Assembly: GCF_005281615.1 (NCBI RefSeq)
Contig: NZ_SZZM01000001.1
Coordinates: 1,707,455 to 1,771,454, forward strand
Direction: 5' to 3'
Source of the DNA: Rhodoligotrophos defluvii
GTDB lineage: Bacteria; Pseudomonadota; Alphaproteobacteria; Rhizobiales; Im1
Length of the DNA stretch: 64,000 nucleotides
Part shown: piece after piece, positions 1-64,000 of the stretch
Position numbering within the stretch: the first letter of the stretch is position 1
How the letters are laid out: every line of letters starts with the position of its first letter
Notes under the pieces: generated by a model
Database searches by the model: none
What the model was told of the DNA's origin: nothing
Seen by the model: the letters and a program-made list of their open reading frames with translations, nothing else
Position numbers and translations under genes: made by a program

Positions 1-107
1 TATTTACATAATTTTGCCGGCGGTGGTAGGGTCTACCGGTTCGAATGGCATGTCGTGTCACCTCATGCCTCAGATCCTCTCTCTGAAAAGGCCCATGGCC
101 AGCGGCA

Positions 108-3100
108 ATGATCTCGAAGCTATTCATAGCAAATCGTGGTGAAATCGCATTGCGGATTGCGCGGGCGGCCGCCGATCTTGGCATCCCGTACGTTGCCGCC
201 CATCCTGCTGATGATGCGGCCTCCCTGCATGTGCGCAATGCCGAGCTGGCGATGCAGCTTCCCGGCCGCGGGGCCTCCGCCTATCTCGATATCGACGCGC
301 TCGTGGCGGCGGCCGTCTCCAGCGGCTGCGATGCGGTGCATCCTGGCTATGGCTTCCTGAGTGAAAATCCCGCCTTCGCCCGCAAAGTGCGGGAGAGCGG
401 CCTCGTCTTCGTCGGGCCGCGGCCCCAGGTGCTGGAGCTGTTCGGCGATAAGGCGGCGGCGCGGCAGCTCGCCCGCTCCTGCGGCATCCCGATGCTGGAT
501 GGCACCGAAGGACCGACCAGCCTGGAAGACGCGCGCCGCTTCTTCGCCAGCCTTCAGCCGGGCGAGATGGCCATCATCAAGGCGGTGGCCGGCGGCGGCG
601 GCCGTGGCATCCGCATCGTGCGCTCGGCCGAGGCGCTGGACGAAGCTTATGAGCAGTGCCGGTCGGAAGCGCTGATGTCCTTCGGGCAGGACGGCGTCTA
701 TATCGAGCGCTATCTGTCGCGCGCCCGCCATATCGAAGTGCAGATCGCCGGTGATGGCCGCGAAATCGTTCATTTCGGCGAGCGCGAATGCACCGTGCAG
801 CGGCGGCATCAGAAGGTGGTGGAGATCGCACCGAGCCCTACCTTGCGCCCCGAAATGCGGGAGCGGCTGTGCCAGGCCGCCATCGCCCTCGGCAAGGCCG
901 TCTCGTACGAAGGGCTGGGCACGGTCGAATTCCTCGTCTCGGACGATGGCGCCCGTTTCGCCTTCACCGAGGTCAATCCGCGCCTGCAGGTCGAGCATAC
1001 GGTGACCGAGGAGGTGTTCGGCATCGACCTGGTCGCAACCCAGATCAGGCTGGCCGAGGGGCGCTCCCTGGCGGAGCTGGGCTTCGCGCCCGGCGAGAGC
1101 CTCGCGCCGCGCGGTCATGCCATCCAGCTGCGCATCAACATGGAGCGGCTCGACAGCCAGGGTCGCACCGCGCCTTCGAGCGGCACGATCAAGGCCTATG
1201 AGCTGCCCACCGGTCCGGGCATCCGCATCGACGGCTTCGGCTATGCCGGCTACCGCACCTCCACCCTTTACGATTCACTGCTGGCCAAGCTCATCGTCCA
1301 TTCGCCCAGCAGCGCCTATGCCGATGCGGTGCGCCGGGCGCAGCGGGCGCTGAAGGAATTCCGCGTGACCGGCGTCGGCACCAATATCCCGCTGCTGCAG
1401 GCTCTGCTCGACCATCCCGATTTCCGCAGCAACAACCTGCACACCACCTTCCTCGAAGAGCGCATCGGCGAGCTCGTCGCGGCCATGCCGGCTGCGGCCG
1501 AGGCGCCCGCCAAGAGCCATCGCAGCGCAACGGCGGAGCGCAGGAACCTGCGCGACGAGGTGGACCCCCTCGCCCTGTTCAGCGCCACCAGCAATGGCAC
1601 CGCGGTCGCGGCCCTGGTCTCCGCGGTTGCCGACGATCACGGCTATCTCCAGGCCGCCCCCCTGCAGGGCACCATCATCAAGCTGGCCGTGGAACCGGGC
1701 AGTGCCGTGGCCAAGGGCCAGACGGTGGCCGTGATGGAAGCCATGAAGATGGAGCATCTCGTCACCGCCGAAGTGGCGGGCACGGTGCGCTGGCTCCATG
1801 TCACGGAAGGCGACACGGTGTTCGAAGGCGAGCCGCTCCTGTCCATCGAAGAGGGCGAAGCGGGTGGGGCGGACGGCCCGGACGAGCAGTCCGTGGATCT
1901 GGATGAGATCCGTGGCGACCTGGCCCAGGTGCTCGCGCGGCAAGCCATGCTCATGGACGCGGCTCGCCCCGATGCGGTGGCGCGGCGGCGCAAGACCGGC
2001 CAGCGGACCGTGCGCGAGAACATCGCCGATCTGTGCGACGAGGGTAGCTTCATCGAATATGGCGGGCTCGCGATAGCCGCCCAGAGCTCGCGCCGCAGCT
2101 TCGAGCAGCTTCTGGCCATGAGCCCGGCCGACGGGATGGTGACTGGGCTCGGCACCGTCAACGGCAAGCTGTTCGATGACGAGCGGGCCCGCTGCGCTGT
2201 CATGGGCTATGACTACACCGTGTTTGCGGGCACCCAGGGGATCATGAACCACCACAAGACCGACCGCATCCTGGAGCTCGCCGACCGCTGGTCCATGCCG
2301 GTCGTGCTGTTTGCGGAAGGGGGCGGCGGCCGGCCGGGCGATGATTGGCCATCGCCAGCGGTGCTCCATACCCCCACCTTCCGCGATTTCGGCGCGCTGA
2401 GCGGCAAGGTGCCGACCATCGGCATCGTGTCCGGCCGCTGCTTTGCCGGTAATGCCGCGCTGCTCGGCGCCTGCAACGTCATCATCGCCACCAGGAACAC
2501 CACTCTGGGCATGGGCGGCCCCGCCATGATCGAAGGCGGCGGCCTCGGCGTGTTCCCGCCCGAAGTTGTCGGCCCCATGAGCGTGCAGGTGCCGAACGGG
2601 GTCGTCGATATTCCCGTCGAGGACGAGGCGGAGGCGGTGAAGGCCGCCAAGGCCTACCTCTCCTATTTCCAGGGCCCGGTTTCCGAATGGGATTGCGCGG
2701 ACCAGCGCCTGCTGCGCCACGCCGTACCGGAGAACCGACTGCGCGCCTATGATATCCGCGCGCTGATCGCCACCCTGGCCGACCGGGACAGCGTGCTGGA
2801 GCTGCGCCGCGGCTTCGGCCGGGCCATGGTCACCGCGCTCACCCGCATCGAAGGCCGGCCGATCGGCATCATCGCCAACAATTCCCAGCATCTGGGCGGA
2901 GCCATCGATGCGGACGCGGCCGACAAGGCTGCCCGCTTCATCCAGCTGTGCGATGCCTTCGACATCCCCGTTCTCGCCCTCTGCGACACGCCGGGGATGA
3001 TGGTGGGGCCGGAGGTGGAGAAAACCGCCCATGTGCGCCACTGCTCGCGCATGTTCGTGGCCGGCGCGCGGGTCAAGGTTCCCTATTTCACCGTGGTGCT

Positions 3101-3461
3101 GCGCAAGGGCTATGGCCTGGGCGCCCTGGCCATGGCGGCGGGCTCGACCCATGCCTCCGTATTCACCCTGGCCTGGCCCACGGCGGAATTCGGCGCCATG
3201 GGCATCGAAGGCAGCGTCAAGCTCGGCTATCGGCGCGAGCTCGAAGCCATTGCCGACCCCGCCGAGCGGCGGGCCTGGTTCGAACGGAAGGTTGCCGAGG
3301 AATACGAGAAGAACAAGGCGCTGAACGCCGCGACCATGCTGGAAGTGGACAATGTGATCGACCCGGCCGAGACGCGCCGCTGGCTCGTGCGCGGCCTGAA
3401 AGCCCTGCCGCCGCGCCGCGGCAAGCCGCTCGGCAACGGCCAATTGCTGGATACGTGGTGA
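108..3461 (+). CDS. Single-chain biotin-dependent acyl-CoA carboxylase (BC-BCCP-CT)
   Basis: This 1117-residue protein joins all three parts of an acyl-CoA carboxylase in one chain. The N-terminal biotin carboxylase runs to about residue 450. It has the ATP-grasp glycine loop AGGGGRG near 160-167 and EVNPRLQVEH near 288-297. The biotinyl domain carries EAMKMEH with the biotin lysine at about residue 547. The C-terminal carboxyltransferase covers about 600-1117. The length and domain order match the single-chain long-chain acyl-CoA carboxylases (LCC, about 120 kDa) known from mycobacteria and Rhodopseudomonas, which carboxylate a broad range of acyl-CoAs. Two acyl-CoA synthetase genes follow, the first after 55 bases, so the substrate is probably an acyl-CoA made by them. 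The exact acyl chain cannot be told from sequence. The upstream promoter is largely outside the window. Confidence 0.93.
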   Translation: MISKLFIANRGEIALRIARAAADLGIPYVAAHPADDAASLHVRNAELAMQLPGRGASAYLDIDALVAAAVSSGCDAVHPGYGFLSENPAFARKVRESGLVFVGPRPQVLELFGDKAAARQLARSCGIPMLDGTEGPTSLEDARRFFASLQPGEMAIIKAVAGGGGRGIRIVRSAEALDEAYEQCRSEALMSFGQDGVYIERYLSRARHIEVQIAGDGREIVHFGERECTVQRRHQKVVEIAPSPTLRPEMRERLCQAAIALGKAVSYEGLGTVEFLVSDDGARFAFTEVNPRLQVEHTVTEEVFGIDLVATQIRLAEGRSLAELGFAPGESLAPRGHAIQLRINMERLDSQGRTAPSSGTIKAYELPTGPGIRIDGFGYAGYRTSTLYDSLLAKLIVHSPSSAYADAVRRAQRALKEFRVTGVGTNIPLLQALLDHPDFRSNNLHTTFLEERIGELVAAMPAAAEAPAKSHRSATAERRNLRDEVDPLALFSATSNGTAVAALVSAVADDHGYLQAAPLQGTIIKLAVEPGSAVAKGQTVAVMEAMKMEHLVTAEVAGTVRWLHVTEGDTVFEGEPLLSIEEGEAGGADGPDEQSVDLDEIRGDLAQVLARQAMLMDAARPDAVARRRKTGQRTVRENIADLCDEGSFIEYGGLAIAAQSSRRSFEQLLAMSPADGMVTGLGTVNGKLFDDERARCAVMGYDYTVFAGTQGIMNHHKTDRILELADRWSMPVVLFAEGGGGRPGDDWPSPAVLHTPTFRDFGALSGKVPTIGIVSGRCFAGNAALLGACNVIIATRNTTLGMGGPAMIEGGGLGVFPPEVVGPMSVQVPNGVVDIPVEDEAEAVKAAKAYLSYFQGPVSEWDCADQRLLRHAVPENRLRAYDIRALIATLADRDSVLELRRGFGRAMVTALTRIEGRPIGIIANNSQHLGGAIDADAADKAARFIQLCDAFDIPVLALCDTPGMMVGPEVEKTAHVRHCSRMFVAGARVKVPYFTVVLRKGYGLGALAMAAGSTHASVFTLAWPTAEFGAMGIEGSVKLGYRRELEAIADPAERRAWFERKVAEEYEKNKALNAATMLEVDNVIDPAETRRWLVRGLKALPPRRGKPLGNGQLLDTW

Positions 3462-3516
3462 ACAAAGCTGCCCAAGAAGAAAAGCGGGAAGGACACGCAT
3501 TCGGGAGGACGAGACA

Positions 3517-5247
3517 ATGGCACAGACCGCCGGCAGCCCTGTGACCTTTGCGGGTGAAGAAGACTACTTGCGGCACCTGCGGGCGCTGTGGCAGCAGCGC
3601 TGGCCGGCCGAGGTGCCGCGGGAGCCGCGCTATCCCCTGGGCGAGATTCCGCTCACGGAATATCTGCGCGCATGGGCCGCCCGCACGCCGGACAAGCCCG
3701 TGGTCGTCTTCTACGGCCGCGAGCTGAGCTATGGGGAGCTCGACCGGCTGAGCGACCGCTTCGCCGCCATGCTGCGCAACCGTGGCCTCGAGCCGGGCGA
3801 CCGGGTGGCCGTGTTCCTCCCCAATTGCCCGCAATTCTACATCGTGTTCTTCGGCATCCTGAAGGCGGGCTGTGTGCATGTGCCAGTCAGCCCGATGTTC
3901 ACGGCCCCGGAGCTGGCCTATGAGCTGAAGGACTCGCAAGCCTCCTTCCTCGTCACCCACGATCAACTGTTGGCCACCGTGAACAAGCTGGCGGAGAACG
4001 AGCGGCCCGAGCACATCCTGGTCACCGCATCGCAGGACTTTCTGCCCGAGGAACCGGTGGCGCCGCTGCCGGCGAGCCTCACCCAGCCGCGCGTGCCCTA
4101 CCCGGAAGCCCAGGACCTGATGAGGGTGATTGAGGCGGAAGGCGATGGCGCGCCGTTGCCACCGGCCGACCTCGATGTGCTGGCCGCGCTCAATTATACC
4201 GGCGGCACCACCGGCTTTCCCAAGGGCTGCATGCATACGCAGCGCAACATGCTCTATACCGCCGCGGTCATCACTTCGATCAGCGCCGATATCACGGCCG
4301 ATGATGTGCTGATCAATTTCTGGCCGCTGTTCTGGGTGGCGGGCGAGGATGTCGGCATCCTCGCCACCGTGATGACCGGGTCCACCTGCGTGCTGCTCGC
4401 CCGCTGGGACCCGGACGCGTTCTTCGTGGCGCTGGAGCGTCACAAGGTCTCCTGCGTGTTCATGCTGGTCGACAATGCGGTCGAGCTGATGGCGCACCCG
4501 CGCGCCAGGCAGGGGAGCTTGCGCGCCCTCAAGACGGTGCTGGTCGTCTCGTTCGTGAAGAAGCTGAACGTAACCTTCCGCCGGCAATGGGAGGAGATTG
4601 CCGGCACGGTGCTGCGCGAAGCCGCCTGGGGCATGACCGAGACCCATTCCTTCGACGCCACCACCCGCGGGCTGCAGGACGGCGACTTCGACCTCAACGG
4701 GCGGCAGATCTTCATCGGCCTGCCGGTGCCCGGCACCGAGTTCAAGATCCTGGAATTCGGCAGCGACCGGCTGGTGCGGCTCGGGGAAGAGGGCGAGCTG
4801 TGCGTGAAGACGCCCTCGCGCCTGCTCGCCTATCTCAACAAGCCGGAAGAGACCGCGAACAGCATCGTCGATGGGTGGTTGCGCACCGGCGACATCGGCA
4901 TGATCAGCGAGGAAGGCTTCATCTACTTCCTCGGCCGTCGCAAGGAGATGCTGAAGCTCAAGGGCATGAGCATCTTCCCCGCCGAGATCGAGGCCGTGCT
5001 GGGCCAGCACCCGGCGGTGCTGGGCAGCGGCGTCATCGGGCGCGAGGATCCCGAGCGCGGCGAGGTGCCCGTGGCCTTCATCGTCGTGAGCCCGGACAAG
5101 GCGCATGAGGTCACGCCGGACGACATCGCCGCCTTCTGCCGCGAGCGGCTCTCCGCCTACAAGGTGCCGGAGGTGCGGATCATCGGCCAGCTGCCGATGA
5201 CGCCCACCGGCAAGGTGAAGAAGCACGAGCTCAAGGATCTCTTGTGA
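3517..5247 (+). CDS. AMP-forming acyl-CoA synthetase
   Basis: A 576-residue member of the ANL (acyl/aryl-CoA ligase) superfamily that activates a carboxylic acid through an acyl-adenylate to the CoA thioester. The phosphate-binding loop NYTGGTTGFPKG begins at about residue 226. The adenylation hinge region has TGDIG followed by GRRKEMLKLKG, and the C-terminal catalytic lysine lies in PTGKVKKHEL. The ATG is preceded by GGGAGG at 3503-3508. The gene follows the carboxylase and its stop overlaps the start of a second synthetase, which indicates one operon. Substrate is not predictable from the motifs; the neighbouring carboxylase suggests a fatty or branched acid. Confidence 0.92.
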   Translation: MAQTAGSPVTFAGEEDYLRHLRALWQQRWPAEVPREPRYPLGEIPLTEYLRAWAARTPDKPVVVFYGRELSYGELDRLSDRFAAMLRNRGLEPGDRVAVFLPNCPQFYIVFFGILKAGCVHVPVSPMFTAPELAYELKDSQASFLVTHDQLLATVNKLAENERPEHILVTASQDFLPEEPVAPLPASLTQPRVPYPEAQDLMRVIEAEGDGAPLPPADLDVLAALNYTGGTTGFPKGCMHTQRNMLYTAAVITSISADITADDVLINFWPLFWVAGEDVGILATVMTGSTCVLLARWDPDAFFVALERHKVSCVFMLVDNAVELMAHPRARQGSLRALKTVLVVSFVKKLNVTFRRQWEEIAGTVLREAAWGMTETHSFDATTRGLQDGDFDLNGRQIFIGLPVPGTEFKILEFGSDRLVRLGEEGELCVKTPSRLLAYLNKPEETANSIVDGWLRTGDIGMISEEGFIYFLGRRKEMLKLKGMSIFPAEIEAVLGQHPAVLGSGVIGREDPERGEVPVAFIVVSPDKAHEVTPDDIAAFCRERLSAYKVPEVRIIGQLPMTPTGKVKKHELKDLL

Positions 5248-6851
5248 TGGAGCACCGCGACCCCCGTATCCCGCGGCGCGAGGACTGCGTCTTGCGCTAT
5301 GTGCTGGAGCGCCGCGCCGCCGAGCACCCGCACCGGGTATTCATCAAGATGCCGGACGGGCGGGAATTCACCTATGGCGCCCTGCTCGATGATGCCCGGC
5401 GCATGGCTTCGGGCCTGGCGCAGCTGGGCGTGACCCAGGGCGACACGGTGGTGGTGTGGATGCCCAATGGCGTAGACATCGTGCGGGTGTGGTTCGCCAT
5501 CAACCTCCTGGGCGCCGTCTATGTGCCCATCAATATTGCCTATCGCGGCAACCTGCTCGCTCACGTCATCCGCAATGCCGCTGCCAAGGTGCTGATCGCG
5601 CGCGGCGACTATATCGGCCGGCTGAATGATATCGACACCAGTGCGCTGGAGACGGTGGTGTGCTTCGGCGAGGCCGCCCCGCTGAACAAGCCGCTCGCGG
5701 TCAAGCCCGCCAGCGTGCTGGATGGCGACCCGGCCGCCCTCCCGCCGCTGCAGCGCCCGATCGAGCCGTGGGACCTGCAGTCCATCATCTACACCTCGGG
5801 CACCACCGGCCCCTCGAAGGGCGTGATGAGCACCTATGCGCATCTCTATCATATGAGCGGTACCCAGGGCTTCTACATGGTTACCGGGGAGGACCGGTTC
5901 ATGTGCAACCTGCCGCTGTTCCATGTAGGCGGTACCGTGCCCATTGCCGGCATGATGAACCGCGGCGGTTCCGTGGCTCTGGTGGAGGCTTTCTCCACGA
6001 ACGATTTCTGGCCGGCGGTGGATGCGACCGAAACGACGGTGGTGATCCTGCTCGGCGTGATGGCCCGCTTCGTCATGACCCTGCCGCCCTCGCCGGACGA
6101 CCGGTCGCACCCGCTCAAGAAGGTGATCATGATCCCTCTGGCGGATGACTGGAAGGACTTTGCCGACCGCTTCGGCGTCACGGTCTGGACGCTGTTCAAC
6201 ATGACCGAGATCAGCGTGCCTATCGTGTCGGAGCCGAACCCGAACGTGCTCGGCAGCTGCGGCAAGATCCGTCGGGGCGTCGACATCCGCCTGGTGGACG
6301 AGAACGATGCCGAGGTGCCGGTGGGCCAGGTGGGCGAGCTGATCCTCAGGACCGATGCCCCCTGGGCCCTCAATTCCGGCTATTTTCGCGAACCGGAAGC
6401 CACGGCCCAGGCCTGGCGCAACGGCTGGTTCCACACCGGCGACGGCTTCCGCAACGATGAGGATGGCAACTATTTCTTCGTCGACCGCATGAAGGATGCG
6501 ATCCGCCGCCGCGGCGAGAACATCTCGTCCTTCGAGGTGGAGGCGGAGATCGTCGCCCATCCCGATATCCGGGAATGCGCCGTGGTGCCGGTGCCCAGCA
6601 CCTTCTCCGAAGACGAGGTGCTCGCCGTCGTGGCGCCGGTGCCGGGCCGCACGCTCGATCCGCTGGAGCTGCTCCGGTTCCTGCAGCCGCGCATGCCCCA
6701 TTTCATGCTGCCACGCTACATCCGCATCCTGGATGAGCTGCCGAAGACCCCCACCCAGAAAGTGCAGAAGCACCTCCTGCGCGAGGCCGGGCTGACATCC
6801 GATACTTGGGATAGGGAAGCGGCCGGCATCAAGATCAAGCGGCAGGCCTGA
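5247..6851 (+). CDS. AMP-forming acyl-CoA synthetase (second copy)
   Basis: A 534-residue ANL-superfamily acyl-CoA ligase with IYTSGTTGPSKG near residue 181, a TGD motif in the hinge region, the DRMKDAIRRRGENIS segment typical of crotonobetaine/carnitine- and medium-chain-type CoA ligases, and a C-terminal lysine in TPTQKVQKH. The ATG overlaps the preceding stop (TGATG), so the two ligases are translationally coupled. A GTG one codon upstream is a possible alternative start. It is only distantly similar to its neighbour, so this is not a recent duplication. Two ligases beside one carboxylase suggests either two acids or one acid plus its product. Confidence 0.92.
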   Translation: MEHRDPRIPRREDCVLRYVLERRAAEHPHRVFIKMPDGREFTYGALLDDARRMASGLAQLGVTQGDTVVVWMPNGVDIVRVWFAINLLGAVYVPINIAYRGNLLAHVIRNAAAKVLIARGDYIGRLNDIDTSALETVVCFGEAAPLNKPLAVKPASVLDGDPAALPPLQRPIEPWDLQSIIYTSGTTGPSKGVMSTYAHLYHMSGTQGFYMVTGEDRFMCNLPLFHVGGTVPIAGMMNRGGSVALVEAFSTNDFWPAVDATETTVVILLGVMARFVMTLPPSPDDRSHPLKKVIMIPLADDWKDFADRFGVTVWTLFNMTEISVPIVSEPNPNVLGSCGKIRRGVDIRLVDENDAEVPVGQVGELILRTDAPWALNSGYFREPEATAQAWRNGWFHTGDGFRNDEDGNYFFVDRMKDAIRRRGENISSFEVEAEIVAHPDIRECAVVPVPSTFSEDEVLAVVAPVPGRTLDPLELLRFLQPRMPHFMLPRYIRILDELPKTPTQKVQKHLLREAGLTSDTWDREAAGIKIKRQA

Positions 6852-6955
6852 CTTTGCCGGTTTGGTAAGCCTCGCCCTTGCCGGCACTTGACCCGGCCCG
6901 CAGCCGGCCGCATGTCTGAGGCCGTTGTGCTGCGGCACGCTTGGCAGGTCACGCG

Positions 6956-9001
6956 ATGGCAGATTTCTTTTCCCTCTACAGCCACGAGTTCATGCGCATC
7001 GCCTCCTGCGTGCCGCGCGCGGAGGTGGCCGACCCGCAATTTGCGGCCGACGAGACCCTGGCGCTCGCCAAAGATGGGGACGCGGACGGAACCGCGCTCA
7101 TGCTATTTCCGGAGCTCGGCATCTCGTCCTATGCCATTGACGAGCTGTTCTTCCAGGACGCGCTGTTGGATGCGGTCGAGGCGAGCCTTGTGCGGATCGC
7201 CGAGGCCTCGCGCACGCTCTACCCCGTGCTGGTGTTGGGCGCGCCGCTGCGCCGCCAGGGGCGCCTCTACAACGCAGCCGTGGTCATTCACCGCGGGCAG
7301 ATGCTGGGGGCGGTGCCGAAGACCTACCTGCCGAACTACCGCGAGTTCTACGAGCGGCGCTACTTCACCTCCGGGGCGGGCGTCACGGGCACGCAGATTG
7401 CGATTGGCGGCCGCGAGATTCCCTTCGGGGTCGATCTCCTGTTCCGGTCCACCGGCGGTCTGCCCTTCACCTTCCACGTGGAGATCTGCGAAGACATCTG
7501 GGTGCCGCTGCCGCCCTCGACCCGCGCCGCCATGGCGGGCGCGGAGGTGCTGCTGAACCTTTCCGCCAGCAACATCACCATCGGCAAGGCTGACACGCGC
7601 CGCCTGCTCTGCGCCAGCCATTCCGCCCGCACGATCGCCGCTTACGCCTATTCGGCAGCCGGCCCGGGTGAATCGACCACGGACCTCGCCTGGGATGGTC
7701 ATGCGGCCATATTCGAATATGGCGACCTGCTGGCCGAGACGCAGCGGTTCCCGCGCGGCTCCGTGCGTGCGACCGCCGATATCGACCTCGGCCGCCTGCG
7801 CCAGGAGCGGATGCGCATGAACAGCTTCGGCGACTGCGCGCAGGCCGAAGCAGCTCATGGGCCCGACTTCCGTACCGTGCCCTTCACGCTGGATGTTCCG
7901 AGCAAGTCGGTGCCGCTGCAGCGCGTCGTCGAGCGGTTCCCCTTCGTGCCGGCCAACCCCGCCCGGCTGCGCGAGGACTGCTACGAGGCCTACAACATCC
8001 AGGTGCAGGGCCTGGCCAAGCGCCTCGCCGCCACCGGCTTGGCTCATCCCGTCATCGGCGTGTCGGGCGGGCTCGATTCGACCCAGGCGCTGATCGTCGC
8101 CGTGCGGGCCATGGAGCAGCTGGGCCGCAGCCCCAAGGACGTGTTCGCCTATACCCTGCCGGGCTTTGCCACCTCCGACGAGACCAAGGCCAATGCCTGG
8201 GCGCTGATCCGCGCGCTGGGCGTCACCGGCGAGGAGATCGACATCCGGCCTGCCGCGCGGCAGATGCTGGCCGATCTGGGCCACCCCTTCGCCAGGGGCG
8301 AGCCGGTCTACGACGTGACCTTCGAGAATGTGCAGGCTGGCCTGCGCACGGACTACCTGTTCCGGCTCGCCAACAAGGTGGGCGGGCTGGTGGTGGGCAC
8401 CGGTGATCTCTCAGAGCTGGCGCTGGGCTGGTGCACCTTCGGGGTAGGCGATCACATGGCCCATTACAACGTGAACGCCACGGTGGCCAAGACCCTGATC
8501 CAGCACCTGATCCGCTTCGTCGCCGGCTCGGGTGACGTGAGCAAGGAAACGGCGCAGGTGCTCCATGCCATTCTCGCCACGGAGATCTCGCCGGAGCTGG
8601 TGCCGGCCACCCCCGGCCAGACCATCCAGTCGACCCAGCAGGTGGTCGGGCCCTACGCGTTGCAGGACTTCAACCTGTTTTACCTCACCCGCTACGGCTA
8701 CCGCCCCTCGAAGATCGCGTTCCTGTCGCACCATGCTTGGAGCGATGCGGAGCGGGGCGTCTGGCCGGCGGATCTGCCGAAGGCGGATCGGCGCGCCTAT
8801 TCGCTCGCCGAGATCAAGCACTGGCTCGACGTATTCATCCGCCGCTTCTTCGCCAACCAGTTCAAGCGCTCCACCTTGCCCAACGGGCCGAAGATCACCT
8901 CCGGCGGCTCCCTCTCGCCGCGGGGCGATTGGCGCGCGCCGTCCGACGGGCAGGCCAAGGTGTGGCTGGAGGAGCTCGCCGCCAACGTGCCCGACGGGTG
9001 A
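6956..9001 (+). CDS. nadE: Glutamine-dependent NAD+ synthase
   Basis: A 681-residue two-domain enzyme that makes NAD+ from deamido-NAD+, ATP and glutamine-derived ammonia in the cytoplasm. The N-terminal nitrilase-fold glutaminase shows its Glu-Lys-Cys triad: Glu53 in FPELGISSY, Lys122 in VPKTYLPN and Cys178 in EICEDIW. The C-terminal ATP pyrophosphatase domain has SGGLDST from residue 370 and the [11 protein letters not shown] segment. The length matches the large bacterial glutamine-dependent class. The ATG at 6956 is chosen over an in-frame TTG at 6941 because an AGG lies at proper distance. It starts about 105 bases after the acyl-CoA synthetase, so it may have its own promoter; functionally it is housekeeping. 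Confidence 0.95.
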
Positions 9002-9014
9002 GCTCGCGCAAGCC

Positions 9015-9455
9015 TCACAGGTGGTCGGCCTCGTAGTCGGCGCAGGAATAGCCGAGCATGGACAGGCCGTCGGCCAGGTAATCCGCCAGCAGGGGCGTGC
9101 CGCAGAGATAGCGGGCGGTTGTGGGGCCATGCTCATCGGCCGCCTGCTGCCGGATCGACGGCCAGTCAGCGGCCGAGGCACCGTCGCGGCCCAGCCACAT
9201 GAGCGCGACCAGATCGATCCGTTCGTCCTCGGAAAGGCTCTGCACCAGGCCGACCATCTCCTCCAGAACTGGATCATTCCCGTGATCCTCGAGCACCATG
9301 GCATAGCGGTCGTCGGACGGGTTCGAGGCGCGGTCCGACACCGTTACCACGTCTTTGGCGTCGAACTGCCTGGCCTTCACGATGAAAAAGCAAACCTTCT
9401 CCACCGGAATTGTGAGCTGGGTGTCGCCCTCTTCGATATTGCGGATCTTCGTCAT
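9015..9455 (-). CDS. DUF3775 family protein
   Basis: A small acidic cytoplasmic protein of about 146 residues. The C-terminal half, with LVALMWLGR, ADEHGPTTARYL and GTPLLADYLADGL, matches my recollection of the DUF3775 family, which is common in alphaproteobacteria and has no assigned function. Possible starts are GTG at 9518, ATG at 9470 and ATG at 9455. I prefer 9455 because GGAG lies seven bases before it. The GTG sits just after the stop of the upstream phosphoribosyltransferase gene, so the two are probably co-transcribed. It converges with nadE. Confidence 0.72.
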   Translation of the reverse strand: MTKIRNIEEGDTQLTIPVEKVCFFIVKARQFDAKDVVTVSDRASNPSDDRYAMVLEDHGNDPVLEEMVGLVQSLSEDERIDLVALMWLGRDGASAADWPSIRQQAADEHGPTTARYLCGTPLLADYLADGLSMLGYSCADYEADHL

Positions 9456-9521
9456 CCTCGCGCTCCACATTTCGCCTGTCACGACAACGTCGCTGTGGGC
9501 ATTGGGCTCCCGAATCACGGG

Positions 9522-10163
9522 TTATAGGCGAAACCGCGCGAGTGCCGCCGTGACCTCTTCGTCCGAAACCTGGCGGAAATCCCGGTAAAACCGGCCAACC
9601 GCGTCGAACAGGTGCGGCATTTCCAGGCACAGCACCTCATCCGCCTCGCCGCGCAGCTCGTCGATGGCCTCGGCCGGGGCGACCGGCACGGCAAGCACCA
9701 GGGTCTGCGGCTTTCGCTTGCGTGTCGCGCGCAAGGCGGCCTTGACGGTGGCGCCGGTGGCGATCCCGTCGTCCACCACGATGGCGACGCGCCCGGCGAT
9801 GTCGGGGCGCGCTGCCCCGCCGAAATAGCGCTGGCGCCGCCGTTCGATCTCGGCCATCTCGCGCTGGCAGGCGGCTTCGAAGGCATCCGGCTGGATGCCG
9901 GTCAGCCCGATCACCTCCTCGTTGCGCACGACCGTGAGCGCCGCCCCATCGACCACCGCGCCCATGGCGAGTTCCGGCTGTCCCGGCGTGCCGATCTTGC
10001 GCACCAGGATCAGGTCCAGCGGCGCATCGAGCGCGGCCGCGATTTCGGCCGCAACTGGCACGCCGCCGCGCGGCAGGGCAAGAACCACCGGCCGGGCATC
10101 GCGGTAGTTCTGCAAAGCAACGGAAAGCCGGCGGCCCGCCTCCGACCTGTCGTGAAAGATCAT
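9522..10163 (-). CDS. Phosphoribosyltransferase domain protein
   Basis: About 213 residues with a type I phosphoribosyltransferase fold. The PRPP-binding loop is VAIVVDDGIATGATVKAA (two acidic residues followed by TGAT), and the N-terminal half has LALPRGGVPVAAEIA. This is the architecture of the widespread predicted PRTase family (COG1926) found with stress or alpha/beta-hydrolase genes; substrates are not established. The ATG at 10163 is preceded by an AGGAGAGGAAG-type ribosome binding site. A longer reading from 10274 would overlap the LysR gene and lacks homology-like sequence. It is probably co-transcribed with the DUF3775 gene downstream. Confidence 0.82.
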   Translation of the reverse strand: MIFHDRSEAGRRLSVALQNYRDARPVVLALPRGGVPVAAEIAAALDAPLDLILVRKIGTPGQPELAMGAVVDGAALTVVRNEEVIGLTGIQPDAFEAACQREMAEIERRRQRYFGGAARPDIAGRVAIVVDDGIATGATVKAALRATRKRKPQTLVLAVPVAPAEAIDELRGEADEVLCLEMPHLFDAVGRFYRDFRQVSDEEVTAALARFRL

Positions 10164-10219
10164 CGCCGCTTCCTCTCCTGCCAGCGCCACAGCCTGACTG
10201 AGGTCAAACGCGCTGGCGG

Positions 10220-11131
10220 TCACTGGCGTTCCGTGCGCCCCGCGCCGGCCAGCTCGAGCTCGGTGAGGATCCACCGGCGGAACATCTTCGCCTTGCGGCT
10301 CAACTCCGCGTCTTCCGCATAATTGAGGAAATAGTCGTAGCCCACATGAACCGAAACCGGGAATGGCTGCACCAGCCGCCCGGCCGCAATATCGTCCTGC
10401 GCCAGTGCGGTGAAGAACAGGGCAACGCCGTGCCCGTCCAGCGCCGCGCGCCGCAATGCGTGCGAATCGTTGAGCCTCAGGCTACGGACGTCGGGCGCCC
10501 AGGCGATCCCGGCCGCCTCGCACCAGGCCTTCCAATGGGCAATATCGAATTCGTAGAGCAGCAGCTGTGACATGAGTTGCGCCGGATGGGTGAGCGGCGC
10601 CAATCTTCGCGCCAGTTCTGGGCTGAGGACGACGGTGAGCGCTCCATCCAGCACCTTTTCCTTCACCACCCCGGCCCAGTTGCCGGCGCCCCAGTTGATG
10701 CCGATTTCGATCCCCTCCCGCTTGTGATCGGCCGGGTGGTAGGAATGGTGCAAGCGCAGCTCGATGCCGGGGTGTTGACCATAGAACGACATGAGCCGCG
10801 GCGTGAGCCAATGGGCAGAAAAGAAGGGGGCCACGCTGACATTCAGGATCTCGCGAGAGCCGCTGCCGGTGATGCGGCCCACGGAATCCTCGATGGTCTC
10901 GAAGGCGCGATAGAGGCCGGCGAACAGGATCTCGCCGGCATCTGTCAGCCGGTTGCGGGTGCCGCGGGCCACGAGCGTCACCGACAGTGCTTGCTCCAAG
11001 GCCTTGATCTGTCGGCTGACCGCTGCCTGGGTCACGCCCAGTTCCTGCGCCGCCTTGGTGAAGCTCAACGTCCGGCCGAGCGCTTCGAAGGCGCGTAGCG
11101 CGGTCAGCGATGGCATGGGGCGCCCACTCAT
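10220..11131 (-). CDS. LysR-family transcriptional regulator (GcvA-like)
   Basis: A 303-residue LysR-type regulator. The winged helix-turn-helix lies at about residues 7-65 (LSFTKAAQELGVTQAAVSRQIKALE), followed by an effector-binding domain of periplasmic-binding-protein type. The sequence FEALGRTLSFTKAAQELGV and the segment FSAHWLTPRL resemble the GcvA/AmpR-like subgroup. It is divergent from the ornithine cyclodeaminase-like gene at 11225 with 93 bases between them, the usual arrangement for a LysR protein and its target. The 3' end overlaps the extended region upstream of the phosphoribosyltransferase gene. Confidence 0.92.
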   Translation of the reverse strand: MSGRPMPSLTALRAFEALGRTLSFTKAAQELGVTQAAVSRQIKALEQALSVTLVARGTRNRLTDAGEILFAGLYRAFETIEDSVGRITGSGSREILNVSVAPFFSAHWLTPRLMSFYGQHPGIELRLHHSYHPADHKREGIEIGINWGAGNWAGVVKEKVLDGALTVVLSPELARRLAPLTHPAQLMSQLLLYEFDIAHWKAWCEAAGIAWAPDVRSLRLNDSHALRRAALDGHGVALFFTALAQDDIAAGRLVQPFPVSVHVGYDYFLNYAEDAELSRKAKMFRRWILTELELAGAGRTERQ

Positions 11132-11138
11132 GACTTCA

Positions 11139-11174
11139 GCTCATGCAATGCAATAAAAACTCATTTGTATGAGC
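11139..11174. promoter_or_regulatory. Inverted repeat in the LysR / cyclodeaminase divergent promoter
   Basis: The arms GCTCAT (11139-11144) and ATGAGC (11169-11174) are perfect inverted repeats 24 bases apart. A second short dyad, CTCAT-TTGT-ATGAG, overlaps the right arm, and the motif GCAATGCA occurs on both sides. The site lies between the divergent LysR gene and the gene at 11225, where a LysR protein would be expected to bind. Binding itself is inferred. Confidence 0.45.
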
Positions 11175-11224
11175 AATGCATCATAATCATTCTGCGGCTC
11201 GCTCGAAACGGAGGAGAGTCGCTC

Positions 11225-12214
11225 ATGACGCAAAGACCTGGCGCAGCAGAAATTGGCAAGGGCAGTTTGCCGGTGCTCATGCTGAACGAAGCGGAGGTCG
11301 AGCGGCTGATCGATCTGCGGGCCTTGCTCGACGGCCTGGCCGAGGGGTTCCGTGCCATGGCGCAAGGCCGGGTGCAGGCGCCGCCACGGCCTGAGCTCAG
11401 CGTGCCGGGCAAGGGCTTCTCGCTGGCCATGCCGGCCTGGATGCAGGGCTGCAATCTCACGGTGAAGATCGTCAACGTGTTCGAGCATAACCTCGCGGTG
11501 GGGCTGCCCAATCATCTCGCCCTGATCGCCCTGTTCGACCCGCAGACAGGCGCGCCGCTTTGTGTGCTCGATGGCACCTATATCACCGGCGTGCGCACGG
11601 CCGCGTCCGCCGTGCTGTCGGTTGCGTCTCTCGCGCGGCCGGATGCGCGGGTCGCGACCGTGGTCGGAGCCGGCGTGCAGGGGCGGGAACACCTGCGGCT
11701 GCTGCCGCTGGTGCGTGACTTCGCGGAAATCCGCCTCGCATCGCTCTACCCCGAAGATGCCGAGGCTCTGGCACGGCGCTTTCCGGGCGTGCGGGCCGTC
11801 ACCGACATCGAGGCTGCGGTTCGCAGCGCGGATGTGGTCTGCCTCGCCAGCCATGCCTATGAGCCGGTCATCCGGTCGGACTGGGTAAGGCCGGGCACCC
11901 ATGTCACATCGGTCGGCTATGCGCCGCCGCGCGGCGAGCTGCCGACGGATCTGCTCGAGCGCGCCACCCTGTATGTGGAGACGGAAGCGGCCTTCGAGCC
12001 GCCGCCGGTGGGCTGTGCCGAACTGGCGGGGCTGGCGCCCTCCGCCGGGATCAGGCTCGGCGACATGCTCACCGGCACCGCGCCCGGCCGTGTATCCGAC
12101 CAGCAGGTGACCGTCTACAAGGCCATGGGCATCGCCATGGAGGACATGGTCGCGGCCCATATTGCCTATACGGCAGCGTTGCGCGACAGGGTGGGGCAGC
12201 ACGTGGCGCTTTGA
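11225..12214 (+). CDS. Ornithine cyclodeaminase / mu-crystallin family protein
   Basis: A 329-residue NAD(P)-dependent enzyme of the OCD/mu-crystallin family, whose members include ornithine and lysine cyclodeaminases, alanine dehydrogenase and ketimine reductases. Visible features are the N-terminal substrate domain, the TYITGVRTAA segment and the Rossmann motif VVGAGVQGREH near residue 146. The ATG at 11225 follows GGAGGAG at about 11209-11215. It is divergent from a LysR regulator that probably controls it. The exact substrate is open; a role in amino acid or imino acid metabolism is the most that family membership supports. Confidence 0.88.
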   Translation: MTQRPGAAEIGKGSLPVLMLNEAEVERLIDLRALLDGLAEGFRAMAQGRVQAPPRPELSVPGKGFSLAMPAWMQGCNLTVKIVNVFEHNLAVGLPNHLALIALFDPQTGAPLCVLDGTYITGVRTAASAVLSVASLARPDARVATVVGAGVQGREHLRLLPLVRDFAEIRLASLYPEDAEALARRFPGVRAVTDIEAAVRSADVVCLASHAYEPVIRSDWVRPGTHVTSVGYAPPRGELPTDLLERATLYVETEAAFEPPPVGCAELAGLAPSAGIRLGDMLTGTAPGRVSDQQVTVYKAMGIAMEDMVAAHIAYTAALRDRVGQHVAL

Positions 12215-12255
12215 GCCTCACGTCCCAAACCGCCGGGCGTGGCGCTGACGCAAAG

Positions 12256-14394
12256 TCAGTCGGCGAACACCTTCACCGTGGCACGCAGCAGCTTCTGCCG
12301 ATCGGCGCTGGTGCCGACCAGCACCTCGAACACACCGGGCTCGACCACCGGCTTCAGGTCGAGCCCGGGGAAGGCCAGCTCTGCCACGGGCAGGGAAAAC
12401 CGCACGGTTTTCGTGGCGCCCGGCTTCGGCCGCGCCTTCGCGAAGCGCTTCAGCTCCATAAGTGGCCGGGCCACGCTTGCCACCGGGTCGTGAATGAACA
12501 GAAACACCGTTTCCTCGCCATCGGTGGTGCCCTCGTTTACCACGTCGACCTCTACGAGAATCTCACCATCGCGGGGCAGCGCCGGGGGCGTCGCCCGCAG
12601 GTTCTGCAGGGTGAAGCGGCCATAGGACAGGCCATGCCCAAAGGGAAACAGCGGCTCGACCGGCACATCGAGATATTTGCTGGTGTAGTGGTCGGCCGGG
12701 TTGGCCGGTCGGCCGGATGGGCGCTCGCCATAGAAGATCGGCACCTGGCCGACTTCGCGCGGCCAGGTCACCGATAGGCGGCCGCTCGGATTGTGCTTGC
12801 CCGTCAGCACGTCGGCGATGGCATGGCCCGCTTCCGTGCCCAGCCACCAGGTGGCGAGCACCGCATCCGCCCGTTCGACGATCGAAGAGACCATGAGCGG
12901 CCGGCCCGAGGAGAGCAGCACGACCACAGGCTTGCCCAGGCCGAGCACCGCCTCAACCAGGTCAGCTTGGCAGCCCGGCAGGCCGGGATGGGCGCGGCTG
13001 GTAGCCTCGCCGCTCATATTGGCCGCTTCGCCCACGGCCAGCACGACGAGATCAGCCGAACGGCCTGCGTCGAGTGCATCAGGAATGCCGCTCGCATCGC
13101 CGCCCGCGATGTCGACCCCGGGCACATGGAGGATCTCCACACCCGGCAGGCCGGCCATGAGGCCTTCGAGGATGGTGACAGGGTCCTTCTCGTAGCCTGC
13201 CCCATACCAGGGGCCGCGCATATCGCCGCGCGCATCGGCCAGCGGCCCCAGAAGAGCGACGCGCCGCACCTTGCCACTGACGGGCAGGACCCCGTTATTG
13301 GTGAGAAGCACCACTGCCCGGTGGGCGACGTCGCGGGCAAGGGCCCGCTGCTCGACACCCGTCCGCGCGTCGGGCGGAACGGGCACGCCGCGGCCATAAG
13401 GGTCGTCGAACAGGCCCAATCGCTCCTTGAGCCTCAGCACGCGGCGTACCGACCTGTCGATGTCTTCCATGCTCACGAGGCCGCGTTCCAATGCGACCGG
13501 CAGCCCGTTGGTATAGGCATTGGCCATCATGTCGATGTCGACACCGGCCTTGAGCGCGAGGGCTGCGGCCTCCGCAATGTCGCCGGCGATCCCGTGGTTC
13601 ATCAGTTCGGCAATGGCGTTGTAATCGCTGACGACCACCCCTTCGAAGCCGAGCTCGCCGCGCAGCCAATCGCGAAGAAGCGCCACATGCGCGGTCATAG
13701 GCACGCCGGCGATGTCGTTGAAGGCTGGCATGATGGCAGCTGCCCCGGCTTTCACGGCCGCTTCGAACGGCGGCAGATAGACCTCGCGCAGGGTGCGTTC
13801 GGAGATGTCGACGGAGGCATAATCGCGCCCGGCCAGCGCCGCCCCATAGGCGCAGAAATGCTTGGCCGTGGCTGCCACGGCATTGGACGCCGCCAGATCG
13901 GCACCCTGAAAGCCGCGCACTTTCGCGACAGCCATGCGGCTAGCCACGTAGGGATCTTCGCCGGGCCCCTCCGCCATGCGGCCCCAGCGCGGATCGCGCG
14001 CCACGTCGATCATGGGAGCGAATGCCATGGAAAGGCCGTCGCGGGCCGCCTCGACCGCTGCCATGCGCGCGGTGCTTTCCCAAACGCGCTCGTCGAAAAT
14101 CCCTGCCTCGGCGGGACCGATAGGGAAAATGGTCCTTTGGCCGTGCACCGTGTCGAAGCCGAGCAGCAGGGGAATGCCCAGGCGCGATTCCTCGACCGCA
14201 AGCCGTTGCGCCCGACGAGCAGGCTCCGCGCCCCACAAATTCAACATATTGCCGATGTGGCCAGCCCGAATGCCCTCTGTCGAATCGCCAGCAACGATCG
14301 GTCCGGTCACCGCATAATTGGCCGTGATCATGTTGAGCTGACCGATCTTCTCTTCGAGCGTCATCGCCGTGAGAAGATTTTCGATACGACTCAC
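12256..14394 (-). CDS. GH3 family beta-glucosidase
   Basis: A 712-residue glycoside hydrolase family 3 enzyme. The catalytic (alpha/beta)8 domain (about 1-340) has FDTVHGQRTIFP, DPRWGRMAEGPGEDP and the nucleophile Asp257 in VVSDYNA. The second alpha/beta domain (about 370-600) and a fibronectin type III-like C-terminal domain (about 635-710) follow. No signal peptide is visible, so it is probably cytoplasmic, or exported by another route; many family members are periplasmic. It is divergent from an ABC transporter and near a GH144-like enzyme, so a role in cleaving beta-linked gluco-oligosaccharides such as sophoro-oligosaccharides is a reasonable inference, not shown. Confidence 0.93.
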   Translation of the reverse strand: MSRIENLLTAMTLEEKIGQLNMITANYAVTGPIVAGDSTEGIRAGHIGNMLNLWGAEPARRAQRLAVEESRLGIPLLLGFDTVHGQRTIFPIGPAEAGIFDERVWESTARMAAVEAARDGLSMAFAPMIDVARDPRWGRMAEGPGEDPYVASRMAVAKVRGFQGADLAASNAVAATAKHFCAYGAALAGRDYASVDISERTLREVYLPPFEAAVKAGAAAIMPAFNDIAGVPMTAHVALLRDWLRGELGFEGVVVSDYNAIAELMNHGIAGDIAEAAALALKAGVDIDMMANAYTNGLPVALERGLVSMEDIDRSVRRVLRLKERLGLFDDPYGRGVPVPPDARTGVEQRALARDVAHRAVVLLTNNGVLPVSGKVRRVALLGPLADARGDMRGPWYGAGYEKDPVTILEGLMAGLPGVEILHVPGVDIAGGDASGIPDALDAGRSADLVVLAVGEAANMSGEATSRAHPGLPGCQADLVEAVLGLGKPVVVLLSSGRPLMVSSIVERADAVLATWWLGTEAGHAIADVLTGKHNPSGRLSVTWPREVGQVPIFYGERPSGRPANPADHYTSKYLDVPVEPLFPFGHGLSYGRFTLQNLRATPPALPRDGEILVEVDVVNEGTTDGEETVFLFIHDPVASVARPLMELKRFAKARPKPGATKTVRFSLPVAELAFPGLDLKPVVEPGVFEVLVGTSADRQKLLRATVKVFAD

Positions 14395-14470
14395 AGGGCA
14401 TCCTCCATATTGCGGGTCTCCGCCCCTCGTTCTACAGCATGGGAGTTAAATCCCCCTATCGGGCCAAGCC

Positions 14471-16303
14471 ATGGTCGTGTCCCCAACTAGCGCTGTTCGG
14501 AACGCTCCGGCGGAATACCAGCCGTCGGAAGAGGGTGCCGCATCGCAGCTTTGGATGCTCGCGGGGACCTTCCTCGCCTCGCCGCTGTTCTCCCGCATCG
14601 TGCTCCTCGCGGTCGGCATCGTGATCGTGGTGGGGGCAACCGCCTATGGCCAGGTGAAGCTGAATGCCTGGAACGAGCCTTTCTACAACGCCCTCTCCCG
14701 CAAGAACCTTGGTGAGTTCCTGCACCAGCTCGTGGTTTTCGCCGTCATTGCCGGCGGGCTCCTGGTGCTCAACGTCGCCCAGACCTGGCTCAACCAGATG
14801 ATGCAGCTGAAGCTACGGGAGGGCCTGGTCCGCGATCTGATCGGCGAATGGATGCAGCCAGGCCGTGCTTTCCGCCTGAGCAATGCCGGACCCATCGGTG
14901 CCAATCCCGACATGCGCATTCACGAGGATGCGCAGATGCTCACCCAGCTTTCCACCAATCTCGGCATCGGGCTGCTGCAGTCGTCGCTCCTGCTCGGCAG
15001 CTTCATCGGCGTGCTGTGGGCGCTCTCGGACGGGGTGATCTTCAACGTGGCGGGCCACAGGTTCGGCATACCCGGCTATATGGTGTGGTGCGCGCTGCTC
15101 TATGCGGGCGTGGCGTCCTGGATCAGCTGGCTGGTGGGACGCCCGCTCATCGGGCTCAACGCCGACCTCTATGCGCGCGAGGCCGAGCTCCGCTTCTCCC
15201 TGGTGCAGGTCAACGAGAATGCTGACGGCATTGCGCTCAATGGCGGCGAGGTGGACGAACGGAATCGGCTCCAGGGCGTGCTCGACGCCGTGCTCCACCA
15301 GATGCGCCGCATCGTGTTCGCGGTGACGGGGCTGACCTGGGTCACGGCGGGCTATGGCTGGTTCACGATCGTGGCCCCCATTCTGGTGGCGGCGCCAGGC
15401 TATTTCACCGGGGATCTGTCCTTTGGCGGACTGATGATGGTGGTTGGCGCCTTCAATCAGGTGCAAAGCGCCTTGCGGTGGTTCGTCGACAATTTCTCCA
15501 TCATCGCGAACTGGCGCGCCCTGCTCCTGCGCATTGCGAGCTTCCGCCGCGCCGTGATCGCGATGGACAGCTTCTCGCATGGTCCAGCCTCGCTCTCGGT
15601 GGTCAGGACTGATGCGGAGGAGCTTCGTCTGGAAGACGTTATCCTCGCTCTTCCAAGCGACAGCGCCCGGCTCCAGGAAGGTACGGTCGCCATCGGTCCA
15701 GGCGAACGGGTGTTGGTCATGGGCGATTCGGGCTCCGGCAAAACCGTGCTGTTCCGCGCAATAGGCGGCTTGTGGCCGTGGGGGTCCGGCCGGATCCTGC
15801 TGCCGGCGCAAGGGGTGATGTTCGTGCCGCGCCGGCCCTACATTCCGTCCGGCTCGCTGCGCGCCGCACTTGCCTATCCTGCGCCGCAGGTGGCCTATAC
15901 CGACCAGGAGCTCGCCGCCGCTCTCAAGGCGACACATCTCGCCCATCTCGCAGGCGACTTGGACCGCAGTGCCCGCTGGGACCGGGAACTGGCCGACGAC
16001 GAGCAGCAGTGTCTCGCTTTCGCCCGCATCTATCTGCGCAAGCCGCGGTGGATCGTCATCGACGAGGCGATGGACAGCCTGGATGACGACAGGCGTAAGG
16101 CAATCTTCGCCCGTCTGGCTGAAGATATTCCCGGCGCGGCCATCATCTATATCGGGCGCGGCAGCGCTGCCGATGGACTGTTCTCGCGCGTGCTCCACCT
16201 GGTCAAGGACCCGGGCATGGCCGGAACGGTAACGGCCCAGCCGGCAGCCACCGGTCCCACCCCACCTTCTGCCTCGCTTCAGACGGCGGCCGTCACCCCC
16301 TAG
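14471..16303 (+). CDS. ABC transporter, fused permease and ATPase (SbmA/BacA-YddA type)
   Basis: A 610-residue half-transporter: an N-terminal membrane domain with about five or six hydrophobic segments (roughly 40-60, 87-107, 168-188, 200-225, 290-330) and a C-terminal ATPase. This order and the NAWNEPFYNAL and LNQMMQLKLRE segments fit the SbmA/BacA and YddA group (ABC-D type), which handle peptides, B12 or long-chain substrates. Walker A is GDSGSGKT from residue 418 and Walker B is RWIVIDEAMD. The signature motif is degenerate: LADDEQQ stands where LSLGEQQ is expected. It begins a + strand run with the GH144-like and GH15 genes 18 bases downstream, divergent from the GH3 gene. Confidence 0.88.
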   Translation: MVVSPTSAVRNAPAEYQPSEEGAASQLWMLAGTFLASPLFSRIVLLAVGIVIVVGATAYGQVKLNAWNEPFYNALSRKNLGEFLHQLVVFAVIAGGLLVLNVAQTWLNQMMQLKLREGLVRDLIGEWMQPGRAFRLSNAGPIGANPDMRIHEDAQMLTQLSTNLGIGLLQSSLLLGSFIGVLWALSDGVIFNVAGHRFGIPGYMVWCALLYAGVASWISWLVGRPLIGLNADLYAREAELRFSLVQVNENADGIALNGGEVDERNRLQGVLDAVLHQMRRIVFAVTGLTWVTAGYGWFTIVAPILVAAPGYFTGDLSFGGLMMVVGAFNQVQSALRWFVDNFSIIANWRALLLRIASFRRAVIAMDSFSHGPASLSVVRTDAEELRLEDVILALPSDSARLQEGTVAIGPGERVLVMGDSGSGKTVLFRAIGGLWPWGSGRILLPAQGVMFVPRRPYIPSGSLRAALAYPAPQVAYTDQELAAALKATHLAHLAGDLDRSARWDRELADDEQQCLAFARIYLRKPRWIVIDEAMDSLDDDRRKAIFARLAEDIPGAAIIYIGRGSAADGLFSRVLHLVKDPGMAGTVTAQPAATGPTPPSASLQTAAVTP

Positions 16304-16321
16304 CGCCAAGGAATTCATCGA

Positions 16322-17623
16322 ATGCAAGAGCCCTCGCATTTGGCACCTGTCACCACGCGCCCGACTGCCCTCTCGGACGAGGCACTGGTCGATCTTGTCC
16401 AGCGGCAGAGCTTCCGTTTCTTTTGGGAAGGTGCCCATCCGGTGAGCGGTCTCGCCCGCGACCGGACCACGACCACGGGAGATCCGGATGACGACATCGT
16501 CTGCAGCGGCGGCTCAGGCTTTGCCGCAATGGCCCTCGTCGTTGGTGCCGAGCGGGGCTGGATCACGCGGCAACAGGCGGTTGCCAGGCTCTCCACCATG
16601 CTCGACTGCCTGGAGCGGGCGACCTGCTACCACGGCGCCTTCCCCCACTTCCTGAACGGCCGCACCGGCGCCACCATTCCCTTCTCGCGCAAGGACGACG
16701 GCGGAGACATTGTCGAGACGGCGTTCCTGATGGAAGGGCTGCTCTGCGCCCGGCAGTATTTCGACGCCGATATCCCGGCTGAAACGCGCTTGCGCCAGCG
16801 GATCGACCTGCTGTGGCGGGAAACGGAGTGGAACTGGTACACCCAAGGCGGGCGCGAGGTGCTTTATTGGCACTGGAGCCCCAATAATGGCTTTGCCATG
16901 AACCATGAGGTGCGCGGCTGGAACGAGTGCCTGGTGGCCTATGTACTGGCCGCCGGCGCGCCGCGATATGCGATCGATCCCGGCGTGTATCACAACGGTT
17001 GGGCGCTCAACCGCGAGTTTCTCAATGGCCATAGCTATTATGATATCGAGCTGCCGTTGGGACCTCCCATGGGCGGGCCGTTGTTCTTCTGCCACTACAG
17101 CTTTTCCGGGCTCGATCCGCGCGGACTCAAGGATCGCTATGCTGATTACTGGCAGCAGAACCTCAGCCACACCCTGATCAACTACGCTCACTGCGTGCGC
17201 AACCCCTATGGCCACAAAGGCTATGGGCCGGACTGCTGGGGGCTCACCGCGAGCGATGACCCGAACGGCTATGCGGCACATGCGCCCAGCAACGACAACG
17301 GCGTGATCTCGCCGACCGCCGCCCTGTCGAGCTTTCCCTATGCGCCGGACAAGGCCATGCGCGCGCTGCGCCACTTCTATCACACGCTGGGCGACCGCAT
17401 CTGGGGCCGCTTCGGCTTCGTGGACGCCTTCTCCCTGAACGACGACTGGTATGCGCAAACCTTCCTGGCGATCGACCAGGGGCCGGTGGTCACCATGATC
17501 GAGAACCACCGGAGCGGCCTGCTGTGGCGGCTGTTCATGAGCGCGCCGGAAGTGCAGACCGGGCTGCGGCGGCTCGGGTTCACCAGCCCTCACCTGGGTA
17601 ATGACGGCACACCGGTGGCATAG
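16322..17623 (+). CDS. GH144-like endo-beta-1,2-glucanase (Pfam Glycoamylase fold)
   Basis: A 433-residue (alpha/alpha)6-barrel protein of the family once called putative glucoamylase (PF10091), which contains GH144 endo-beta-1,2-glucanases and the C-terminal part of cyclic beta-1,2-glucan synthases. Landmarks are QRQSFRFFWEGAHP near the N-terminus, SRKDDGGDIVETAFLMEGLL in the middle, LYWHWSPNNGF, CHYSFSGLDPRG, YGPDCWGLTASD and DAFSLNDDWYAQTFLAIDQ. These are strongly conserved in the family. No clear signal peptide is seen. It sits 18 bases after the ABC gene and its stop abuts the GH15 start, so these three form an operon. Activity on beta-1,2-glucan is inferred from the family. Confidence 0.85.
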   Translation: MQEPSHLAPVTTRPTALSDEALVDLVQRQSFRFFWEGAHPVSGLARDRTTTTGDPDDDIVCSGGSGFAAMALVVGAERGWITRQQAVARLSTMLDCLERATCYHGAFPHFLNGRTGATIPFSRKDDGGDIVETAFLMEGLLCARQYFDADIPAETRLRQRIDLLWRETEWNWYTQGGREVLYWHWSPNNGFAMNHEVRGWNECLVAYVLAAGAPRYAIDPGVYHNGWALNREFLNGHSYYDIELPLGPPMGGPLFFCHYSFSGLDPRGLKDRYADYWQQNLSHTLINYAHCVRNPYGHKGYGPDCWGLTASDDPNGYAAHAPSNDNGVISPTAALSSFPYAPDKAMRALRHFYHTLGDRIWGRFGFVDAFSLNDDWYAQTFLAIDQGPVVTMIENHRSGLLWRLFMSAPEVQTGLRRLGFTSPHLGNDGTPVA

Positions 17624-19072
17624 ATGATGACCCTGCCGGAGCCGATCTCTGCCGATCGGGATGCGCTTGTCTCGTGGATGGAGACCGCCTGCCGGTTTGC
17701 GGTGGGGGAGATGCTGAACAGCATCTCGGCGACCGGTATCACGAAGGAGCGGCCCGGCTTCGGCCAGACCATCGTACCGAAGGCGGGCTCGGTGCTGGCC
17801 TCTCCTGTGCTCGCCTCATATGATCCGGATCCTGACTATTTCTTCCATTGGCTGCGGGATTCGGCCATCGTGATGGATGCGCTGCGGGTGCTCATTGCCG
17901 ATGGCGTCCTGCCGCGGCAACATCTGCAGCACTTCGCTGCCTTCGTTGATTTTAGCCTGGCCCTCGGCCAGCTGGATGGACGCGCGCTACCGCGCGAGCG
18001 CATCGAGGCAAGCACCGCGCCCGATGACCGCAAGTTCCTGCGCCCAGCCGAAGAGCTGGCGCAACTCCATGGCGACCGGGTGCTCGGGGACGTGCGCTTC
18101 AATCCCGACGGCACGCTGGACATCACCCGCTGGGAACGGCCGCAGAACGACGGCCCCGCGCTGCGTGCCCTCACGCTGCTGCGCTACCGGCCCCTCCTCG
18201 GGGCCGAGCACACAGCTCTACATCAAAAGCTGCTGGACCTGCTGCGGACGGATCTCGACTACACCTGCCGGCATTGGCGCTCACCTTCGGTGGACTTCTG
18301 GGAGGAGGAGGCCAATGACCATTACGCTACACGCGTCGTCCAGCTCGCCGCACTGGAGGATGGGACCTCGGCCATGCAAGAGATCGGCGCCGTCGCCCTT
18401 GCCCAGGGGTGCCGCACCGCGGCGAGCGAATTGAGGAAAGCCCTTACCGACCATTGGTCGCCGCAGCACGGCTTCTATCTCAGCAGGCTGGAAATGAGGA
18501 CCGAGCATAGCCGCCGCAAAGCGCGCGACATCGCCACCATTCTCGCGGTTCTCCACGCCGAACGCCATACGGGGCCGCACAGTGTGCTCGACCCAAAGGT
18601 GCAGGCGACGCTTGTTTGCCTCGAAGACCTGTTCGCGGCGGAATACCCGATCAATCATGGCCGCAACGACCGCGGTCCGGCTATGGGCCGCTACCTTGGC
18701 GACGTCTATTACAGCGGCGGCGCCTATTATTTCTCCACCCTCGCCGCGGCTGAATTCTATTACCGCCTGTCAGCCGCCGTGCGCGCCGGGAGGGCCCTCG
18801 CGATCACACCGGAGAACCGCACCTTTATCGCGCGGTGCCTCGGCGGCGCGGCGTCAGGCGCGCCTTTGGCCGAGGCACTGCTTGCGCGCGGCGACCAGTT
18901 CATGGCGACCGTGCGGGACTATACGCCAGCCTCGCTCGAATTGTCGGAGCAATTCGATCAGACAACCGGCGTGCAGACATCGGCGAAACGGCTGACCTGG
19001 AGCTATGCGGCGCTGATCACCGCGGTGGCCGCTCGCCGACGTGCTCAGCCCGACGACCACGGCCAGGGCTGA
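17624..19072 (+). CDS. GH15 family glucoamylase-like glycoside hydrolase
   Basis: A 482-residue GH15 enzyme. Family features are FFHWLRDSAIVMDAL near residue 65, the general acid region DFWEEEANDHYATRVVQ, and the C-terminal block SLELSEQFDQTTG followed by KRLTWSYAAL, which carries the second catalytic glutamate. GH15 enzymes release glucose from the non-reducing end of alpha-glucans or related substrates, with inversion. No signal peptide is evident. The ATG follows the stop codon of the GH144-like gene directly, so translation is probably coupled. Its pairing with a beta-1,2-glucanase is unusual, and the true substrate could be a mixed or substituted glucan. Confidence 0.88.
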   Translation: MMTLPEPISADRDALVSWMETACRFAVGEMLNSISATGITKERPGFGQTIVPKAGSVLASPVLASYDPDPDYFFHWLRDSAIVMDALRVLIADGVLPRQHLQHFAAFVDFSLALGQLDGRALPRERIEASTAPDDRKFLRPAEELAQLHGDRVLGDVRFNPDGTLDITRWERPQNDGPALRALTLLRYRPLLGAEHTALHQKLLDLLRTDLDYTCRHWRSPSVDFWEEEANDHYATRVVQLAALEDGTSAMQEIGAVALAQGCRTAASELRKALTDHWSPQHGFYLSRLEMRTEHSRRKARDIATILAVLHAERHTGPHSVLDPKVQATLVCLEDLFAAEYPINHGRNDRGPAMGRYLGDVYYSGGAYYFSTLAAAEFYYRLSAAVRAGRALAITPENRTFIARCLGGAASGAPLAEALLARGDQFMATVRDYTPASLELSEQFDQTTGVQTSAKRLTWSYAALITAVAARRRAQPDDHGQG

Positions 19073-19107
19073 CGCCCCTGCGGATCACCAGACTGGACAT
19101 TCCTTGC

Positions 19108-19854
19108 TCAATCGGCGCTCGGGGCGACCGATGCACGAGATGGTTCCGGTGCACCCCGTTCCTGGAGCGGATTGCCGAGGCCGTACAGCAGGAACTTGCG
19201 ATAGGTTTCGGCGACCTTCGGCAGAACCTCGGTGATGGGGCCGCCGCTGCGGGCCACGTATTGGGAATAGACGTAGTCGCGCGCTGATATGAGCAGATAG
19301 GCAAGCGTGTCGAGCTCGCTCTCGTCATAGGCCGCAAGCTCGCCCTTCTCCCAGCTCCGCCGCAGCGCCCGGCGGAAGCGCACCATGATGTTGTTGATAT
19401 GCGCTTCATAGGCGGCCGGGGCGCTCACCTGCGCTTCATGCAGCAGCCGGAAGAACCACGGGTTTTCGTTGGCATATTCGAAGAAGGCGATGAAGCCGCG
19501 CTGCTCCATTTCGATCAGGCTCTTGGCGCCGCGCACCTTCTCCTGAAGATAGTCGAGCACCTCGATGCCCTTGGCCGGCAGCAGAATGTCGAACAGTTCC
19601 TGCCGGCTTTCGAAATGCCGGTAGAACGTGCCCTGACCCAGGCCCGCCCGCTCGGTGATCCTGGTGATGGAGGCTTCCGCATAGCCGTATTCGCCGATCA
19701 CCTCGGCCGCGGCCTGCAGCAGGGCCTTGCGGTTCTCCGCCACTTGCTCGGCGCGCGTGCGCTTCCGCACGCCCTTCCGTGTCCGGGCGCTCGCCCCTGC
19801 GTCTGCTTCCGGGGGTCGAAGCCTGCGTTTCGTGGCGCGCGCGGCACTGCTCAT
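19108..19854 (-). CDS. TetR-family regulator of the acyl-CoA cluster
   Basis: A 248-residue TetR-type regulator with a basic N-terminal extension (about 1-35) and the helix-turn-helix at about 40-85 (ITRITERAGLGQGTFYRHFES). The C-terminal domain is the ligand pocket. It is the last gene of a minus-strand operon after enoyl-CoA hydratase and SDR genes, whose upstream region holds an inverted repeat at 21558-21578 that recurs at 25762-25782 before another operon of the cluster. Autoregulation in response to an acyl-CoA is therefore likely, though the link between protein and site is inferred. Confidence 0.9.
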   Translation of the reverse strand: MSSAARATKRRLRPPEADAGASARTRKGVRKRTRAEQVAENRKALLQAAAEVIGEYGYAEASITRITERAGLGQGTFYRHFESRQELFDILLPAKGIEVLDYLQEKVRGAKSLIEMEQRGFIAFFEYANENPWFFRLLHEAQVSAPAAYEAHINNIMVRFRRALRRSWEKGELAAYDESELDTLAYLLISARDYVYSQYVARSGGPITEVLPKVAETYRKFLLYGLGNPLQERGAPEPSRASVAPSAD

Positions 19855-20697
19855 CTATTCGCTCGAGGCCTCGCCTGTTTGCGACCCGACAGCCCTGGAT
19901 GCGTCGCCCGCGCCGCCGAAAGCGCACCAACCGCCATCCACAGGCAGCACGACCCCTGTAATATAGCTTGCCCAGTCGGATGCCAAGAACACCGCCGCCC
20001 GGGCAACCTCTTCCGGCTGGCCGAGCCGCGCCATCGGAATGCGGCGCTGAAACGCTGCGGCCGGCAGGCCCGTCTCGGCGAACATGGCCACGGCCATGCG
20101 GGTCTCGATGATGCCGGGCGCAACCGCGTTCACCCTGATGCCGCGCGAAGCGAGGTCGGCAGCCAAGGTCTGGGTCAGCATGACCACCGCCGCCTTGGAC
20201 ACCCCATAGGCGTTGGACGCCCGCATGGCCAGGAGCCCGGCTACCGAGGCGACATTGACGATCGCTCCGCCGCGCCGCCCGACTGTCATGGCCCGTGCCG
20301 CAGTGCGGGCCATCAGAAAGCTGCCCTGCAGGTTCACGTCGATGACGCGCCGCCAGTCGGCGAGGCTCTGGTCGGTGGTCCGCCGCACCGGCTCGGCGAT
20401 GCCCGCGCTGTTCACCAGCACGTCGAGTCCGCCGAGGCGCTCGATGACGGTGGAGATCGCGTTTTCGCAGTCTGCTTCCTGCGAGACGTCGCCCGCGAGC
20501 GAAATGACACCGCCGCCGATCGAGCACGCCGCGGCCTCAGCCGCATGCCCATCGAGATCCATGATCGCCACTTCGGCGCCACAGGCTTGCGCCAGCCGGG
20601 CGATGGCCAGCCCGAGGCCCCAGGCGCCGCCGGTCACCAGCACCCTGCGTGCGGTGAGCGTGAGGGCGCCGTCCCGGCACGCATCGTGTCCGGCCAT
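19855..20697 (-). CDS. SDR-family oxidoreductase (3-hydroxyacyl-type)
   Basis: A 280-residue classical short-chain dehydrogenase. The cofactor motif TGGAWGLG is near residue 22, the NSAG motif near 90, the catalytic Ser in NVASVAG and the catalytic pair YGVSK follow. DLDG after the second strand suggests NAD rather than NADP. The stop abuts the TetR start and the gene lies two bases after the enoyl-CoA hydratase, so all three are one operon. In that setting it may act as a 3-hydroxyacyl-CoA dehydrogenase, as 17-beta-HSD10-like SDRs do; the substrate is not shown by sequence. Confidence 0.88.
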   Translation of the reverse strand: MAGHDACRDGALTLTARRVLVTGGAWGLGLAIARLAQACGAEVAIMDLDGHAAEAAACSIGGGVISLAGDVSQEADCENAISTVIERLGGLDVLVNSAGIAEPVRRTTDQSLADWRRVIDVNLQGSFLMARTAARAMTVGRRGGAIVNVASVAGLLAMRASNAYGVSKAAVVMLTQTLAADLASRGIRVNAVAPGIIETRMAVAMFAETGLPAAAFQRRIPMARLGQPEEVARAAVFLASDWASYITGVVLPVDGGWCAFGGAGDASRAVGSQTGEASSE

Positions 20698-20698
20698 G

Positions 20699-21514
20699 TC
20701 AGCGGCCCTGAAAAACCGGCTGGCGGCGCTCCTTGAACGCTTGCACGGCCTCGCGATGGTCGGATGACAGGTTGGTCATGGCCTCGTAGGCGAGCGACGC
20801 ATCCATGATGCTGTGGGCCAGCTGCTTCAGCCCGATATTGATGCTGGCCTTGGTCCAGCGGATCGCCATGGTGGCGCCGGCCGCCAGCCGGTCGGCAAAG
20901 GCATCCACTGTCGCATCGAGCTCCGTCCGCGGCACGGCGCGGTTGATAAGCCCGATGCGCTCCGCCTCGCGCGCGGAGAGCCTGTCACCGGTCATCAGGA
21001 ATTCCTTGGCACGCGCATAGCCTACCAGCTGCGGCCAGATCACCGCCCCGCCATCGCCCGCCACCATGCCCACGCTCACATGGGGGTCCGAGATCACCGC
21101 ATCCTCTGCCGCGAAGATTACGTCGCAAAACAGGGCCAGGGTGCAGCCGAGCCCCACCGCCGGACCATTCACCTTGGCGATGATCGGCTTCTCGCAATCG
21201 AGCATGGAGAAAATGATCTGCTTGGCTTCCACCACCGTTCGCGCGAAAGCCTGCGGATCATCGAGGGCACCCTCCTGCCACTCTATGTCGCCGCCCGCGC
21301 AGAAGCCCCGGCCCGCGCCGGTAAGCACGATCACGTCGCAGGCCTCCTCGTTCGCCGCATCGGTGAACACCCGCGCCAGCTCGGCATGGAGCCGCGCATT
21401 CACCGCATTCAGGCGGTCCGGGCGGTTCAGGGTGAGATACAGGATCCGCCCGCGATAGCTCCAAGCGATGGTCTCGTAGTCGTCCCGCGTCATTGCGGCC
21501 CCCGGCTGTTGCAC
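20699..21514 (-). CDS. Enoyl-CoA hydratase/isomerase family protein
   Basis: A 271-residue crotonase-fold protein. The oxyanion-hole segments are GAGRGFCAGGDI near residue 66 and KVNGPAVGLGCTLALFCD near 115. The residue that usually corresponds to the second hydratase glutamate lies in SVGMVAGDGG, where the motif is Asp/Gly-rich rather than the usual GxxPE(AG)G, so hydratase versus isomerase or hydrolase activity cannot be decided. It is the first gene of the minus operon with SDR and TetR. Its promoter region is shared with the divergent acyl-CoA dehydrogenase. Confidence 0.9.
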   Translation of the reverse strand: MQQPGAAMTRDDYETIAWSYRGRILYLTLNRPDRLNAVNARLHAELARVFTDAANEEACDVIVLTGAGRGFCAGGDIEWQEGALDDPQAFARTVVEAKQIIFSMLDCEKPIIAKVNGPAVGLGCTLALFCDVIFAAEDAVISDPHVSVGMVAGDGGAVIWPQLVGYARAKEFLMTGDRLSAREAERIGLINRAVPRTELDATVDAFADRLAAGATMAIRWTKASINIGLKQLAHSIMDASLAYEAMTNLSSDHREAVQAFKERRQPVFQGR

Positions 21515-21545
21515 ATGGCCTCACCCTAGGTCCGGCGACAGGCCG

Positions 21546-21590
21546 CGTCAACAATGGTGAATTGCGAGTCACGTTTCATCTTGATTGACG
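21546..21590. promoter_or_regulatory. Divergent promoter with TetR-type operator (copy 1)
   Basis: A 21-base inverted repeat at 21558-21578 reads TGAATTGCGA, one central G, TCACGTTTCA. It is framed symmetrically by GTCAA (21547-21551) and TTGAC (21585-21589), each six bases away. These outer pentamers read as -35 boxes (TTGACG) for the two divergent operons. On the minus side a TAGGGT lies 17 bases beyond the -35. A near copy lies at 25762-25782. The best candidate ligand is the TetR protein encoded at 19108-19854. Confidence 0.7.
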
Positions 21591-21648
21591 GAGGCGACCG
21601 GTTACCCTGCGGTCCAGGAACAACGATCCATTGGCCGGAGGGCTTCAC

Positions 21649-22788
21649 GTGTCTTTACCCCGCGCGCTTTTCTCGGACGAGCACCGCATGTTCCGCGAGT
21701 CGGTCCAGGCCTTCCTCGAAAGGGAGATCAAGCCGCACTATTCCGCCTGGGAGGAGCGCGGCTGGGTCGATCGGGAAGCCTGGCTGGCCGCCGGCCGCGC
21801 CGGCTTCCTCTGCATGACGGTGCCGGAAGCCTATGGCGGCGCGGGTGCGGATTTTCTCTATTCCGCCATCCTCATCGAGGAGCAGTGGCGCGCGGGCTGC
21901 CCGGCGCCCGGCTACTACACCCATTCCGACATTGTGGCGCCCTACATCGCCAATTATGCGGGCGAGCCGCTCAAGCAGCGCTGGCTGCCGCCCATGGCGA
22001 GCGGAGAGGTGATCGCCGCCATTGCCATGACCGAGCCCGAGGCGGGCAGCGATCTCAAGGCCCTGCGCACCACGGCCGTGAAGGACGGGGAGGATTACCT
22101 CATCAATGGCGGCAAGACCTTCATCTCCAACGGCTGGCTCGCCGACATGGTCGTGGTCGCCGCCAAGACCGACCCGGCCAGCGGAGCAAAGGGCATCAGC
22201 CTGTTCGTGGTGGAAACGGGCCGGCCAGGCTTCCACAAGGGGAGGCGGCTGGAGAAGCTGGGCCAGAAGGCGCAGGACACCGCCGAGCTGTTCTTCGAGA
22301 ATGTCCGCGTTCCCGCCGGCAACATGATCGGCGAGCCGAACCGGGGCTTTGCCTATCTCATGAACCAGCTCGCCCAGGAACGTCTTGCCGTGGCGATCGC
22401 CGCCTTGGGCGGGGCCAAGGGCGCCTATTCCGGCACCCTCGATTACGTGCGCAGCCGCAACGCGTTTGGCCGGCCGGTCGCCGAGTTCCAGAATACCCAG
22501 TTCCAACTCGCTACCTGCAAGACCGAGATCGCCGTCGGCGAGGCCTTCGTCGACCGCTGCCTCGAGCTGCTTGTGCAGGGCGAGCTTCCGGCCGACAGCG
22601 CTGCCATGGCCAAGCTGTGGCTGACGGACATGCAGGCCCGCGTCGTCGACACCTGCCTGCAACTGCATGGCGGTTACGGCTACATGCTCGAATATCCCGT
22701 CGCCCGCGCCTATGCCGATGCCCGCGCTCAGCGCATCTATGCGGGCACCAACGAGATCATGAAGCTGCTGATCGCGCGAAATCTCTGA
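21649..22788 (+). CDS. Acyl-CoA dehydrogenase
   Basis: A 379-residue FAD-dependent acyl-CoA dehydrogenase. The FAD/substrate motifs AIAMTEPEAGSDL and NGGKTFISNG are present, followed by the C-terminal four-helix domain with LHGGYGYM and IYAGTNEIMKLL. The position that carries the catalytic glutamate in medium-chain enzymes (YEGT) is Ala here, as in the long-chain and isovaleryl types, where the base sits on another helix. The GTG at 21649 is chosen because GGAGGG at 21637-21642 lies six bases before it; a TTG at 21631 is in frame but has no such site. It is divergent from the enoyl-CoA hydratase operon and shares its operator. Confidence 0.9.
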   Translation: MSLPRALFSDEHRMFRESVQAFLEREIKPHYSAWEERGWVDREAWLAAGRAGFLCMTVPEAYGGAGADFLYSAILIEEQWRAGCPAPGYYTHSDIVAPYIANYAGEPLKQRWLPPMASGEVIAAIAMTEPEAGSDLKALRTTAVKDGEDYLINGGKTFISNGWLADMVVVAAKTDPASGAKGISLFVVETGRPGFHKGRRLEKLGQKAQDTAELFFENVRVPAGNMIGEPNRGFAYLMNQLAQERLAVAIAALGGAKGAYSGTLDYVRSRNAFGRPVAEFQNTQFQLATCKTEIAVGEAFVDRCLELLVQGELPADSAAMAKLWLTDMQARVVDTCLQLHGGYGYMLEYPVARAYADARAQRIYAGTNEIMKLLIARNL

Positions 22789-22816
22789 CCGCGAATTCTC
22801 AGCGGGAAGCCGGCGC

Positions 22817-24400
22817 CTACATCATGTCCCGCGCCATCTCGCGCAGCCGCGTCTTGAGGATCTTGCCCATGGGATTGCGCGGCATTTCGGCAATGAAGCT
22901 GATGCGGCGCGGCACCTTGTAGTCGGCCAGCCGCTCGCGGCAGAAGGCCATGAGCTCCTCCGCGCTGGGGCCCATGCCGCTGCGGCACACCACGAACACC
23001 TGGATGTCCTCCCCCAGCTTAGGATGCGGCACCGCCACCGCTGCCGCCTCGGCCACGGCCGGATGCTGGAACAGCACGCTCTCGATCTCCATCGAGCCGA
23101 TATTGTGGCCGCCGCGGATGATCATGTCCTTCTTGCGGTCCACGTGATAGTAGAACCCGTCTTCGTCCATGCGCCCGAGGTCGCCGCTGAGGAACCATTC
23201 GCCGCGGAAGGCTGCGGCGGTGTTTTCCGGCTCCTTGTAATATTCGCGCATGACGCAGGGCGCCTTGATGGCGATCTCGCCGGTTTCGCCGACGGCGACA
23301 TCCTGCCCCTCGTCGTTCAGCAGCCGCACCGCCACACGCGGCATCGGCTGCCCGATCGAGCCGAGCTTCGTCAGCGCATGGTCCGGGTTCAGCACCGTGC
23401 CCGACGGTCCCATCTCGGTCGCGCCATAAGTCTGCATCAGGTCGATCCCGGGAAAGACTTGCGCCAGCCGCTCGATGATTTCCCGCGACATCGCTGCACC
23501 GCCATAAGTGAACTGGCGGATGCTGGCGATGTCGTGCCTGCCGCGATCGAACGTCTCCAGCAGGAAGATGTAGAAGGACGGCACCGCGTAATACATCGTG
23601 GTGCGCTCGCGGCGGATGCGTGCCAGCACGTCCTCGAGCTCCATCGCCGGATCCATCACGGCGGATGCGCCCGCCCACCAGGCCGGCAGCACCACGCAGC
23701 GCGGACCGGCCGTAACGAAGCAGGGGAAGAAGCTCTGCACGATGTCGTTTGGCCGCAGCCGTAGCGTTTCCACGAAGATCTGGGCGGAAACAGCTGCGCG
23801 CCCGTGGGTCATCACCGCACCCTTGGGATGGGCCGTGGTGCCGGAAGTGAACAGGATATCGCACATGTCATCCGCCGTGACCTCGGGCCAGCCGGCCGCC
23901 GCGGGCTCACCCGCCGCGAACACCTCCCCATAGGCCGTGGTGCCCGGCGCGCCGCCCGAGAGCGCAACCACGTGCTTGAGTGCGGAGAGACGCGGCCGCA
24001 CCCGGGCCAGCTTGTCCAGCTGGTCGCCTGCCGCGATCACGGTGCTGCATTCCGCCTTGTCCAGCACATAGGCGATCTCGTCCGGGGCATAGCGTGCGTT
24101 CAACGGCACGAACACGCCGCACAGCCGATGGATGGCGAGCATGCTGACCATGGCCTCGCAGCCGGCCTGGTTGTCCATGAGAATGGCCACCCGGTCCTTG
24201 GGCGCAACACCGAGGCGCCGCAAACCGTCAGCCAACCGGTCAACCTCCCGCTTCAGTGCGGCATAGGTGAGGCGGATCTCGCCGCGCGAGCACGATCGGG
24301 CGACCAGGGCCTGCCGATCCGGCTGGCGCTCGGCGTGTTTCTCCAGCATTTCCACGGTCGTCCGCGCAAAGAGCCCGTCGGGCATGTTTCCCCAGACCAT
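22817..24400 (-). CDS. AMP-forming acyl-CoA synthetase
   Basis: A 527-residue ANL-superfamily ligase, the third in the window. The nucleotide loop is ILFTSGTTAHPKG near residue 188, QTYGATEMGPSG forms the adenine pocket, and the C-terminal domain has DRKKDMIIRGGHNI and the catalytic lysine in NPMGKILKTRL. It lies 34 bases downstream of the binding-protein gene on the same strand and probably shares its promoter and operator. It would provide the CoA ester for the dehydrogenase and hydratase encoded nearby. Chain specificity is unknown. Confidence 0.91.
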   Translation of the reverse strand: MVWGNMPDGLFARTTVEMLEKHAERQPDRQALVARSCSRGEIRLTYAALKREVDRLADGLRRLGVAPKDRVAILMDNQAGCEAMVSMLAIHRLCGVFVPLNARYAPDEIAYVLDKAECSTVIAAGDQLDKLARVRPRLSALKHVVALSGGAPGTTAYGEVFAAGEPAAAGWPEVTADDMCDILFTSGTTAHPKGAVMTHGRAAVSAQIFVETLRLRPNDIVQSFFPCFVTAGPRCVVLPAWWAGASAVMDPAMELEDVLARIRRERTTMYYAVPSFYIFLLETFDRGRHDIASIRQFTYGGAAMSREIIERLAQVFPGIDLMQTYGATEMGPSGTVLNPDHALTKLGSIGQPMPRVAVRLLNDEGQDVAVGETGEIAIKAPCVMREYYKEPENTAAAFRGEWFLSGDLGRMDEDGFYYHVDRKKDMIIRGGHNIGSMEIESVLFQHPAVAEAAAVAVPHPKLGEDIQVFVVCRSGMGPSAEELMAFCRERLADYKVPRRISFIAEMPRNPMGKILKTRLREMARDMM

Positions 24401-24434
24401 CGCGTCCTCCCAGCGCTCATGCTTCGCGCAGCCG

Positions 24435-25637
24435 TCAATGCTTGACCAGCGGACAGTCGGACTCCGCCAGCGGTCGCCAGCTCTCTTCCGCCGGCACCGT
24501 CTCGAGGATCTTGTACAGGTCCCACGGGCCTTTGGATTCGGCCGGCGATTTCGCTTCGGCGATGTAGGATTTGCGCATCACGCGGCCATCTTCGCGGATC
24601 TCGACGTTATCCGAATAGAAGTCGTTGACCGGCATTGCCTTCATCATGGCGCTCACCTTGTCGGGATCCTTGGTCCCCGCGGCTTTCACCGCTTTGAGGT
24701 AGTGGAGCACGGCGCTGTAGGTGCCCGCGTGCGCCTCGGCCGGCATGAAGCCGTTGCGCTTGTAGAAGCGTTCGGCCCAGGCCCGGGTTTTGTCGTCCAG
24801 ATCCCAGTAGAACACGGTCGGGAAGATCACTCCCTGCGCCGCGTCCAATCCCAGCGCCTTCACGTCGTTCACCAGCAGAACGAGCGGGATCAGTTTCTGC
24901 TGGCCGCCCAGCTGGAACTCCTGCCACTGCTTGATGGAGTTGGTGGTGTCGGTGATGGCGTTCATCAGCGCCACCGCCTTGGCGCCCGAGCCCTGGGCCT
25001 GGAACAGGAAGGAGGAGAAGTCGGTCGTGCCGGGCGGATGGCGCACGGTGCCGACCACCTTGCCGCCCGCTTGCTCGACCGCCTTGGTGACATCGGCCTG
25101 CATGGCATGGCCGAAGGCGAAGTCGGCCACCACCAGGAACCAGGTGTCGTCGCCGGCCTTGGTCAGCCGTTTCGGCAGCACGCTGGAGAACATGTAGGTG
25201 TCGTGGCTCCATTGGGTGCCATAGGGCGAGCAGGCCTTGCCGGTGAAGGCCGAGCTGGACGCGCCGGCGAAAAGCACCAGCTTCTTCTTCTCGCGGGCGA
25301 GTTCCTGCACGCCCAAGCCGACGGCCGAATTGCCGATATCGGCGATGACGTCGACGCCCTCGTCGTACCATTTGCGCGCGATGCCCAGGCCCACATCCGG
25401 CTTGTTGACGTGATCGGCGGAGACGAGCTCGATCTTCTGCCCGAGCACTTCGCCGCCGAAGTCCTCGATCGCCATGCGCGCACCGTCGATGGACCCCTCG
25501 CCAAGGGAGCTGGAGAGGAAGCCGCTCAGATCGGTGAGCACGCCGATCTTGACGGCACCTTCCTCCGCCCGGAGCGGTGCCATCGTCCCGCCCGCAAACA
25601 GTGCCGCCGCGCAAAGCGCAGCCAAAATCCGCTTCAT
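24435..25637 (-). CDS. ABC-type branched-chain amino acid/aromatic acid binding protein (LivK-like)
   Basis: A 400-residue periplasmic binding protein with a signal peptide (basic start, hydrophobic core, cleavage after APLRA). The mature part has KIGVLTDLSGFLS and the type I periplasmic-binding fold used by Liv-type and aromatic-acid uptake systems. No Liv permease or ATPase gene is in the window, so it is an orphan that either borrows a transporter encoded elsewhere or acts as a sensor. It is the first gene of an operon with an acyl-CoA synthetase, and an inverted repeat like that at 21558 lies 125 bases upstream. This suggests it captures the acid that the cluster degrades. Confidence 0.88.
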   Translation of the reverse strand: MKRILAALCAAALFAGGTMAPLRAEEGAVKIGVLTDLSGFLSSSLGEGSIDGARMAIEDFGGEVLGQKIELVSADHVNKPDVGLGIARKWYDEGVDVIADIGNSAVGLGVQELAREKKKLVLFAGASSSAFTGKACSPYGTQWSHDTYMFSSVLPKRLTKAGDDTWFLVVADFAFGHAMQADVTKAVEQAGGKVVGTVRHPPGTTDFSSFLFQAQGSGAKAVALMNAITDTTNSIKQWQEFQLGGQQKLIPLVLLVNDVKALGLDAAQGVIFPTVFYWDLDDKTRAWAERFYKRNGFMPAEAHAGTYSAVLHYLKAVKAAGTKDPDKVSAMMKAMPVNDFYSDNVEIREDGRVMRKSYIAEAKSPAESKGPWDLYKILETVPAEESWRPLAESDCPLVKH

Positions 25638-25750
25638 GGGGACCTCCCTCGCGATCCGTTCACATTTCGTTGCCGGACACGCTTCGCCCGAGAAATCGAT
25701 CGGGAATGCGGGCCCGGGACACCGGCTACGGCATCGCCCCGAGTCATACC

Positions 25751-25782
25751 GTCAATAAAGGTGAAAAGCGAGTCGCAAATCA
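25751..25782. promoter_or_regulatory. TetR-type operator (copy 2)
   Basis: The 21-base repeat at 25762-25782 reads TGAAAAGCGA, central G, TCGCAAATCA, with a perfect GCGA-G-TCGC core. GTCAA at 25751-25755 stands six bases to the left, exactly as in copy 1 at 21547-21578, and reads as a minus-strand -35 (TTGACG). It precedes the binding-protein and synthetase operon. The remaining 25638-25932 holds no gene. Confidence 0.68.
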
Positions 25783-25932
25783 CTTTTTGCTCGTTGCGCT
25801 CGGCCCAACGCAGAAGTCCAGCCCCCGACCTCTCGTGGGGCGTGCGGAAAACGCCTTAGGTAGGTCGGCGTGAGACCGGCAGCGCAGAAATGCGCCAGGT
25901 GCAGGCCGCCACGACCTGAATATCGATACACC

Positions 25933-26418
25933 TTAGCCGACGGTCAGCATCAGGCGGGCGAGAATGGCGAGCAGGCTCACGATGCTGATGGCTGCAAGCA
26001 TCAGGCGCGAGACGCTGAAGGGCTTGGGCAGCGTGCCGCGCTGGAGGGTGCCCACATCCCACATCGCCTGCAGGACGAACGCGCCGATCAGCAGGGCAAC
26101 CGCTGGAATCGGCGGCAAAAGCAGGATAACGACCGCAGCGAGGGCAGGCAGGAAAGAAAGGGAGAGCTGCCGGGCGATCCGCCTGCGCGAATAAGGACCA
26201 AACGCTGCCCCGCCGCGCATGCCGGCGGCGAAGGCGAGCGTGGCGGCGCCATAGACCAGCACCAGCACCAGCACGCGCCCGATCGTCTGCGGCTCGCCGG
26301 TCAGCCAGACGGCCACAGCGGCGGCGGCGAAGGGTGCGGCGAAAGCAGTCCCGATGAGCGCGGAAACGGTCGGTCCGCGCGCTGGCCGAGGATCGTCGAG
26401 TGGCAGTGGCACCGTCAT
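25933..26418 (-). CDS. DUF3429 family membrane protein
   Basis: A 161-residue protein with about five hydrophobic segments (roughly 19-42, 46-66, 85-104, 106-122, 140-158). The layout and the segment YGAATLAFAAGMRGG resemble the DUF3429 family, in which a loop of type SFLGGIRWG is conserved. These inner-membrane proteins are found across proteobacteria with no assigned role. It stands alone between the acyl-CoA cluster and msrA, 38 bases downstream of msrA on the same strand, so read-through is possible. Confidence 0.68.
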   Translation of the reverse strand: MTVPLPLDDPRPARGPTVSALIGTAFAAPFAAAAVAVWLTGEPQTIGRVLVLVLVYGAATLAFAAGMRGGAAFGPYSRRRIARQLSLSFLPALAAVVILLLPPIPAVALLIGAFVLQAMWDVGTLQRGTLPKPFSVSRLMLAAISIVSLLAILARLMLTVG

Positions 26419-26456
26419 GTCCGGGCAGGGTGGCTAAATCTGGCTCGCCCTGCGCG

Positions 26457-27107
26457 TCAAGCCACGCCGACCGGGCACGAGGCGCCGGTCCCCGCCAGGC
26501 CGCAATAGCCGAAGGGGTTCTTCGCCAGGTATTGCTGGTGATAGTCTTCGGCATAGTAGAACGGGCCGGCGGGCGCGATCTCGGTGGTGATCGGGCCATA
26601 GTCCCGCTGGCGCAGCGCCTGCTGGAACTGGTCGCGGGTGCGTTCGGCAGCCGCCTTCTGCTGGTCATCGAAGGTATAGATGGCCGAGCGATAGGTGGTG
26701 CCCACGTCGTTGCCCTGGCGCATGCCTTGGGTGGGGTCGTGGTTCTCCCAGAATGTCTTCAGCAACTGCTCGTAGGACACCCGCTTCGGGTCATAGACGA
26801 CGAGCACCACTTCCGCATGCCCGGTCATGCCCGTGCAGGTCTCCTCATAGGTGGGGTTCGGCGTGTGGCCGCCGGAATAGCCCACGGCGGTGACGATCAC
26901 GCCGGGGATGGTCCAGAACAGGCGCTCCGCACCCCAGAAGCAGCCCATGCCGAACAGGGCCTGTTTGGCGCCTTCCGGGAACGGCCCCTTCAGGGGCTCG
27001 CCGTTGACGAAGTGGTGGGTTGCCGTCGGCAGAGGTGTTGCACGGCCGGGCAAGGCCTCGCTGGCCGAGGGGATGTCTAGCGATTTGCGGCTTTTGAGCA
27101 TGAACAT
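26457..27107 (-). CDS. msrA: Peptide-methionine (S)-S-oxide reductase
   Basis: A 216-residue MsrA that repairs oxidised methionine in proteins, using the catalytic cysteine in [14 protein letters not shown]. The downstream MsrA landmarks [22 protein letters not shown] and [15 protein letters not shown] (with a probable resolving Cys) are all present. The N-terminal 45 or so residues before the domain are like those of other alphaproteobacterial MsrA proteins. The ATG at 27107 is chosen because a longer frame from 27278 would run into the tRNA-Ser gene. A GGAG lies nine bases before this ATG. Confidence 0.94.
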
Positions 27108-27248
27108 GGCGATGTCTCCGCTTCCCGTCCCTCCAGATATGGCGCGCTGGCTGCCCGATGCAAGCAAAGCGTTGAGCCCCAGAGCGGCGCTTGCGCCACA
27201 CGCCGCGATGAGTATATTGCGCGCGACTGCCGCGCCCCGCGCGTGCTT

Positions 27249-27338
27249 GGAGAGGTGGCCGAGTGGTTGAAGGCGCACGCCTGGAACGCGTGTATACGGG
27301 AAACCGTATCGAGGGTTCGAATCCCTCTCTCTCCGCCA
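27249..27338 (+). tRNA. tRNA-Ser (GGA)
   Basis: A 90-base class II tRNA. The acceptor arm pairs GGAGAGG (27249-27255) with 27328-27334. The anticodon loop CTGGAAC is closed by a CACGC/GCGTG stem and gives anticodon GGA at 27283-27285, which reads UCC and UCU. A long variable arm (TATACGG/CCGTAT type) and a T arm with GGTTCGAATCC follow. The 3' CCA is encoded. No copy of its 3' end was seen elsewhere in the window, so it does not mark an integrated element here. Confidence 0.97.
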
Positions 27339-27570
27339 GTTCCACTTGCGGCGAATTCCTTACGGTTTCGTAGTTTCTCCTCTGGAATCGGTGCAAATCA
27401 TGGTACAAGCAGCCATGAATTTGTCCCGCAAAAACACCGCCCTACCTCTGTTGCCGTAGCGGCGTTGAGGTGTTCCGGCGCGTCGCCTTCCTGGACTTCA
27501 TCAAGGCAGGCAGTGCTAGTACGGAATGAGCCCCCGTGCCCGGCACCGCGACGCGCCTGACGCGAACAGA
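27339..27570. other. No recognisable gene
   Basis: The 232 bases between tRNA-Ser and the Atu4866-like gene hold no convincing frame or strong hairpin. Confidence 0.4.
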
Positions 27571-27912
27571 TCAGTTCGCGCGATACAGGATCATCCCGCC
27601 GTGATGTAGCACGCCACCGATGAAAGTCCCATCGGCGGTGAACCCGGTATCGTCCCAGTAGAAGATCTCGTCGCCGCGCACCTCGTAGCGGCCCTGATAG
27701 GCGCTCTCGCGGTTACCTCGCGCCTCGTCATAGCGGCCGTTGGGGAGCAGGTTGTGGCGCACGTGGCGGTCGGCGGTCACCCACATGCCGACATAGGGGT
27801 GCGCTTGCCGCTCGGCGGGCAGGTTCGTCTGACGGGCCATCTCTTCTCCTCTCGAAATGCTGGTGAAAACAACGGCGGCGAGCGCTAAGGCGCAGGGCAG
27901 GAGGCGGTTCAT
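27571..27912 (-). CDS. Atu4866-family secreted protein
   Basis: A 113-residue protein with an N-terminal hydrophobic signal-like segment (about residues 4-20) and a mature part that matches the Atu4866 family: HPYVGMWVTADRH, HNLLPNGRYDEARGNR, SAYQGRYEV and YWDDTGFTADG. The family is small, beta-rich and of unknown function; it is usual beside SDR and carboxymuconolactone-decarboxylase-like genes, as here. Its ATG overlaps the stop of the upstream CMD-like gene (ATGA), so it is the last gene of a coupled three-gene operon running from 29119. Confidence 0.82.
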   Translation of the reverse strand: MNRLLPCALALAAVVFTSISRGEEMARQTNLPAERQAHPYVGMWVTADRHVRHNLLPNGRYDEARGNRESAYQGRYEVRGDEIFYWDDTGFTADGTFIGGVLHHGGMILYRAN

Positions 27913-28403
27913 GGCGCAGGACTCCTTTGATCGGGCGAAGCACGGCGCTCGGCGAACAGGTCCGAAAGCGCCTGTGACGCCGCGATCGCCCTTGGAAAGC
28001 CGGCAGTGACCGTCGTCAGGTAAACGACCTCCTTCAGCTCTTCCTCGGTTGCCCCGAGGTTGAGGGCATAGCCGGCGTGAACTTTCATGAACGCGGGCTC
28101 GCCCATTGCCGCGAAGGCCGCCACCGCGGCGAGCTGGCGCGTCCGGCTGTCAAGTCCCGGCCGCGACCAGACCTCACCCAGCGCATAGCCCTGGGTCGCC
28201 TCGGCAAGGAACGGGAACTCCTGCCGCATGCGCTCGAGCACTGGTTGCGGCGCGCCGTTGTTCAGTTCCCTGACAACGGCATCGCCCCGCCGCTGCCGCT
28301 CTTCGGCCGACTGGGCCCATGCTGTCGCCGGAAGCGCCGCGAGCAGCAGCATGGCCGCAGCGGCACGGTGTCGAAGAGGGGGTGCCATCGCCGCCGCCCT
28401 CAC
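27909..28403 (-). CDS. Carboxymuconolactone decarboxylase-like protein with signal peptide
   Basis: A 164-residue protein with a signal peptide (hydrophobic core AAAAMLLLAALPATAWA) and a single CMD/AhpD-like helical domain: QGYALGEVWSRPGLDSRTRQL and AGYALNLGATEEELKEVV. The CxxC pair that gives AhpD-type proteins peroxidase activity is absent; the position near TVTAGFPRAIAA has no cysteine. It is therefore more like gamma-CMD than AhpD, but its export argues against the cytoplasmic protocatechuate pathway. The GTG at 28403 overlaps the SDR stop; an ATG at 28388 is an alternative. Middle gene of the coupled operon. Confidence 0.82.
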   Translation of the reverse strand: MRAAAMAPPLRHRAAAAMLLLAALPATAWAQSAEERQRRGDAVVRELNNGAPQPVLERMRQEFPFLAEATQGYALGEVWSRPGLDSRTRQLAAVAAFAAMGEPAFMKVHAGYALNLGATEEELKEVVYLTTVTAGFPRAIAASQALSDLFAERRASPDQRSPAP

Positions 28404-29119
28404 ATCGTCCCCGTCGGACGCACGACGATCTCGTTGACGTCGACGTCCTCGGGCTGCTCGATCGCATACCGCACCGCCCGGGCAATCGCATCGGGCTTGA
28501 GGGCGATGGCGCGATAGGTCCGCATCAGCTCCGCAGCGGCCGGATCGGTGATCGTGTCGGCGAGCTCGCTTTCCACGACGCCCGGATGGATGCAGGTGAC
28601 GCGGATCTTGTCGTTCTCCTGCCGCAGGCCGTCAGAGATCGCCCGCACCGCAAATTTGGTCGCGCAGTAGACCGCCGCTGTGGGCACGACGGCAAGCGCT
28701 CCAATCGAGGCGATGTTGATGATGTGGCCCGATCTGCGCTCGGCCATCTCCGGCAGCACGGCGGCGATGCCGTAGAGCACGCCCTTGATGTTGACGTCGA
28801 CCATCCGGTCCCACTCGTCGACCTTGAGCGAGGACATCAAGGAGAGCGGCATGACGCCCGCATTGTTGACGATCACGTCGACGCGCCCGAAGGCTTCGCG
28901 CGCAGCCTCTGCGAAGGCTGCGACGTCGTTCCGGTCGGTGACATCGAGGCTCCGTGTCAGCACCTCGCCGCCGTCCTTGCGGATCTCTTGCGCCAGCGCC
29001 TCCAGCCGACCGGTGCGGCGTGCGCCGAGCATGAGCTTTGCGCCGGCCCTGCCAAGTTCGCGGGCGATGCCGGCGCCGATGCCGCTCGATGCGCCGGTGA
29101 TGAGGATCACCTTGTCCAT
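28400..29119 (-). CDS. SDR-family oxidoreductase
   Basis: A 239-residue classical SDR. TGASSGIG starts near residue 8, ARR after the second strand suggests NADP, NNAG is near 85, and the active site has NIASIGA and YCATK. It resembles the YdfG-like or NADP-dependent 3-hydroxy acid/serine dehydrogenase group. The ATG at 29119 follows AAGGAG; a longer reading to 29179 would enter the regulatory region. It leads an operon with the CMD-like and Atu4866-like genes and is divergent from a LysR gene at 29231. Confidence 0.88.
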   Translation of the reverse strand: MDKVILITGASSGIGAGIARELGRAGAKLMLGARRTGRLEALAQEIRKDGGEVLTRSLDVTDRNDVAAFAEAAREAFGRVDVIVNNAGVMPLSLMSSLKVDEWDRMVDVNIKGVLYGIAAVLPEMAERRSGHIINIASIGALAVVPTAAVYCATKFAVRAISDGLRQENDKIRVTCIHPGVVESELADTITDPAAAELMRTYRAIALKPDAIARAVRYAIEQPEDVDVNEIVVRPTGTM

Positions 29120-29181
29120 GGTTCGTCTCCTTTGCTGAACCGCGTGACGGCGGTTGCGAAGGAGATACACCTGCCCCATTG

Positions 29182-29226
29182 TAGCGATAAGCCGCTCATT
29201 CCTTCATGCGATGGAAAGTATCGCTA
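29182..29226. promoter_or_regulatory. Inverted repeat between SDR operon and LysR gene
   Basis: TAGCGATA at 29182-29189 and TATCGCTA at 29219-29226 are perfect 8-base inverted arms 29 bases apart. The right arm ends four bases before the LysR start codon. Position and shape suit a LysR binding site controlling both the regulator and the divergent SDR operon; binding is inferred. Confidence 0.5.
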
Positions 29227-29230
29227 ACCA

Positions 29231-30121
29231 ATGCAGACGGATTTCAACGCCCTTGCCGTGTTCGCCCTGGTCGCAGAGGAACGGAGCTTTCGCGCCGCGG
29301 CAGACCGCCTCGGCGTGACCCGCTCGGCGGTCAGCCAGACGATAAGGCGGCTCGAAGAGACATTGGGCACGGCGCTGGTCCGGCGAACGACGCGCAGCGT
29401 CAGCCTTACCGAGGCCGGCGAACATCTCCATGCGCAGGTGGCGCCAGCCATTGCCGAGATGCGGGCAGCGACCGAGACAACCGAGAGCCTCAGCGGGCGC
29501 CCGCGCGGGCAATTGCGGCTGGCGGTCTCGTCGATCGCCGAGCGCTTCCTGTCGGGGCCCTTCCTGGCGAGTTTCGCCGAGGCCAACCCCGGGGTTCAGC
29601 TCGACATCAACGTGACCGACGAGGCGTTCGACATCGTCGCCGAGGGCTATGACGCCGGCGTCCGCCTCGGCGAGGTGATCGAGCAGGACATGATCGCCGT
29701 GCCGATTGCTGGGGATGAACGCCAGCTCGCGGTCTGCTCGCCCGCCTACCGGGACCGCTTCGGCGTGCCTTCGCATCCGCGCGAGCTCGCCGCCCACCGC
29801 TGCATCGGCTGGCGTCCGGCGCCCAGGTCCGCGCCCTACCGCTGGGAGTTCGCCGAGGACGGCAAGGAGTTCAGCGTCGCGGTCGAACCGGAGATCACCA
29901 CCAACGACATGGCGCTGATGATCAAGCTGGCCGTCGCGGGCGCTGGCATCACCTTCGGCATGGAGGAGAGCTTTCGCGCACCGATCGACCGGGGCGAGCT
30001 CGTTCCTCTCCTAGAGGACTTCTGCCCGCGCTTCGCCGGCTTCTATCTCTACTATCCGAGCCGCCGGAATATCGCCCCGAAGCTGCGCGCGCTGATCGAG
30101 CATGTGCGACGGCGAGAGTAG
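29231..30121 (+). CDS. LysR-family transcriptional regulator
   Basis: A 296-residue LysR-type regulator. The HTH at about residues 18-58 reads FRAAADRLGVTRSAVSQTIRRLE, followed by LVRRTTRSVSLTEAGE. The effector domain starts near residue 90. This subgroup often sits next to, and controls, an oxidoreductase gene. Here the SDR operon at 27571-29119 is divergent, with an inverted repeat between. The gene's 3' end abuts a degraded AraC gene, which suggests a rearrangement just downstream. Confidence 0.92.
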   Translation: MQTDFNALAVFALVAEERSFRAAADRLGVTRSAVSQTIRRLEETLGTALVRRTTRSVSLTEAGEHLHAQVAPAIAEMRAATETTESLSGRPRGQLRLAVSSIAERFLSGPFLASFAEANPGVQLDINVTDEAFDIVAEGYDAGVRLGEVIEQDMIAVPIAGDERQLAVCSPAYRDRFGVPSHPRELAAHRCIGWRPAPRSAPYRWEFAEDGKEFSVAVEPEITTNDMALMIKLAVAGAGITFGMEESFRAPIDRGELVPLLEDFCPRFAGFYLYYPSRRNIAPKLRALIEHVRRRE

Positions 30122-30136
30122 TAGCTTCGATGACGG

Positions 30137-30355
30137 GCGTGGAAGGAGGACACACTCATGCCGGCGACATCCGCCAGCTGTTGTACCCCGATCGGCTTGG
30201 CGAAGTTCCCGCGAATGAGCGCCACCGCGCGCGCGATGCGATGCGCGCGGCTGTCGGTTACGCCGAGTTTGCGAATGTCTCCGCCGTGCCGACCTGAAAA
30301 GCAGCCAGAAATGCAGTTCCCGGATGAATTGCGCCCGGAGAATTCGCACCGACCC
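30137..30355 (-). pseudogene. Remnant of an AraC-family regulator, frameshifted and truncated
   Basis: On the minus strand, from about 30353, one frame reads VRILRAQFIRELHFWLL. One base later the reading continues in the next frame as GRHGGDIRKLGVTDSRAHR, then IARAVALIRGNFAKP and LADVAGMSVSSFH, ending near 30137. Together these match the N-terminal AraC_N end and the first HTH helices of AraC-type regulators. The frame changes at the AAAA run 30297-30300, where removing one T from the minus strand restores the frame. The second half of the HTH domain is missing where the sequence meets the LysR 3' end. Confidence 0.72.
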
Positions 30356-30375
30356 CGGCCGGTCGAGAGTGGAAT

Positions 30376-30576
30376 TTACATCGCCCCTCGGCCGGTGATC
30401 ACGCTGCCGCTGCTTGCTGGAACTCGCCCCGCAATGATGTTGAGAAGCGTCGTCTTGCCTGATCCCGAAGGTCCCAGGAGCGCTGCGACCTCTCCCGCGC
30501 GAAAGCCGATATTGATGCCCTCCAGCACCGCATTGCGCCCGAAGTGCTTCGAAACGTCCTTCAAGGTGATATCCAT
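30376..30576 (-). pseudogene. 5' fragment of an ABC transporter ATP-binding protein
   Basis: A 66-codon frame starting MDITLKDVSKHFGRNAVLEG, with a full Walker A (LLGPSGSGKTTLLN), then stopping after SSGSVITGRG. Signature and Walker B motifs are absent here, so it cannot be a working ATPase. It resembles the start of nitrate/sulfonate/taurine-type (SsuB/TauB) ATPases. The break lies a few bases from the start of the AraC remnant at 30355, so both were probably truncated by one deletion. The rest of the transporter is not in the window. Confidence 0.72.
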
Positions 30577-31029
30577 CAGCTGCGTTCCCTGGCGGTGGCA
30601 GGCTTATCCAGTGTGGCGGTGCGCTCGGAGGCCATGGCTCAAGCCACGAGCTCGATGGCGATGCAACAGACCGCCAAAATGACACCCATACAATCCGGGC
30701 GAATGACACTTGATCGCGTGCACCACATTTTCGAGCATAGGCCACGACTCGCTGAGGCGCTCTGCGAGGGCTCGAGCACTTCAGGCTATGGCCGTATCGG
30801 CTTCAGAGAGCTGGTCCGGCTTACGGAGCTCGGGTACCTGATACGGGGGCGATCGCACGTGCTTTTCTATGTGAGGCCGTGATAGAGACAAGCCTGCTGA
30901 TTTCACCAACCCTTTGTTACCTGTGTGACTTAGTGGGTCACCGATAATGAAACCGCTCGGATGATCTTCCCGTTCTGTGTTGTGCCCGTGGAGGTGACGG
31001 GCGTACACAGACAATGGGGGAGAGGACCC
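30577..31029. other. No recognisable gene
   Basis: Short open frames here lack family features and normal codon bias. The stretch joins the ABC-ATPase fragment to the small protein at 31030 and may contain further degraded sequence. GGGGGAGAGG just before 31030 is the ribosome binding site of the next gene. Confidence 0.5.
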
Positions 31030-31362
31030 ATGCGCTGTTCTGACGATCTCGAATATGCCGTTCGGGACACATTGGTCCTGGCCGGAGCGATCAAGGACTG
31101 CCCGATCCACCCTGAGGTAACCATCAGAACTGGAGATCACGACGCGGAGTGCCGGGCTTTTGAGCAGATGAGCGCCTGGTCAAAGACGGATGGGTCTATG
31201 TGGACGCCCCAAGAAGTTAGGGATGCAATCCACAACGAACTGGTGTTGGCGGCACATCCGAAATGTCCGGTCTGTCAGCACGTCAAGCAGCAAGCGCAAT
31301 TCACTGGCTGCTCTTCTGTCCCAGAGTGGCCGAGGCGCTCGCCGGTACTCCTACCTTACTGA
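31030..31362 (+). CDS. Small hypothetical protein with internal repeat
   Basis: A 110-residue protein preceded by a strong GGGGGAGAGG ribosome binding site. It contains two related halves: AVRDTLVLAGAIKDCPIHPEV and, about 55 residues later, AIHNELVLAAHPKCPVCQHV (each shown here within the first 20 or so residues of its half). The second has a CxxC pair. I recall similar short proteins in rhizobial genomes with no assigned function, but cannot confirm it. The last 25 residues are less regular and may have changed by recombination. It is flanked by remnants on the left and a terminator-like hairpin on the right. Confidence 0.5.
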   Translation: MRCSDDLEYAVRDTLVLAGAIKDCPIHPEVTIRTGDHDAECRAFEQMSAWSKTDGSMWTPQEVRDAIHNELVLAAHPKCPVCQHVKQQAQFTGCSSVPEWPRRSPVLLPY

Positions 31363-31509
31363 TGACCTGGCGGCTGCTAGCAAGCGTATCCTTGCAGCGC
31401 TGCAAACCTTGCGTTCCGACGGGATATCCCTTGTCAATACTCCCGGCAGGGGGCTCCAGCCCCATCGTCGCGCATTCTCCATGCGCTCGCGACATGGCGG
31501 TGCTAGGGA

Positions 31510-31536
31510 AAAGCCCGCTGCGGTCCGGCGGGCTTT
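31510..31536. terminator. Hairpin terminator between convergent genes
   Basis: AAAGCCCGC (31510-31518) and GCGGGCTTT (31528-31536) form a perfect nine-base-pair stem with a nine-base loop. The A and T runs at the two ends let it act in both directions, for the + gene ending at 31362 and the minus gene ending at 31617. Confidence 0.6.
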
Positions 31537-31616
31537 CGTGCTTAGTTGCGCAACCTCGTAGTATATGAGCTGATTTAGGCCCCAAGTCGGGTTCGTGTTG
31601 CTCAGACGATTTGAGC

Positions 31617-31748
31617 TCAGCTATGGGTCTGCTGTTGCGGCATGTCATACTCTTCCACATGTGGATCGAGATGCACCACGAACGGCTTGAGCGGGTTCCG
31701 CTTGGAATGCCCAAGCGACCTGGTAAGCAGCTTGCTGGGCCCGCTCAT
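31617..31748 (-). CDS. Small ORF (43 residues) coupled to the PRTase gene
   Basis: An ATG at 31746-31748 overlaps the stop of the upstream phosphoribosyltransferase gene in an ATGA arrangement, and GGAAGGAG lies directly before it. The 43 codons encode a basic N-terminus (MSGPSKLLTRSLGHSKRNP), then LKPFVVHLDPHVEEYDMPQ and a Gln-rich end. No family is recognised. The coupling and amino acid make-up favour a real small protein, but length alone cannot prove it. A bidirectional hairpin lies about 80 bases beyond its stop. Confidence 0.5.
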   Translation of the reverse strand: MSGPSKLLTRSLGHSKRNPLKPFVVHLDPHVEEYDMPQQQTHS

Positions 31749-32419
31749 CTCCTTCCCTGCGCTTGCCTAGCAACGAAATCCGCACCATGCGCATACTGAA
31801 CATTTACCGGCACTCCCGCCCTGCAGAGGGGACAGTTCGCCGCGGGCCACGATGGGATTTTGCACTCGAGGAGGTAACGCAAGTCGGTAACGCCACAATC
31901 GGCGGGTCTAGCGTTGCCACGGGTAATTATTGCGGCCGCGGCAACGACCGTTCCCCCACACTGCAAAACGGCATCCACAGTCTCGCGCATCGCAAGGCCC
32001 GTATTGACCACGTCATCGACCACGACGACCCGCTTGCCATTCACGACCTTGTCATAGCCGCGGCGAAGCACGAATGGCGCTCGGAGTGGCCCTCCCGGGG
32101 CTGACGCAGGCCGATCGCTGTGCTCAGCGAAAACAGAAAGCACTCCCAGCGCATGGGCGGTCCATTGCGAGACGATCAGCCCGCCTGTTGCCGGCCCGCA
32201 TATCACCTCCGCATCGAGGTCCCGTATCAAATCAGCGAGCATTGCGCAAAGACCATCCTCGCGATCTGGGCGCTCGTTGATGACGTCCTTGTCGATCCAG
32301 CCACTCCCGTGCTGGCCGGAATCATAGACGAAATGATCGTCCGACAGAATTGCCCCCGATTGATCGAGAATCCGGCGAGTTCGTTCCGCGTATTGTCGCA
32401 TCTTTTCTGCCGAGAGCAT
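31745..32419 (-). CDS. Orotate phosphoribosyltransferase-like protein
   Basis: A 224-residue type I phosphoribosyltransferase. The PRPP motif is RVVVVDDVVNTG near residue 132. The N-terminal part has DSGQHGSGWIDKDVI, which corresponds to the FxxxSG..SxxYxDxR region of PyrE, and VICGPATGGLIVS near residue 72. The C-terminus has a CPLC pair. A true PyrE is not expected beside a TRAP transporter, so it may be a paralogue that attaches or removes ribose phosphate from the substrate of the adjacent catabolic genes. It is divergent from the TRAP operon and may share its regulatory region. Confidence 0.8.
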   Translation of the reverse strand: MLSAEKMRQYAERTRRILDQSGAILSDDHFVYDSGQHGSGWIDKDVINERPDREDGLCAMLADLIRDLDAEVICGPATGGLIVSQWTAHALGVLSVFAEHSDRPASAPGGPLRAPFVLRRGYDKVVNGKRVVVVDDVVNTGLAMRETVDAVLQCGGTVVAAAAIITRGNARPADCGVTDLRYLLECKIPSWPAANCPLCRAGVPVNVQYAHGADFVARQAQGRR

Positions 32420-32557
32420 CTCTTCCCTCCTCGTACGAACAGTATAAGTCTTAGATTAGGCGGCATCCAGACGATGCCTTCCAGGCAAGCTTGCAGGTGT
32501 GGGCATAGATGCGGGCGCGATCGCGGAAGATCCGGCCATCGGCTCCGCGCGATAGAA

Positions 32558-32593
32558 AAATCCGAAGGTCACCTTCGTAACATTGTAATTCCC
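32558..32593 (+). promoter_or_regulatory. Bipartite element before the TRAP operon (copy 1)
   Basis: AAATCCGAAGG at 32558-32568 and GTAATTCCC at 32585-32593 are separated by 16 bases. The same two blocks with the same 16-base spacing occur at 36562-36597 before the Rieske operon. Here the left block also forms a perfect dyad, CGAAGGT-C-ACCTTCG (32563-32577). The element is 112 bases before the TRAP gene start and likely binds the LysR protein encoded at 35580-36503. The rest of 32420-32704 holds no gene. Confidence 0.65.
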
Positions 32594-32704
32594 GAACTAT
32601 TGGAGAGTGGACAGACTTAACCGGTCACACAGAAAAATCTGCCTTGGGCTGGCCCCACCGGAGTTGTGGGCCAAGTCTGGCACAAAAAGGAAGGGGGGAC
32701 TTCC

Positions 32705-33706
32705 ATGAAACGGTTGCTTCTTATTGCATTGGGCGCCGTTGCGCTGATGGCCGCTGACCAAGCGTTCGCGCAGAACCATGTCTGGGACATGCCGAACGAG
32801 TATCCGGCAACATCGATTCAGGGAGAGGGCGACCGCCGTTTCGGCGAACTTCTGCACAAGAAGTCAGACGGGCAGATCAAGATCGTACACCATTTCGGAG
32901 GGTCGCTCGGATTTCGCTCGCGGGACCAGCTGGATGCCGTGGCTGACGGCGCCGTGGTGCTCGCCAACACCTTCGTGCCGCCTCTAGGCGGGATCGATCC
33001 CATTTTCCTGCTGTCGTCCCTGCCATTCATGGCGGCGAATGCCAAAGAGGCTCGACTTCTCTACGAAGTGGCTAAGCCCTACTATGAGCAAGTCTATGCG
33101 GCGCACAATCAGAAGCTTCTTTACGCTTCGCCATGGCCGCAGAGCGGGCTCTGGGGCCGAGCGCCCGCGGACTCGATGCAGGCGTTGCAGGGGCTTAAGT
33201 TACGCACCTATGACGTCAACGGCACCCGGGCGTTCCAGGCTGCAGGAGCGGCGCCGATCCAGCTGAGTTGGGCCGACATCATCCCGCAGGTGTCCACCGG
33301 CGGCATCGATGCCGTTCTGACCTCGATCGAATCGGGGATCAGCGCGAGTTTCGACGACTACCTCAAGTTTTTCACTCAGCTCAACTACGATTCCACCATC
33401 AACATGGTTACGATGAATCTCGATACGTGGAATGGTCTGTCAAAGGAGCATCAAGCGGCAGTCATCGAGGCGGCGAAGGAGACCGAAGACTATCTCTGGA
33501 CAGAGATCGAGAAAGTTGTCGAGCGGCGATATCAGACGGCCCGCGAACGGGGTGTTACCGTGGTTCAGGACGTCCAAGACGGCTACCGCGAGAAGCTAAG
33601 GGAACTCGCCGAGCCGGTTATCCGAGCCTGGGCCGCCTCGGCCGGTGAAAAAGGAGAACGCCTCATCGCCGAATATCGCGCGCGCCTCGGCCAAGCCGGC
33701 GAGTAA
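32705..33706 (+). CDS. TRAP transporter substrate-binding protein (DctP family)
   Basis: A 333-residue periplasmic binding protein of a tripartite ATP-independent transporter. The signal peptide ends at about AFA before QNHVW. The mature protein has the DctP features HKKSDGQIKIVHHFGGSLG, LPFMAANAKEARLLYE and LRTYDVNGTRAFQAAGAAP, in which the Arg normally binds the substrate carboxylate. The ATG follows GGAAGGGGGG. The permease genes follow at once. The ligand is probably an organic acid that the downstream Rieske cluster degrades. Confidence 0.92.
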   Translation: MKRLLLIALGAVALMAADQAFAQNHVWDMPNEYPATSIQGEGDRRFGELLHKKSDGQIKIVHHFGGSLGFRSRDQLDAVADGAVVLANTFVPPLGGIDPIFLLSSLPFMAANAKEARLLYEVAKPYYEQVYAAHNQKLLYASPWPQSGLWGRAPADSMQALQGLKLRTYDVNGTRAFQAAGAAPIQLSWADIIPQVSTGGIDAVLTSIESGISASFDDYLKFFTQLNYDSTINMVTMNLDTWNGLSKEHQAAVIEAAKETEDYLWTEIEKVVERRYQTARERGVTVVQDVQDGYREKLRELAEPVIRAWAASAGEKGERLIAEYRARLGQAGE

Positions 33707-34240
33707 ATGCTCATGAAGGTCGTCTTAGACCTGGTGAGCTGGATCTCGCGCGCGGGCGCGGTGATCGCTGCCATCCTGGTGGTTGCGATGACTGGCCATA
33801 TTCTCCTAGAGATCCTTTTGCGGGTGGCGTTCTCGCGCTCCACCTATGTGCTGGAGGAGTTCGTCGGCTACGGGATCGCCGGCGCCAGCTTCATGGCCCT
33901 GGCCTATACGCTCGAGACCGAGGGGCACATTCGCGTCAATCTCTTGCTGACGCGACTGGGCGATTCCCCGCTGCGCAAGCTGGTCGAGCTGCTTTGCATC
34001 GGCACCTCGTTCGCCTTGACACTGTTCCTTTGCCTCTACTTCTGGCGTTCCATCAGCCGCAACTGGGCGCGCGGCGCGGTCAGCGAGACCATTGCCCAGG
34101 TACCGCTCTGGATCCCCGAAGGCTTCGTTCTGCTCGGATTGGGCATCTTCGCCCTGCAGCTTGTGGCTCGTGCATTGCGGGTCCTGGTGGGATCGCCCTC
34201 GCCGCGGGCGTCCCTGGTCCCCTCGCCGGATGGACAATGA
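33707..34240 (+). CDS. TRAP transporter small permease (DctQ family)
   Basis: A 177-residue protein with four hydrophobic segments (about 8-30, 45-65, 84-108, 130-155), as in DctQ subunits that bridge the large permease and the binding protein. The segment VLEEFVGYGIAGASFMALAY is typical. Its ATG directly follows the DctP stop, and it overlaps the start of the large permease gene by 11 bases. Confidence 0.88.
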   Translation: MLMKVVLDLVSWISRAGAVIAAILVVAMTGHILLEILLRVAFSRSTYVLEEFVGYGIAGASFMALAYTLETEGHIRVNLLLTRLGDSPLRKLVELLCIGTSFALTLFLCLYFWRSISRNWARGAVSETIAQVPLWIPEGFVLLGLGIFALQLVARALRVLVGSPSPRASLVPSPDGQ

Positions 34241-35558
34241 GGAAACGCCGTTGGACGCCTTGTTTCCCGCATTTCTGCTTCTTTCGTTCCTGATCCTTGC
34301 GCTGGGAATGGGGCTCTGGGTCTTCGCAGGCCTGCTTCTCGTCACCGTCTTCGGCCTCGGCGTCATAGCGGATTTTTCGCCGGACAGGATTGGCGTCATC
34401 GCGCGGTCCGTTCTCTGGAAGAGCGCGACGACATGGGAACTGGCGGCCATCCCGCTATTCATCTGGATGGGCGAGATCATTTTCCGCACGGACATCTCAG
34501 AACGACTGTTTCGGGGACTTGCGCCACTGGTGGAAGGCATACCGGGACGCCTGCTGCATACCAACGTGATGGGTTGCACGCTCTTTGCCGCCATGAGCGG
34601 GTCGACGGCAGCAACGACCGCAACGATCGGCAAGATCACCACGACGGCCTTGGCTGAACGGAAATATTACGCGCCGCTTGCCGTGGGATCGCTCGCAGGT
34701 GCGGGAAGCCTGGGCCTCCTCATCCCGCCCTCTATCGTCATGATCATCTATGGTGTGCTTGCAGAGGTTTCGATCGCGAGGCTTTTTGCCGCCGGGGTTC
34801 TACCTGGACTGATGCTGGCGGCGCTCTTCTCCGGCTACATCATGCTCCAATGCGTGCTTCACCCGCAATTCGCACCGAAGGGCGTGACATCCCTCACCTT
34901 TGCGCAGCTCGGCCGCTCCTTTGTGGACCTGTTGCCGATTTTCGCACTCATCGTGATCGTGCTGGGCGGCATCTATTCCGGCCTGGCCACGCCATCGGAA
35001 GCGGCAGCACTGGGCGTGGGGGCGACAATCCTGCTGACCTACATGATGCGCTGCCTTACGCTGGAGGTGCTCGTGGAATCGCTGATGTCAGCCGTCCGCA
35101 CCTCGTGCATGGTCGTGGCCATCCTGATGGCTGCTGCCCTCTTGTCATCGACAATGGGCTATCTGCACATTCCGATGAATATTGCTAACGCCATCGCTGA
35201 GGCGAACTTCTCGCCACTGGCGCTGCTCTTGATGCTGGCCGCATTCTATATCGTGTTGGGCCTGTTCCTGGACGGCATTTCAATCGTAGTGATGAGTCTG
35301 CCTATCACGCTCCCGATCGTCGTTCAGGCAGGGTACGATCCTCTCTGGTTCGGGGTCTTTCTCGTGCTAATGGTCGAGATGGGTATGATCACGCCGCCAG
35401 TGGGTTTCAACTTGTTCGTCATTCAGGGGTTAACCGGTCAGCCGCTGGGCGAGGTGTCGTGGGCCGCTTTTCCCTTCTTCCTGGTCATGTGCCTGGCCGT
35501 GGCCATCCTCGCCATTGAACCTCGGATAGCCCTGTTCCTGCCAAGCCTGATGCCCTGA
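34230..35558 (+). CDS. TRAP transporter large permease (DctM family)
   Basis: A 442-residue membrane protein with about 12 hydrophobic segments, the DctM subunit that couples Na+ entry to solute uptake. Family blocks include AAMSGSTAATTATIGKITT, GSLAGAGSLGLLIPPSIVMI, GIYSGLATPSEAAALG and MITPPVGFNLFVIQG. The ATG at 34230 overlaps the end of the DctQ gene. The reading frame is open further upstream, but homology starts here. It is convergent with the LysR gene that ends at 35580. Confidence 0.92.
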   Translation: MDNEETPLDALFPAFLLLSFLILALGMGLWVFAGLLLVTVFGLGVIADFSPDRIGVIARSVLWKSATTWELAAIPLFIWMGEIIFRTDISERLFRGLAPLVEGIPGRLLHTNVMGCTLFAAMSGSTAATTATIGKITTTALAERKYYAPLAVGSLAGAGSLGLLIPPSIVMIIYGVLAEVSIARLFAAGVLPGLMLAALFSGYIMLQCVLHPQFAPKGVTSLTFAQLGRSFVDLLPIFALIVIVLGGIYSGLATPSEAAALGVGATILLTYMMRCLTLEVLVESLMSAVRTSCMVVAILMAAALLSSTMGYLHIPMNIANAIAEANFSPLALLLMLAAFYIVLGLFLDGISIVVMSLPITLPIVVQAGYDPLWFGVFLVLMVEMGMITPPVGFNLFVIQGLTGQPLGEVSWAAFPFFLVMCLAVAILAIEPRIALFLPSLMP

Positions 35559-35579
35559 CGAACGGGAAGCCTCCCTAGG

Positions 35580-36503
35580 CTAGGCGGCCCGCATTCCCGG
35601 AATATGCCCTTCCCTGATCTGTCCACGGATGTGCTGGGCGAAGGCAGATACGATCCGTGTTGGGCGGATTTGCCGCTTTAGCGCATAGCCCAGAGGCAGG
35701 CGTGGAACCTCGTCGCTCAGGGGAATGGCAACGACGGGTTTCCCATCCAGCGCCCGTTCGTTGTAGGGCCGCGCGGCGAAAACCGATATGCCATAGCCGT
35801 TGGCCACCATCGTGCGGACCACCTCCGGCTGCGAACTGCGCCTGGTGATGTTGGGAGTCACGTTGGCTGCGGTAAACAGAGAAAGGAAGTAATCGCGGCT
35901 ATAGGGAAGGTCTAGCATAATATAGGGTTCGGACCCGACGTCGTGCAGCGATATCTCGGCGCGGGTCGCAAAACGATGACCGGGCGCCATCAAGATGTAA
36001 GGCGGAAGGGCGACGAGCTGGGTGAATTCCAAATCCTCGGGAATATGGATGTCGTAGGTGATTAAGATGTCGATTTCACCGCGCCTTGTCATGCTTATGA
36101 GCTGATCCTGGCTGCCTTCGAACGTACTGATCTCCACACCAGGATTGCGTACCGAGAACTCATGGCAGAGGCCCGGCATGATCATTGGCGCCAATGTCAG
36201 GAGGCAGCCCACGCTGATCGAACCGTGAAGCTCGCTTCCGTGCTGGTTGGCCACTTCATAGAGCCGCTCGCAAGCATCGAGGATTGCCCGCGCCTCGAGA
36301 TAGACCCGCTCGCCTGGCCTCGTCAGCGACATACCCTGTGAGAACTGCCGGACGAAGAGCGTGATGCCCAGTTCGGTTTCGAGTTGGCTGATGGCGGCCG
36401 ATATGGAAGGCTGGGATACACTGATCCGTTCCGACGCCCGTGTAATGCTGCCGGCCTCCGCCGCTGCCACCAAGTATTGCAACTGTCGCAGTGAAAAACG
36501 CAT
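35580..36503 (-). CDS. LysR-family regulator of the catabolic island
   Basis: A 307-residue LysR-type regulator with the HTH at about residues 5-60 (SITRASERISVSQPSISAAISQLE) and an effector domain after residue 88. The ATG at 36503 starts the LRQLQYLVAAAEAGS helix directly; an upstream start at 36563 would run into the shared element. It lies between the TRAP operon and the Rieske operon and is divergent from the latter. Both operons carry the same bipartite element (32558-32593 and 36562-36597), which makes this protein their most likely joint regulator. Confidence 0.92.
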   Translation of the reverse strand: MRFSLRQLQYLVAAAEAGSITRASERISVSQPSISAAISQLETELGITLFVRQFSQGMSLTRPGERVYLEARAILDACERLYEVANQHGSELHGSISVGCLLTLAPMIMPGLCHEFSVRNPGVEISTFEGSQDQLISMTRRGEIDILITYDIHIPEDLEFTQLVALPPYILMAPGHRFATRAEISLHDVGSEPYIMLDLPYSRDYFLSLFTAANVTPNITRRSSQPEVVRTMVANGYGISVFAARPYNERALDGKPVVAIPLSDEVPRLPLGYALKRQIRPTRIVSAFAQHIRGQIREGHIPGMRAA

Positions 36504-36561
36504 CACCCGGTCCCTCCCACGGCTTGCTCTCTTCTGAATATCGCTCGGGGCATCAATAGGC

Positions 36562-36597
36562 AAATCCGAAGGACTAATTTAGAAGTGCGTAATTCCC
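36562..36597 (+). promoter_or_regulatory. Bipartite element before the Rieske operon (copy 2)
   Basis: AAATCCGAAGG at 36562-36572, 16 bases, and GTAATTCCC at 36589-36597. Blocks, order, orientation and spacing match 32558-32593 exactly, while the bases between differ. It lies between the divergent LysR start (36503) and the Rieske oxygenase start (36685), as LysR sites usually do. Confidence 0.68.
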
Positions 36598-36684
36598 AAA
36601 AGCCCATGTCATTGGCAAAAGCAGAGCATGACGGGCGCCGTGAGAGCTTGGCGCCGCGACTTAGGGCCGAGGATAAGCAAGCCG

Positions 36685-37860
36685 ATGACGATCCAACGGA
36701 TTTCGTGCCCCATTCCATTGTCGGAGTTCGATGCCAGCACCGCGCGGAGTCCGAGCCCCGTGTCGCTGCCGCCGGCGACCTTCAAGGACGCGGACTTCTA
36801 CACGTTCGAGTTCGAGGCCATCTGGGGCAGCGAGTGGTTCTGCATCGGTCGGGCAACCGACATTCCCAATGCGGGCGACTACTACAACGTGACGGTCGGC
36901 CATGAGCCGCTCGTCGTGGTCCGCCGCACGGAAAGCGAGATCTCCGTCCTCTCCAATGTCTGCCAGCACCGAGGCATGTTGCTCACCGAAGGCCGCGGAA
37001 ACCTGCGCCGCCTCCGCTGCCCCATGCATTCGTGGGTTTATGACCTTAGCGGCCGGCTCATTGGCGCGCCGGGTCTTACCGATGATCCAAGCTTCGACCG
37101 ATCGACCGTCTGCCTTCCGCAAATCCGTTCGGAGATATGGCAGGGCTTTATTTTCGTTACCTTCAACAAGGACTTGCCGCCGATCTCCGGTCGGCTTTCC
37201 AGACTTGAGGAACAGCTTGCTAATTTCAGATTGGCGGAGCTGAGGGCCCATACGCCGCTCGAGCTCGAGCAATATGCATGGAACTGGAAGATGTATTCTG
37301 ATGAGTGCTACCACTGCACTCATCTGCACGCCAAGTCCTTCGGTGCGATGTTCCCGGTCCCCCAGTCCGCCGTGGACGAGGAATCCGAATACAACGATCT
37401 CGAAAAGGGTATCATAGCTTACAATCTGGTCGGGACCACGCTGGACGCCGTACCAACGCGCACGGGCAAGGCCCTTCATCCCATCCTGCCCGGCCTGACC
37501 GAGGCCGAACGCTCCCGCCTCGGCTACATCACCGTGGCACCCAACCTGCTGATCGTCACCATGCCCGACAAGGTGAAGTATTTTCTTTGGCTTCCCAACG
37601 GGCCAATGGCCTCCAGCTTCGGCGTGTCTTGGTTGTTCCCCCAGTCCACCCTCGATATGCCGACTTTCGAGGAAACCTTCAAAATGGAGCGTGAGGATCT
37701 CTATCCCGTGATGGTGGAGGACGTAGAGGCCTGGGGCAAATACCAGGCGGGGATGCTTTCGCGCTTCGCACCACGGGGGCATCTGACCTCGCACGAGCAG
37801 GTCATGGTCAGGCTTCAGGATTGGCTGATAGGGCGCTACCGGGCGTATGCGGGCCGGTGA
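36685..37860 (+). CDS. Rieske-type ring-hydroxylating/demethylating oxygenase, alpha subunit
   Basis: A 391-residue Rieske non-haem iron oxygenase. The 2Fe-2S site is Cys93-x-His95 and, 16 residues later, Cys112-x2-His115. The catalytic iron site has His210 and His215 in DECYHCTHLH, with Asp206/Glu207 positioned to pass electrons. The overall plan is like the alpha subunits of choline monooxygenase, carnitine oxygenase and ring-hydroxylating enzymes. No separate beta subunit is present, so an alpha-only (alpha3) enzyme is expected. The ATG at 36685 is preferred; 36628 is in frame. The reductase gene follows directly. Substrate unknown. Confidence 0.9.
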   Translation: MTIQRISCPIPLSEFDASTARSPSPVSLPPATFKDADFYTFEFEAIWGSEWFCIGRATDIPNAGDYYNVTVGHEPLVVVRRTESEISVLSNVCQHRGMLLTEGRGNLRRLRCPMHSWVYDLSGRLIGAPGLTDDPSFDRSTVCLPQIRSEIWQGFIFVTFNKDLPPISGRLSRLEEQLANFRLAELRAHTPLELEQYAWNWKMYSDECYHCTHLHAKSFGAMFPVPQSAVDEESEYNDLEKGIIAYNLVGTTLDAVPTRTGKALHPILPGLTEAERSRLGYITVAPNLLIVTMPDKVKYFLWLPNGPMASSFGVSWLFPQSTLDMPTFEETFKMEREDLYPVMVEDVEAWGKYQAGMLSRFAPRGHLTSHEQVMVRLQDWLIGRYRAYAGR

Positions 37861-37883
37861 CCTGTCTCGTCAGCAGCCAAAGC

Positions 37884-38861
37884 ATGATCGCCGCATCGGA
37901 CAAACCCCCGCGCCTGATGACGGTGCTTCGAAAGGACTACGCCGCGCATGACATCGCTCTGTTCGATCTGGCAGATGCATCCGGTGCCGACTTGCCTGCC
38001 TGGGAGCCAGGCAGCCACGTGGAGCTCATTCTCAGCCCGAAGAGGGGCGAAGAGCTCGTCCGCCACTATTCGTTATGTGGCGACGTCAAGGACAGGCACG
38101 TGTGGCGTATCGCAGTCCTTCGCGAAGAGCAGGGCCGCGGTGGATCGCAATATCTCTACGATCACGTCCTGGAGGGGGACAGGATCAGGGTTCGCGGACC
38201 GCGCAACAACTTCCGGTTCTCCGGCGGGAGAAAACCGCTCTTCATCGCCGGCGGGATCGGCATCACGCCGCTCTTGTCCATGATGCGCAAGGCGGCGGAG
38301 GAAAGGCTTGACTGGCAAGCCGTCTACCTAGCGCGGACGGAATCCTCGATGATTTTTCGCCAGGAGCTCGCCGGGCTCGACCGCGATCGCGTCGTGTTTC
38401 ACGATTCCCAGAAAGCGGGGCGATTCCGCCTATGCGATCTGCTGGCCAAACTGACCCTGGAGCATGAGGTCTATGCCTGTGGCCCGCAGCGCCTACTCGA
38501 TGATCTGGAGGCGATGAACCAGGCGGGTAGCGGCTGGCAACTCACGCTGGAGCGATTTCAAAACCCGAATAACAGGATAGGGCCTGATGATACCGGGACG
38601 TTCGAGGTCGTGCTCGCGAGAACGGGCGTGACGCTGATCGTGGCGCCGGGCCAATCCATTCTCGAAGTGGCCCGAGAGGCCGGTGTGGACGTGGACTGGT
38701 CGTGCTGCGACGGGATTTGCGGAACCTGCGAAACGCGTGTGCTTTCCGGCGTGCCCGACCACAGGGACGCCATTCTTACCGCGGCGGAGCGCGAGGCCGG
38801 GACTCACATGATGATTTGCGTCTCTCGCGCTCGCAGCGCCCGGCTTGTCCTGGACATCTAG
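37884..38861 (+). CDS. Oxygenase reductase (FNR-like domain plus 2Fe-2S ferredoxin)
   Basis: A 325-residue electron-transfer partner of the VanB/phthalate dioxygenase reductase type. The flavin part has RHYSLCGDVKD, the nucleotide part has IAGGIGITPLLSMMRKA, and the C-terminal plant-type ferredoxin has DWSCCDGICGTCETRVLSG with a fourth Cys in MMICVSRA. It passes electrons from NAD(P)H to the Rieske oxygenase encoded upstream. An in-frame GTG at 37857 overlaps the oxygenase stop (GTGA) and is a possible coupled start; I list the ATG. Confidence 0.9.
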   Translation: MIAASDKPPRLMTVLRKDYAAHDIALFDLADASGADLPAWEPGSHVELILSPKRGEELVRHYSLCGDVKDRHVWRIAVLREEQGRGGSQYLYDHVLEGDRIRVRGPRNNFRFSGGRKPLFIAGGIGITPLLSMMRKAAEERLDWQAVYLARTESSMIFRQELAGLDRDRVVFHDSQKAGRFRLCDLLAKLTLEHEVYACGPQRLLDDLEAMNQAGSGWQLTLERFQNPNNRIGPDDTGTFEVVLARTGVTLIVAPGQSILEVAREAGVDVDWSCCDGICGTCETRVLSGVPDHRDAILTAAEREAGTHMMICVSRARSARLVLDI

Positions 38862-38876
38862 AACGAAACGGGGGTG

Positions 38877-39773
38877 ATGATGACGATACGAAAGGTGGTC
38901 GTGACGGGAGGCTCGGGCCGTGTCGGCGCCTACGTTCTGCGCGAGCTGACACCCTATTTCGACGTGCTGAATGCGGATCTCGAACCCGGGAAGCTGGATG
39001 TGCCGCATATCCAGACAGACGTGACCGACCTCGATTCGGTGCGCCGTGCCCTCCAAGGCGCGGACGCGGTCGTTCACCTCGCCGCGATCGACTTCGACTG
39101 GAAGGCAGCCCCCGAGACATACATCCGCGTCAACACGCTTGGGTCTTGGCACGTGCTTCAGGCGGCAGCCGAGGCAGGGGTGAAGAAGACCGTGCTCTGT
39201 TCCAGCATCTCCACCTGCGGCCTCTCCGAAATGAGGCGCGACTGGCGTCCGCAATATCTGCAGGTGGACGAGGCCCACGAGAACCGGCCCGTGCAGGCTT
39301 ACAGCGTCAGTAAGCAGATCATAGAGCAGATGGGCCTGAGCTTCGTCCATGGGACGTCCATGGACGTCATCTGCCTGCGTCCGATGGCCGTGATCATGCA
39401 GGAGTCCTTCGGCGGTTTCCTCGACTTCATCGATGCCCCCGATCGGAGCTGGCTCTTCTACTACGTGACGGCGGAGGATGCCGCGCGGGCGTTCCGGGCG
39501 GCGCTGGAGACCGACGGGCCCCGCTACGGTGTCTTCTTCGTCGGCGCCGATGATACGTGCCGCCCCGAGCCGACGCTCGATTGGTACCGGGAGCGCTTCG
39601 GCGAGCTTCCGCCGATTGCCGATCCTCATGTCTATCAAACGATGCCGCGCGCGGCGATCTTTTCGAACCGCAGAGCACGGGAGCTTCTGGGCTGGCAGCC
39701 AACCTCCGATTTCCCGTCGCTGCGTCGCCAGTGGAACACGGATGTGATTGTTGAAGGGGAGCCGATGACATGA
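38877..39773 (+). CDS. NAD-dependent epimerase/dehydratase family protein
   Basis: A 298-residue extended SDR. The Rossmann motif is VTGGSGRVGAYV near residue 9, followed by VVHLAAI, a catalytic Ser region CSSISTCG and the pair YSVSK. DLEP after the second strand suggests NAD. Similar proteins oxidise or epimerise sugars, uronic acids or lactone-type compounds. It follows the reductase by 15 bases after GGGGG and its stop overlaps the next start (ATGA), so it belongs to the same operon. It may act on the hydroxylated product of the Rieske enzyme. Confidence 0.85.
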   Translation: MMTIRKVVVTGGSGRVGAYVLRELTPYFDVLNADLEPGKLDVPHIQTDVTDLDSVRRALQGADAVVHLAAIDFDWKAAPETYIRVNTLGSWHVLQAAAEAGVKKTVLCSSISTCGLSEMRRDWRPQYLQVDEAHENRPVQAYSVSKQIIEQMGLSFVHGTSMDVICLRPMAVIMQESFGGFLDFIDAPDRSWLFYYVTAEDAARAFRAALETDGPRYGVFFVGADDTCRPEPTLDWYRERFGELPPIADPHVYQTMPRAAIFSNRRARELLGWQPTSDFPSLRRQWNTDVIVEGEPMT

Positions 39774-40375
39774 CGGACACTGTGCGCAATGGAGTGGTCG
39801 ACTGGACCGGAGACAACCCGTACATCTATTTGAAGGAAGATCCCGCAGGCGATTGGTCGAGCCTGTGCCTCTTTTTCCGCATCGTGGCCTCTCGCTTCGG
39901 CAGGGGCCATGCCATCCTTATCCTGGAGAACCCGTATACCGGGGAGGATCCTGGGGCCATTAGGCTCTGCCTCACTGACAACGAGCCGCTCAGCCGATTT
40001 CTGCTCGACGATTTCGTGCGGAAGTTTGGTCTCTTCCGCCAGGCTGTCGCCCTGGACAAGATGGTCCTGGTAACGGACGCGCGCTTCACCACAGAGGCGG
40101 AATATCCCACTTTCCTGTGCGAAAAGGCGACGCATGCAGGGGGCGAGGCGATACTCTGCTGGGAAGGTCTCGGCGAGCCTTTTGCGGTCGATGTTCCGCC
40201 CGAACGATCGCAGACCGGCCGACACGAAATGTTTAGCGTTTTCCAGCCCGCATCCTCGGCCTGGGCTTCGGTGAACGGAAAACGCGTCCGCGGCAACACG
40301 GTCGAGCGCGACTTCTTCGACCGTCGCGTGCAGTCGGCTGCCCTGGCTCATAGCGAGACCTGGGTTCGGTTCTGA
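39770..40375 (+). CDS. Unknown protein in the catabolic operon
   Basis: A 201-residue cytoplasmic protein without signal peptide or membrane segment, and no family I can name. It is rich in aromatic residues, with segments such as NPYIYLKEDPAGDWSSL, AILILENPYTGEDPGAIRL and GGEAILCWEGLGEPFAVDVP. The mix suggests an all-beta or alpha+beta enzyme domain, perhaps binding a small ligand. Its start overlaps the epimerase stop (ATGA) and the DUF1116 gene follows after 35 bases, so it is a fixed part of the pathway operon. Confidence 0.75.
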   Translation: MTDTVRNGVVDWTGDNPYIYLKEDPAGDWSSLCLFFRIVASRFGRGHAILILENPYTGEDPGAIRLCLTDNEPLSRFLLDDFVRKFGLFRQAVALDKMVLVTDARFTTEAEYPTFLCEKATHAGGEAILCWEGLGEPFAVDVPPERSQTGRHEMFSVFQPASSAWASVNGKRVRGNTVERDFFDRRVQSAALAHSETWVRF

Positions 40376-40410
40376 GCAGGAACAACCCGGCACCAGGGGA
40401 GGACGGCAGC

Positions 40411-41589
40411 ATGCAACTCAGCGCTGCAGATGGGCTCGGCTTTGCAAAAATTGCCGCCGCACGGCCAGCATGGTCGGGGGTGCGCAGGCTTTCGGACGCG
40501 GTCCGCGGGCTCCAAGGCCGATATGTGCTTCACGCGGGCCCACCCTTCCGCGATCGGGCGAGCATCCCTGCTCCAGTCCGGAATTCCCTCTGCGCGGCCT
40601 GCATCTATGAAGGTTGGGCCGCAAGCTGGAGCGAGGCGGAAGCGCTTCTCGCGGGCGGCGCGATCAATATGGTGCCTGCGCAGGACTGCGCCTGTGTGGT
40701 CCCGCTGGCCGGCGTGCTGTCGCCATCCATGCCGGTTCTTGAAGTGATTGATCTTGAGGACCGCTCCGCAACGTTTTTTGCAGCCGTCAACGAGGGCCAG
40801 CGACACGCGACCCGCCTCGGGATGCGTGACGAACGGTTGCCCGGTCATCTGCGCTGGCTTGGGGGGACACTGGCCCCTTGGCTAGAAGAGGCTCTTCAGG
40901 AACCTATCGAGCTTCTGCCGCTCATGGGTGAAGCGCTCGCCCGGGGCGATGATTGCCATTCGCGAACCGTCCACGGCTCGGCGGCCATAGCGGCGGCCCT
41001 TCGCGGGCGAAACGAGCGTTCTCCGCCTGATGTGCACGCGTTCCTGGACACGTCGCCCGCCTTCGCCCTCAACCTCTGGATGGGTGCGGCGGCGCTGATG
41101 CTGCGTTCGGCCGAAGGGACAGGGAACTGCACCCTGGTGACGCGTGCTGGCGGCAATGGCGAGAATTTCGGCATCCAGCTCGCCGGCCGGCCTGGCGTTT
41201 GGGTCACGATGCCGGCGCCGGTGCCGTTCGGACCCGTTGATGCCACCGCCCGGGATAGAAGCGCGGTGGGTGCTGTGGGTGACAGCGCCCTGGTCGATTT
41301 TCTCGGACTCGGCGCGCAGGCACTGGCGACCGCGCCGGAGGTTGCCAGGGCGCTCTCCGGCTACCTCCCGAAGAATGCCGGCGACAGGGCCAGAAGCGTT
41401 CTTGCCGGTGAACTGCCTGGACTGGGCCGTCGGGCGGTCACAAGCGCGGCACTTGCGGCGGAAGCTGATGTCGGCCCGCTCGTGCTTCTTGGGATGATCG
41501 ACCGCGCCGGGGTCGCCGGTCGGATCGGCGGGGGCGTGGTGGACGTACCGCCACAGCTCTTCGCACAAGCGCTCCGGGAGTGCATTTGA
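40411..41589 (+). CDS. DUF1116 family protein (AllG/YlbE-like)
   Basis: A 392-residue protein matching the DUF1116 family: MGEALARGDDCHSRT, FALNLWMGAAALML, CTLVTRAGGNGENFGIQLAG and VGAVGDSALVDFLGLGAQAL. The family includes AllG (YlbE), a subunit of the oxamate carbamoyltransferase of anaerobic allantoin degradation, normally with AllF (FdrA) and AllH. Neither partner is in the window. It is somewhat shorter than the usual 420-470 residues. The start follows GGGGAGGA. Its stop overlaps the amidase start (TGATG). A role in carbamoyl or amide chemistry is inferred from the family and neighbour. Confidence 0.8.
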   Translation: MQLSAADGLGFAKIAAARPAWSGVRRLSDAVRGLQGRYVLHAGPPFRDRASIPAPVRNSLCAACIYEGWAASWSEAEALLAGGAINMVPAQDCACVVPLAGVLSPSMPVLEVIDLEDRSATFFAAVNEGQRHATRLGMRDERLPGHLRWLGGTLAPWLEEALQEPIELLPLMGEALARGDDCHSRTVHGSAAIAAALRGRNERSPPDVHAFLDTSPAFALNLWMGAAALMLRSAEGTGNCTLVTRAGGNGENFGIQLAGRPGVWVTMPAPVPFGPVDATARDRSAVGAVGDSALVDFLGLGAQALATAPEVARALSGYLPKNAGDRARSVLAGELPGLGRRAVTSAALAAEADVGPLVLLGMIDRAGVAGRIGGGVVDVPPQLFAQALRECI

Positions 41590-42884
41590 TGGCGCAGGAT
41601 CTTGCCGATCTATCGCTCGTGGAGGCCTTAGGGTCGATCGAGGCCGGGACATGTCAGGCCGGCGACATCGTGGAGAGCTGCCTGGACCGGATTGAGGCGC
41701 TCGAGCCTCGTGTGCGAGCTTGGCAGCACCGCCCTGACCGGAAAGCGTTCATGGCGGGCTGGCGGTCGCGGCAAGCCTCGCACGGGCAATCGCCGCTCAA
41801 GGGACTTCTGGTCGGCGTCAAAGACATTATGGACACCACCGAGTTCCCGACCGAGCGGGGTTCGTCCATTTATCGCGGACGCATGGCAACGGCCGATGCA
41901 TCCTGTGTGGCTCTGCTCCGCTGGGCCGGTGCCGAGTTTCCTGGAAAGACGGTCACCACCGAGTTTGCCTACTTCCAGCCCGGGCAGACCACGAATCCCC
42001 ACCGGCAGACGCATACGCCGGGCGGGTCGTCGAGCGGCTCGGCGGCCGCCGTTGCCTGCGGTATGGTGCCAGTCGCGCTCGGCTCCCAGACGGCGGGATC
42101 CACCATCCGCCCGGCCTCCTACTGCGGGGTTGTGGGGTTCGTCCCCTCCCATGGTCTGCATGCGCTGCGCGGCGTGATGCCGCTGAGCCCCTCTTTCGAC
42201 ACGCTGGGCATGCTCACGCGGAGCGTCGCCGACGCCGCGCTTATCCACCGCCTGCTGCTCGATGGGCGATCGGACGGGCGTCCCGACACATGCCGGCCAA
42301 GGCGCATATTGCTGATGTCTGGCGAGCAGTTTGGCGAGGTGTCGCCTTCCATGACCTCTGCCATGGAGACGGTAGCGGATAGGCTGAAGGAGCATGAGGT
42401 CGAGATTGTGCAAACCGACCGGCTCGCGTGTATGGACGATGCCGTTGCGACACATGAGCGTATCATGGCGTTCGAGGCCGCACGCACGCTGGCCTCCGAA
42501 TACGCGAGCCGTCGCAGCGAGCTTGGCCCGCAACTCCTGCAGCTCTTGGAGGTCGGCCAGGCGATGGGGCTGGAAGAGTACCTGCACCTGCTGGAGCGGC
42601 GTGACGGCATGATCCGCACCTATGCGGAAGCGGTCGCCGGTTTCGATGGCATTGCCGCACCCGCGGCTCCGGATGCTGCACCACGCGGCACGGACTTCAC
42701 TGGATCCGCCCATATGAGCCGGCCCTGGCAGTTGATCGGTGTACCCCAAATCGCCCTCCCCGGGCTGCGGGATCCGAACGAGATGCCTCTAGGTGTGCAA
42801 TTGATCGGCTTGACGCGCCAGGACGAGCGGTTGCTTGGGTTGGCAGCCTGGTTCGAATTGAAGGTATTCAGTGTGAAAGCTTAG
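41589..42884 (+). CDS. Amidase-signature family hydrolase
   Basis: A 431-residue amidase-signature enzyme. The Ser-cisSer-Lys triad is visible as Lys78 in VGVKDIMD, a serine of PGGSSSGSAAAVA at about 147-149, and the nucleophile Ser171 in SQTAGSTIRPASYCG. It would cleave an amide or ureido bond in the pathway. The ATG overlaps the stop of the DUF1116 gene. At the 3' end the stop codon TAG lies at the edge of an IS element beginning near 42884, so a few C-terminal residues may have been replaced; the conserved end (LGVQLIG, DERLLGLAAWFE) is still present. Confidence 0.9.
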   Translation: MAQDLADLSLVEALGSIEAGTCQAGDIVESCLDRIEALEPRVRAWQHRPDRKAFMAGWRSRQASHGQSPLKGLLVGVKDIMDTTEFPTERGSSIYRGRMATADASCVALLRWAGAEFPGKTVTTEFAYFQPGQTTNPHRQTHTPGGSSSGSAAAVACGMVPVALGSQTAGSTIRPASYCGVVGFVPSHGLHALRGVMPLSPSFDTLGMLTRSVADAALIHRLLLDGRSDGRPDTCRPRRILLMSGEQFGEVSPSMTSAMETVADRLKEHEVEIVQTDRLACMDDAVATHERIMAFEAARTLASEYASRRSELGPQLLQLLEVGQAMGLEEYLHLLERRDGMIRTYAEAVAGFDGIAAPAAPDAAPRGTDFTGSAHMSRPWQLIGVPQIALPGLRDPNEMPLGVQLIGLTRQDERLLGLAAWFELKVFSVKA

Positions 42885-43665
42885 GACGTGGACTCATAAG
42901 AGCGTAGCCACAGTCTGATGGACGCAAGCTGTACGAAGGCAAGGTAATTGGCAGCCAGCCTGTCGTTGCGCGTTGCAACGCGACGGCATTGCTTGATCCT
43001 GTTGAAGAAGCGCTCGATCCGGTTGCGGTCGCGGTAGAGATAGGGGCTGAAGTTGATCGGATCACTGCGATTGCGTTTTGGCGGGATGTTAGCCCATGCG
43101 CCACGCCGCATGGCGAGCCCTCTGATCGGCGTCATAGCCACGGTCGGCAAGCAACATTGATCCGGACTTCAACCAAGACAAGAGTTTTCCGGCAAGCCGA
43201 TTGTCGTGTGCCTCGCCCCGTGTCAGTGCGAGGCGGACCGGCAAGCCGTTGGCATCTACGACCGCATGAATCTTGCTGGTCAATCCACCCCGTGATCGCC
43301 CCATCAACTGCCGTTGATTCCTTTTGATGCATGCTCCATGCTGATGCACGCGGACGATCGAAGTGTAGATCATCTGGACAGCCGGATCGTGGGCAGCGGC
43401 GAGCGCGTCTATGATACGGCTCCAGACGCCCGCCCGGCGCCAACGGACGAAGCGATTGTAGCAGGTCGTGTAGGGGCCAAAGCCAGCAGGTAAATCGCGC
43501 CAAGGCGCTCCAGAGCGCAGAACCCAGAAAATGCCATTAAGGACACGACGGTCCCTTGGCTTGCGGGCTTGAATCACGAACTGGGAAGCGGTCTCAACTG
43601 GCTCTGCCACGGTGCTTTTCGGGAGCTATCCTCCCAGAAGAGGACTCGTTGTGCTCACCCTCACC
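42882..43665 (-). mobile_element. Decayed IS5-family (IS427 group) insertion sequence
   Basis: Transposase remains of the IS427 group. Frame one (43610 to about 43130) has RRVLNGIFWVLRSGAPWRDLP, GRSRGGLTSKIHAVVDANG (first Asp) and LLADRGYDAD (second Asp). Frame two (about 43130 to 42881) has RGLAMRRGAWANIPPKRN and RNRIERFFNRIKQCRRVA with the final Glu. The join lacks the usual DADWIR, which fits a five-base deletion rather than programmed frameshifting. The N-terminus also lacks residues before RRVLNG. The left edge, GGACGTGGACTCAT, abuts the amidase stop; I find no matching right-hand inverted repeat, so the right limit is approximate. Confidence 0.8.
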
Positions 43666-43699
43666 CTGAGTTATTCCGCCACTGACCCGAATGCGACTA

Positions 43700-44164
43700 T
43701 CAGTCTTTCTGTCGCCTGTAGCGAAAATCGCAGTGGCTCGCGCCCTGCATGATGGTTTGTGTGCGCGTGAGCTTTATGTCGGAGCCAAAACCCTCGGCGA
43801 ACGGGAAGTCCGAGCTGCAGACCAGCAAGAATCCAAGCTCAGGCTCACCCAACTCCTTGTAGAACTGTGCGTACCGGCATCCAGTGACATCGATCTCATA
43901 GGTATCTTGCGATTGCGCGCGAACACTGTATTCAACGGCGTCACCTTTGGCGAACGAGGCAAACGCCAACGCCATGTTCTCTCCCACGTGCGTGGATTCT
44001 TTCGCCCGCCACCACTGTTCGCCGAGGCGGCGATAAACGTCGCCTAGAGTCTTGCGGACAAGCGCGTTCGCGCGTTCCTTGCCCAATTCCGCCTGAAGGG
44101 CCTTGACGAGAGGAACTAAGACCTGAGCCTGTATCTTGGCTTGTTCTATGACGGGGATGCCCAT
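43700..44164 (-). CDS. ATC hydrolase family protein (L-2-amino-thiazoline-4-carboxylic acid hydrolase-like)
   Basis: A 154-residue protein that matches the ATC hydrolase family (PF14196), named after the Pseudomonas enzyme that opens L-2-amino-thiazoline-4-carboxylic acid during L-cysteine formation. Family marks are the central YEIDVTGCRYAQFYKELG, LLVCSSDFPFAEGF and the C-terminal IMQGASHCDFRYR with conserved Cys and His. Most family members are untested, so the substrate here is open. It stands alone between the decayed IS and a gene remnant. Confidence 0.8.
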   Translation of the reverse strand: MGIPVIEQAKIQAQVLVPLVKALQAELGKERANALVRKTLGDVYRRLGEQWWRAKESTHVGENMALAFASFAKGDAVEYSVRAQSQDTYEIDVTGCRYAQFYKELGEPELGFLLVCSSDFPFAEGFGSDIKLTRTQTIMQGASHCDFRYRRQKD

Positions 44165-44495
44165 ACGTCGCCTCCTCTAGCGTGCCGGTTGTCAGGGCGC
44201 GGACCGGCCTGTCTCCGAGTCGAACTTATCATCCGACGGGCACGATGTTGAGCTTTCACCATCAAGAAGGGTCAGCTCCTGGCCCTTCTCGGACCTCCTA
44301 CGATGTCCGCTTTTGTGCCGCTGTTGGGGAACAAGCGGACATCAAACGCGCCGTAAACAAGCTTCCTAATCTTATCAGTACGCGGCCTAGTTGCACCTTT
44401 AGCACTTCGCGCTCTCGTCATTCGATAGCGCTGTGCTGTTCCCGATACAGCGTTTGCGAGATCGTGGTCCCGGGTCACGCACGACCACCGCCTAT
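44165..44495. other. No recognisable gene
   Basis: Open frames on both strands here lack family features or plausible starts. The stretch separates the ATC-hydrolase-like gene from the minus-strand remnant at 44496-44783. Confidence 0.4.
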
Positions 44496-44783
44496 CTATG
44501 ACACCGTGGAAGGCTGAAGCGGCACGAGCTGGAAGCCGCTCTCACCACCGGACGGCTCGACAATCAGAACCCGGTCGGGTCCAGAGTTGCCGATGAAGTA
44601 CTGTAGTCCCGTGCCGCCGATGAGCGTGGAGGAACTGCCTTCAGGCAACTCACCGTCGAACCACTGGGCGATATTGCCTTGCAGCTCAACGAAATGCGCC
44701 GGCTTTGCGCCGGTCGGTTCGACCCCTGTCGAATATGGCGCCTCAACGTCGATATCGCCGTGATCGCCATGACCGTGGGGTGG
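44496..44783 (-). pseudogene. Orphan open frame, probable 3' remnant of a gene
   Basis: On the minus strand an open frame without any start codon near its 5' end reads HGDHGDIDVEAPYSTGVEP, then AHFVELQGNIAQWFDGELP, LIGGTGLQYFIGNSGPDRV and ESGFQLVPLQPS before TAG. The composition looks like protein, not chance. A stop lies just upstream (44784-44786), and further upstream another frame reads ALGEHKTALSHPSKVGRQLL. This is best explained as the tail of a gene that lost its 5' part. No family is recognised. Confidence 0.4.
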
Positions 44784-44789
44784 CTAGTG

Positions 44790-45554
44790 GCTCTTAAGCG
44801 GAAAGCAGTTGCCGGCCGACCTTGCTAGGATGGCTGAGCGCCGTCTTGTGCTCGCCTAACGCACGTATTCAGCAACCGTGCCAAGGGAGCAGGCGCCCCG
44901 GCCGAAGGAACCAGGGCGCCGTCCAACTTCCCAGCTTTTCTAGCGATTGGGTGGGGGAATATTCGCCTCTTAAGCTGACAAATACATTTATGCTGATTCT
45001 CATCATCTTCGTCAAATCTATTGCTAGCCATTATATATATAACAGAACAGCATGAATATATCTAACTGTAATCACGAATTATAACCGGCTGAGCATCCGC
45101 ATAATGGTTGCGTTCTGCAGATTTATCGAAATAGATTTCAAGAAATTGGCAAAATGTATCGCCCGCTAGGTGCTATAGAGAGATCAGGTCGTGCACCAAA
45201 AAAATGATATATGAATTATTTTGATACAGTATAAAATCCACATAAGAGAAAATCTATTAGAGATCCTCTTTGTTAACGATAATGGTTCTTGCTTTACCTT
45301 GGATTCAAGAGTCCGTACAAAGATAGATTGCTCAAGTGTCGCACTGCGGCAACACCGCTGGCGCAACCACGGCTCTGTTGCGGCGAAAGAAATTCCGTTC
45401 TCGTTGACAGAATAGGCAAATCACTCAACCGTATAGTGAGAACATTTCACGGCGAATCAGTGGCGCCACTGAGGCGATCACCCGTTGCGCATGCGTGCAG
45501 CGGTCGGTTCCGCGCGTCTCAATGACTGTGGTCGGGTGTTGCGAGGTAAACAGA
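44790..45554. other. AT-rich region upstream of the autotransporter
   Basis: No gene is recognised. Base composition falls sharply from about 44980 to 45330, with runs such as TTATATATATAAC near 45033 and many TAA/ATT words, unlike the surrounding GC-rich DNA. The stretch probably holds the autotransporter promoter and marks foreign DNA. GAGGT at 45542-45546 is the ribosome binding site of the next gene. Confidence 0.55.
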
Positions 45555-48500
45555 ATGCGAGGGTTCCATTTAGCAAACGAAACCGATTGTCAGATCACCA
45601 AGGCTGAACACGACGCACTGACCGCTGTACGGATTGGAGCCAGGAGCGGTACATGTCTGCAGCCTACTCCTCAAAGCGGTTCAGATGGACGGCTGAAGCG
45701 ACCCCGTCTGCTGTCGGGTACGGCTCATGCGATCCTTCTTGCATTTGCTCCCATCACCATAATGGCGGCATTACCTGATTGTCCCGCGGCGGCCGAGCCC
45801 ATGGGTGGTGCGGGCGGGAACGGCTACTACGACAATCCACCCATCCCCGTTCCCGGTGGTGCGGGCGGGGGCCTGGGCCAGTCTGGAGCGGATGGCAGCG
45901 ATGCTCCACAGGACGCGGCAAGCCCAGGTGGCGGCGGCGGTGGGGGTGGCGGCGGCCCGGGGGGAGGAGCTGGTGGTTCGGGCGGTGATGGCACCGGTGG
46001 CGTGGCGGGTGGCGCTCCAGGAATGGACGGTGCTGATGCGACCGCGCCGGGCGAAGGCGGCGGTGGCGGCGGTGGCGGTGCAGGAGGCGACCATGGGGCC
46101 ACGGCAACAGGCAGCATGACCATCGATGATGCGGTCACCGGCACGGCTGGCGGTGCCGGCGGAAGCGGCGGCTGGGCATATGGTCCCGGCACCACCGGCG
46201 GTGCTGGCGGGGGCGGCGGCGCAGGCGGCCACGGCCTTCTTGTCACTGGTGCGGGAACGATCAGGAACAACTCGACCATCACGGGCGGCAGTGGCGGCCC
46301 GGGTGGCTATGGCCGGTCAGGCGAATCACAGGCGGATGGCGGACGGGGCGGCGATGGTGGTGCTGGGCTCGCAGTTACCGTTCCTGCTGCGGTTATCAAC
46401 AATGAGGACGGCGGGATCATAACCGGAGGCGATGGCGGTCAAGGCGGATTTACCTTCTCAAACAACGGCAGGAACGGGGATGGAGGTGATGGTGGCGCAG
46501 GAATAGACGGTGATGGCGCTGCGATCACCAATCTGGGAACCATTCAGGGCGGCACCGGTGGCTATTCCGGCGAGCAGACGCCTGGCACGGCGCATGGCGG
46601 CGCTGGCGGTGATGCGATCGCGGGGAATGATCTGACGATCAGCAATGCCGGAAAATTGACGGGCGGCGAAGGGGGTATGGGCCTTGCAGCGAGCGGAACT
46701 GGTGGGCAGGGAGGCTCCGGTGTCAATAGCAGCAATGTAACGCTTGGCAACACGGGAACCATCCAGGGTGGCACTGGAGGGCAGGCCAGCGCCACCGAGG
46801 TGGTCGCAGGTGACGGAGGGGCAGGTATCCATGGCAGTGGCGGAACTATAACCAACAGCGGAACGATCGAGGGCGGCGATGGCGGTATTGGAACCGGCTT
46901 TCTAAGCAGCCGCGGCGGTCACGGAGGTGCCGGTGTCAACGGCAGCGGTCTTACGGTCATCAACACGGGGACCATTCAGGGTGGCAATGGAGGCGAGGCA
47001 ACCGGGCCCAATTCTGCGTATGGGGGAAATGGAGGGGCCGGCATTACTGGTGCCGACCTCGTCATCAAGAATGGCGGCACAATCGTTGGCGGCACCGGTG
47101 CAGCCGGTCCAACAGCAAATGGCTCCGACGGAAATGCAATCACCTTTACTGGTGGCACCAATGTCCTGGAGCTGTGGCATGGCTCAAATATTGTCGGTGA
47201 CGTTGCCGCATATAGCACGGCCGACACCTTGAGGCTCGGGGGTGCGACGGACTCCACCTTCGACCTCTCGGAGATTGGACCAGATCAAAAATATCAGGGC
47301 TTCGGCGTCTATGAGAAGACCGGGAGCAGCACCTGGACGCTGACCGATACATCGGCGGTGGTGACGCCGTGGACCGTTCAGGAGGGCACGCTGTCGGTCG
47401 AAGGCACGCTAAACGGGACGGTGGACGTAGAGTCCGGAGGTGCCCTCGGCGGAACGGGCACCGTGCTCGGCTCCGCCAGCATAGCCTCGGGCGGCACGCT
47501 TGTCGGCCAGGCGGGTCAGACCCTCACCTTTGGCAGCGATCTCACGCTCGACAGCGGCGCGAATATCGATGTTTCGCTTGGAGCGCCGAACGCGACCGAG
47601 CTCTTCCACGTTGACGGAGACCTCACGCTGGATGGCACGCTCAATGTTGCCGACGCCGGCGGCTTCGGGCCCGGCGTCTATCGGATTTTCCATTATGATG
47701 GCGCGCTCACCGACGAGGGCCTCGAGATTGGAAGCACACCGTTCGGCGTCAATGCTGACGAGCTCTCGGTCCAAACCGCGGTCGTCGGCCAGGTGAACCT
47801 TGTCAGTGAGGCCGGTCAGTCGCTGAATTTCTGGGATGGCGGCGATCCGAGCAAGCATGGGAACGGGAAAATCGATGGAGGCGATGGCATCTGGAGCACG
47901 GTCGCACCCAATTGGACCGACCAGAACGGCATCACTGATGGGCCGATGCGCCCGCAGCCCGGCTTCGCCATCTTCCAAGGTGCCCCAGGCTTGGTCACTG
48001 TCGACGACGGGGCCGGCGATGTCGCGGTTACGGGCATGCAATTCGCCGTGGATGGCTATGAGATTCAGGGCGATCCAATCACCCTCGCGCAAGCGGGTAC
48101 GATTATCCGCGTGGGCGACGGCAGCGCAGCCGGTGCGGGCTTCACAGCTGTCATCGGGGCGGAACTGACCGGCGCCGGCGGGCTTAACAAGACTGATCTT
48201 GGGACGCTCGTGCTCACGGCAGCCAACAGCTATACGGGTGGTACCACAATTTCCGGCGGAATATTGTCGGTGATTGGATCGCTCGGCGGCACGGTGACGG
48301 TCAACGCCGGAGGCACCCTGAGCGGCACCGGCACGGTCGGCACCACCACGGTTGAGAAGGACGCGACCATAGCTCCAGGCACGGCTGGCACCTCCATAGC
48401 CACGTTGCATGTCTCCGGCGACATCACCTTCAAGGATGGCTCGATCTACGCTGTCGATATCGATCCGGACGGCAACAGCGATGAGATCCAGGCAACGGGT

Positions 48501-49868
48501 ATTGCCGCGATTGAAGGCGGCGTTGTTTCGGTGAGCAAAGCGCCCGGCACCTATCTGCCCGGCAGCCATTACACCATTGTCAGTGCCACCGGCGGGGTAG
48601 CGGGCACGTTCGACACGCTCGAAGAGGACATGCCCTTTGTGGACCTCACCTTGAGCTATGACCCGAACAACGTCTATCTCGATATCGTCCGCAGCCAGAT
48701 CGCCTTCTGTGATGTGTCCGAGACCTACAATCAGTGCTCGGCTGGGCACGGCGCGGAAAGCCTCGGGTCGGGCAACGCCCTCTACGATGCCATCGTAAGC
48801 TTGCCGACGGAAGCCGACGCCGTGCACGCGTTCGACATGATCTCGGGCGAGATGCATGCTTCGATGCAAGGCATGTTGATCAATGATGCCCGGTTCGTAC
48901 AGGAAGCTGCCCTCGGCCAGTTGCGGGGCGATCTGCTCGGCGCCTTAGACACCAGGCAGCTGGCGGGGGGACCTGCTCTCGGTGCCAATGGCACAGGCAT
49001 CACGCCGGCGGCGGATCTGTTCATCCCTGCGCCCCAGCCGCTACCCAGCGCAAGGCTCTGGACCTATGGCTTCGGGTCTTGGGCCAAGCGTGACGGGAAC
49101 GGCAACGCGGCGAGCCTGAAGCGCGAGATCGCCGGCGTGTTCGGAGGTTTTGACATGGGCTTTGCCGAGGCGTTTCGCGCCGGCGTCATGGGCGGCTACA
49201 GCCGCAGCGCCTATAAGGTGAATGCGCGTGCCTCATCGGCCGACAGCGACAACTATCATGTGGCGGTCTATGGCGGCTGGCAGTGGAGCGGCCTTGGCCT
49301 GCGCGTCGGCGGGGCTTATAGCTGGCACGATTTCGAAACCGACCGGTCGGCCACGTTCCTCGGATTCTCGGAGGATCTTGAGGCCGATTATTGGGCGCAG
49401 ACCGCACAGGCATTCGGCGAAATCGGCTATCAGGTCGCGTTCGGCACGATCGGGTTCGAACCGTTCGCAGGAGCGAGCTATGTCAACCTGCACCGCGACC
49501 GGTTCACCGAGGATGGTGGGGTGGCGGCCCTTCGCGCCGAGAGCGAGGAGCAGGAGGCGACCTACACCACGGTTGGATTGCGCGGCGCTGCACGGTTTGA
49601 CCTGGCCTCCTTGCCGGCTGCCGTGCATGGCATGGTAGCCTGGCGGCACCTATTCGGGGATAAGCAGCCGACGGCGACGTTCAATTTCGCGGGCGGCTCG
49701 CCGTTCACCATCCAGGGGGTGCCGCTCGCCCGGGATGTACTGGCCGTGGATGGGGGCATTGCCGTGGCGATCAGTCCGCAAGGCAGCTTCGGGGTAAGCT
49801 ATAGCGGGCAATTCGGCAAGAACACCACCGACCATGGGGTGCACGGCAACATCACCTGGTGGTTCTGA
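45555..49868 (+). CDS. Glycine-rich autotransporter (type Va secretion)
   Basis: A protein of about 1437 residues. After an extended signal region (basic stretch, then HAILLAFAPITIMAALP, cleavage near PAAAEP) comes a passenger of about 450 residues dominated by GGxGG and GGxGGxG, with recurring units of the type TITNSGTIEGGDGG. Beta-helix segments follow, including passenger-associated transport repeats (GTLVLTAANSYTGGTTISGG at about 890). The last 275 or so residues form the autotransporter beta-barrel (GFGSWAKRDGNG to NITWWF, ending in aromatic Phe). It would be exported by Sec and displayed on the outer membrane. GAGGT eight bases before 45555 sets the start; earlier in-frame ATGs lack such a site. 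Confidence 0.9.
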   Translation: MRGFHLANETDCQITKAEHDALTAVRIGARSGTCLQPTPQSGSDGRLKRPRLLSGTAHAILLAFAPITIMAALPDCPAAAEPMGGAGGNGYYDNPPIPVPGGAGGGLGQSGADGSDAPQDAASPGGGGGGGGGGPGGGAGGSGGDGTGGVAGGAPGMDGADATAPGEGGGGGGGGAGGDHGATATGSMTIDDAVTGTAGGAGGSGGWAYGPGTTGGAGGGGGAGGHGLLVTGAGTIRNNSTITGGSGGPGGYGRSGESQADGGRGGDGGAGLAVTVPAAVINNEDGGIITGGDGGQGGFTFSNNGRNGDGGDGGAGIDGDGAAITNLGTIQGGTGGYSGEQTPGTAHGGAGGDAIAGNDLTISNAGKLTGGEGGMGLAASGTGGQGGSGVNSSNVTLGNTGTIQGGTGGQASATEVVAGDGGAGIHGSGGTITNSGTIEGGDGGIGTGFLSSRGGHGGAGVNGSGLTVINTGTIQGGNGGEATGPNSAYGGNGGAGITGADLVIKNGGTIVGGTGAAGPTANGSDGNAITFTGGTNVLELWHGSNIVGDVAAYSTADTLRLGGATDSTFDLSEIGPDQKYQGFGVYEKTGSSTWTLTDTSAVVTPWTVQEGTLSVEGTLNGTVDVESGGALGGTGTVLGSASIASGGTLVGQAGQTLTFGSDLTLDSGANIDVSLGAPNATELFHVDGDLTLDGTLNVADAGGFGPGVYRIFHYDGALTDEGLEIGSTPFGVNADELSVQTAVVGQVNLVSEAGQSLNFWDGGDPSKHGNGKIDGGDGIWSTVAPNWTDQNGITDGPMRPQPGFAIFQGAPGLVTVDDGAGDVAVTGMQFAVDGYEIQGDPITLAQAGTIIRVGDGSAAGAGFTAVIGAELTGAGGLNKTDLGTLVLTAANSYTGGTTISGGILSVIGSLGGTVTVNAGGTLSGTGTVGTTTVEKDATIAPGTAGTSIATLHVSGDITFKDGSIYAVDIDPDGNSDEIQATGIAAIEGGVVSVSKAPGTYLPGSHYTIVSATGGVAGTFDTLEEDMPFVDLTLSYDPNNVYLDIVRSQIAFCDVSETYNQCSAGHGAESLGSGNALYDAIVSLPTEADAVHAFDMISGEMHASMQGMLINDARFVQEAALGQLRGDLLGALDTRQLAGGPALGANGTGITPAADLFIPAPQPLPSARLWTYGFGSWAKRDGNGNAASLKREIAGVFGGFDMGFAEAFRAGVMGGYSRSAYKVNARASSADSDNYHVAVYGGWQWSGLGLRVGGAYSWHDFETDRSATFLGFSEDLEADYWAQTAQAFGEIGYQVAFGTIGFEPFAGASYVNLHRDRFTEDGGVAALRAESEEQEATYTTVGLRGAARFDLASLPAAVHGMVAWRHLFGDKQPTATFNFAGGSPFTIQGVPLARDVLAVDGGIAVAISPQGSFGVSYSGQFGKNTTDHGVHGNITWWF

Positions 49869-49885
49869 CGGACGCCGACTTGGCT

Positions 49886-49911
49886 GCGGGAGCTCAGCAG
49901 CGGGCTCCCGC
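49886..49911 (+). terminator. GC-rich hairpin after the autotransporter
   Basis: GCGGGAGC (49886-49893) pairs perfectly with GCTCCCGC (49904-49911) around a ten-base loop, 18 bases after the stop codon. No T run follows, so it is a weak or Rho-assisted terminator, or a 3' stabilising structure. Confidence 0.4.
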
Positions 49912-50077
49912 CTCACCGAGCGACCCTGCTATGGACACATCAATATCACTCCTTCGACGGTTGATCTCACCACTAGCATAACTCGCCAGGCCAGGATGCG
50001 GTTGGAGTGAGGTCACTTGCGCGGGGATCATCGGCAACGACCTGGCCGGGAGCTCGACAAGGAAAAACGGAAGCACT

Positions 50078-50536
50078 CTAATCCTTGCCTTCCCCGTCAC
50101 CGTCTTCGTCTTGCGTGTTGAGATAAGTCAGCACCGACAGGCTGATCAGGTTGATGAGACTGAGCACCACAGCGATGTTGGTGCGCCCGAAACCGACGGC
50201 GACGCCGATGGCGCCGGCATTCCAGATGCTGGCTGCCGTTACCAGGCCTTTGACGTTCCGGCCCTGCTTGAGGATCGCTCCGCCGCCGATGAAGCCGATG
50301 CCGGTGATCACGCCCTGCAGGACACGGGCCTGAGCCTCGGCGCTGCCGGGCGCGTTCGCGGCAATGATCAGTGCGAAGCCGCAGGCCGCCATGGCGACGA
50401 TCGGCAGCGTGCGAAAGCCCACGCTGTGCCGGCCGTGGCCACGCTCCCACCCGATCGGCAAGGCCAGGGCGAAGGCGATCAACACCAGCATGGCGTCATG
50501 TATGATGAGGTCCAGATCAAGGCCGAACTCCGGCAC
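50078..50536 (-). CDS. MgtC/SapB family membrane protein
   Basis: A 152-residue inner-membrane protein of the MgtC/SapB family with four to five hydrophobic segments. Family blocks are ALALPIGWERG with the conserved Glu-Arg, VGFRTLPIVAMAACG, GVITGIGFIGGGAIL and VKGLVTAASIWNAGAIGVA. The longer C-terminal domain of virulence MgtC proteins is absent, so this is the short type. A GTG start at 50536 follows GGAG and overlaps the end of the DUF2254 gene by 20 bases, which indicates co-transcription. Suggested roles of the family are in envelope or Mg2+ stress. Confidence 0.9.
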   Translation of the reverse strand: MPEFGLDLDLIIHDAMLVLIAFALALPIGWERGHGRHSVGFRTLPIVAMAACGFALIIAANAPGSAEAQARVLQGVITGIGFIGGGAILKQGRNVKGLVTAASIWNAGAIGVAVGFGRTNIAVVLSLINLISLSVLTYLNTQDEDGDGEGKD

Positions 50537-51878
50537 CGTCCTTCTCCATATCGATTTGACGGACCCGTTCCGCCGCTCTCATCAGCGCGCCGCGCGCCTG
50601 TTCGATGGCATCGGCAATGTCCTTCCGGTCGCGTTGCGCAAACCGCCCGAGCGAGGTGGTCTCTGCCAGCTTCGCAACCTCATCGAGAAGGGCGTCGGCT
50701 TGCGCGGGTTCCCTGATAGCTGCGGAGAGATCGGCGGTCACCCGCGCAATCTGGATCAGGATTGCAGGATGAGCGGCCCCTGCCTGCCGGATCGGATCGA
50801 ACGCGGCATCGAGCAGGCCTGATATATCGCTGCGGTCTGCAAGCAGCCGGAGCGTGCCGTTCCGGTCGCAGAGTGCAGACGGCTGACTGTCGCGCGCCAG
50901 GGCTTCCTCGAAGGCTGCGCCCAGCCGATCGATCACCGCCTTGGCGGTGAATGGATCGTTGATACCCGGGGAGAGCGCCCTGGTCGCGATCTCCACCAGC
51001 TGCCGCACGCCATGCTCGGGATCTTGAGCAGGCGTGCGCTCGGTGCCGACCGTGAAGGCCGAGCGGATCCGCTTGCGCAGGTCCTCGCTCGGGCAAGTCC
51101 CGGCATAGACGGCAACGTGCTCTCCCTCACGCAAAAGATAATGCCCGGCGCGCACCTTGACTGCCAGCTGAACATCCTCTTCGCAGGCCAGCGAAACCAG
51201 GCGCGCGTAGTCAACCACCTGCAGATACCCGGCCTGTCCGATGCCGACCGGCCAAGCGCCCCCCCGGAAGGAGCGCTCCGCGCCCTTTTCGCCGTCACCA
51301 TGGTTCTCGGGCAAGATGTGCCGCAGCGTCTCTTGCAGCTCCTGAGAGACCGCCTCCACCACGTTGTCCGCGATGATCGATCGCGCGATCTTATGGATAT
51401 AGAACAGCAGGGCGAGCAGGCACAGGATGGTCAGGACGCTTGCGGTGGTAACCGCGAGATGCGGCACGCCCTCCACGCCCAGGGTATCGTCGAGTGTCCT
51501 GAGCACCAGGATGATGTAAAGGATGGTGCCGATGAACAGTCCCAATACGGATTGTATCTGCCGGTCCGCCATGAAGATGGAGATCAGCCGGGGCCCGAGC
51601 TGGTTGGCCGCCAGGGTGAGGATCACGAAGGTGACGGAAACCACCAGGGACGTCATCGTCATCATCCCGGAGAGCAGGCTGCCGAGAAGATCCCGCGCGG
51701 TGCTCGCCTCGCCGCTGTACAGCCACCAGAGCTTGCCGTTGACGGCCGGGCTGAGGCGGTTGCCGAAATTCAGGAGAATATAGGCCAGCCCGACCGCGGC
51801 GAGGCTGAATACGGCCGGGATGGGCCAGAGCTGACCGCGCAGCAGCGCGAGGAGATTGCGGACGCGATCCATACCCAT
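50517..51878 (-). CDS. DUF2254 family membrane protein
   Basis: A protein of 453 residues with four N-terminal hydrophobic segments (about 19-38, 65-90, 108-130, 140-165) and a soluble C-terminal half. The segments LLGSLLSGMMTMTSLVVSV, LAANQLGPRLIS and VEIATRALSPGINDPFTA match the DUF2254 family, predicted inner-membrane proteins without assigned function. It precedes and overlaps the mgtC-like gene, so the pair probably serves the same envelope or ion-stress response. Confidence 0.85.
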   Translation of the reverse strand: MGMDRVRNLLALLRGQLWPIPAVFSLAAVGLAYILLNFGNRLSPAVNGKLWWLYSGEASTARDLLGSLLSGMMTMTSLVVSVTFVILTLAANQLGPRLISIFMADRQIQSVLGLFIGTILYIILVLRTLDDTLGVEGVPHLAVTTASVLTILCLLALLFYIHKIARSIIADNVVEAVSQELQETLRHILPENHGDGEKGAERSFRGGAWPVGIGQAGYLQVVDYARLVSLACEEDVQLAVKVRAGHYLLREGEHVAVYAGTCPSEDLRKRIRSAFTVGTERTPAQDPEHGVRQLVEIATRALSPGINDPFTAKAVIDRLGAAFEEALARDSQPSALCDRNGTLRLLADRSDISGLLDAAFDPIRQAGAAHPAILIQIARVTADLSAAIREPAQADALLDEVAKLAETTSLGRFAQRDRKDIADAIEQARGALMRAAERVRQIDMEKDGAGVRP

Positions 51879-51927
51879 CAACGCTGGGCAGGTGAGAACT
51901 GATCCAGGCCCGACGGATGGCCGCGCC

Positions 51928-52007
51928 TAGAGCGGGTCCGCTTCTAAGCTTTTGCCTGGTCGCATTTTCTTCGCGAACCGGCATCTGCTTCGCTCGAAAA
52001 TGCTCTA
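51928..52007. repeat. RIME-like intergenic palindromic repeat
   Basis: The stretch starts with TAGAGCG and ends with GCTCTAT. Inside are CGCATTTTCTTCGCGAACCG and GCATCTGCTTCGCTCGAAAA, the arrangement of the mosaic repeats (RIME type) scattered between genes in Rhizobiales. It lies between the DUF2254 gene and the MarR-GNAT gene. I rely on recollection of the motif; only one copy is evident in this window. Confidence 0.6.
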
Positions 52008-52054
52008 TGGCGTCGGCACAGCACGCCAATGAAATTGACTTTGTCATGTAAATA

Positions 52055-52069
52055 ATTGACTCAGTCAAT
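52055..52069. promoter_or_regulatory. Palindromic operator before the MarR-GNAT gene
   Basis: ATTGACT-C-AGTCAAT is a perfect 15-base dyad 45 bases before the GTG start. A TTGACT also occurs at 52035-52040. Such dyads are typical MarR targets, so autoregulation is likely. Confidence 0.55.
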
Positions 52070-52113
52070 AAAACAGATAACCTGTCTCCGACCCATGCTG
52101 GAGGTGCCGTGCA

Positions 52114-53052
52114 GTGAACACGAATGGGTGGCCGACAGGCAACAATCAGGTCGATGCGATACGGGCGTTCAACCGCTTTTACACCCGCCAGCTCGGCTTG
52201 CTCGAGGAGAGGCTTCTCGCAAGCGAGTTTTCGTTGACCGAGGCGCGCGTGCTCTACGAGCTGGCACACCGAGAGGGACTGACGGCGGCCGACCTCGTTC
52301 GCGACCTTGGTATCGATCCGGGTTATCTGAGCCGCATCGTCAGGAAGTTCAGAACCGAGGGCATCGTCAGCACAAGGCCGGCGCCGTCGGACGGGCGCCA
52401 GTTGATCCTTTCGCTCACCGAGACGGGACGTCGTGCCTTCGCTCCCTTGGACCGGGCCTCCCAGGACGAAGTGCTTGCAATGATCGAGCCCCTCCATCCG
52501 GGCGACCGCGAGCAACTCGTCAAGGCGATGAAGACCATCATCCGGATCTTGGCGGGAGCGCAGGAAGAAAAGGTGCCTTACGTCCTGCGTCCTCCGGTGC
52601 CCGGCGATCTTGGCTGGATCACGCATCGGCAGGGGGTGCTCTATGCCCAGGAATATGGTTGGGACGAGACGTTCGAGGCCCTCGTTGCCGAGATCGCGAG
52701 CGAGTTCTTCAAGAAGTTCGATCCGAAGCGAGAACGGTGCTGGATCGCCGAGCGAGGCGGCGAGATCGTCGGCTCGGTGTTCCTGGCCGATGGTGGTGGT
52801 GAGACGGCCAAGCTGCGGCTGCTCTATGTCGAGCCCGCCGCGCGCGGCCTCGGCATCGGGAATAGGCTCGTCGCGGAGTGCATCGGCTTTGCACGGAGCC
52901 GCGGCTATCGTGAAATCACGCTTTGGACGAACAGCATCCTCACATCCGCCCGCAAGATCTACGAGGCTCACGGCTTTCGGCTGGCCAAGGAGGAGCCGCA
53001 CCACTCCTTCGGCAAGGACCTCATCGGCCAGACCTGGGTCCTGAAGCTGTGA
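52114..53052 (+). CDS. MarR-type regulator fused to a GNAT acetyltransferase
   Basis: A 312-residue fusion. Residues about 10-145 are a MarR winged helix domain (LTAADLVRDLGIDPGYLSRIVRKF, then PAPSDGRQLILSLTETG). Residues about 155-312 are a GNAT N-acetyltransferase with the acetyl-CoA loop LLYVEPAARGLGIGNRLV and the motif YEAHGF. Such HTH-GNAT fusions are common in proteobacteria and the acetylated substrate is seldom known. The GTG start follows GGAGG at 52100-52104. A perfect 15-base palindrome at 52055-52069 suggests self-regulation. It converges with the GlxA-type gene. Confidence 0.9.
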   Translation: MNTNGWPTGNNQVDAIRAFNRFYTRQLGLLEERLLASEFSLTEARVLYELAHREGLTAADLVRDLGIDPGYLSRIVRKFRTEGIVSTRPAPSDGRQLILSLTETGRRAFAPLDRASQDEVLAMIEPLHPGDREQLVKAMKTIIRILAGAQEEKVPYVLRPPVPGDLGWITHRQGVLYAQEYGWDETFEALVAEIASEFFKKFDPKRERCWIAERGGEIVGSVFLADGGGETAKLRLLYVEPAARGLGIGNRLVAECIGFARSRGYREITLWTNSILTSARKIYEAHGFRLAKEEPHHSFGKDLIGQTWVLKL

Positions 53053-53055
53053 AGC

Positions 53056-54108
53056 TCAGCCGTGAGGCGCCGCAGCGATGCCGCGCAGACCCTGGGCGGC
53101 CTCTCCGACCGATCCTCTGAATGCCGTGGGGGTCACCCCATAGCGCAGCCTGAACATGCGGCTGAAATGGGCGCAGTCGGCAAAGCCCGCCGCAAGCGAT
53201 ATGGCGGTGACGCTCTGGCCGGTGTTCTTGAGCAGCGAAGCGCCGTAGCGGAGGCGCAGCTCGATGAAATAGGCGCCGGGCGCCATGCCGATGCTGTTCA
53301 GGAAGCACCGGTCCAGCTGCCGCAGGCTCAGCCCGACCTCATCGGCGATGTCGGCGATCGTGAGCGGCTGATTGAGCGACTGTTCCATCAGGGCGATGGC
53401 GTGACGGACCCGGTGGTCTCTCACATGGCCGAGGTCGTGATACATGTGCGGCTGCGGCGAGCCGGCCGGGCGGCTGGAGCTCAGGATCATGTGACGCACC
53501 GCCTGCTGCGCCAGCTCCGGCCCGCAGTGCCTCGCGATCAGGTGCAGGGCGAGGTCGGCCGCGCCGGCCGATCCGGCGCAGGTGATCCGCATGCCCGCAT
53601 CGAGGAAGATGCGGTCCGAGCAGGCCTCGATGTCGGGGAACTGCTCCTGGAAGGCCTCGATGACGTTCCAGTGAACACAAGCCGGATAGCCGCTCAGCAA
53701 TCCCGACCGGGCAATGTTGAAGGTGCCGGTGCAGATGCCGATCAACGGCACCTGCTGCTCGGCGGCCCTGTGGAGATAGGCATCGAGCCAGGCCGGATGG
53801 TTGGCCTCGAGGTAGCTGTTCCCGCCGCAGATCGCGATATAATGGAACTCCGCAGGATCGCGCAGCTGGCCGGTGAGATGCACCCTGAGGCCGCAGCTCG
53901 CGGTAACGTCGGCCGCGCCCATGATCTCCCACCCGCAATGGATCTGGCGCGAGCGCCCGCCGCGGTCGGCCGCCAGCCGCAAAGCGTCGATGAAGCCCGA
54001 GAAGGCATTCAGCGTAAATCTTTCCAGCAGCACGAACCCGACTCGGAGCTGCGGCTCGCGCCGCCCGGGGGCCGCGTTCGGGGATGCTGCCGACACTCTC
54101 TTGTCCAT
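53056..54108 (-). CDS. GlxA-family AraC-type regulator (DJ-1/PfpI-like domain plus HTH)
   Basis: A protein of 350 residues. The N-terminal half has a class I glutamine amidotransferase-like fold (VGFVLLERFTLNAFSGFIDAL, IAICGGNSY, GICTGTFNIARSGLL), used for ligand sensing. The C-terminal half is an AraC/XylS double HTH (LTIADIADEVGLSLRQLDRCF and SVTAISLAAGFADCAHFSRMF). GlxA-type regulators control catabolism of carnitine, betaine, arginine, hydroxyproline and similar amines. It is divergent from a TRAP operon with a proline-racemase-family gene, its probable target. The ATG at 54108 is preferred over a TTG at 54120. Confidence 0.92.
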   Translation of the reverse strand: MDKRVSAASPNAAPGRREPQLRVGFVLLERFTLNAFSGFIDALRLAADRGGRSRQIHCGWEIMGAADVTASCGLRVHLTGQLRDPAEFHYIAICGGNSYLEANHPAWLDAYLHRAAEQQVPLIGICTGTFNIARSGLLSGYPACVHWNVIEAFQEQFPDIEACSDRIFLDAGMRITCAGSAGAADLALHLIARHCGPELAQQAVRHMILSSSRPAGSPQPHMYHDLGHVRDHRVRHAIALMEQSLNQPLTIADIADEVGLSLRQLDRCFLNSIGMAPGAYFIELRLRYGASLLKNTGQSVTAISLAAGFADCAHFSRMFRLRYGVTPTAFRGSVGEAAQGLRGIAAAPHG

Positions 54109-54233
54109 GGCCCTCACCAAAGGTCCGGATCTTACAAATCAGTGTCCGACTTATTCTAGAACCCCGCCGCGCGCCTTTCTAGGCTGATGCGCAACCGTGA
54201 AGAGAACTCGAAAAACAGGTGAGGGAGCGGCAG

Positions 54234-55220
54234 ATGAAAAAGCTATCCAGTTGTATTGTCGCGCTGGCCGCATTGCTCGCAACGAGCGCCGCGGCGCCCG
54301 CGCAGGAAGTTTCGCTGCGGGCCGCCACCATCGGCGCGCCGGGCGGCATCCAGGACGTGGCGCTGCAGAAGTTCAAGGAGGTGGCCGAGGAGAGGTCCGG
54401 CGGCCGGATCGGCGTGACGATCTATACGGGCGGCGCGCTCGGTGATCAGGACGCCAATATGGAGGCCATGCAGTCGGGCACGCTCGACATCGCCACCATC
54501 GAGACGCCGATCACGGTGGTGGATCCGCTGCTCGGCGTGTTCGCGCTGCCCTACATGTTCGCGGATCGGGCCCATGTGGCCGCGGTGCTGAACGGCGAGA
54601 TCGGCGAAGAGGTGCGCGAGCGTCTGGTGGAGCAAGGGCTGCGTCCCATCGGCTATTACGAAGCCGGGTTCCGGCAGATGACCAACAACGTTCGCCCCAT
54701 CAACAAGCCGGAGGACCTGAAGGGCATCAAGATGCGCACCCCCGGCAGCAAGCTGCGCATCAAGATCTTCAATGCATGGGGCGCCAATGCCGCGCCGCTT
54801 CCCTTCCCGGAGCTCTATACGGCGCTCCAGACCGGCGCCTTCGACGGACAGGAGAACCCGCTGGTCGAGGTGCAGAGCAGCCGGTTCTACGAGGTGCAGA
54901 AATATCTCTCGCTGACCAATCACATCTATCAGCCGGGCTTCCTGCTGATGAGCGAGCAGCGCTACCAGCAGCTTCCCGAGGATCTGAAACAGGTCGTGGT
55001 TGAAGCCGCCAAGGAAGCGGGGGTGGCATCGGTCGCGTTCGGCGAGAAGGGCGATACGGAAATCGTCGCGCTCGTCCGCGAGAAGGGCATGGAGGTCAAC
55101 GAGGCCGACATGGAGGCGTTCAAGGCGGCTTCCCAGCAGATCTGGGAAGAGGAGACGGCCGAGCTCGGCGAGGAAGCCGCCGATCTCATCAAGCGCATCC
55201 AGGCGGCGCGGCCTCAGTAG
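54234..55220 (+). CDS. TRAP transporter substrate-binding protein (DctP family)
   Basis: A protein of 328 residues with a signal peptide (ending near AAAPAQ) and a DctP-type fold. Marks include ALGDQDANMEAMQSGTLDIA, GLRPIGYYEAGFRQMTNNV, LKGIKMRTPGSKLRIKIFNA (substrate Arg region) and FDGQENPLVEVQSS. The ATG at 54234 follows GGGAG. It heads the operon DctP-DctQ-DctM-proline racemase family, so its ligand is probably an amino acid or imino acid, such as a hydroxyproline, though DctP ligands are hard to predict. Confidence 0.92.
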   Translation: MKKLSSCIVALAALLATSAAAPAQEVSLRAATIGAPGGIQDVALQKFKEVAEERSGGRIGVTIYTGGALGDQDANMEAMQSGTLDIATIETPITVVDPLLGVFALPYMFADRAHVAAVLNGEIGEEVRERLVEQGLRPIGYYEAGFRQMTNNVRPINKPEDLKGIKMRTPGSKLRIKIFNAWGANAAPLPFPELYTALQTGAFDGQENPLVEVQSSRFYEVQKYLSLTNHIYQPGFLLMSEQRYQQLPEDLKQVVVEAAKEAGVASVAFGEKGDTEIVALVREKGMEVNEADMEAFKAASQQIWEEETAELGEEAADLIKRIQAARPQ

Positions 55221-55266
55221 CGGCGGTCCGGGCTTAGCACCCCGTCTTTGCGCCAGGAGCCGGCAC

Positions 55267-55776
55267 ATGCTCAACCGCCTGCTGGAAGTCATCGTCGCCG
55301 TGCTGATGGCCGCTACCGTCGTCATCGGGTTCGCGGCGGTGGTGGCGCGCTATGTGGTGGGCCAGTCGCTGGGCTGGAGCTACGAGGCGATGCAGGCGCT
55401 GCTCGTCTACATGACCTTCGTGTCGGCCTATTTGGCGCTGAGACGCGGGGCGCATCTCAAGATCGATGTGCTGGTGCGCATGATGCCGATCTCCGGGCAG
55501 ACGGTGCTGTTCCTGCTCAACCAGGCGATCATCGCCGCGGTCGGATTCGTGATGTTCTGGTGGGGCGGCGAGCAGGCCCTGCGCTTCTGGAGCCGCGAGA
55601 CGCTGGTGCTTGAGCTGCCGCTCGGGCCGCTCTACGGCATCATTCCGCTTGCGGGGCTCGGCATCCTCATAGAGGCATTGATCGTGATCCCGGCCGGCTT
55701 ACGGCGCGCGAGGGCCGGTGAGGCGCCGGACCAAGTTCCTGACGCGTTCGGGTCGGAAAGCGGGGGGTCCCTGTGA
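55267..55776 (+). CDS. TRAP transporter small permease (DctQ family)
   Basis: A 169-residue protein with four hydrophobic segments (about 5-27, 42-60, 75-98, 115-140). YEAMQALLVYMTFVSAYLAL and RRGAHLKIDVLVRMMP are typical of DctQ. The ATG at 55267 lies 46 bases after the DctP stop. Its end overlaps the GTG start of the large permease (GTGA), indicating coupled translation. Confidence 0.9.
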   Translation: MLNRLLEVIVAVLMAATVVIGFAAVVARYVVGQSLGWSYEAMQALLVYMTFVSAYLALRRGAHLKIDVLVRMMPISGQTVLFLLNQAIIAAVGFVMFWWGGEQALRFWSRETLVLELPLGPLYGIIPLAGLGILIEALIVIPAGLRRARAGEAPDQVPDAFGSESGGSL

Positions 55777-57053
55777 CGCTCGCGCTCATCCTGCTGTTCC
55801 TGCTGGCCTCGATCGGCCTCGGCCTGCCGATCGCCTTCGCGCTGGCCGCCGTGTCCATCGTGGTGCTGCTGATCGGCGGGGTCGACCTGCTGGTGGTGGC
55901 GCAGCGGCTCTATGGCGGCGTCAATTCATTCCCGCTGCTGGCCGTTCCGCTGTTCATCCTGGCGGGTCAGATCATGAGCCGCAGCGGCATCTCAGCCCGG
56001 CTGGTCGAATTCGCCCGCGCCCTGGTCGGTGCCATGAAAGGCGGGCTTGCGGCCATCAACATCGTGACGTCCATGTTCTTCGCCGGCATGAGCGGCACGT
56101 CCATGTCGGATACGGCGGCGGTGGGCGGTGTGCTCATCCCGCAGATGATCAAGCGGGGCTATAGCCGCGCCTTCACCGGCGCGGTCACGGCCTCGTCCTC
56201 GACCATCGGCATCATCATCCCGCCTTCGGTGCCAATGGTCATTCTCGGCGCCTTCATGCAGGTCTCGACCGGTGCTCTGTTCGCAGCCGGCCTGCTTGCC
56301 GGCGTGCTGCTCGGGCTCGGCCTCATCGCCGTGGCCTGGGCCATTTCGGTAGTGAAGGACTATCCCGCCGAGGATCCGTTCAGCTTCCGCAAATGCGCCC
56401 GCACGTTCCTGAGCGCGGCCCCGGCGCTGGCCATGCCGGCGATCATCCTCGGCGGCATATTGGGCGGCGTGTTCACGCCGACGGAGGCCTCCGCCATCGC
56501 CGTCGTCTACGGCATCCTGGTGGCCATGCTGTGGTACCGCAGCCTGGATTTCCGCAATCTCTACCTGGCCTTCGCGGAGAGCGCCGTCATGACCGGCGCG
56601 GTCATGCTGGTCACCGCGACCGCCCATCTCCTGGGCTTCACCTTCACCTACGAAAACCTCGGCCGCACCGTTCTCGGGCCGATCGTGGATCTCGAGATGA
56701 CGCCGGTCATCTTCCTGCTCGTGCTGAGCGGCATCCTGATCGTGGCCGGCACGTTCCTCGACGGCATCGCCATGATGTTCATCATCGTGCCGCTGTTCCT
56801 GCCCGCGGCCGCGGCGATCGGGGTCGACCCCCTGCAATTCGCCATGGTGGTCATCCTCTGTTGGGGCATAGGCCAGCAGACCCCGCCGGTGGGCGCCGCC
56901 CTGTTCATCACCAGCGCCATCGCCAAGGTCGATGTCCTGGCGCTCACCTGGTCGAACCTGCCCTTCATCGGCGTCATGGTGATCGTGCTGCTGCTCACCA
57001 TCGCCTTTCCCGAAACCATCGTTCTCAGCATTCCCAGGCTGTTCGGCCTGTGA
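55773..57053 (+). CDS. TRAP transporter large permease (DctM family)
   Basis: A 426-residue, roughly 12-segment membrane protein. DctM blocks are VNSFPLLAVPLFILAGQIM, FAGMSGTSMSDTAAVGGVLI, SSTIGIIIPPSVPMVILGAF, GGVFTPTEASAIAVVYG and CWGIGQQTPPVGAALFIT. It starts with GTG overlapping the DctQ stop. The proline-racemase-family gene follows after 27 bases. Confidence 0.93.
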   Translation: MTLALILLFLLASIGLGLPIAFALAAVSIVVLLIGGVDLLVVAQRLYGGVNSFPLLAVPLFILAGQIMSRSGISARLVEFARALVGAMKGGLAAINIVTSMFFAGMSGTSMSDTAAVGGVLIPQMIKRGYSRAFTGAVTASSSTIGIIIPPSVPMVILGAFMQVSTGALFAAGLLAGVLLGLGLIAVAWAISVVKDYPAEDPFSFRKCARTFLSAAPALAMPAIILGGILGGVFTPTEASAIAVVYGILVAMLWYRSLDFRNLYLAFAESAVMTGAVMLVTATAHLLGFTFTYENLGRTVLGPIVDLEMTPVIFLLVLSGILIVAGTFLDGIAMMFIIVPLFLPAAAAIGVDPLQFAMVVILCWGIGQQTPPVGAALFITSAIAKVDVLALTWSNLPFIGVMVIVLLLTIAFPETIVLSIPRLFGL

Positions 57054-57080
57054 CCCGCATCACTCCAGGAGGTTCCCGCC

Positions 57081-58097
57081 ATGATGCGCAACACCCACTA
57101 CGTCGACTGCATCTATACGCACACCGAGGGTGAGCCCACCTGCATCATCCATAGTGGCATCACCTATCCCGCCGGCCTCGACATTCTCGGCAAGCGCGAG
57201 TTCATCCGGAAGCATTACGACCATGTGCGCCTGGCCACCATGCGCGAGCCGCGCGGCCACAAGGACATGTTCGGCGTGTTCGTGACGCCGCCCTCGGAGG
57301 AGGATGCTGATGCGGGCATGCTGTGGATGGACAGCGAGCGCTTCGTCGAGATGTGCGGGCACGGCACCATCGCCCTGTCCATGGCGCTGGTCGCCCACCG
57401 CATGGTGCACCGGGTGGAAGAGCCTGTCACCACCATCCGCTACGAGACGCCGGCCGGCCGGGTGACGGCTGAGGTGGGGCTGGAGAACGGCGAACCGGCC
57501 TGGACCCGGTTCGAGAACGTGCCGGCATTCGTGCTGGCACAGGACGTGCCGGTTGAACTGCCGGGCTATGGCGAGCTCAAGGCCGATATCAGCTTCGGCG
57601 GAAACTTCTTCGCGATTGTGCGGTGGCCGGACAAGGAACGGCCGATCGCGCCGGAAAACGCCAAGCTGCTTTCCGAGATGGGGCTGCTGGTCAAGAAGCA
57701 GATCAATGAGAAGATGCTGGTGCAGCATCCGGTGAAGACCCATATCAGCGGCCTGCATTTCTGCACGTTCTGGCAGGATCCCGACCGGCCGGATTCCCTC
57801 TATCGCAATGTTCACGTCTATAGCGACGGCAAGCTCGACCGCTCGCCGGGGGGCACCGGCACCAGCGCAATGATGGCGCGGTTCGAAGCACGCGGCGAGA
57901 TCAAGGTCGGCCAGACGATCAAGTCCGAAGGGCTGCTCGGCAGCGGGCAATTCGAGGGCAAGCTGGTGGGCGAAACGACGGTCGGCAACTACCGGGCGGT
58001 GGTTCCCACGGTCAAAGGCACCGCGTCGGTGATCGGCTATGCCAAGTGGCTGATCGACCCCAACGATCCCGTGGGCCTGGGCTTCGTGATCGGCTGA
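57081..58097 (+). CDS. Proline racemase family protein with Cys-to-Gly change
   Basis: A 338-residue member of the proline racemase superfamily, which includes proline racemase, 4-hydroxyproline 2-epimerase (two catalytic Cys) and trans-3-hydroxyproline dehydratase (Cys and Thr). The first catalytic residue is present as Cys92 in EMCGHGTIAL. At the second position, normally SPCGTGTS or SPTGTGTS, this protein has Gly257 (SPGGTGTS). Two-base racemisation is therefore unlikely, and a dehydratase, lyase or other one-base reaction is possible. AGGAGG at about 57069-57074 sets the start. It is the last gene of the TRAP operon and its substrate is presumably imported by that system. Confidence 0.88.
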   Translation: MMRNTHYVDCIYTHTEGEPTCIIHSGITYPAGLDILGKREFIRKHYDHVRLATMREPRGHKDMFGVFVTPPSEEDADAGMLWMDSERFVEMCGHGTIALSMALVAHRMVHRVEEPVTTIRYETPAGRVTAEVGLENGEPAWTRFENVPAFVLAQDVPVELPGYGELKADISFGGNFFAIVRWPDKERPIAPENAKLLSEMGLLVKKQINEKMLVQHPVKTHISGLHFCTFWQDPDRPDSLYRNVHVYSDGKLDRSPGGTGTSAMMARFEARGEIKVGQTIKSEGLLGSGQFEGKLVGETTVGNYRAVVPTVKGTASVIGYAKWLIDPNDPVGLGFVIG

Positions 58098-58117
58098 AGG
58101 CCCCGGCAGCCTTTAGC

Positions 58118-58576
58118 TCACAGTGAGCGGCGGGCGGCTGCCGGCCCTTTGCCCGCCGGCCTTGCATGCCGCCGGCTCGCGATGCGTTTGAGCGACGCCG
58201 CCCTCATGAGCTTCCGGAAGCTCGGGCATTCGAGGTGAGACGGGGCAGGGCAGTCGGCGACATGCCGAAGCGCATCCCGTAACACGCGAAGATCCGCGAT
58301 TTGCCGCTGCAGAGCGTCCGCCCTGGCATGCAGATCGGCACGAGGAAGGTCGAGCTGGCCATCTTGGCCGAACATTCCAGCGATCTCGCTGAGGCTGAAG
58401 CCGGCCGATTTCCCGAGATTGATCAGCGAGAGCTTGAGAAGCACGTCGGCACCGAACTGCCGGCGCAGCCCATGCCTGCCATCGGAGCGGATCAGCCCGA
58501 TCTCCTCATAGTAGCGCAATGTGGAAGGCGAGACGCCGGAGCGCTCGGCGACGTCGCCGATATCGAGCAGATACAT
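58118..58576 (-). CDS. MerR-family transcriptional regulator
   Basis: A protein of 152 residues with an N-terminal MerR HTH (DIGDVAERSGVSPSTLRYYE, then IGLIRSDGRHGLRRQF), a dimerisation helix and a short C-terminal part with DCPAPSHLECPSF. It lacks the CxxCxC cluster motif of SoxR, although its operator resembles a SoxR box. The ATG at 58576 abuts the operator; longer frames run into the divergent pump gene. It probably controls itself and the divergent MFS transporter. Confidence 0.88.
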   Translation of the reverse strand: MYLLDIGDVAERSGVSPSTLRYYEEIGLIRSDGRHGLRRQFGADVLLKLSLINLGKSAGFSLSEIAGMFGQDGQLDLPRADLHARADALQRQIADLRVLRDALRHVADCPAPSHLECPSFRKLMRAASLKRIASRRHARPAGKGPAAARRSL

Positions 58577-58578
58577 GC

Positions 58579-58609
58579 TTGACCTCAAGTTGACTTGAAG
58601 TGGCAGTCT
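58579..58609 (+). promoter_or_regulatory. MerR-type promoter with 19-base spacer
   Basis: TTGACC (58579-58584) and CAGTCT (58604-58609) are 19 bases apart, longer than the usual 17. A dyad fills the spacer: ACCTCAAGT (58582-58590), TG, ACTTGAAGT (58593-58601). Over-long spacers with a central dyad are the hallmark of MerR-activated promoters. It would drive the MFS gene. Confidence 0.65.
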
Positions 58610-58644
58610 CTCCCGAGTTGATGGTTTCGGCAAGAGGCAATTCC

Positions 58645-59883
58645 ATGGAAGGCTTGGAGATCGCGAGAAAAAGGGCGGTATGGCGGGATAGGCGGGCCAT
58701 AGCCCTCCTGATGGCGGCAACGCTGACGACCATGGCGAATGCAACCATCAGTCCGGCCCTCCCGGGGCTCGAGCGCTTGTTCGCGGAAGACCCGAATGCG
58801 GCACTCTTGACCCGGCTGCTCGTGCCCGCGCCCTCACTGGCCGTCGCCCTCTGCGCCCCGCTCGCCGGGGTCGCTATGGATCGCTTCGGGCGGCGCCGGC
58901 TGCTGCTTGCGGGTGTCGTCCTGTTCGTGATCGCCGGAAGCGGTGGCCTCTTCCTGCCGGACCTCCCGACGATCTTCGTCAGCCGTCTGGTTCTCGGGCT
59001 TGCCGTCGGCCTCATCATGACCGCTCAGACCGCGCTGATCGGAGACTATTTCTCGGGCGCCAACCGGAGCGCAATGACCGCTTTGCAGATCTCGGCGCGA
59101 AACTTCGGAGGACTGCTCTTTATCGCGCTCGCCGGGTGGGTTGCGCTCGTCTCGCCTCGCATGCCTTTTGCGATCTATGGCCTGGCGGTCCTGTTCCTGC
59201 CCGTCATGTGGAAGGTCATCGTCGACACCGCGCGGCCTTCGCTGTCACCGGGAGCCGACGTGGCCGAAGGTGTCGAGGGCGCCCCCGGCTGGCGCCTGCT
59301 CTTTGCCGGGCTGGTGTTGCTCCAGGCGCTGACCAACATGTTCTTCTTCATTGTGCCGACCCAATTGCCGTTCTTCTTCGATGCGCATGGCCGTGACAGC
59401 GCCCTGATGACTGGAGCGGCGCTCGGCGCAGTCATGCTGGCCGGGGGCTGCTGCGCGCTCCTCTACCCGCGCGTGCGGCAGGCCATCGGCTATGTCGGCG
59501 TCTTCGTCCTCGGCTATGCCGCCATGGCTCTCGGTTTTGGCCTTCTGATCGTTTGGCCGGCCACGCCGCTGTCGTTCGTGGCAGTTGCGTCGATCGGTGC
59601 GGGCTATGCGATCGTCTCGCCCACCTTCGTCGCTCTCACCCTCGATCTCGCGCCTGCCCGGCGACGGGGGCTGGCCGGCGGTATTCTGACTGCTTCGGTA
59701 TTCATCGGACAGTTCTGCTCGCCGCTCCTGAGCACCCCGATGATTTCGGCCTTCGGCTATGAAGGGCTGTTTCGGGGCACTGCCGTGCTCCTGGCGACAA
59801 TGGCCCTCGCCGCAGCGGCATTGCGAGGGCTATGGGGCGGGCCCCGCTCCGCGGGCCGGGCGGCGGGCTCGGTGGGGTCGTGA
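58645..59883 (+). CDS. MFS transporter, drug-efflux type
   Basis: A protein of about 412 residues with 12 predicted membrane segments and the MFS loop motif GVAMDRFGRRRLLLAG after the second segment. The first segment AIALLMAATLTTMANATISP fits Bcr/CflA or related proton antiporters. The ATG at 58645 follows AGAGG at 58632-58636; an in-frame ATG at 58621 is an alternative. It is divergent from a MerR regulator with a MerR-type promoter, a common layout for inducible efflux pumps. Confidence 0.87.
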   Translation: MEGLEIARKRAVWRDRRAIALLMAATLTTMANATISPALPGLERLFAEDPNAALLTRLLVPAPSLAVALCAPLAGVAMDRFGRRRLLLAGVVLFVIAGSGGLFLPDLPTIFVSRLVLGLAVGLIMTAQTALIGDYFSGANRSAMTALQISARNFGGLLFIALAGWVALVSPRMPFAIYGLAVLFLPVMWKVIVDTARPSLSPGADVAEGVEGAPGWRLLFAGLVLLQALTNMFFFIVPTQLPFFFDAHGRDSALMTGAALGAVMLAGGCCALLYPRVRQAIGYVGVFVLGYAAMALGFGLLIVWPATPLSFVAVASIGAGYAIVSPTFVALTLDLAPARRRGLAGGILTASVFIGQFCSPLLSTPMISAFGYEGLFRGTAVLLATMALAAAALRGLWGGPRSAGRAAGSVGS

Positions 59884-59937
59884 GGAACCCACGCAGGAGG
59901 CTGACGTTTAGCCCTAGTGATGTTCGGCGGATCAGGC

Positions 59938-60972
59938 ATGACATTCAACCGCTCGGAACAGCCGCGCACCGTCATCGTGACGGGGGCGGCAGCAGGAATA
60001 GGCCGGGCCATTGCCCACCGGTTCGCATCCGGGGGCGATCGCATAGGGCTCATCGCCCGTGATGCGGACGCCCTCGCAGCTGTCCGCCGCGAAATCCGAT
60101 CGATGGGGGCGGAAGCCGAGTTCGCGGTGGCCGACGTGGCCGACGCGGAGGCCGTGTTCGCGGCGGCCGAGCAGCTGGAGCAGAAGCTGGGCGACACCGA
60201 CATCTGGATCAACAATGCCATGGAGACGGTGTTCTCGACCGTGGCCGACATGAGTCCGGAAGAGTTCCGCCGGGTCACCGAGGTCACCTATCTCGGCTTT
60301 GTCCACGGGACCATGGCGGCGCTCAAGTCCATGCGCCCGCGGCGGAAGGGTCACATTATGCAGATGGGCTCCGCGCTGGCTTATCGGGGCATACCCCTGC
60401 AATCGGCCTATTGCGGCGCCAAGCATGCCATCCGCGGCTTTACGGACTCGCTCCGGGCCGAGCTGATCGCGGAAGACTCGAACATCAAGCTGACCGTGAT
60501 CGACCTCCCGGCCGTGAACACCCCCCAGTTCGACTGGGCGCGCGCCCATATCGGGCGCCAGCCTCGCCCGATGGGGCGCCCTGTCCAGCCGGAAGTGGTG
60601 GCGGATGCGGTATTTCGTGCAGCCGAGGGCCGGTGGCGTGAATACTGGCTCGGCTTTTCCACCATGAAGATGGTGCTCGGCAGTTTCGTCGCACCGGGCT
60701 ATGTCGACACATATCTCGCTCGCCATGCCTTTGCCGGGCAGCAGAGGCGAAAGCGCATCGCGCCGGACCGCGAGGACAATCTCGACCATCCCATCACCGA
60801 GCTCCACCGGACACGAGGGTCGTTCAGCTCGGAAGCGCGGGAATCCGCGCCGCTCATTGCCGGGGAGGTGGTTCGCGCCGGCGCCATCGCCGCGGGCGCG
60901 CTCTTCTTCTTCGGGCTCGGCGCAAGCCTCGGCGCCGGGTGGCGGTCTCGCCGGGACGCGTCTCATAGATGA
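59938..60972 (+). CDS. SDR-family oxidoreductase with C-terminal membrane anchor
   Basis: A protein of about 344 residues. The SDR domain has TGAAAGIGRAIA, IARD after the second strand (NADP type), the NNAM motif in place of NNAG, and the active-site pair YCGAK with the catalytic Ser in QMGSALAYRG. After residue 245 comes a charged region and a hydrophobic segment, AGAIAAGALFFFGLGASLG, that likely anchors the protein in the membrane. Similar long SDRs occur in proteobacteria with no known substrate. It follows the MFS gene by about 55 bases and may be co-transcribed. Confidence 0.85.
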   Translation: MTFNRSEQPRTVIVTGAAAGIGRAIAHRFASGGDRIGLIARDADALAAVRREIRSMGAEAEFAVADVADAEAVFAAAEQLEQKLGDTDIWINNAMETVFSTVADMSPEEFRRVTEVTYLGFVHGTMAALKSMRPRRKGHIMQMGSALAYRGIPLQSAYCGAKHAIRGFTDSLRAELIAEDSNIKLTVIDLPAVNTPQFDWARAHIGRQPRPMGRPVQPEVVADAVFRAAEGRWREYWLGFSTMKMVLGSFVAPGYVDTYLARHAFAGQQRRKRIAPDREDNLDHPITELHRTRGSFSSEARESAPLIAGEVVRAGAIAAGALFFFGLGASLGAGWRSRRDASHR

Positions 60973-61228
60973 GAAGATGCGGCGTGCACGAGCAGACACA
61001 GCGGCACGTCCCTCCGAAGACGCGAACAAGAGCTGCCAAGGTCAACGCCGCCGAGGAAGGCAAGGAGCGCCGCGGCCCATCCGGCCGTTCTGGCCAGTGG
61101 GCAGGTGGCGCTGCAACAATCGCGTCGAGCAGTGTGATCGGAGCCGCTCGAGCATCTTGATCTGAGACCGGGAAAGGGGTTTGATCACGGGCGGTCCGCG
61201 AGGCACGGACTCAGAGGGGGGTGCGCCT
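60973..61228. other. No recognisable gene; CAP gene leader
   Basis: Frames in this stretch are short and without family features. GAGGGGGG at 61213-61220 is the ribosome binding site of the CAP-domain gene. Confidence 0.4.
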
Positions 61229-62398
61229 GTGCAAAGGTTCGGTACCCGGTATTCACTCAGGTCCGTTGGCCAAGCGAAATGGCTCAATGCCGCAAAGCTG
61301 GCGGTTTTGGCCTATTTCTTCTTCTTTTCTGTCCCTTATGCTGTTGCCGTCACGGAATTCCCGCCCCATGGCGGTCCCGGCGGAGGCGATTTCCGGGAGG
61401 AGTGTCCGTCCGGCGAATATTTGGTTGGCGCGCGGTATCGGTCGGGTTTGTGGCTGGATCAGATCTCGATAATTTGTGCCCCGATCGATGCGGCCGGCTT
61501 GACCGGCCAACATTCGCACGGTTCGCCTGTTGGTGGAAACGGCGGTGCCCCGGGTGAGAAATGGTGCAACCCCGGCCACACAATCGTTGGCGGGGGGATC
61601 TTGTTGCGTTCGGACAATCGCTATGTCCGGATGATCGACTTCAGATGCAAAGCGACCACAAGTGACGCAGGATACCTCTTGGCGAATGTCGGCGCACCCG
61701 CAAGCATATTTCCCGAACATCACCAGTCCTGCCCGACTGGAGAAGCGGTTGTCGGTATCCATGGCCGTGCCGGTGCGTTCGTGGATGCAATCGGCCTGAT
61801 CTGCGGTGAAATCCCCCGGTTCGACCCTTCCCGTCCGGAGCCCCGTCCCGAGGCCTGTCTGGACATTGAGGAAGATCCCGTGCCGGAACAGTGGAAAGAC
61901 ATGCTGAACGCCCATAACGAGCGGCGGGTGACCCATTGCGTTGCGCCGCTCAGCTGGTCGAGAGAGCTTGCCGAGGCAGCCCAAGCCTATGCGGAAAAGT
62001 GTATCCTCGACACGCATGGCTCTGACGGCGAGAACATGGCGGATGCGTGGACCGTGAGAAACGGCAATCCCGTCCTGCCCGCGCTTTCCGACAGAGAGGC
62101 CTTCGAGAATACATGGTATTGCGAGGTGAACAACTACGACTTCCTCAACCCGCAGTTCCAAGGCGGGTTCACTGCAGGCTGCAGGAACGTCAACGGGCAT
62201 TTTACCCAGATCGTGTGGAAGGACACATGTCAGCTCGGGTGCGGCAGGGCGACATGCGAGATGACCGACAGCAACGGTATCGTCCGGACCGGGACACATT
62301 GGGTGTGCAGGTATAAACCGGCCGGCAACATCAATGTCCACGACCCGGATGTCTTGAAGGAGCAGGTGCGCCCGCCTCTCTGTAAAGCGGACGAGTGA
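61229..62398 (+). CDS. Secreted CAP-domain (SCP/PR-1) protein with three Cys-bounded repeats
   Basis: A protein of 389 residues with a signal peptide (about 1-42, core AAKLAVLAYFFFFSVPYAVA). Three repeats follow, each bounded by a Cys pair (C59/C83, C113/C140, C168/C192) with the pattern CP-G-(x3)-VG and then D-x-I-(x3)-C. From about residue 215 comes a CAP domain: LNAHNERRVTHCVAPLSWS, ENMADAW and NGHFTQIVWKDTCQLGCG. CAP proteins act outside the cell, with roles such as lipid binding. The GTG at 61229 is chosen because GAGGGGGG lies eight bases before it. An upstream TTG at 61181 is in frame. Confidence 0.87.
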   Translation: MQRFGTRYSLRSVGQAKWLNAAKLAVLAYFFFFSVPYAVAVTEFPPHGGPGGGDFREECPSGEYLVGARYRSGLWLDQISIICAPIDAAGLTGQHSHGSPVGGNGGAPGEKWCNPGHTIVGGGILLRSDNRYVRMIDFRCKATTSDAGYLLANVGAPASIFPEHHQSCPTGEAVVGIHGRAGAFVDAIGLICGEIPRFDPSRPEPRPEACLDIEEDPVPEQWKDMLNAHNERRVTHCVAPLSWSRELAEAAQAYAEKCILDTHGSDGENMADAWTVRNGNPVLPALSDREAFENTWYCEVNNYDFLNPQFQGGFTAGCRNVNGHFTQIVWKDTCQLGCGRATCEMTDSNGIVRTGTHWVCRYKPAGNINVHDPDVLKEQVRPPLCKADE

Positions 62399-62419
62399 GA
62401 GTTTGGCCCGAGCAGCCCT

Positions 62420-63535
62420 CTAATCGTCCGCTGACAGGTCATAACCGAAACGCGCGGCGACGTCTTCGGTGCGAACACGGATTGTATCGCGATCGGCCCT
62501 GGAAAAGGCGGGATGGTAGTATGTAGGGCGGGCGATCATGGCGCGTGCAAGATCAGGAAGGCCTTGATGGTCCAGATCGCAATGATCGAGGATCATCGAA
62601 AGTATCGCTCCTGGATCTGCGCAGAGGTCTTCGTAACGGACGATGCGTGCGGCGCGACCAAGTTCGGCAGCTTGGATGCAATCTGCAATATGGCCATAGA
62701 CCCCTGCCCATAGGGTGGCCCATCCCGCGATTTCTTCGCCATTCCGCCAGAGGCTGCCGATTTCCTCGGCCAGGCTTTGATCGCCGACATTGATCGGCCG
62801 GCGATCTAATCCAAACTCGAAATGCCCGCTGCGCCGCATCTGGCGGCGGACACGATCGTCCTCGGCCCCAGCCGCAGAAAACAACCTATGTTGCTTCATC
62901 AGGGAGGCGACGTGCCAGACGGGATGGCGGATGGGAATGAGGAAGCGCGCGTCCGGGAAGAGCTTCCTCAAATATCCGATGCGCGTGACGTTGTAATTTC
63001 CCTTGGCGAGATATCGCGAGCCGCCGCGCAATATCAGGAGCTTCCGGATGTGGTCTTGATAGAACCGCTCGAAATGAGGATTGCTGGTGCCCATATCCAG
63101 AACCGCACTTTTCGCGGGGTCGTGAAGACCCGGAAAGAAGACGCTCCAGATCACCTCTTCAAAAGCTTCTGGACTCTCCGGGGTTACGAGAATGCGGTCT
63201 CTATGCGCCCGCTCGGTGGCTTCGTGTTTTTTGCTGCCGGCGCGATCAACAAACCAATTCCAAGCCCAAGGCGTGAGGAGCATCGGAAAATCGCGGTAGC
63301 GGTGAGTTGCGGTCTCGGTATGGCGGGAGAGCAGCTCGAGCAGAATCGTGCTGCCTGAGCGCGCAAGCCCCGCGATGTAGATCGGCCGGTCGAGCTTGGC
63401 TTTCGCGACGCTCTCGCGCACGAGCCGTGTCTCCCAATCGCCAAGCCTTACCCATAGACGCGGATGCCGCTCGATGAGGCCGCCAAGCAGATCCGTCCAT
63501 GGATCCACCTTCATGGTCTGTTTGCGAGCCGTCAT
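62420..63535 (-). CDS. Sulfotransferase family protein
   Basis: A protein of 371 residues. The PAPS 5'-phosphosulfate loop reads IYIAGLARSGSTILLELLS near residue 46, and the 3'-phosphate region has FLIPIRHPVWHVASLM. Such bacterial proteins transfer sulfate from PAPS to lipids, glycans or small molecules. The ATG at 63535 overlaps the stop of the upstream membrane-protein gene (ATGA), so the two form an operon and may act on the same envelope compound. It converges with the CAP-domain gene. Confidence 0.88.
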   Translation of the reverse strand: MTARKQTMKVDPWTDLLGGLIERHPRLWVRLGDWETRLVRESVAKAKLDRPIYIAGLARSGSTILLELLSRHTETATHRYRDFPMLLTPWAWNWFVDRAGSKKHEATERAHRDRILVTPESPEAFEEVIWSVFFPGLHDPAKSAVLDMGTSNPHFERFYQDHIRKLLILRGGSRYLAKGNYNVTRIGYLRKLFPDARFLIPIRHPVWHVASLMKQHRLFSAAGAEDDRVRRQMRRSGHFEFGLDRRPINVGDQSLAEEIGSLWRNGEEIAGWATLWAGVYGHIADCIQAAELGRAARIVRYEDLCADPGAILSMILDHCDLDHQGLPDLARAMIARPTYYHPAFSRADRDTIRVRTEDVAARFGYDLSADD

Positions 63536-64000
63536 TCGATGCGGCGAACGGTCTTCAAGATGAGCGCGAAGAGGACCAGGGTGGCAAAAAACGTAACCTC
63601 CCAACCCCGCATCCAGCCGGGACCGATTGAAAGAATTTCCTGGCGGGGCAGGGCGAATTCGACCCGGTCGATGGGTAGCGCATCTGCTAGGTAGCCGGCG
63701 GGATTGGCGACAAGCGCATTCCACCACCGCCGCTTATGGATGATCGAAACCGGTACGGGGACAGGCACTTCGGCGACAGCGGCGCCGTCCGGATCCAGAA
63801 CTTCGGCCCTCGGCGGCGCGCCGGTCCCGTCGTCGACCCACCGTGCTTGGAACTCGCCGGGCACTTGCACGCTGATGGGCGTCCCCGGCGGCGGAAAGGT
63901 GCCGCCGTAGTTGGCATCGAGCCAGACGATGAAGATGAGCAGCGGCAGCGATGCAATCAGGGTTGCCGGGAGCACGGCCGCGACGCGGCGGAAGGCGAGC
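63532..64000 (-). CDS. Membrane protein, 5' end beyond the window
   Basis: At least 155 residues are visible; the frame stays open to the window edge, so the start lies outside. There is a hydrophobic segment near the visible N-terminus (ATLIASLPLLIFIVWLD), a proline-rich periplasm-like middle part (about 100 residues) and a C-terminal membrane segment (FFATLVLFALILKTV). No family is recognised. It is translationally coupled to the sulfotransferase gene. Confidence 0.7.
   Translation of the reverse strand, partial: LAFRRVAAVLPATLIASLPLLIFIVWLDANYGGTFPPPGTPISVQVPGEFQARWVDDGTGAPPRAEVLDPDGAAVAEVPVPVPVSIIHKRRWWNALVANPAGYLADALPIDRVEFALPRQEILSIGPGWMRGWEVTFFATLVLFALILKTVRRIE

Follow-up and report, generated by a model that had tools for sequence, protein, structure and literature searches.

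Two candidate operators for a TetR-family regulator, lying close to outward-facing promoters of acyl-CoA genes in Rhodoligotrophos defluvii

The genes and the two palindromes

The window, i.e. the whole stretch of 64,000 nucleotides of Rhodoligotrophos defluvii DNA that was analysed, contains two short palindromic sites lying among genes related to acyl-CoA metabolism. To the left of site 1 are three genes on the minus strand, encoding an enoyl-CoA hydratase/isomerase family protein (ECH, 20699-21514; PF00378, E 2.5e-53), an SDR-family dehydrogenase (19855-20697; PF13561, E 1.5e-67) and a TetR-family regulator (19108-19854; PF00440, E 5.7e-14), the last being the predicted binder of both sites. 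To its right, on the plus strand, is an acyl-CoA dehydrogenase (21631-22788; PF00441, PF02770 and PF02771), the true start of which may be the GTG at 21649 that is preceded by GGAGGG. Leftward of site 2, again on the minus strand, are an ABC-type solute-binding protein (SBP, Peripla_BP_6, 24435-25637; PF13458, E 8.6e-95) and an AMP-forming acyl-CoA ligase (22817-24400; PF00501, E 1.9e-82). This is the gene context that had been given in the preliminary description.

No permease or ATPase genes adjoin that of the solute-binding protein, and no liv-like genes were found in the window by blastp. Orthologous solute-binding genes likewise lack such neighbors in three other loci (L013 6213-7478, L024 1018-2304 and L025 10715-12043), while full liv-type transporters are present in the more distant clusters L038, L040 and L074. 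A sensing role for the solute-binding protein is possible. Elsewhere in the window, at 108-6851, two genes for AMP-forming ligases follow one for a biotin carboxylase/carboxyltransferase-like protein of 1117 aa, and no operator-like site lies ahead of this group.

Both sites are imperfect palindromes of 21 bp, to which no strand is assigned, with a central G flanked by pairing at seven of ten positions in each copy. Site 1 (candidate operator 1, TGAATTGCGAGTCACGTTTCA) lies at 21558-21578 and site 2 (candidate operator 2, TGAAAAGCGAGTCGCAAATCA) at 25762-25782, exactly as first described. Each copy has GTCAA on its left at a distance of six bases (21547-21551 and 25751-25755). On the right, TTGAC at this distance is present for copy 1 (21585-21589) and absent for copy 2.

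A pattern shared by the two sites, and derived from them, has no match in the window besides the sites themselves when up to three mismatches are allowed, where shuffled sequences lead to an expectation of 0.03. On the same terms the whole genome of 5.49 Mb contains the two sites plus two places with three mismatches, both of which are within coding frames. A weight matrix constructed from 19 sites of other loci, excluding the window, ranks site 1 and site 2 first and second in the window with scores of 20.8 and 18.6, the next position scoring 8.8, and no position in 3 Mb of simulated sequence reached the score of either. The training sites for this matrix were chosen using a core pattern that itself came from the window, and therefore the reverse test was also performed, with a matrix made from the two window sites alone. 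Over 19 loci with TetR homologues its best scores added up to 272, compared with 210 ± 18 for column-permuted decoys, none of which (0 of 400) reached 272; some individual loci, e.g. L026, L029, L038 and L040, were not significant. On leaving out one locus at a time the proposed site or sites held the top ranks in 13 of the 14 loci outside the window, the exception being L037.

Related loci and the arrangement of promoters

The TetR homologues found at palindrome-bearing clusters have 34 to 73% identity. Close homologues are rare, being those of Camelimonas lactis (L013), Azospirillum oleiclasticum (L014) and two genomes of a single genus in the same order as that of the window (L024 and L025), with 57 to 73% identity over the aligned part; all four loci retain a site in front of genes of corresponding kinds. 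Homologues of lower identity (34 to 53%) are encoded in other genomes of the class, and also on Azospirillum, Neorhizobium, Tistrella and Sulfitobacter plasmids. As labeled by blastp against a small reference set, the neighbors of the homologues are mostly genes for acyl-CoA dehydrogenase, hydratase, ligase and SDR proteins together with ABC or TRAP transporters. In most of these loci at least one operon is preceded by a palindrome of the class with consensus TGAATnAYGAnYCRTnATTCA, often placed between divergent operons. No convincing site was seen within the stretch examined in three mid-distance homologue clusters (L028-L030), nor in that of the plasmid loci L038 and L040.

Searches made with the motif alone led to clusters in which acyl-CoA or transporter genes accompany a TetR homologue, containing four sites (L072), two sites (L073) and one site (L074), and met L027 a second time. 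At three further matches (L075, L077 and L081) no TetR homologue was detected by blastp against the reference set. The exact consensus TGAATNNTGANTCANNATTCA occurs twice in 385 genomes of the class. One match is at a TetR homologue (G691). The other, at position 2285 of L076, is in a small AT-rich genome (G730) with no recognized TetR or acyl-CoA genes nearby, and may be due to chance. The four strong sites of L072 (at 3811, 4125, 8247 and 17220) fall in 13.4 kb around genes for a TetR homologue, MaoC, SDR, acyl-CoA dehydrogenase, ligase and TRAP proteins, and the flanks of the site at 4125 are an inverted copy of those of the site at 17220. Near the TetR homologue of L035 there is a perfect inverted repeat at 10379-10406, TGATTGATGAC and GTCATCAATCA separated by six bases, that may represent either a variant of the operator or a doubled one.

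The TTGAC motifs had been read as -35 boxes facing outward from the palindromes, and this is now well supported by sequence comparison. In the window TTGACG is located 6 bp from operator 1 on both sides, at 21546-21551 (minus strand) for the leftward ECH-SDR-TetR promoter and at 21585-21590 (plus strand) for the rightward acyl-CoA dehydrogenase promoter, and 6 bp from operator 2 at 25750-25755 (minus strand) for the SBP/acyl-CoA ligase promoter. The spacing is kept across homologous loci. Of the 42 sides of 21 sites, 19 have an outward TTGAC or TTTAC at a distance of 5 to 8 bp, which for 13 of them is exactly 6 bp. Some of the loci are related and so not independent, yet about ten distinct loci contribute to these 19 sides. 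Every other offset up to 100 bp has at most one such box, and inward-facing copies give no comparable peak on the same 42 sides.

The leftward ECH-SDR-TetR promoter has a candidate -10 TAGGGT (21523-21528, minus strand) at 17 bp from its -35, and TAGGGT is likewise at 17 bp in the orthologous locus of A. oleiclasticum. TAGNNT or a similar -10 is found at 17 bp in many loci, being TAGCGT or TAGCCT in some of them. The rightward promoter has the weak -10 TGCGGT (21608-21613, plus strand), and no good -10 was found for the SBP/acyl-CoA ligase promoter. The number of boxes equals the number of genes served, with two boxes for two genes at site 1 and one box for one gene at site 2. The idea that TTGAC forms part of a longer palindrome was rejected, since at site 2, which serves a single gene, the motif is present on just one of the two sides. 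The assignment as -35 elements is well supported because the spacing peak, the -10 elements at 17 bp in many loci and the agreement of box and gene counts all point the same way. If it is correct, the center of the operator is near -52 of each promoter.

The TetR protein and its probable mode of action

Judged by sequence, the two sites are very likely operators of the neighboring TetR protein. Its helix-turn-helix domain (PF00440) is at residues 45-89, with 52.1 bits against a cut-off of 24. The predicted fold has nine helices and matches structures of the TetR family, with a mean pLDDT of 65.9 indicating moderate confidence. The protein falls far below the cut-off of all the named NCBIfam TetR equivalogs, including FabR, FasR and AcuR; that for FadR of Bacillus gives 36 bits where 200 are required.

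The best match among PDB sequences is FadR of Sulfolobus acidocaldarius (6EL2 and 6EN8, E 5.8e-20), which is also the best fold match of the model. This protein represses a beta-oxidation cluster locally until acyl-CoA releases it, and its Gly48 and Tyr51 are important in DNA binding (PMC6449355). On alignment both are kept in the recognition helix of the window protein, as Gly75 and Tyr78, while the remaining DNA contacts of FadR (Tyr47, Leu49 and Phe52) differ. FadR Arg73 and Arg86, which hold the CoA, correspond to Leu100 and Leu113. The ligand of FadR is not transferable to the window protein because of these replacements, and classification of the latter as a Sulfolobus-type FadR was rejected as the two CoA-binding arginines are not conserved. 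The kinship with FadR together with the gene content makes an acyl-CoA effector plausible.

We consider it probable that the protein is a local, autoregulated repressor that sits just upstream of each -35 box at back-to-back promoters, and that an acyl-CoA of the pathway releases it. One dimer at operator 1 would span approximately positions -42 to -62 in two sigma-70-type promoters simultaneously, these being the back-to-back promoters of ECH-SDR-TetR on the left and of the acyl-CoA dehydrogenase on the right. Bound at operator 2, a dimer would cover the corresponding region of the single SBP/acyl-CoA ligase promoter. Occupancy against the -35 boxes would keep RNA polymerase off, so that the TetR protein would limit its own synthesis. 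Following uptake and activation of the substrate, an acyl-CoA intermediate would bind in the C-terminal pocket, the protein would leave the DNA, and all three transcription units would be expressed. We infer all three elements of this scheme, i.e. binding, repression in preference to activation, and the acyl-CoA ligand.

The position of the sites speaks against repression, since they are found upstream of the -35 and do not cover the -35 and -10 themselves, and the nearly fixed spacing between operator and -35 is more than simple blocking requires. The same protein bound to the same operators might then be an activator, or activate on one side and repress on the other, touching RNA polymerase from about -52 at promoters with a weak -10. 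A location upstream of the -35 is suited to activation, as are the near-fixed gap of 6 bp in both directions across the loci and the weak -10 at two of the three window promoters. Against this, the -35 boxes are near consensus (TTGACA/G), which is unusual in activator-dependent promoters, and the closest relative of solved structure, Sulfolobus FadR, is a repressor. While AtrA is an example of an activator in the TetR family, repressors predominate among members encoded at less than 200 bp from a divergent gene (PMC3511530). Repression is favored because of the nearest relative FadR, the near-consensus -35 boxes and this behavior of TetR proteins near divergent genes, and we regard activation as unlikely, although it is the leading alternative. 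A more general proposal is that this is a conserved TetR subfamily with a fixed address 6 bp upstream of back-to-back -35 boxes, in which one dimer would contact two polymerases and switch or activate both directions, the geometry being reused for many acyl-CoA pathways. We advance this tentatively, and think it unlikely.

Extent of regulation and relation to known systems

The preliminary description had treated the two sites as defining an acyl-CoA regulon, with further copies expected before other beta-oxidation genes. Pattern-matching scans of the 5.49-Mb genome, of which a relaxed version gave 146 matches with the first places among them listed, revealed no comparable site before such genes among the matches listed. 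The local part of the proposal is well supported, in that palindromes of this type, with their 6-bp spacing, recur with TetR homologues and acyl-CoA clusters elsewhere, while the wider regulon fails among the matches listed. Because the scans gave no site before other beta-oxidation genes, regulation in the source genome appears from its sequence to be local, with two sites serving three transcription units. Weaker matches at C1:983582, 1541661, 321347 and 323425 and at C7:198257 were rejected as they are inside probable coding frames, as was C1:570520, which overlaps a gene start; C1:992528 was not assigned to a gene context.

Among the matches listed the only other strong intergenic site is at C2:94184, beside a paralogous TetR gene (C2:93479) whose product is 38% identical to the window protein. 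Its site, TGAATTCTGAGCCATCGTTCA, is of the same class. In this locus (L032) the site (10185-10205) is flanked to either side, at 6 bp, by an outward -35 box, and lies between the TetR gene (9459-10199) and a cluster of TRAP transporter, kinase-like and acyl-CoA ligase genes. The window sites might therefore be real operators bound by another regulator of the TetR subfamily such as this paralogue, or by both proteins with cross-talk, given that the paralogue has a site of the same class. However, the homologues adjoin their own sites, and the core tends to CGA/TCG in orthologues of the window protein compared with TGA/CCA at the paralogue, which is suggestive only, being based on few loci. Assignment to another regulator is consequently improbable. 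Chance resemblance, or functionless traces of shared ancestry, is most improbable: while there are only two copies, each pairing at just seven of ten positions, the ranking by the external matrix, the reverse-matrix result and the peak of -35 spacing all speak against it, as does conservation of the site beside proteins of merely 34 to 60% identity where the surrounding sequence has diverged.

No earlier description of the motif was found in the text (as distinct from figure logos) of the open-licence papers searched, and those listed as matching the motif string were all unrelated. The layout of operator and promoters is now testable for a group of TetR proteins located beside acyl-CoA, ABC and TRAP transporter clusters. 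The operator can serve to delimit the regulon of any given homologue and in the search for inducers, and hence for the substrates, of the clusters, while the near-fixed spacing to two outward promoters poses a clear mechanistic question.

Several known systems bear comparison. PsrA, FadP and LiuQ are TetR-family regulators of the degradation of fatty acids or branched-chain amino acids in Proteobacteria (PMC5343134), and resemble the window protein in family and in the control, predicted for the latter, of acyl-CoA degradation genes. Yet PsrA and FadP control many genes, on average 11 and 18 per genome, and FadP and LiuQ are reported from Betaproteobacteria alone (PMC5343134); no global fatty-acid regulon of the PsrA/FadP type was seen here, with two sites plus one at the paralogue among the matches listed. 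BadR, with operators between the divergent aliA/aliB promoters, offers a parallel to the proposed system, in that this repressor responds to a CoA thioester and acts on divergently transcribed genes of an acyl-CoA pathway. It belongs, however, to the MarR family, and its CAATnnATTG sites are short and overlap the -35 boxes, each promoter having one (PMC9795900). Sulfolobus FadR has in common with the window protein the TetR family and the Gly and Tyr of the recognition helix, and its local repression of a beta-oxidation cluster through few semi-palindromic sites resembles what is predicted for the window protein. It differs in that its motif is 16 bp compared with 21 bp in the window, and most of its sites are more than 130 bp from promoters.
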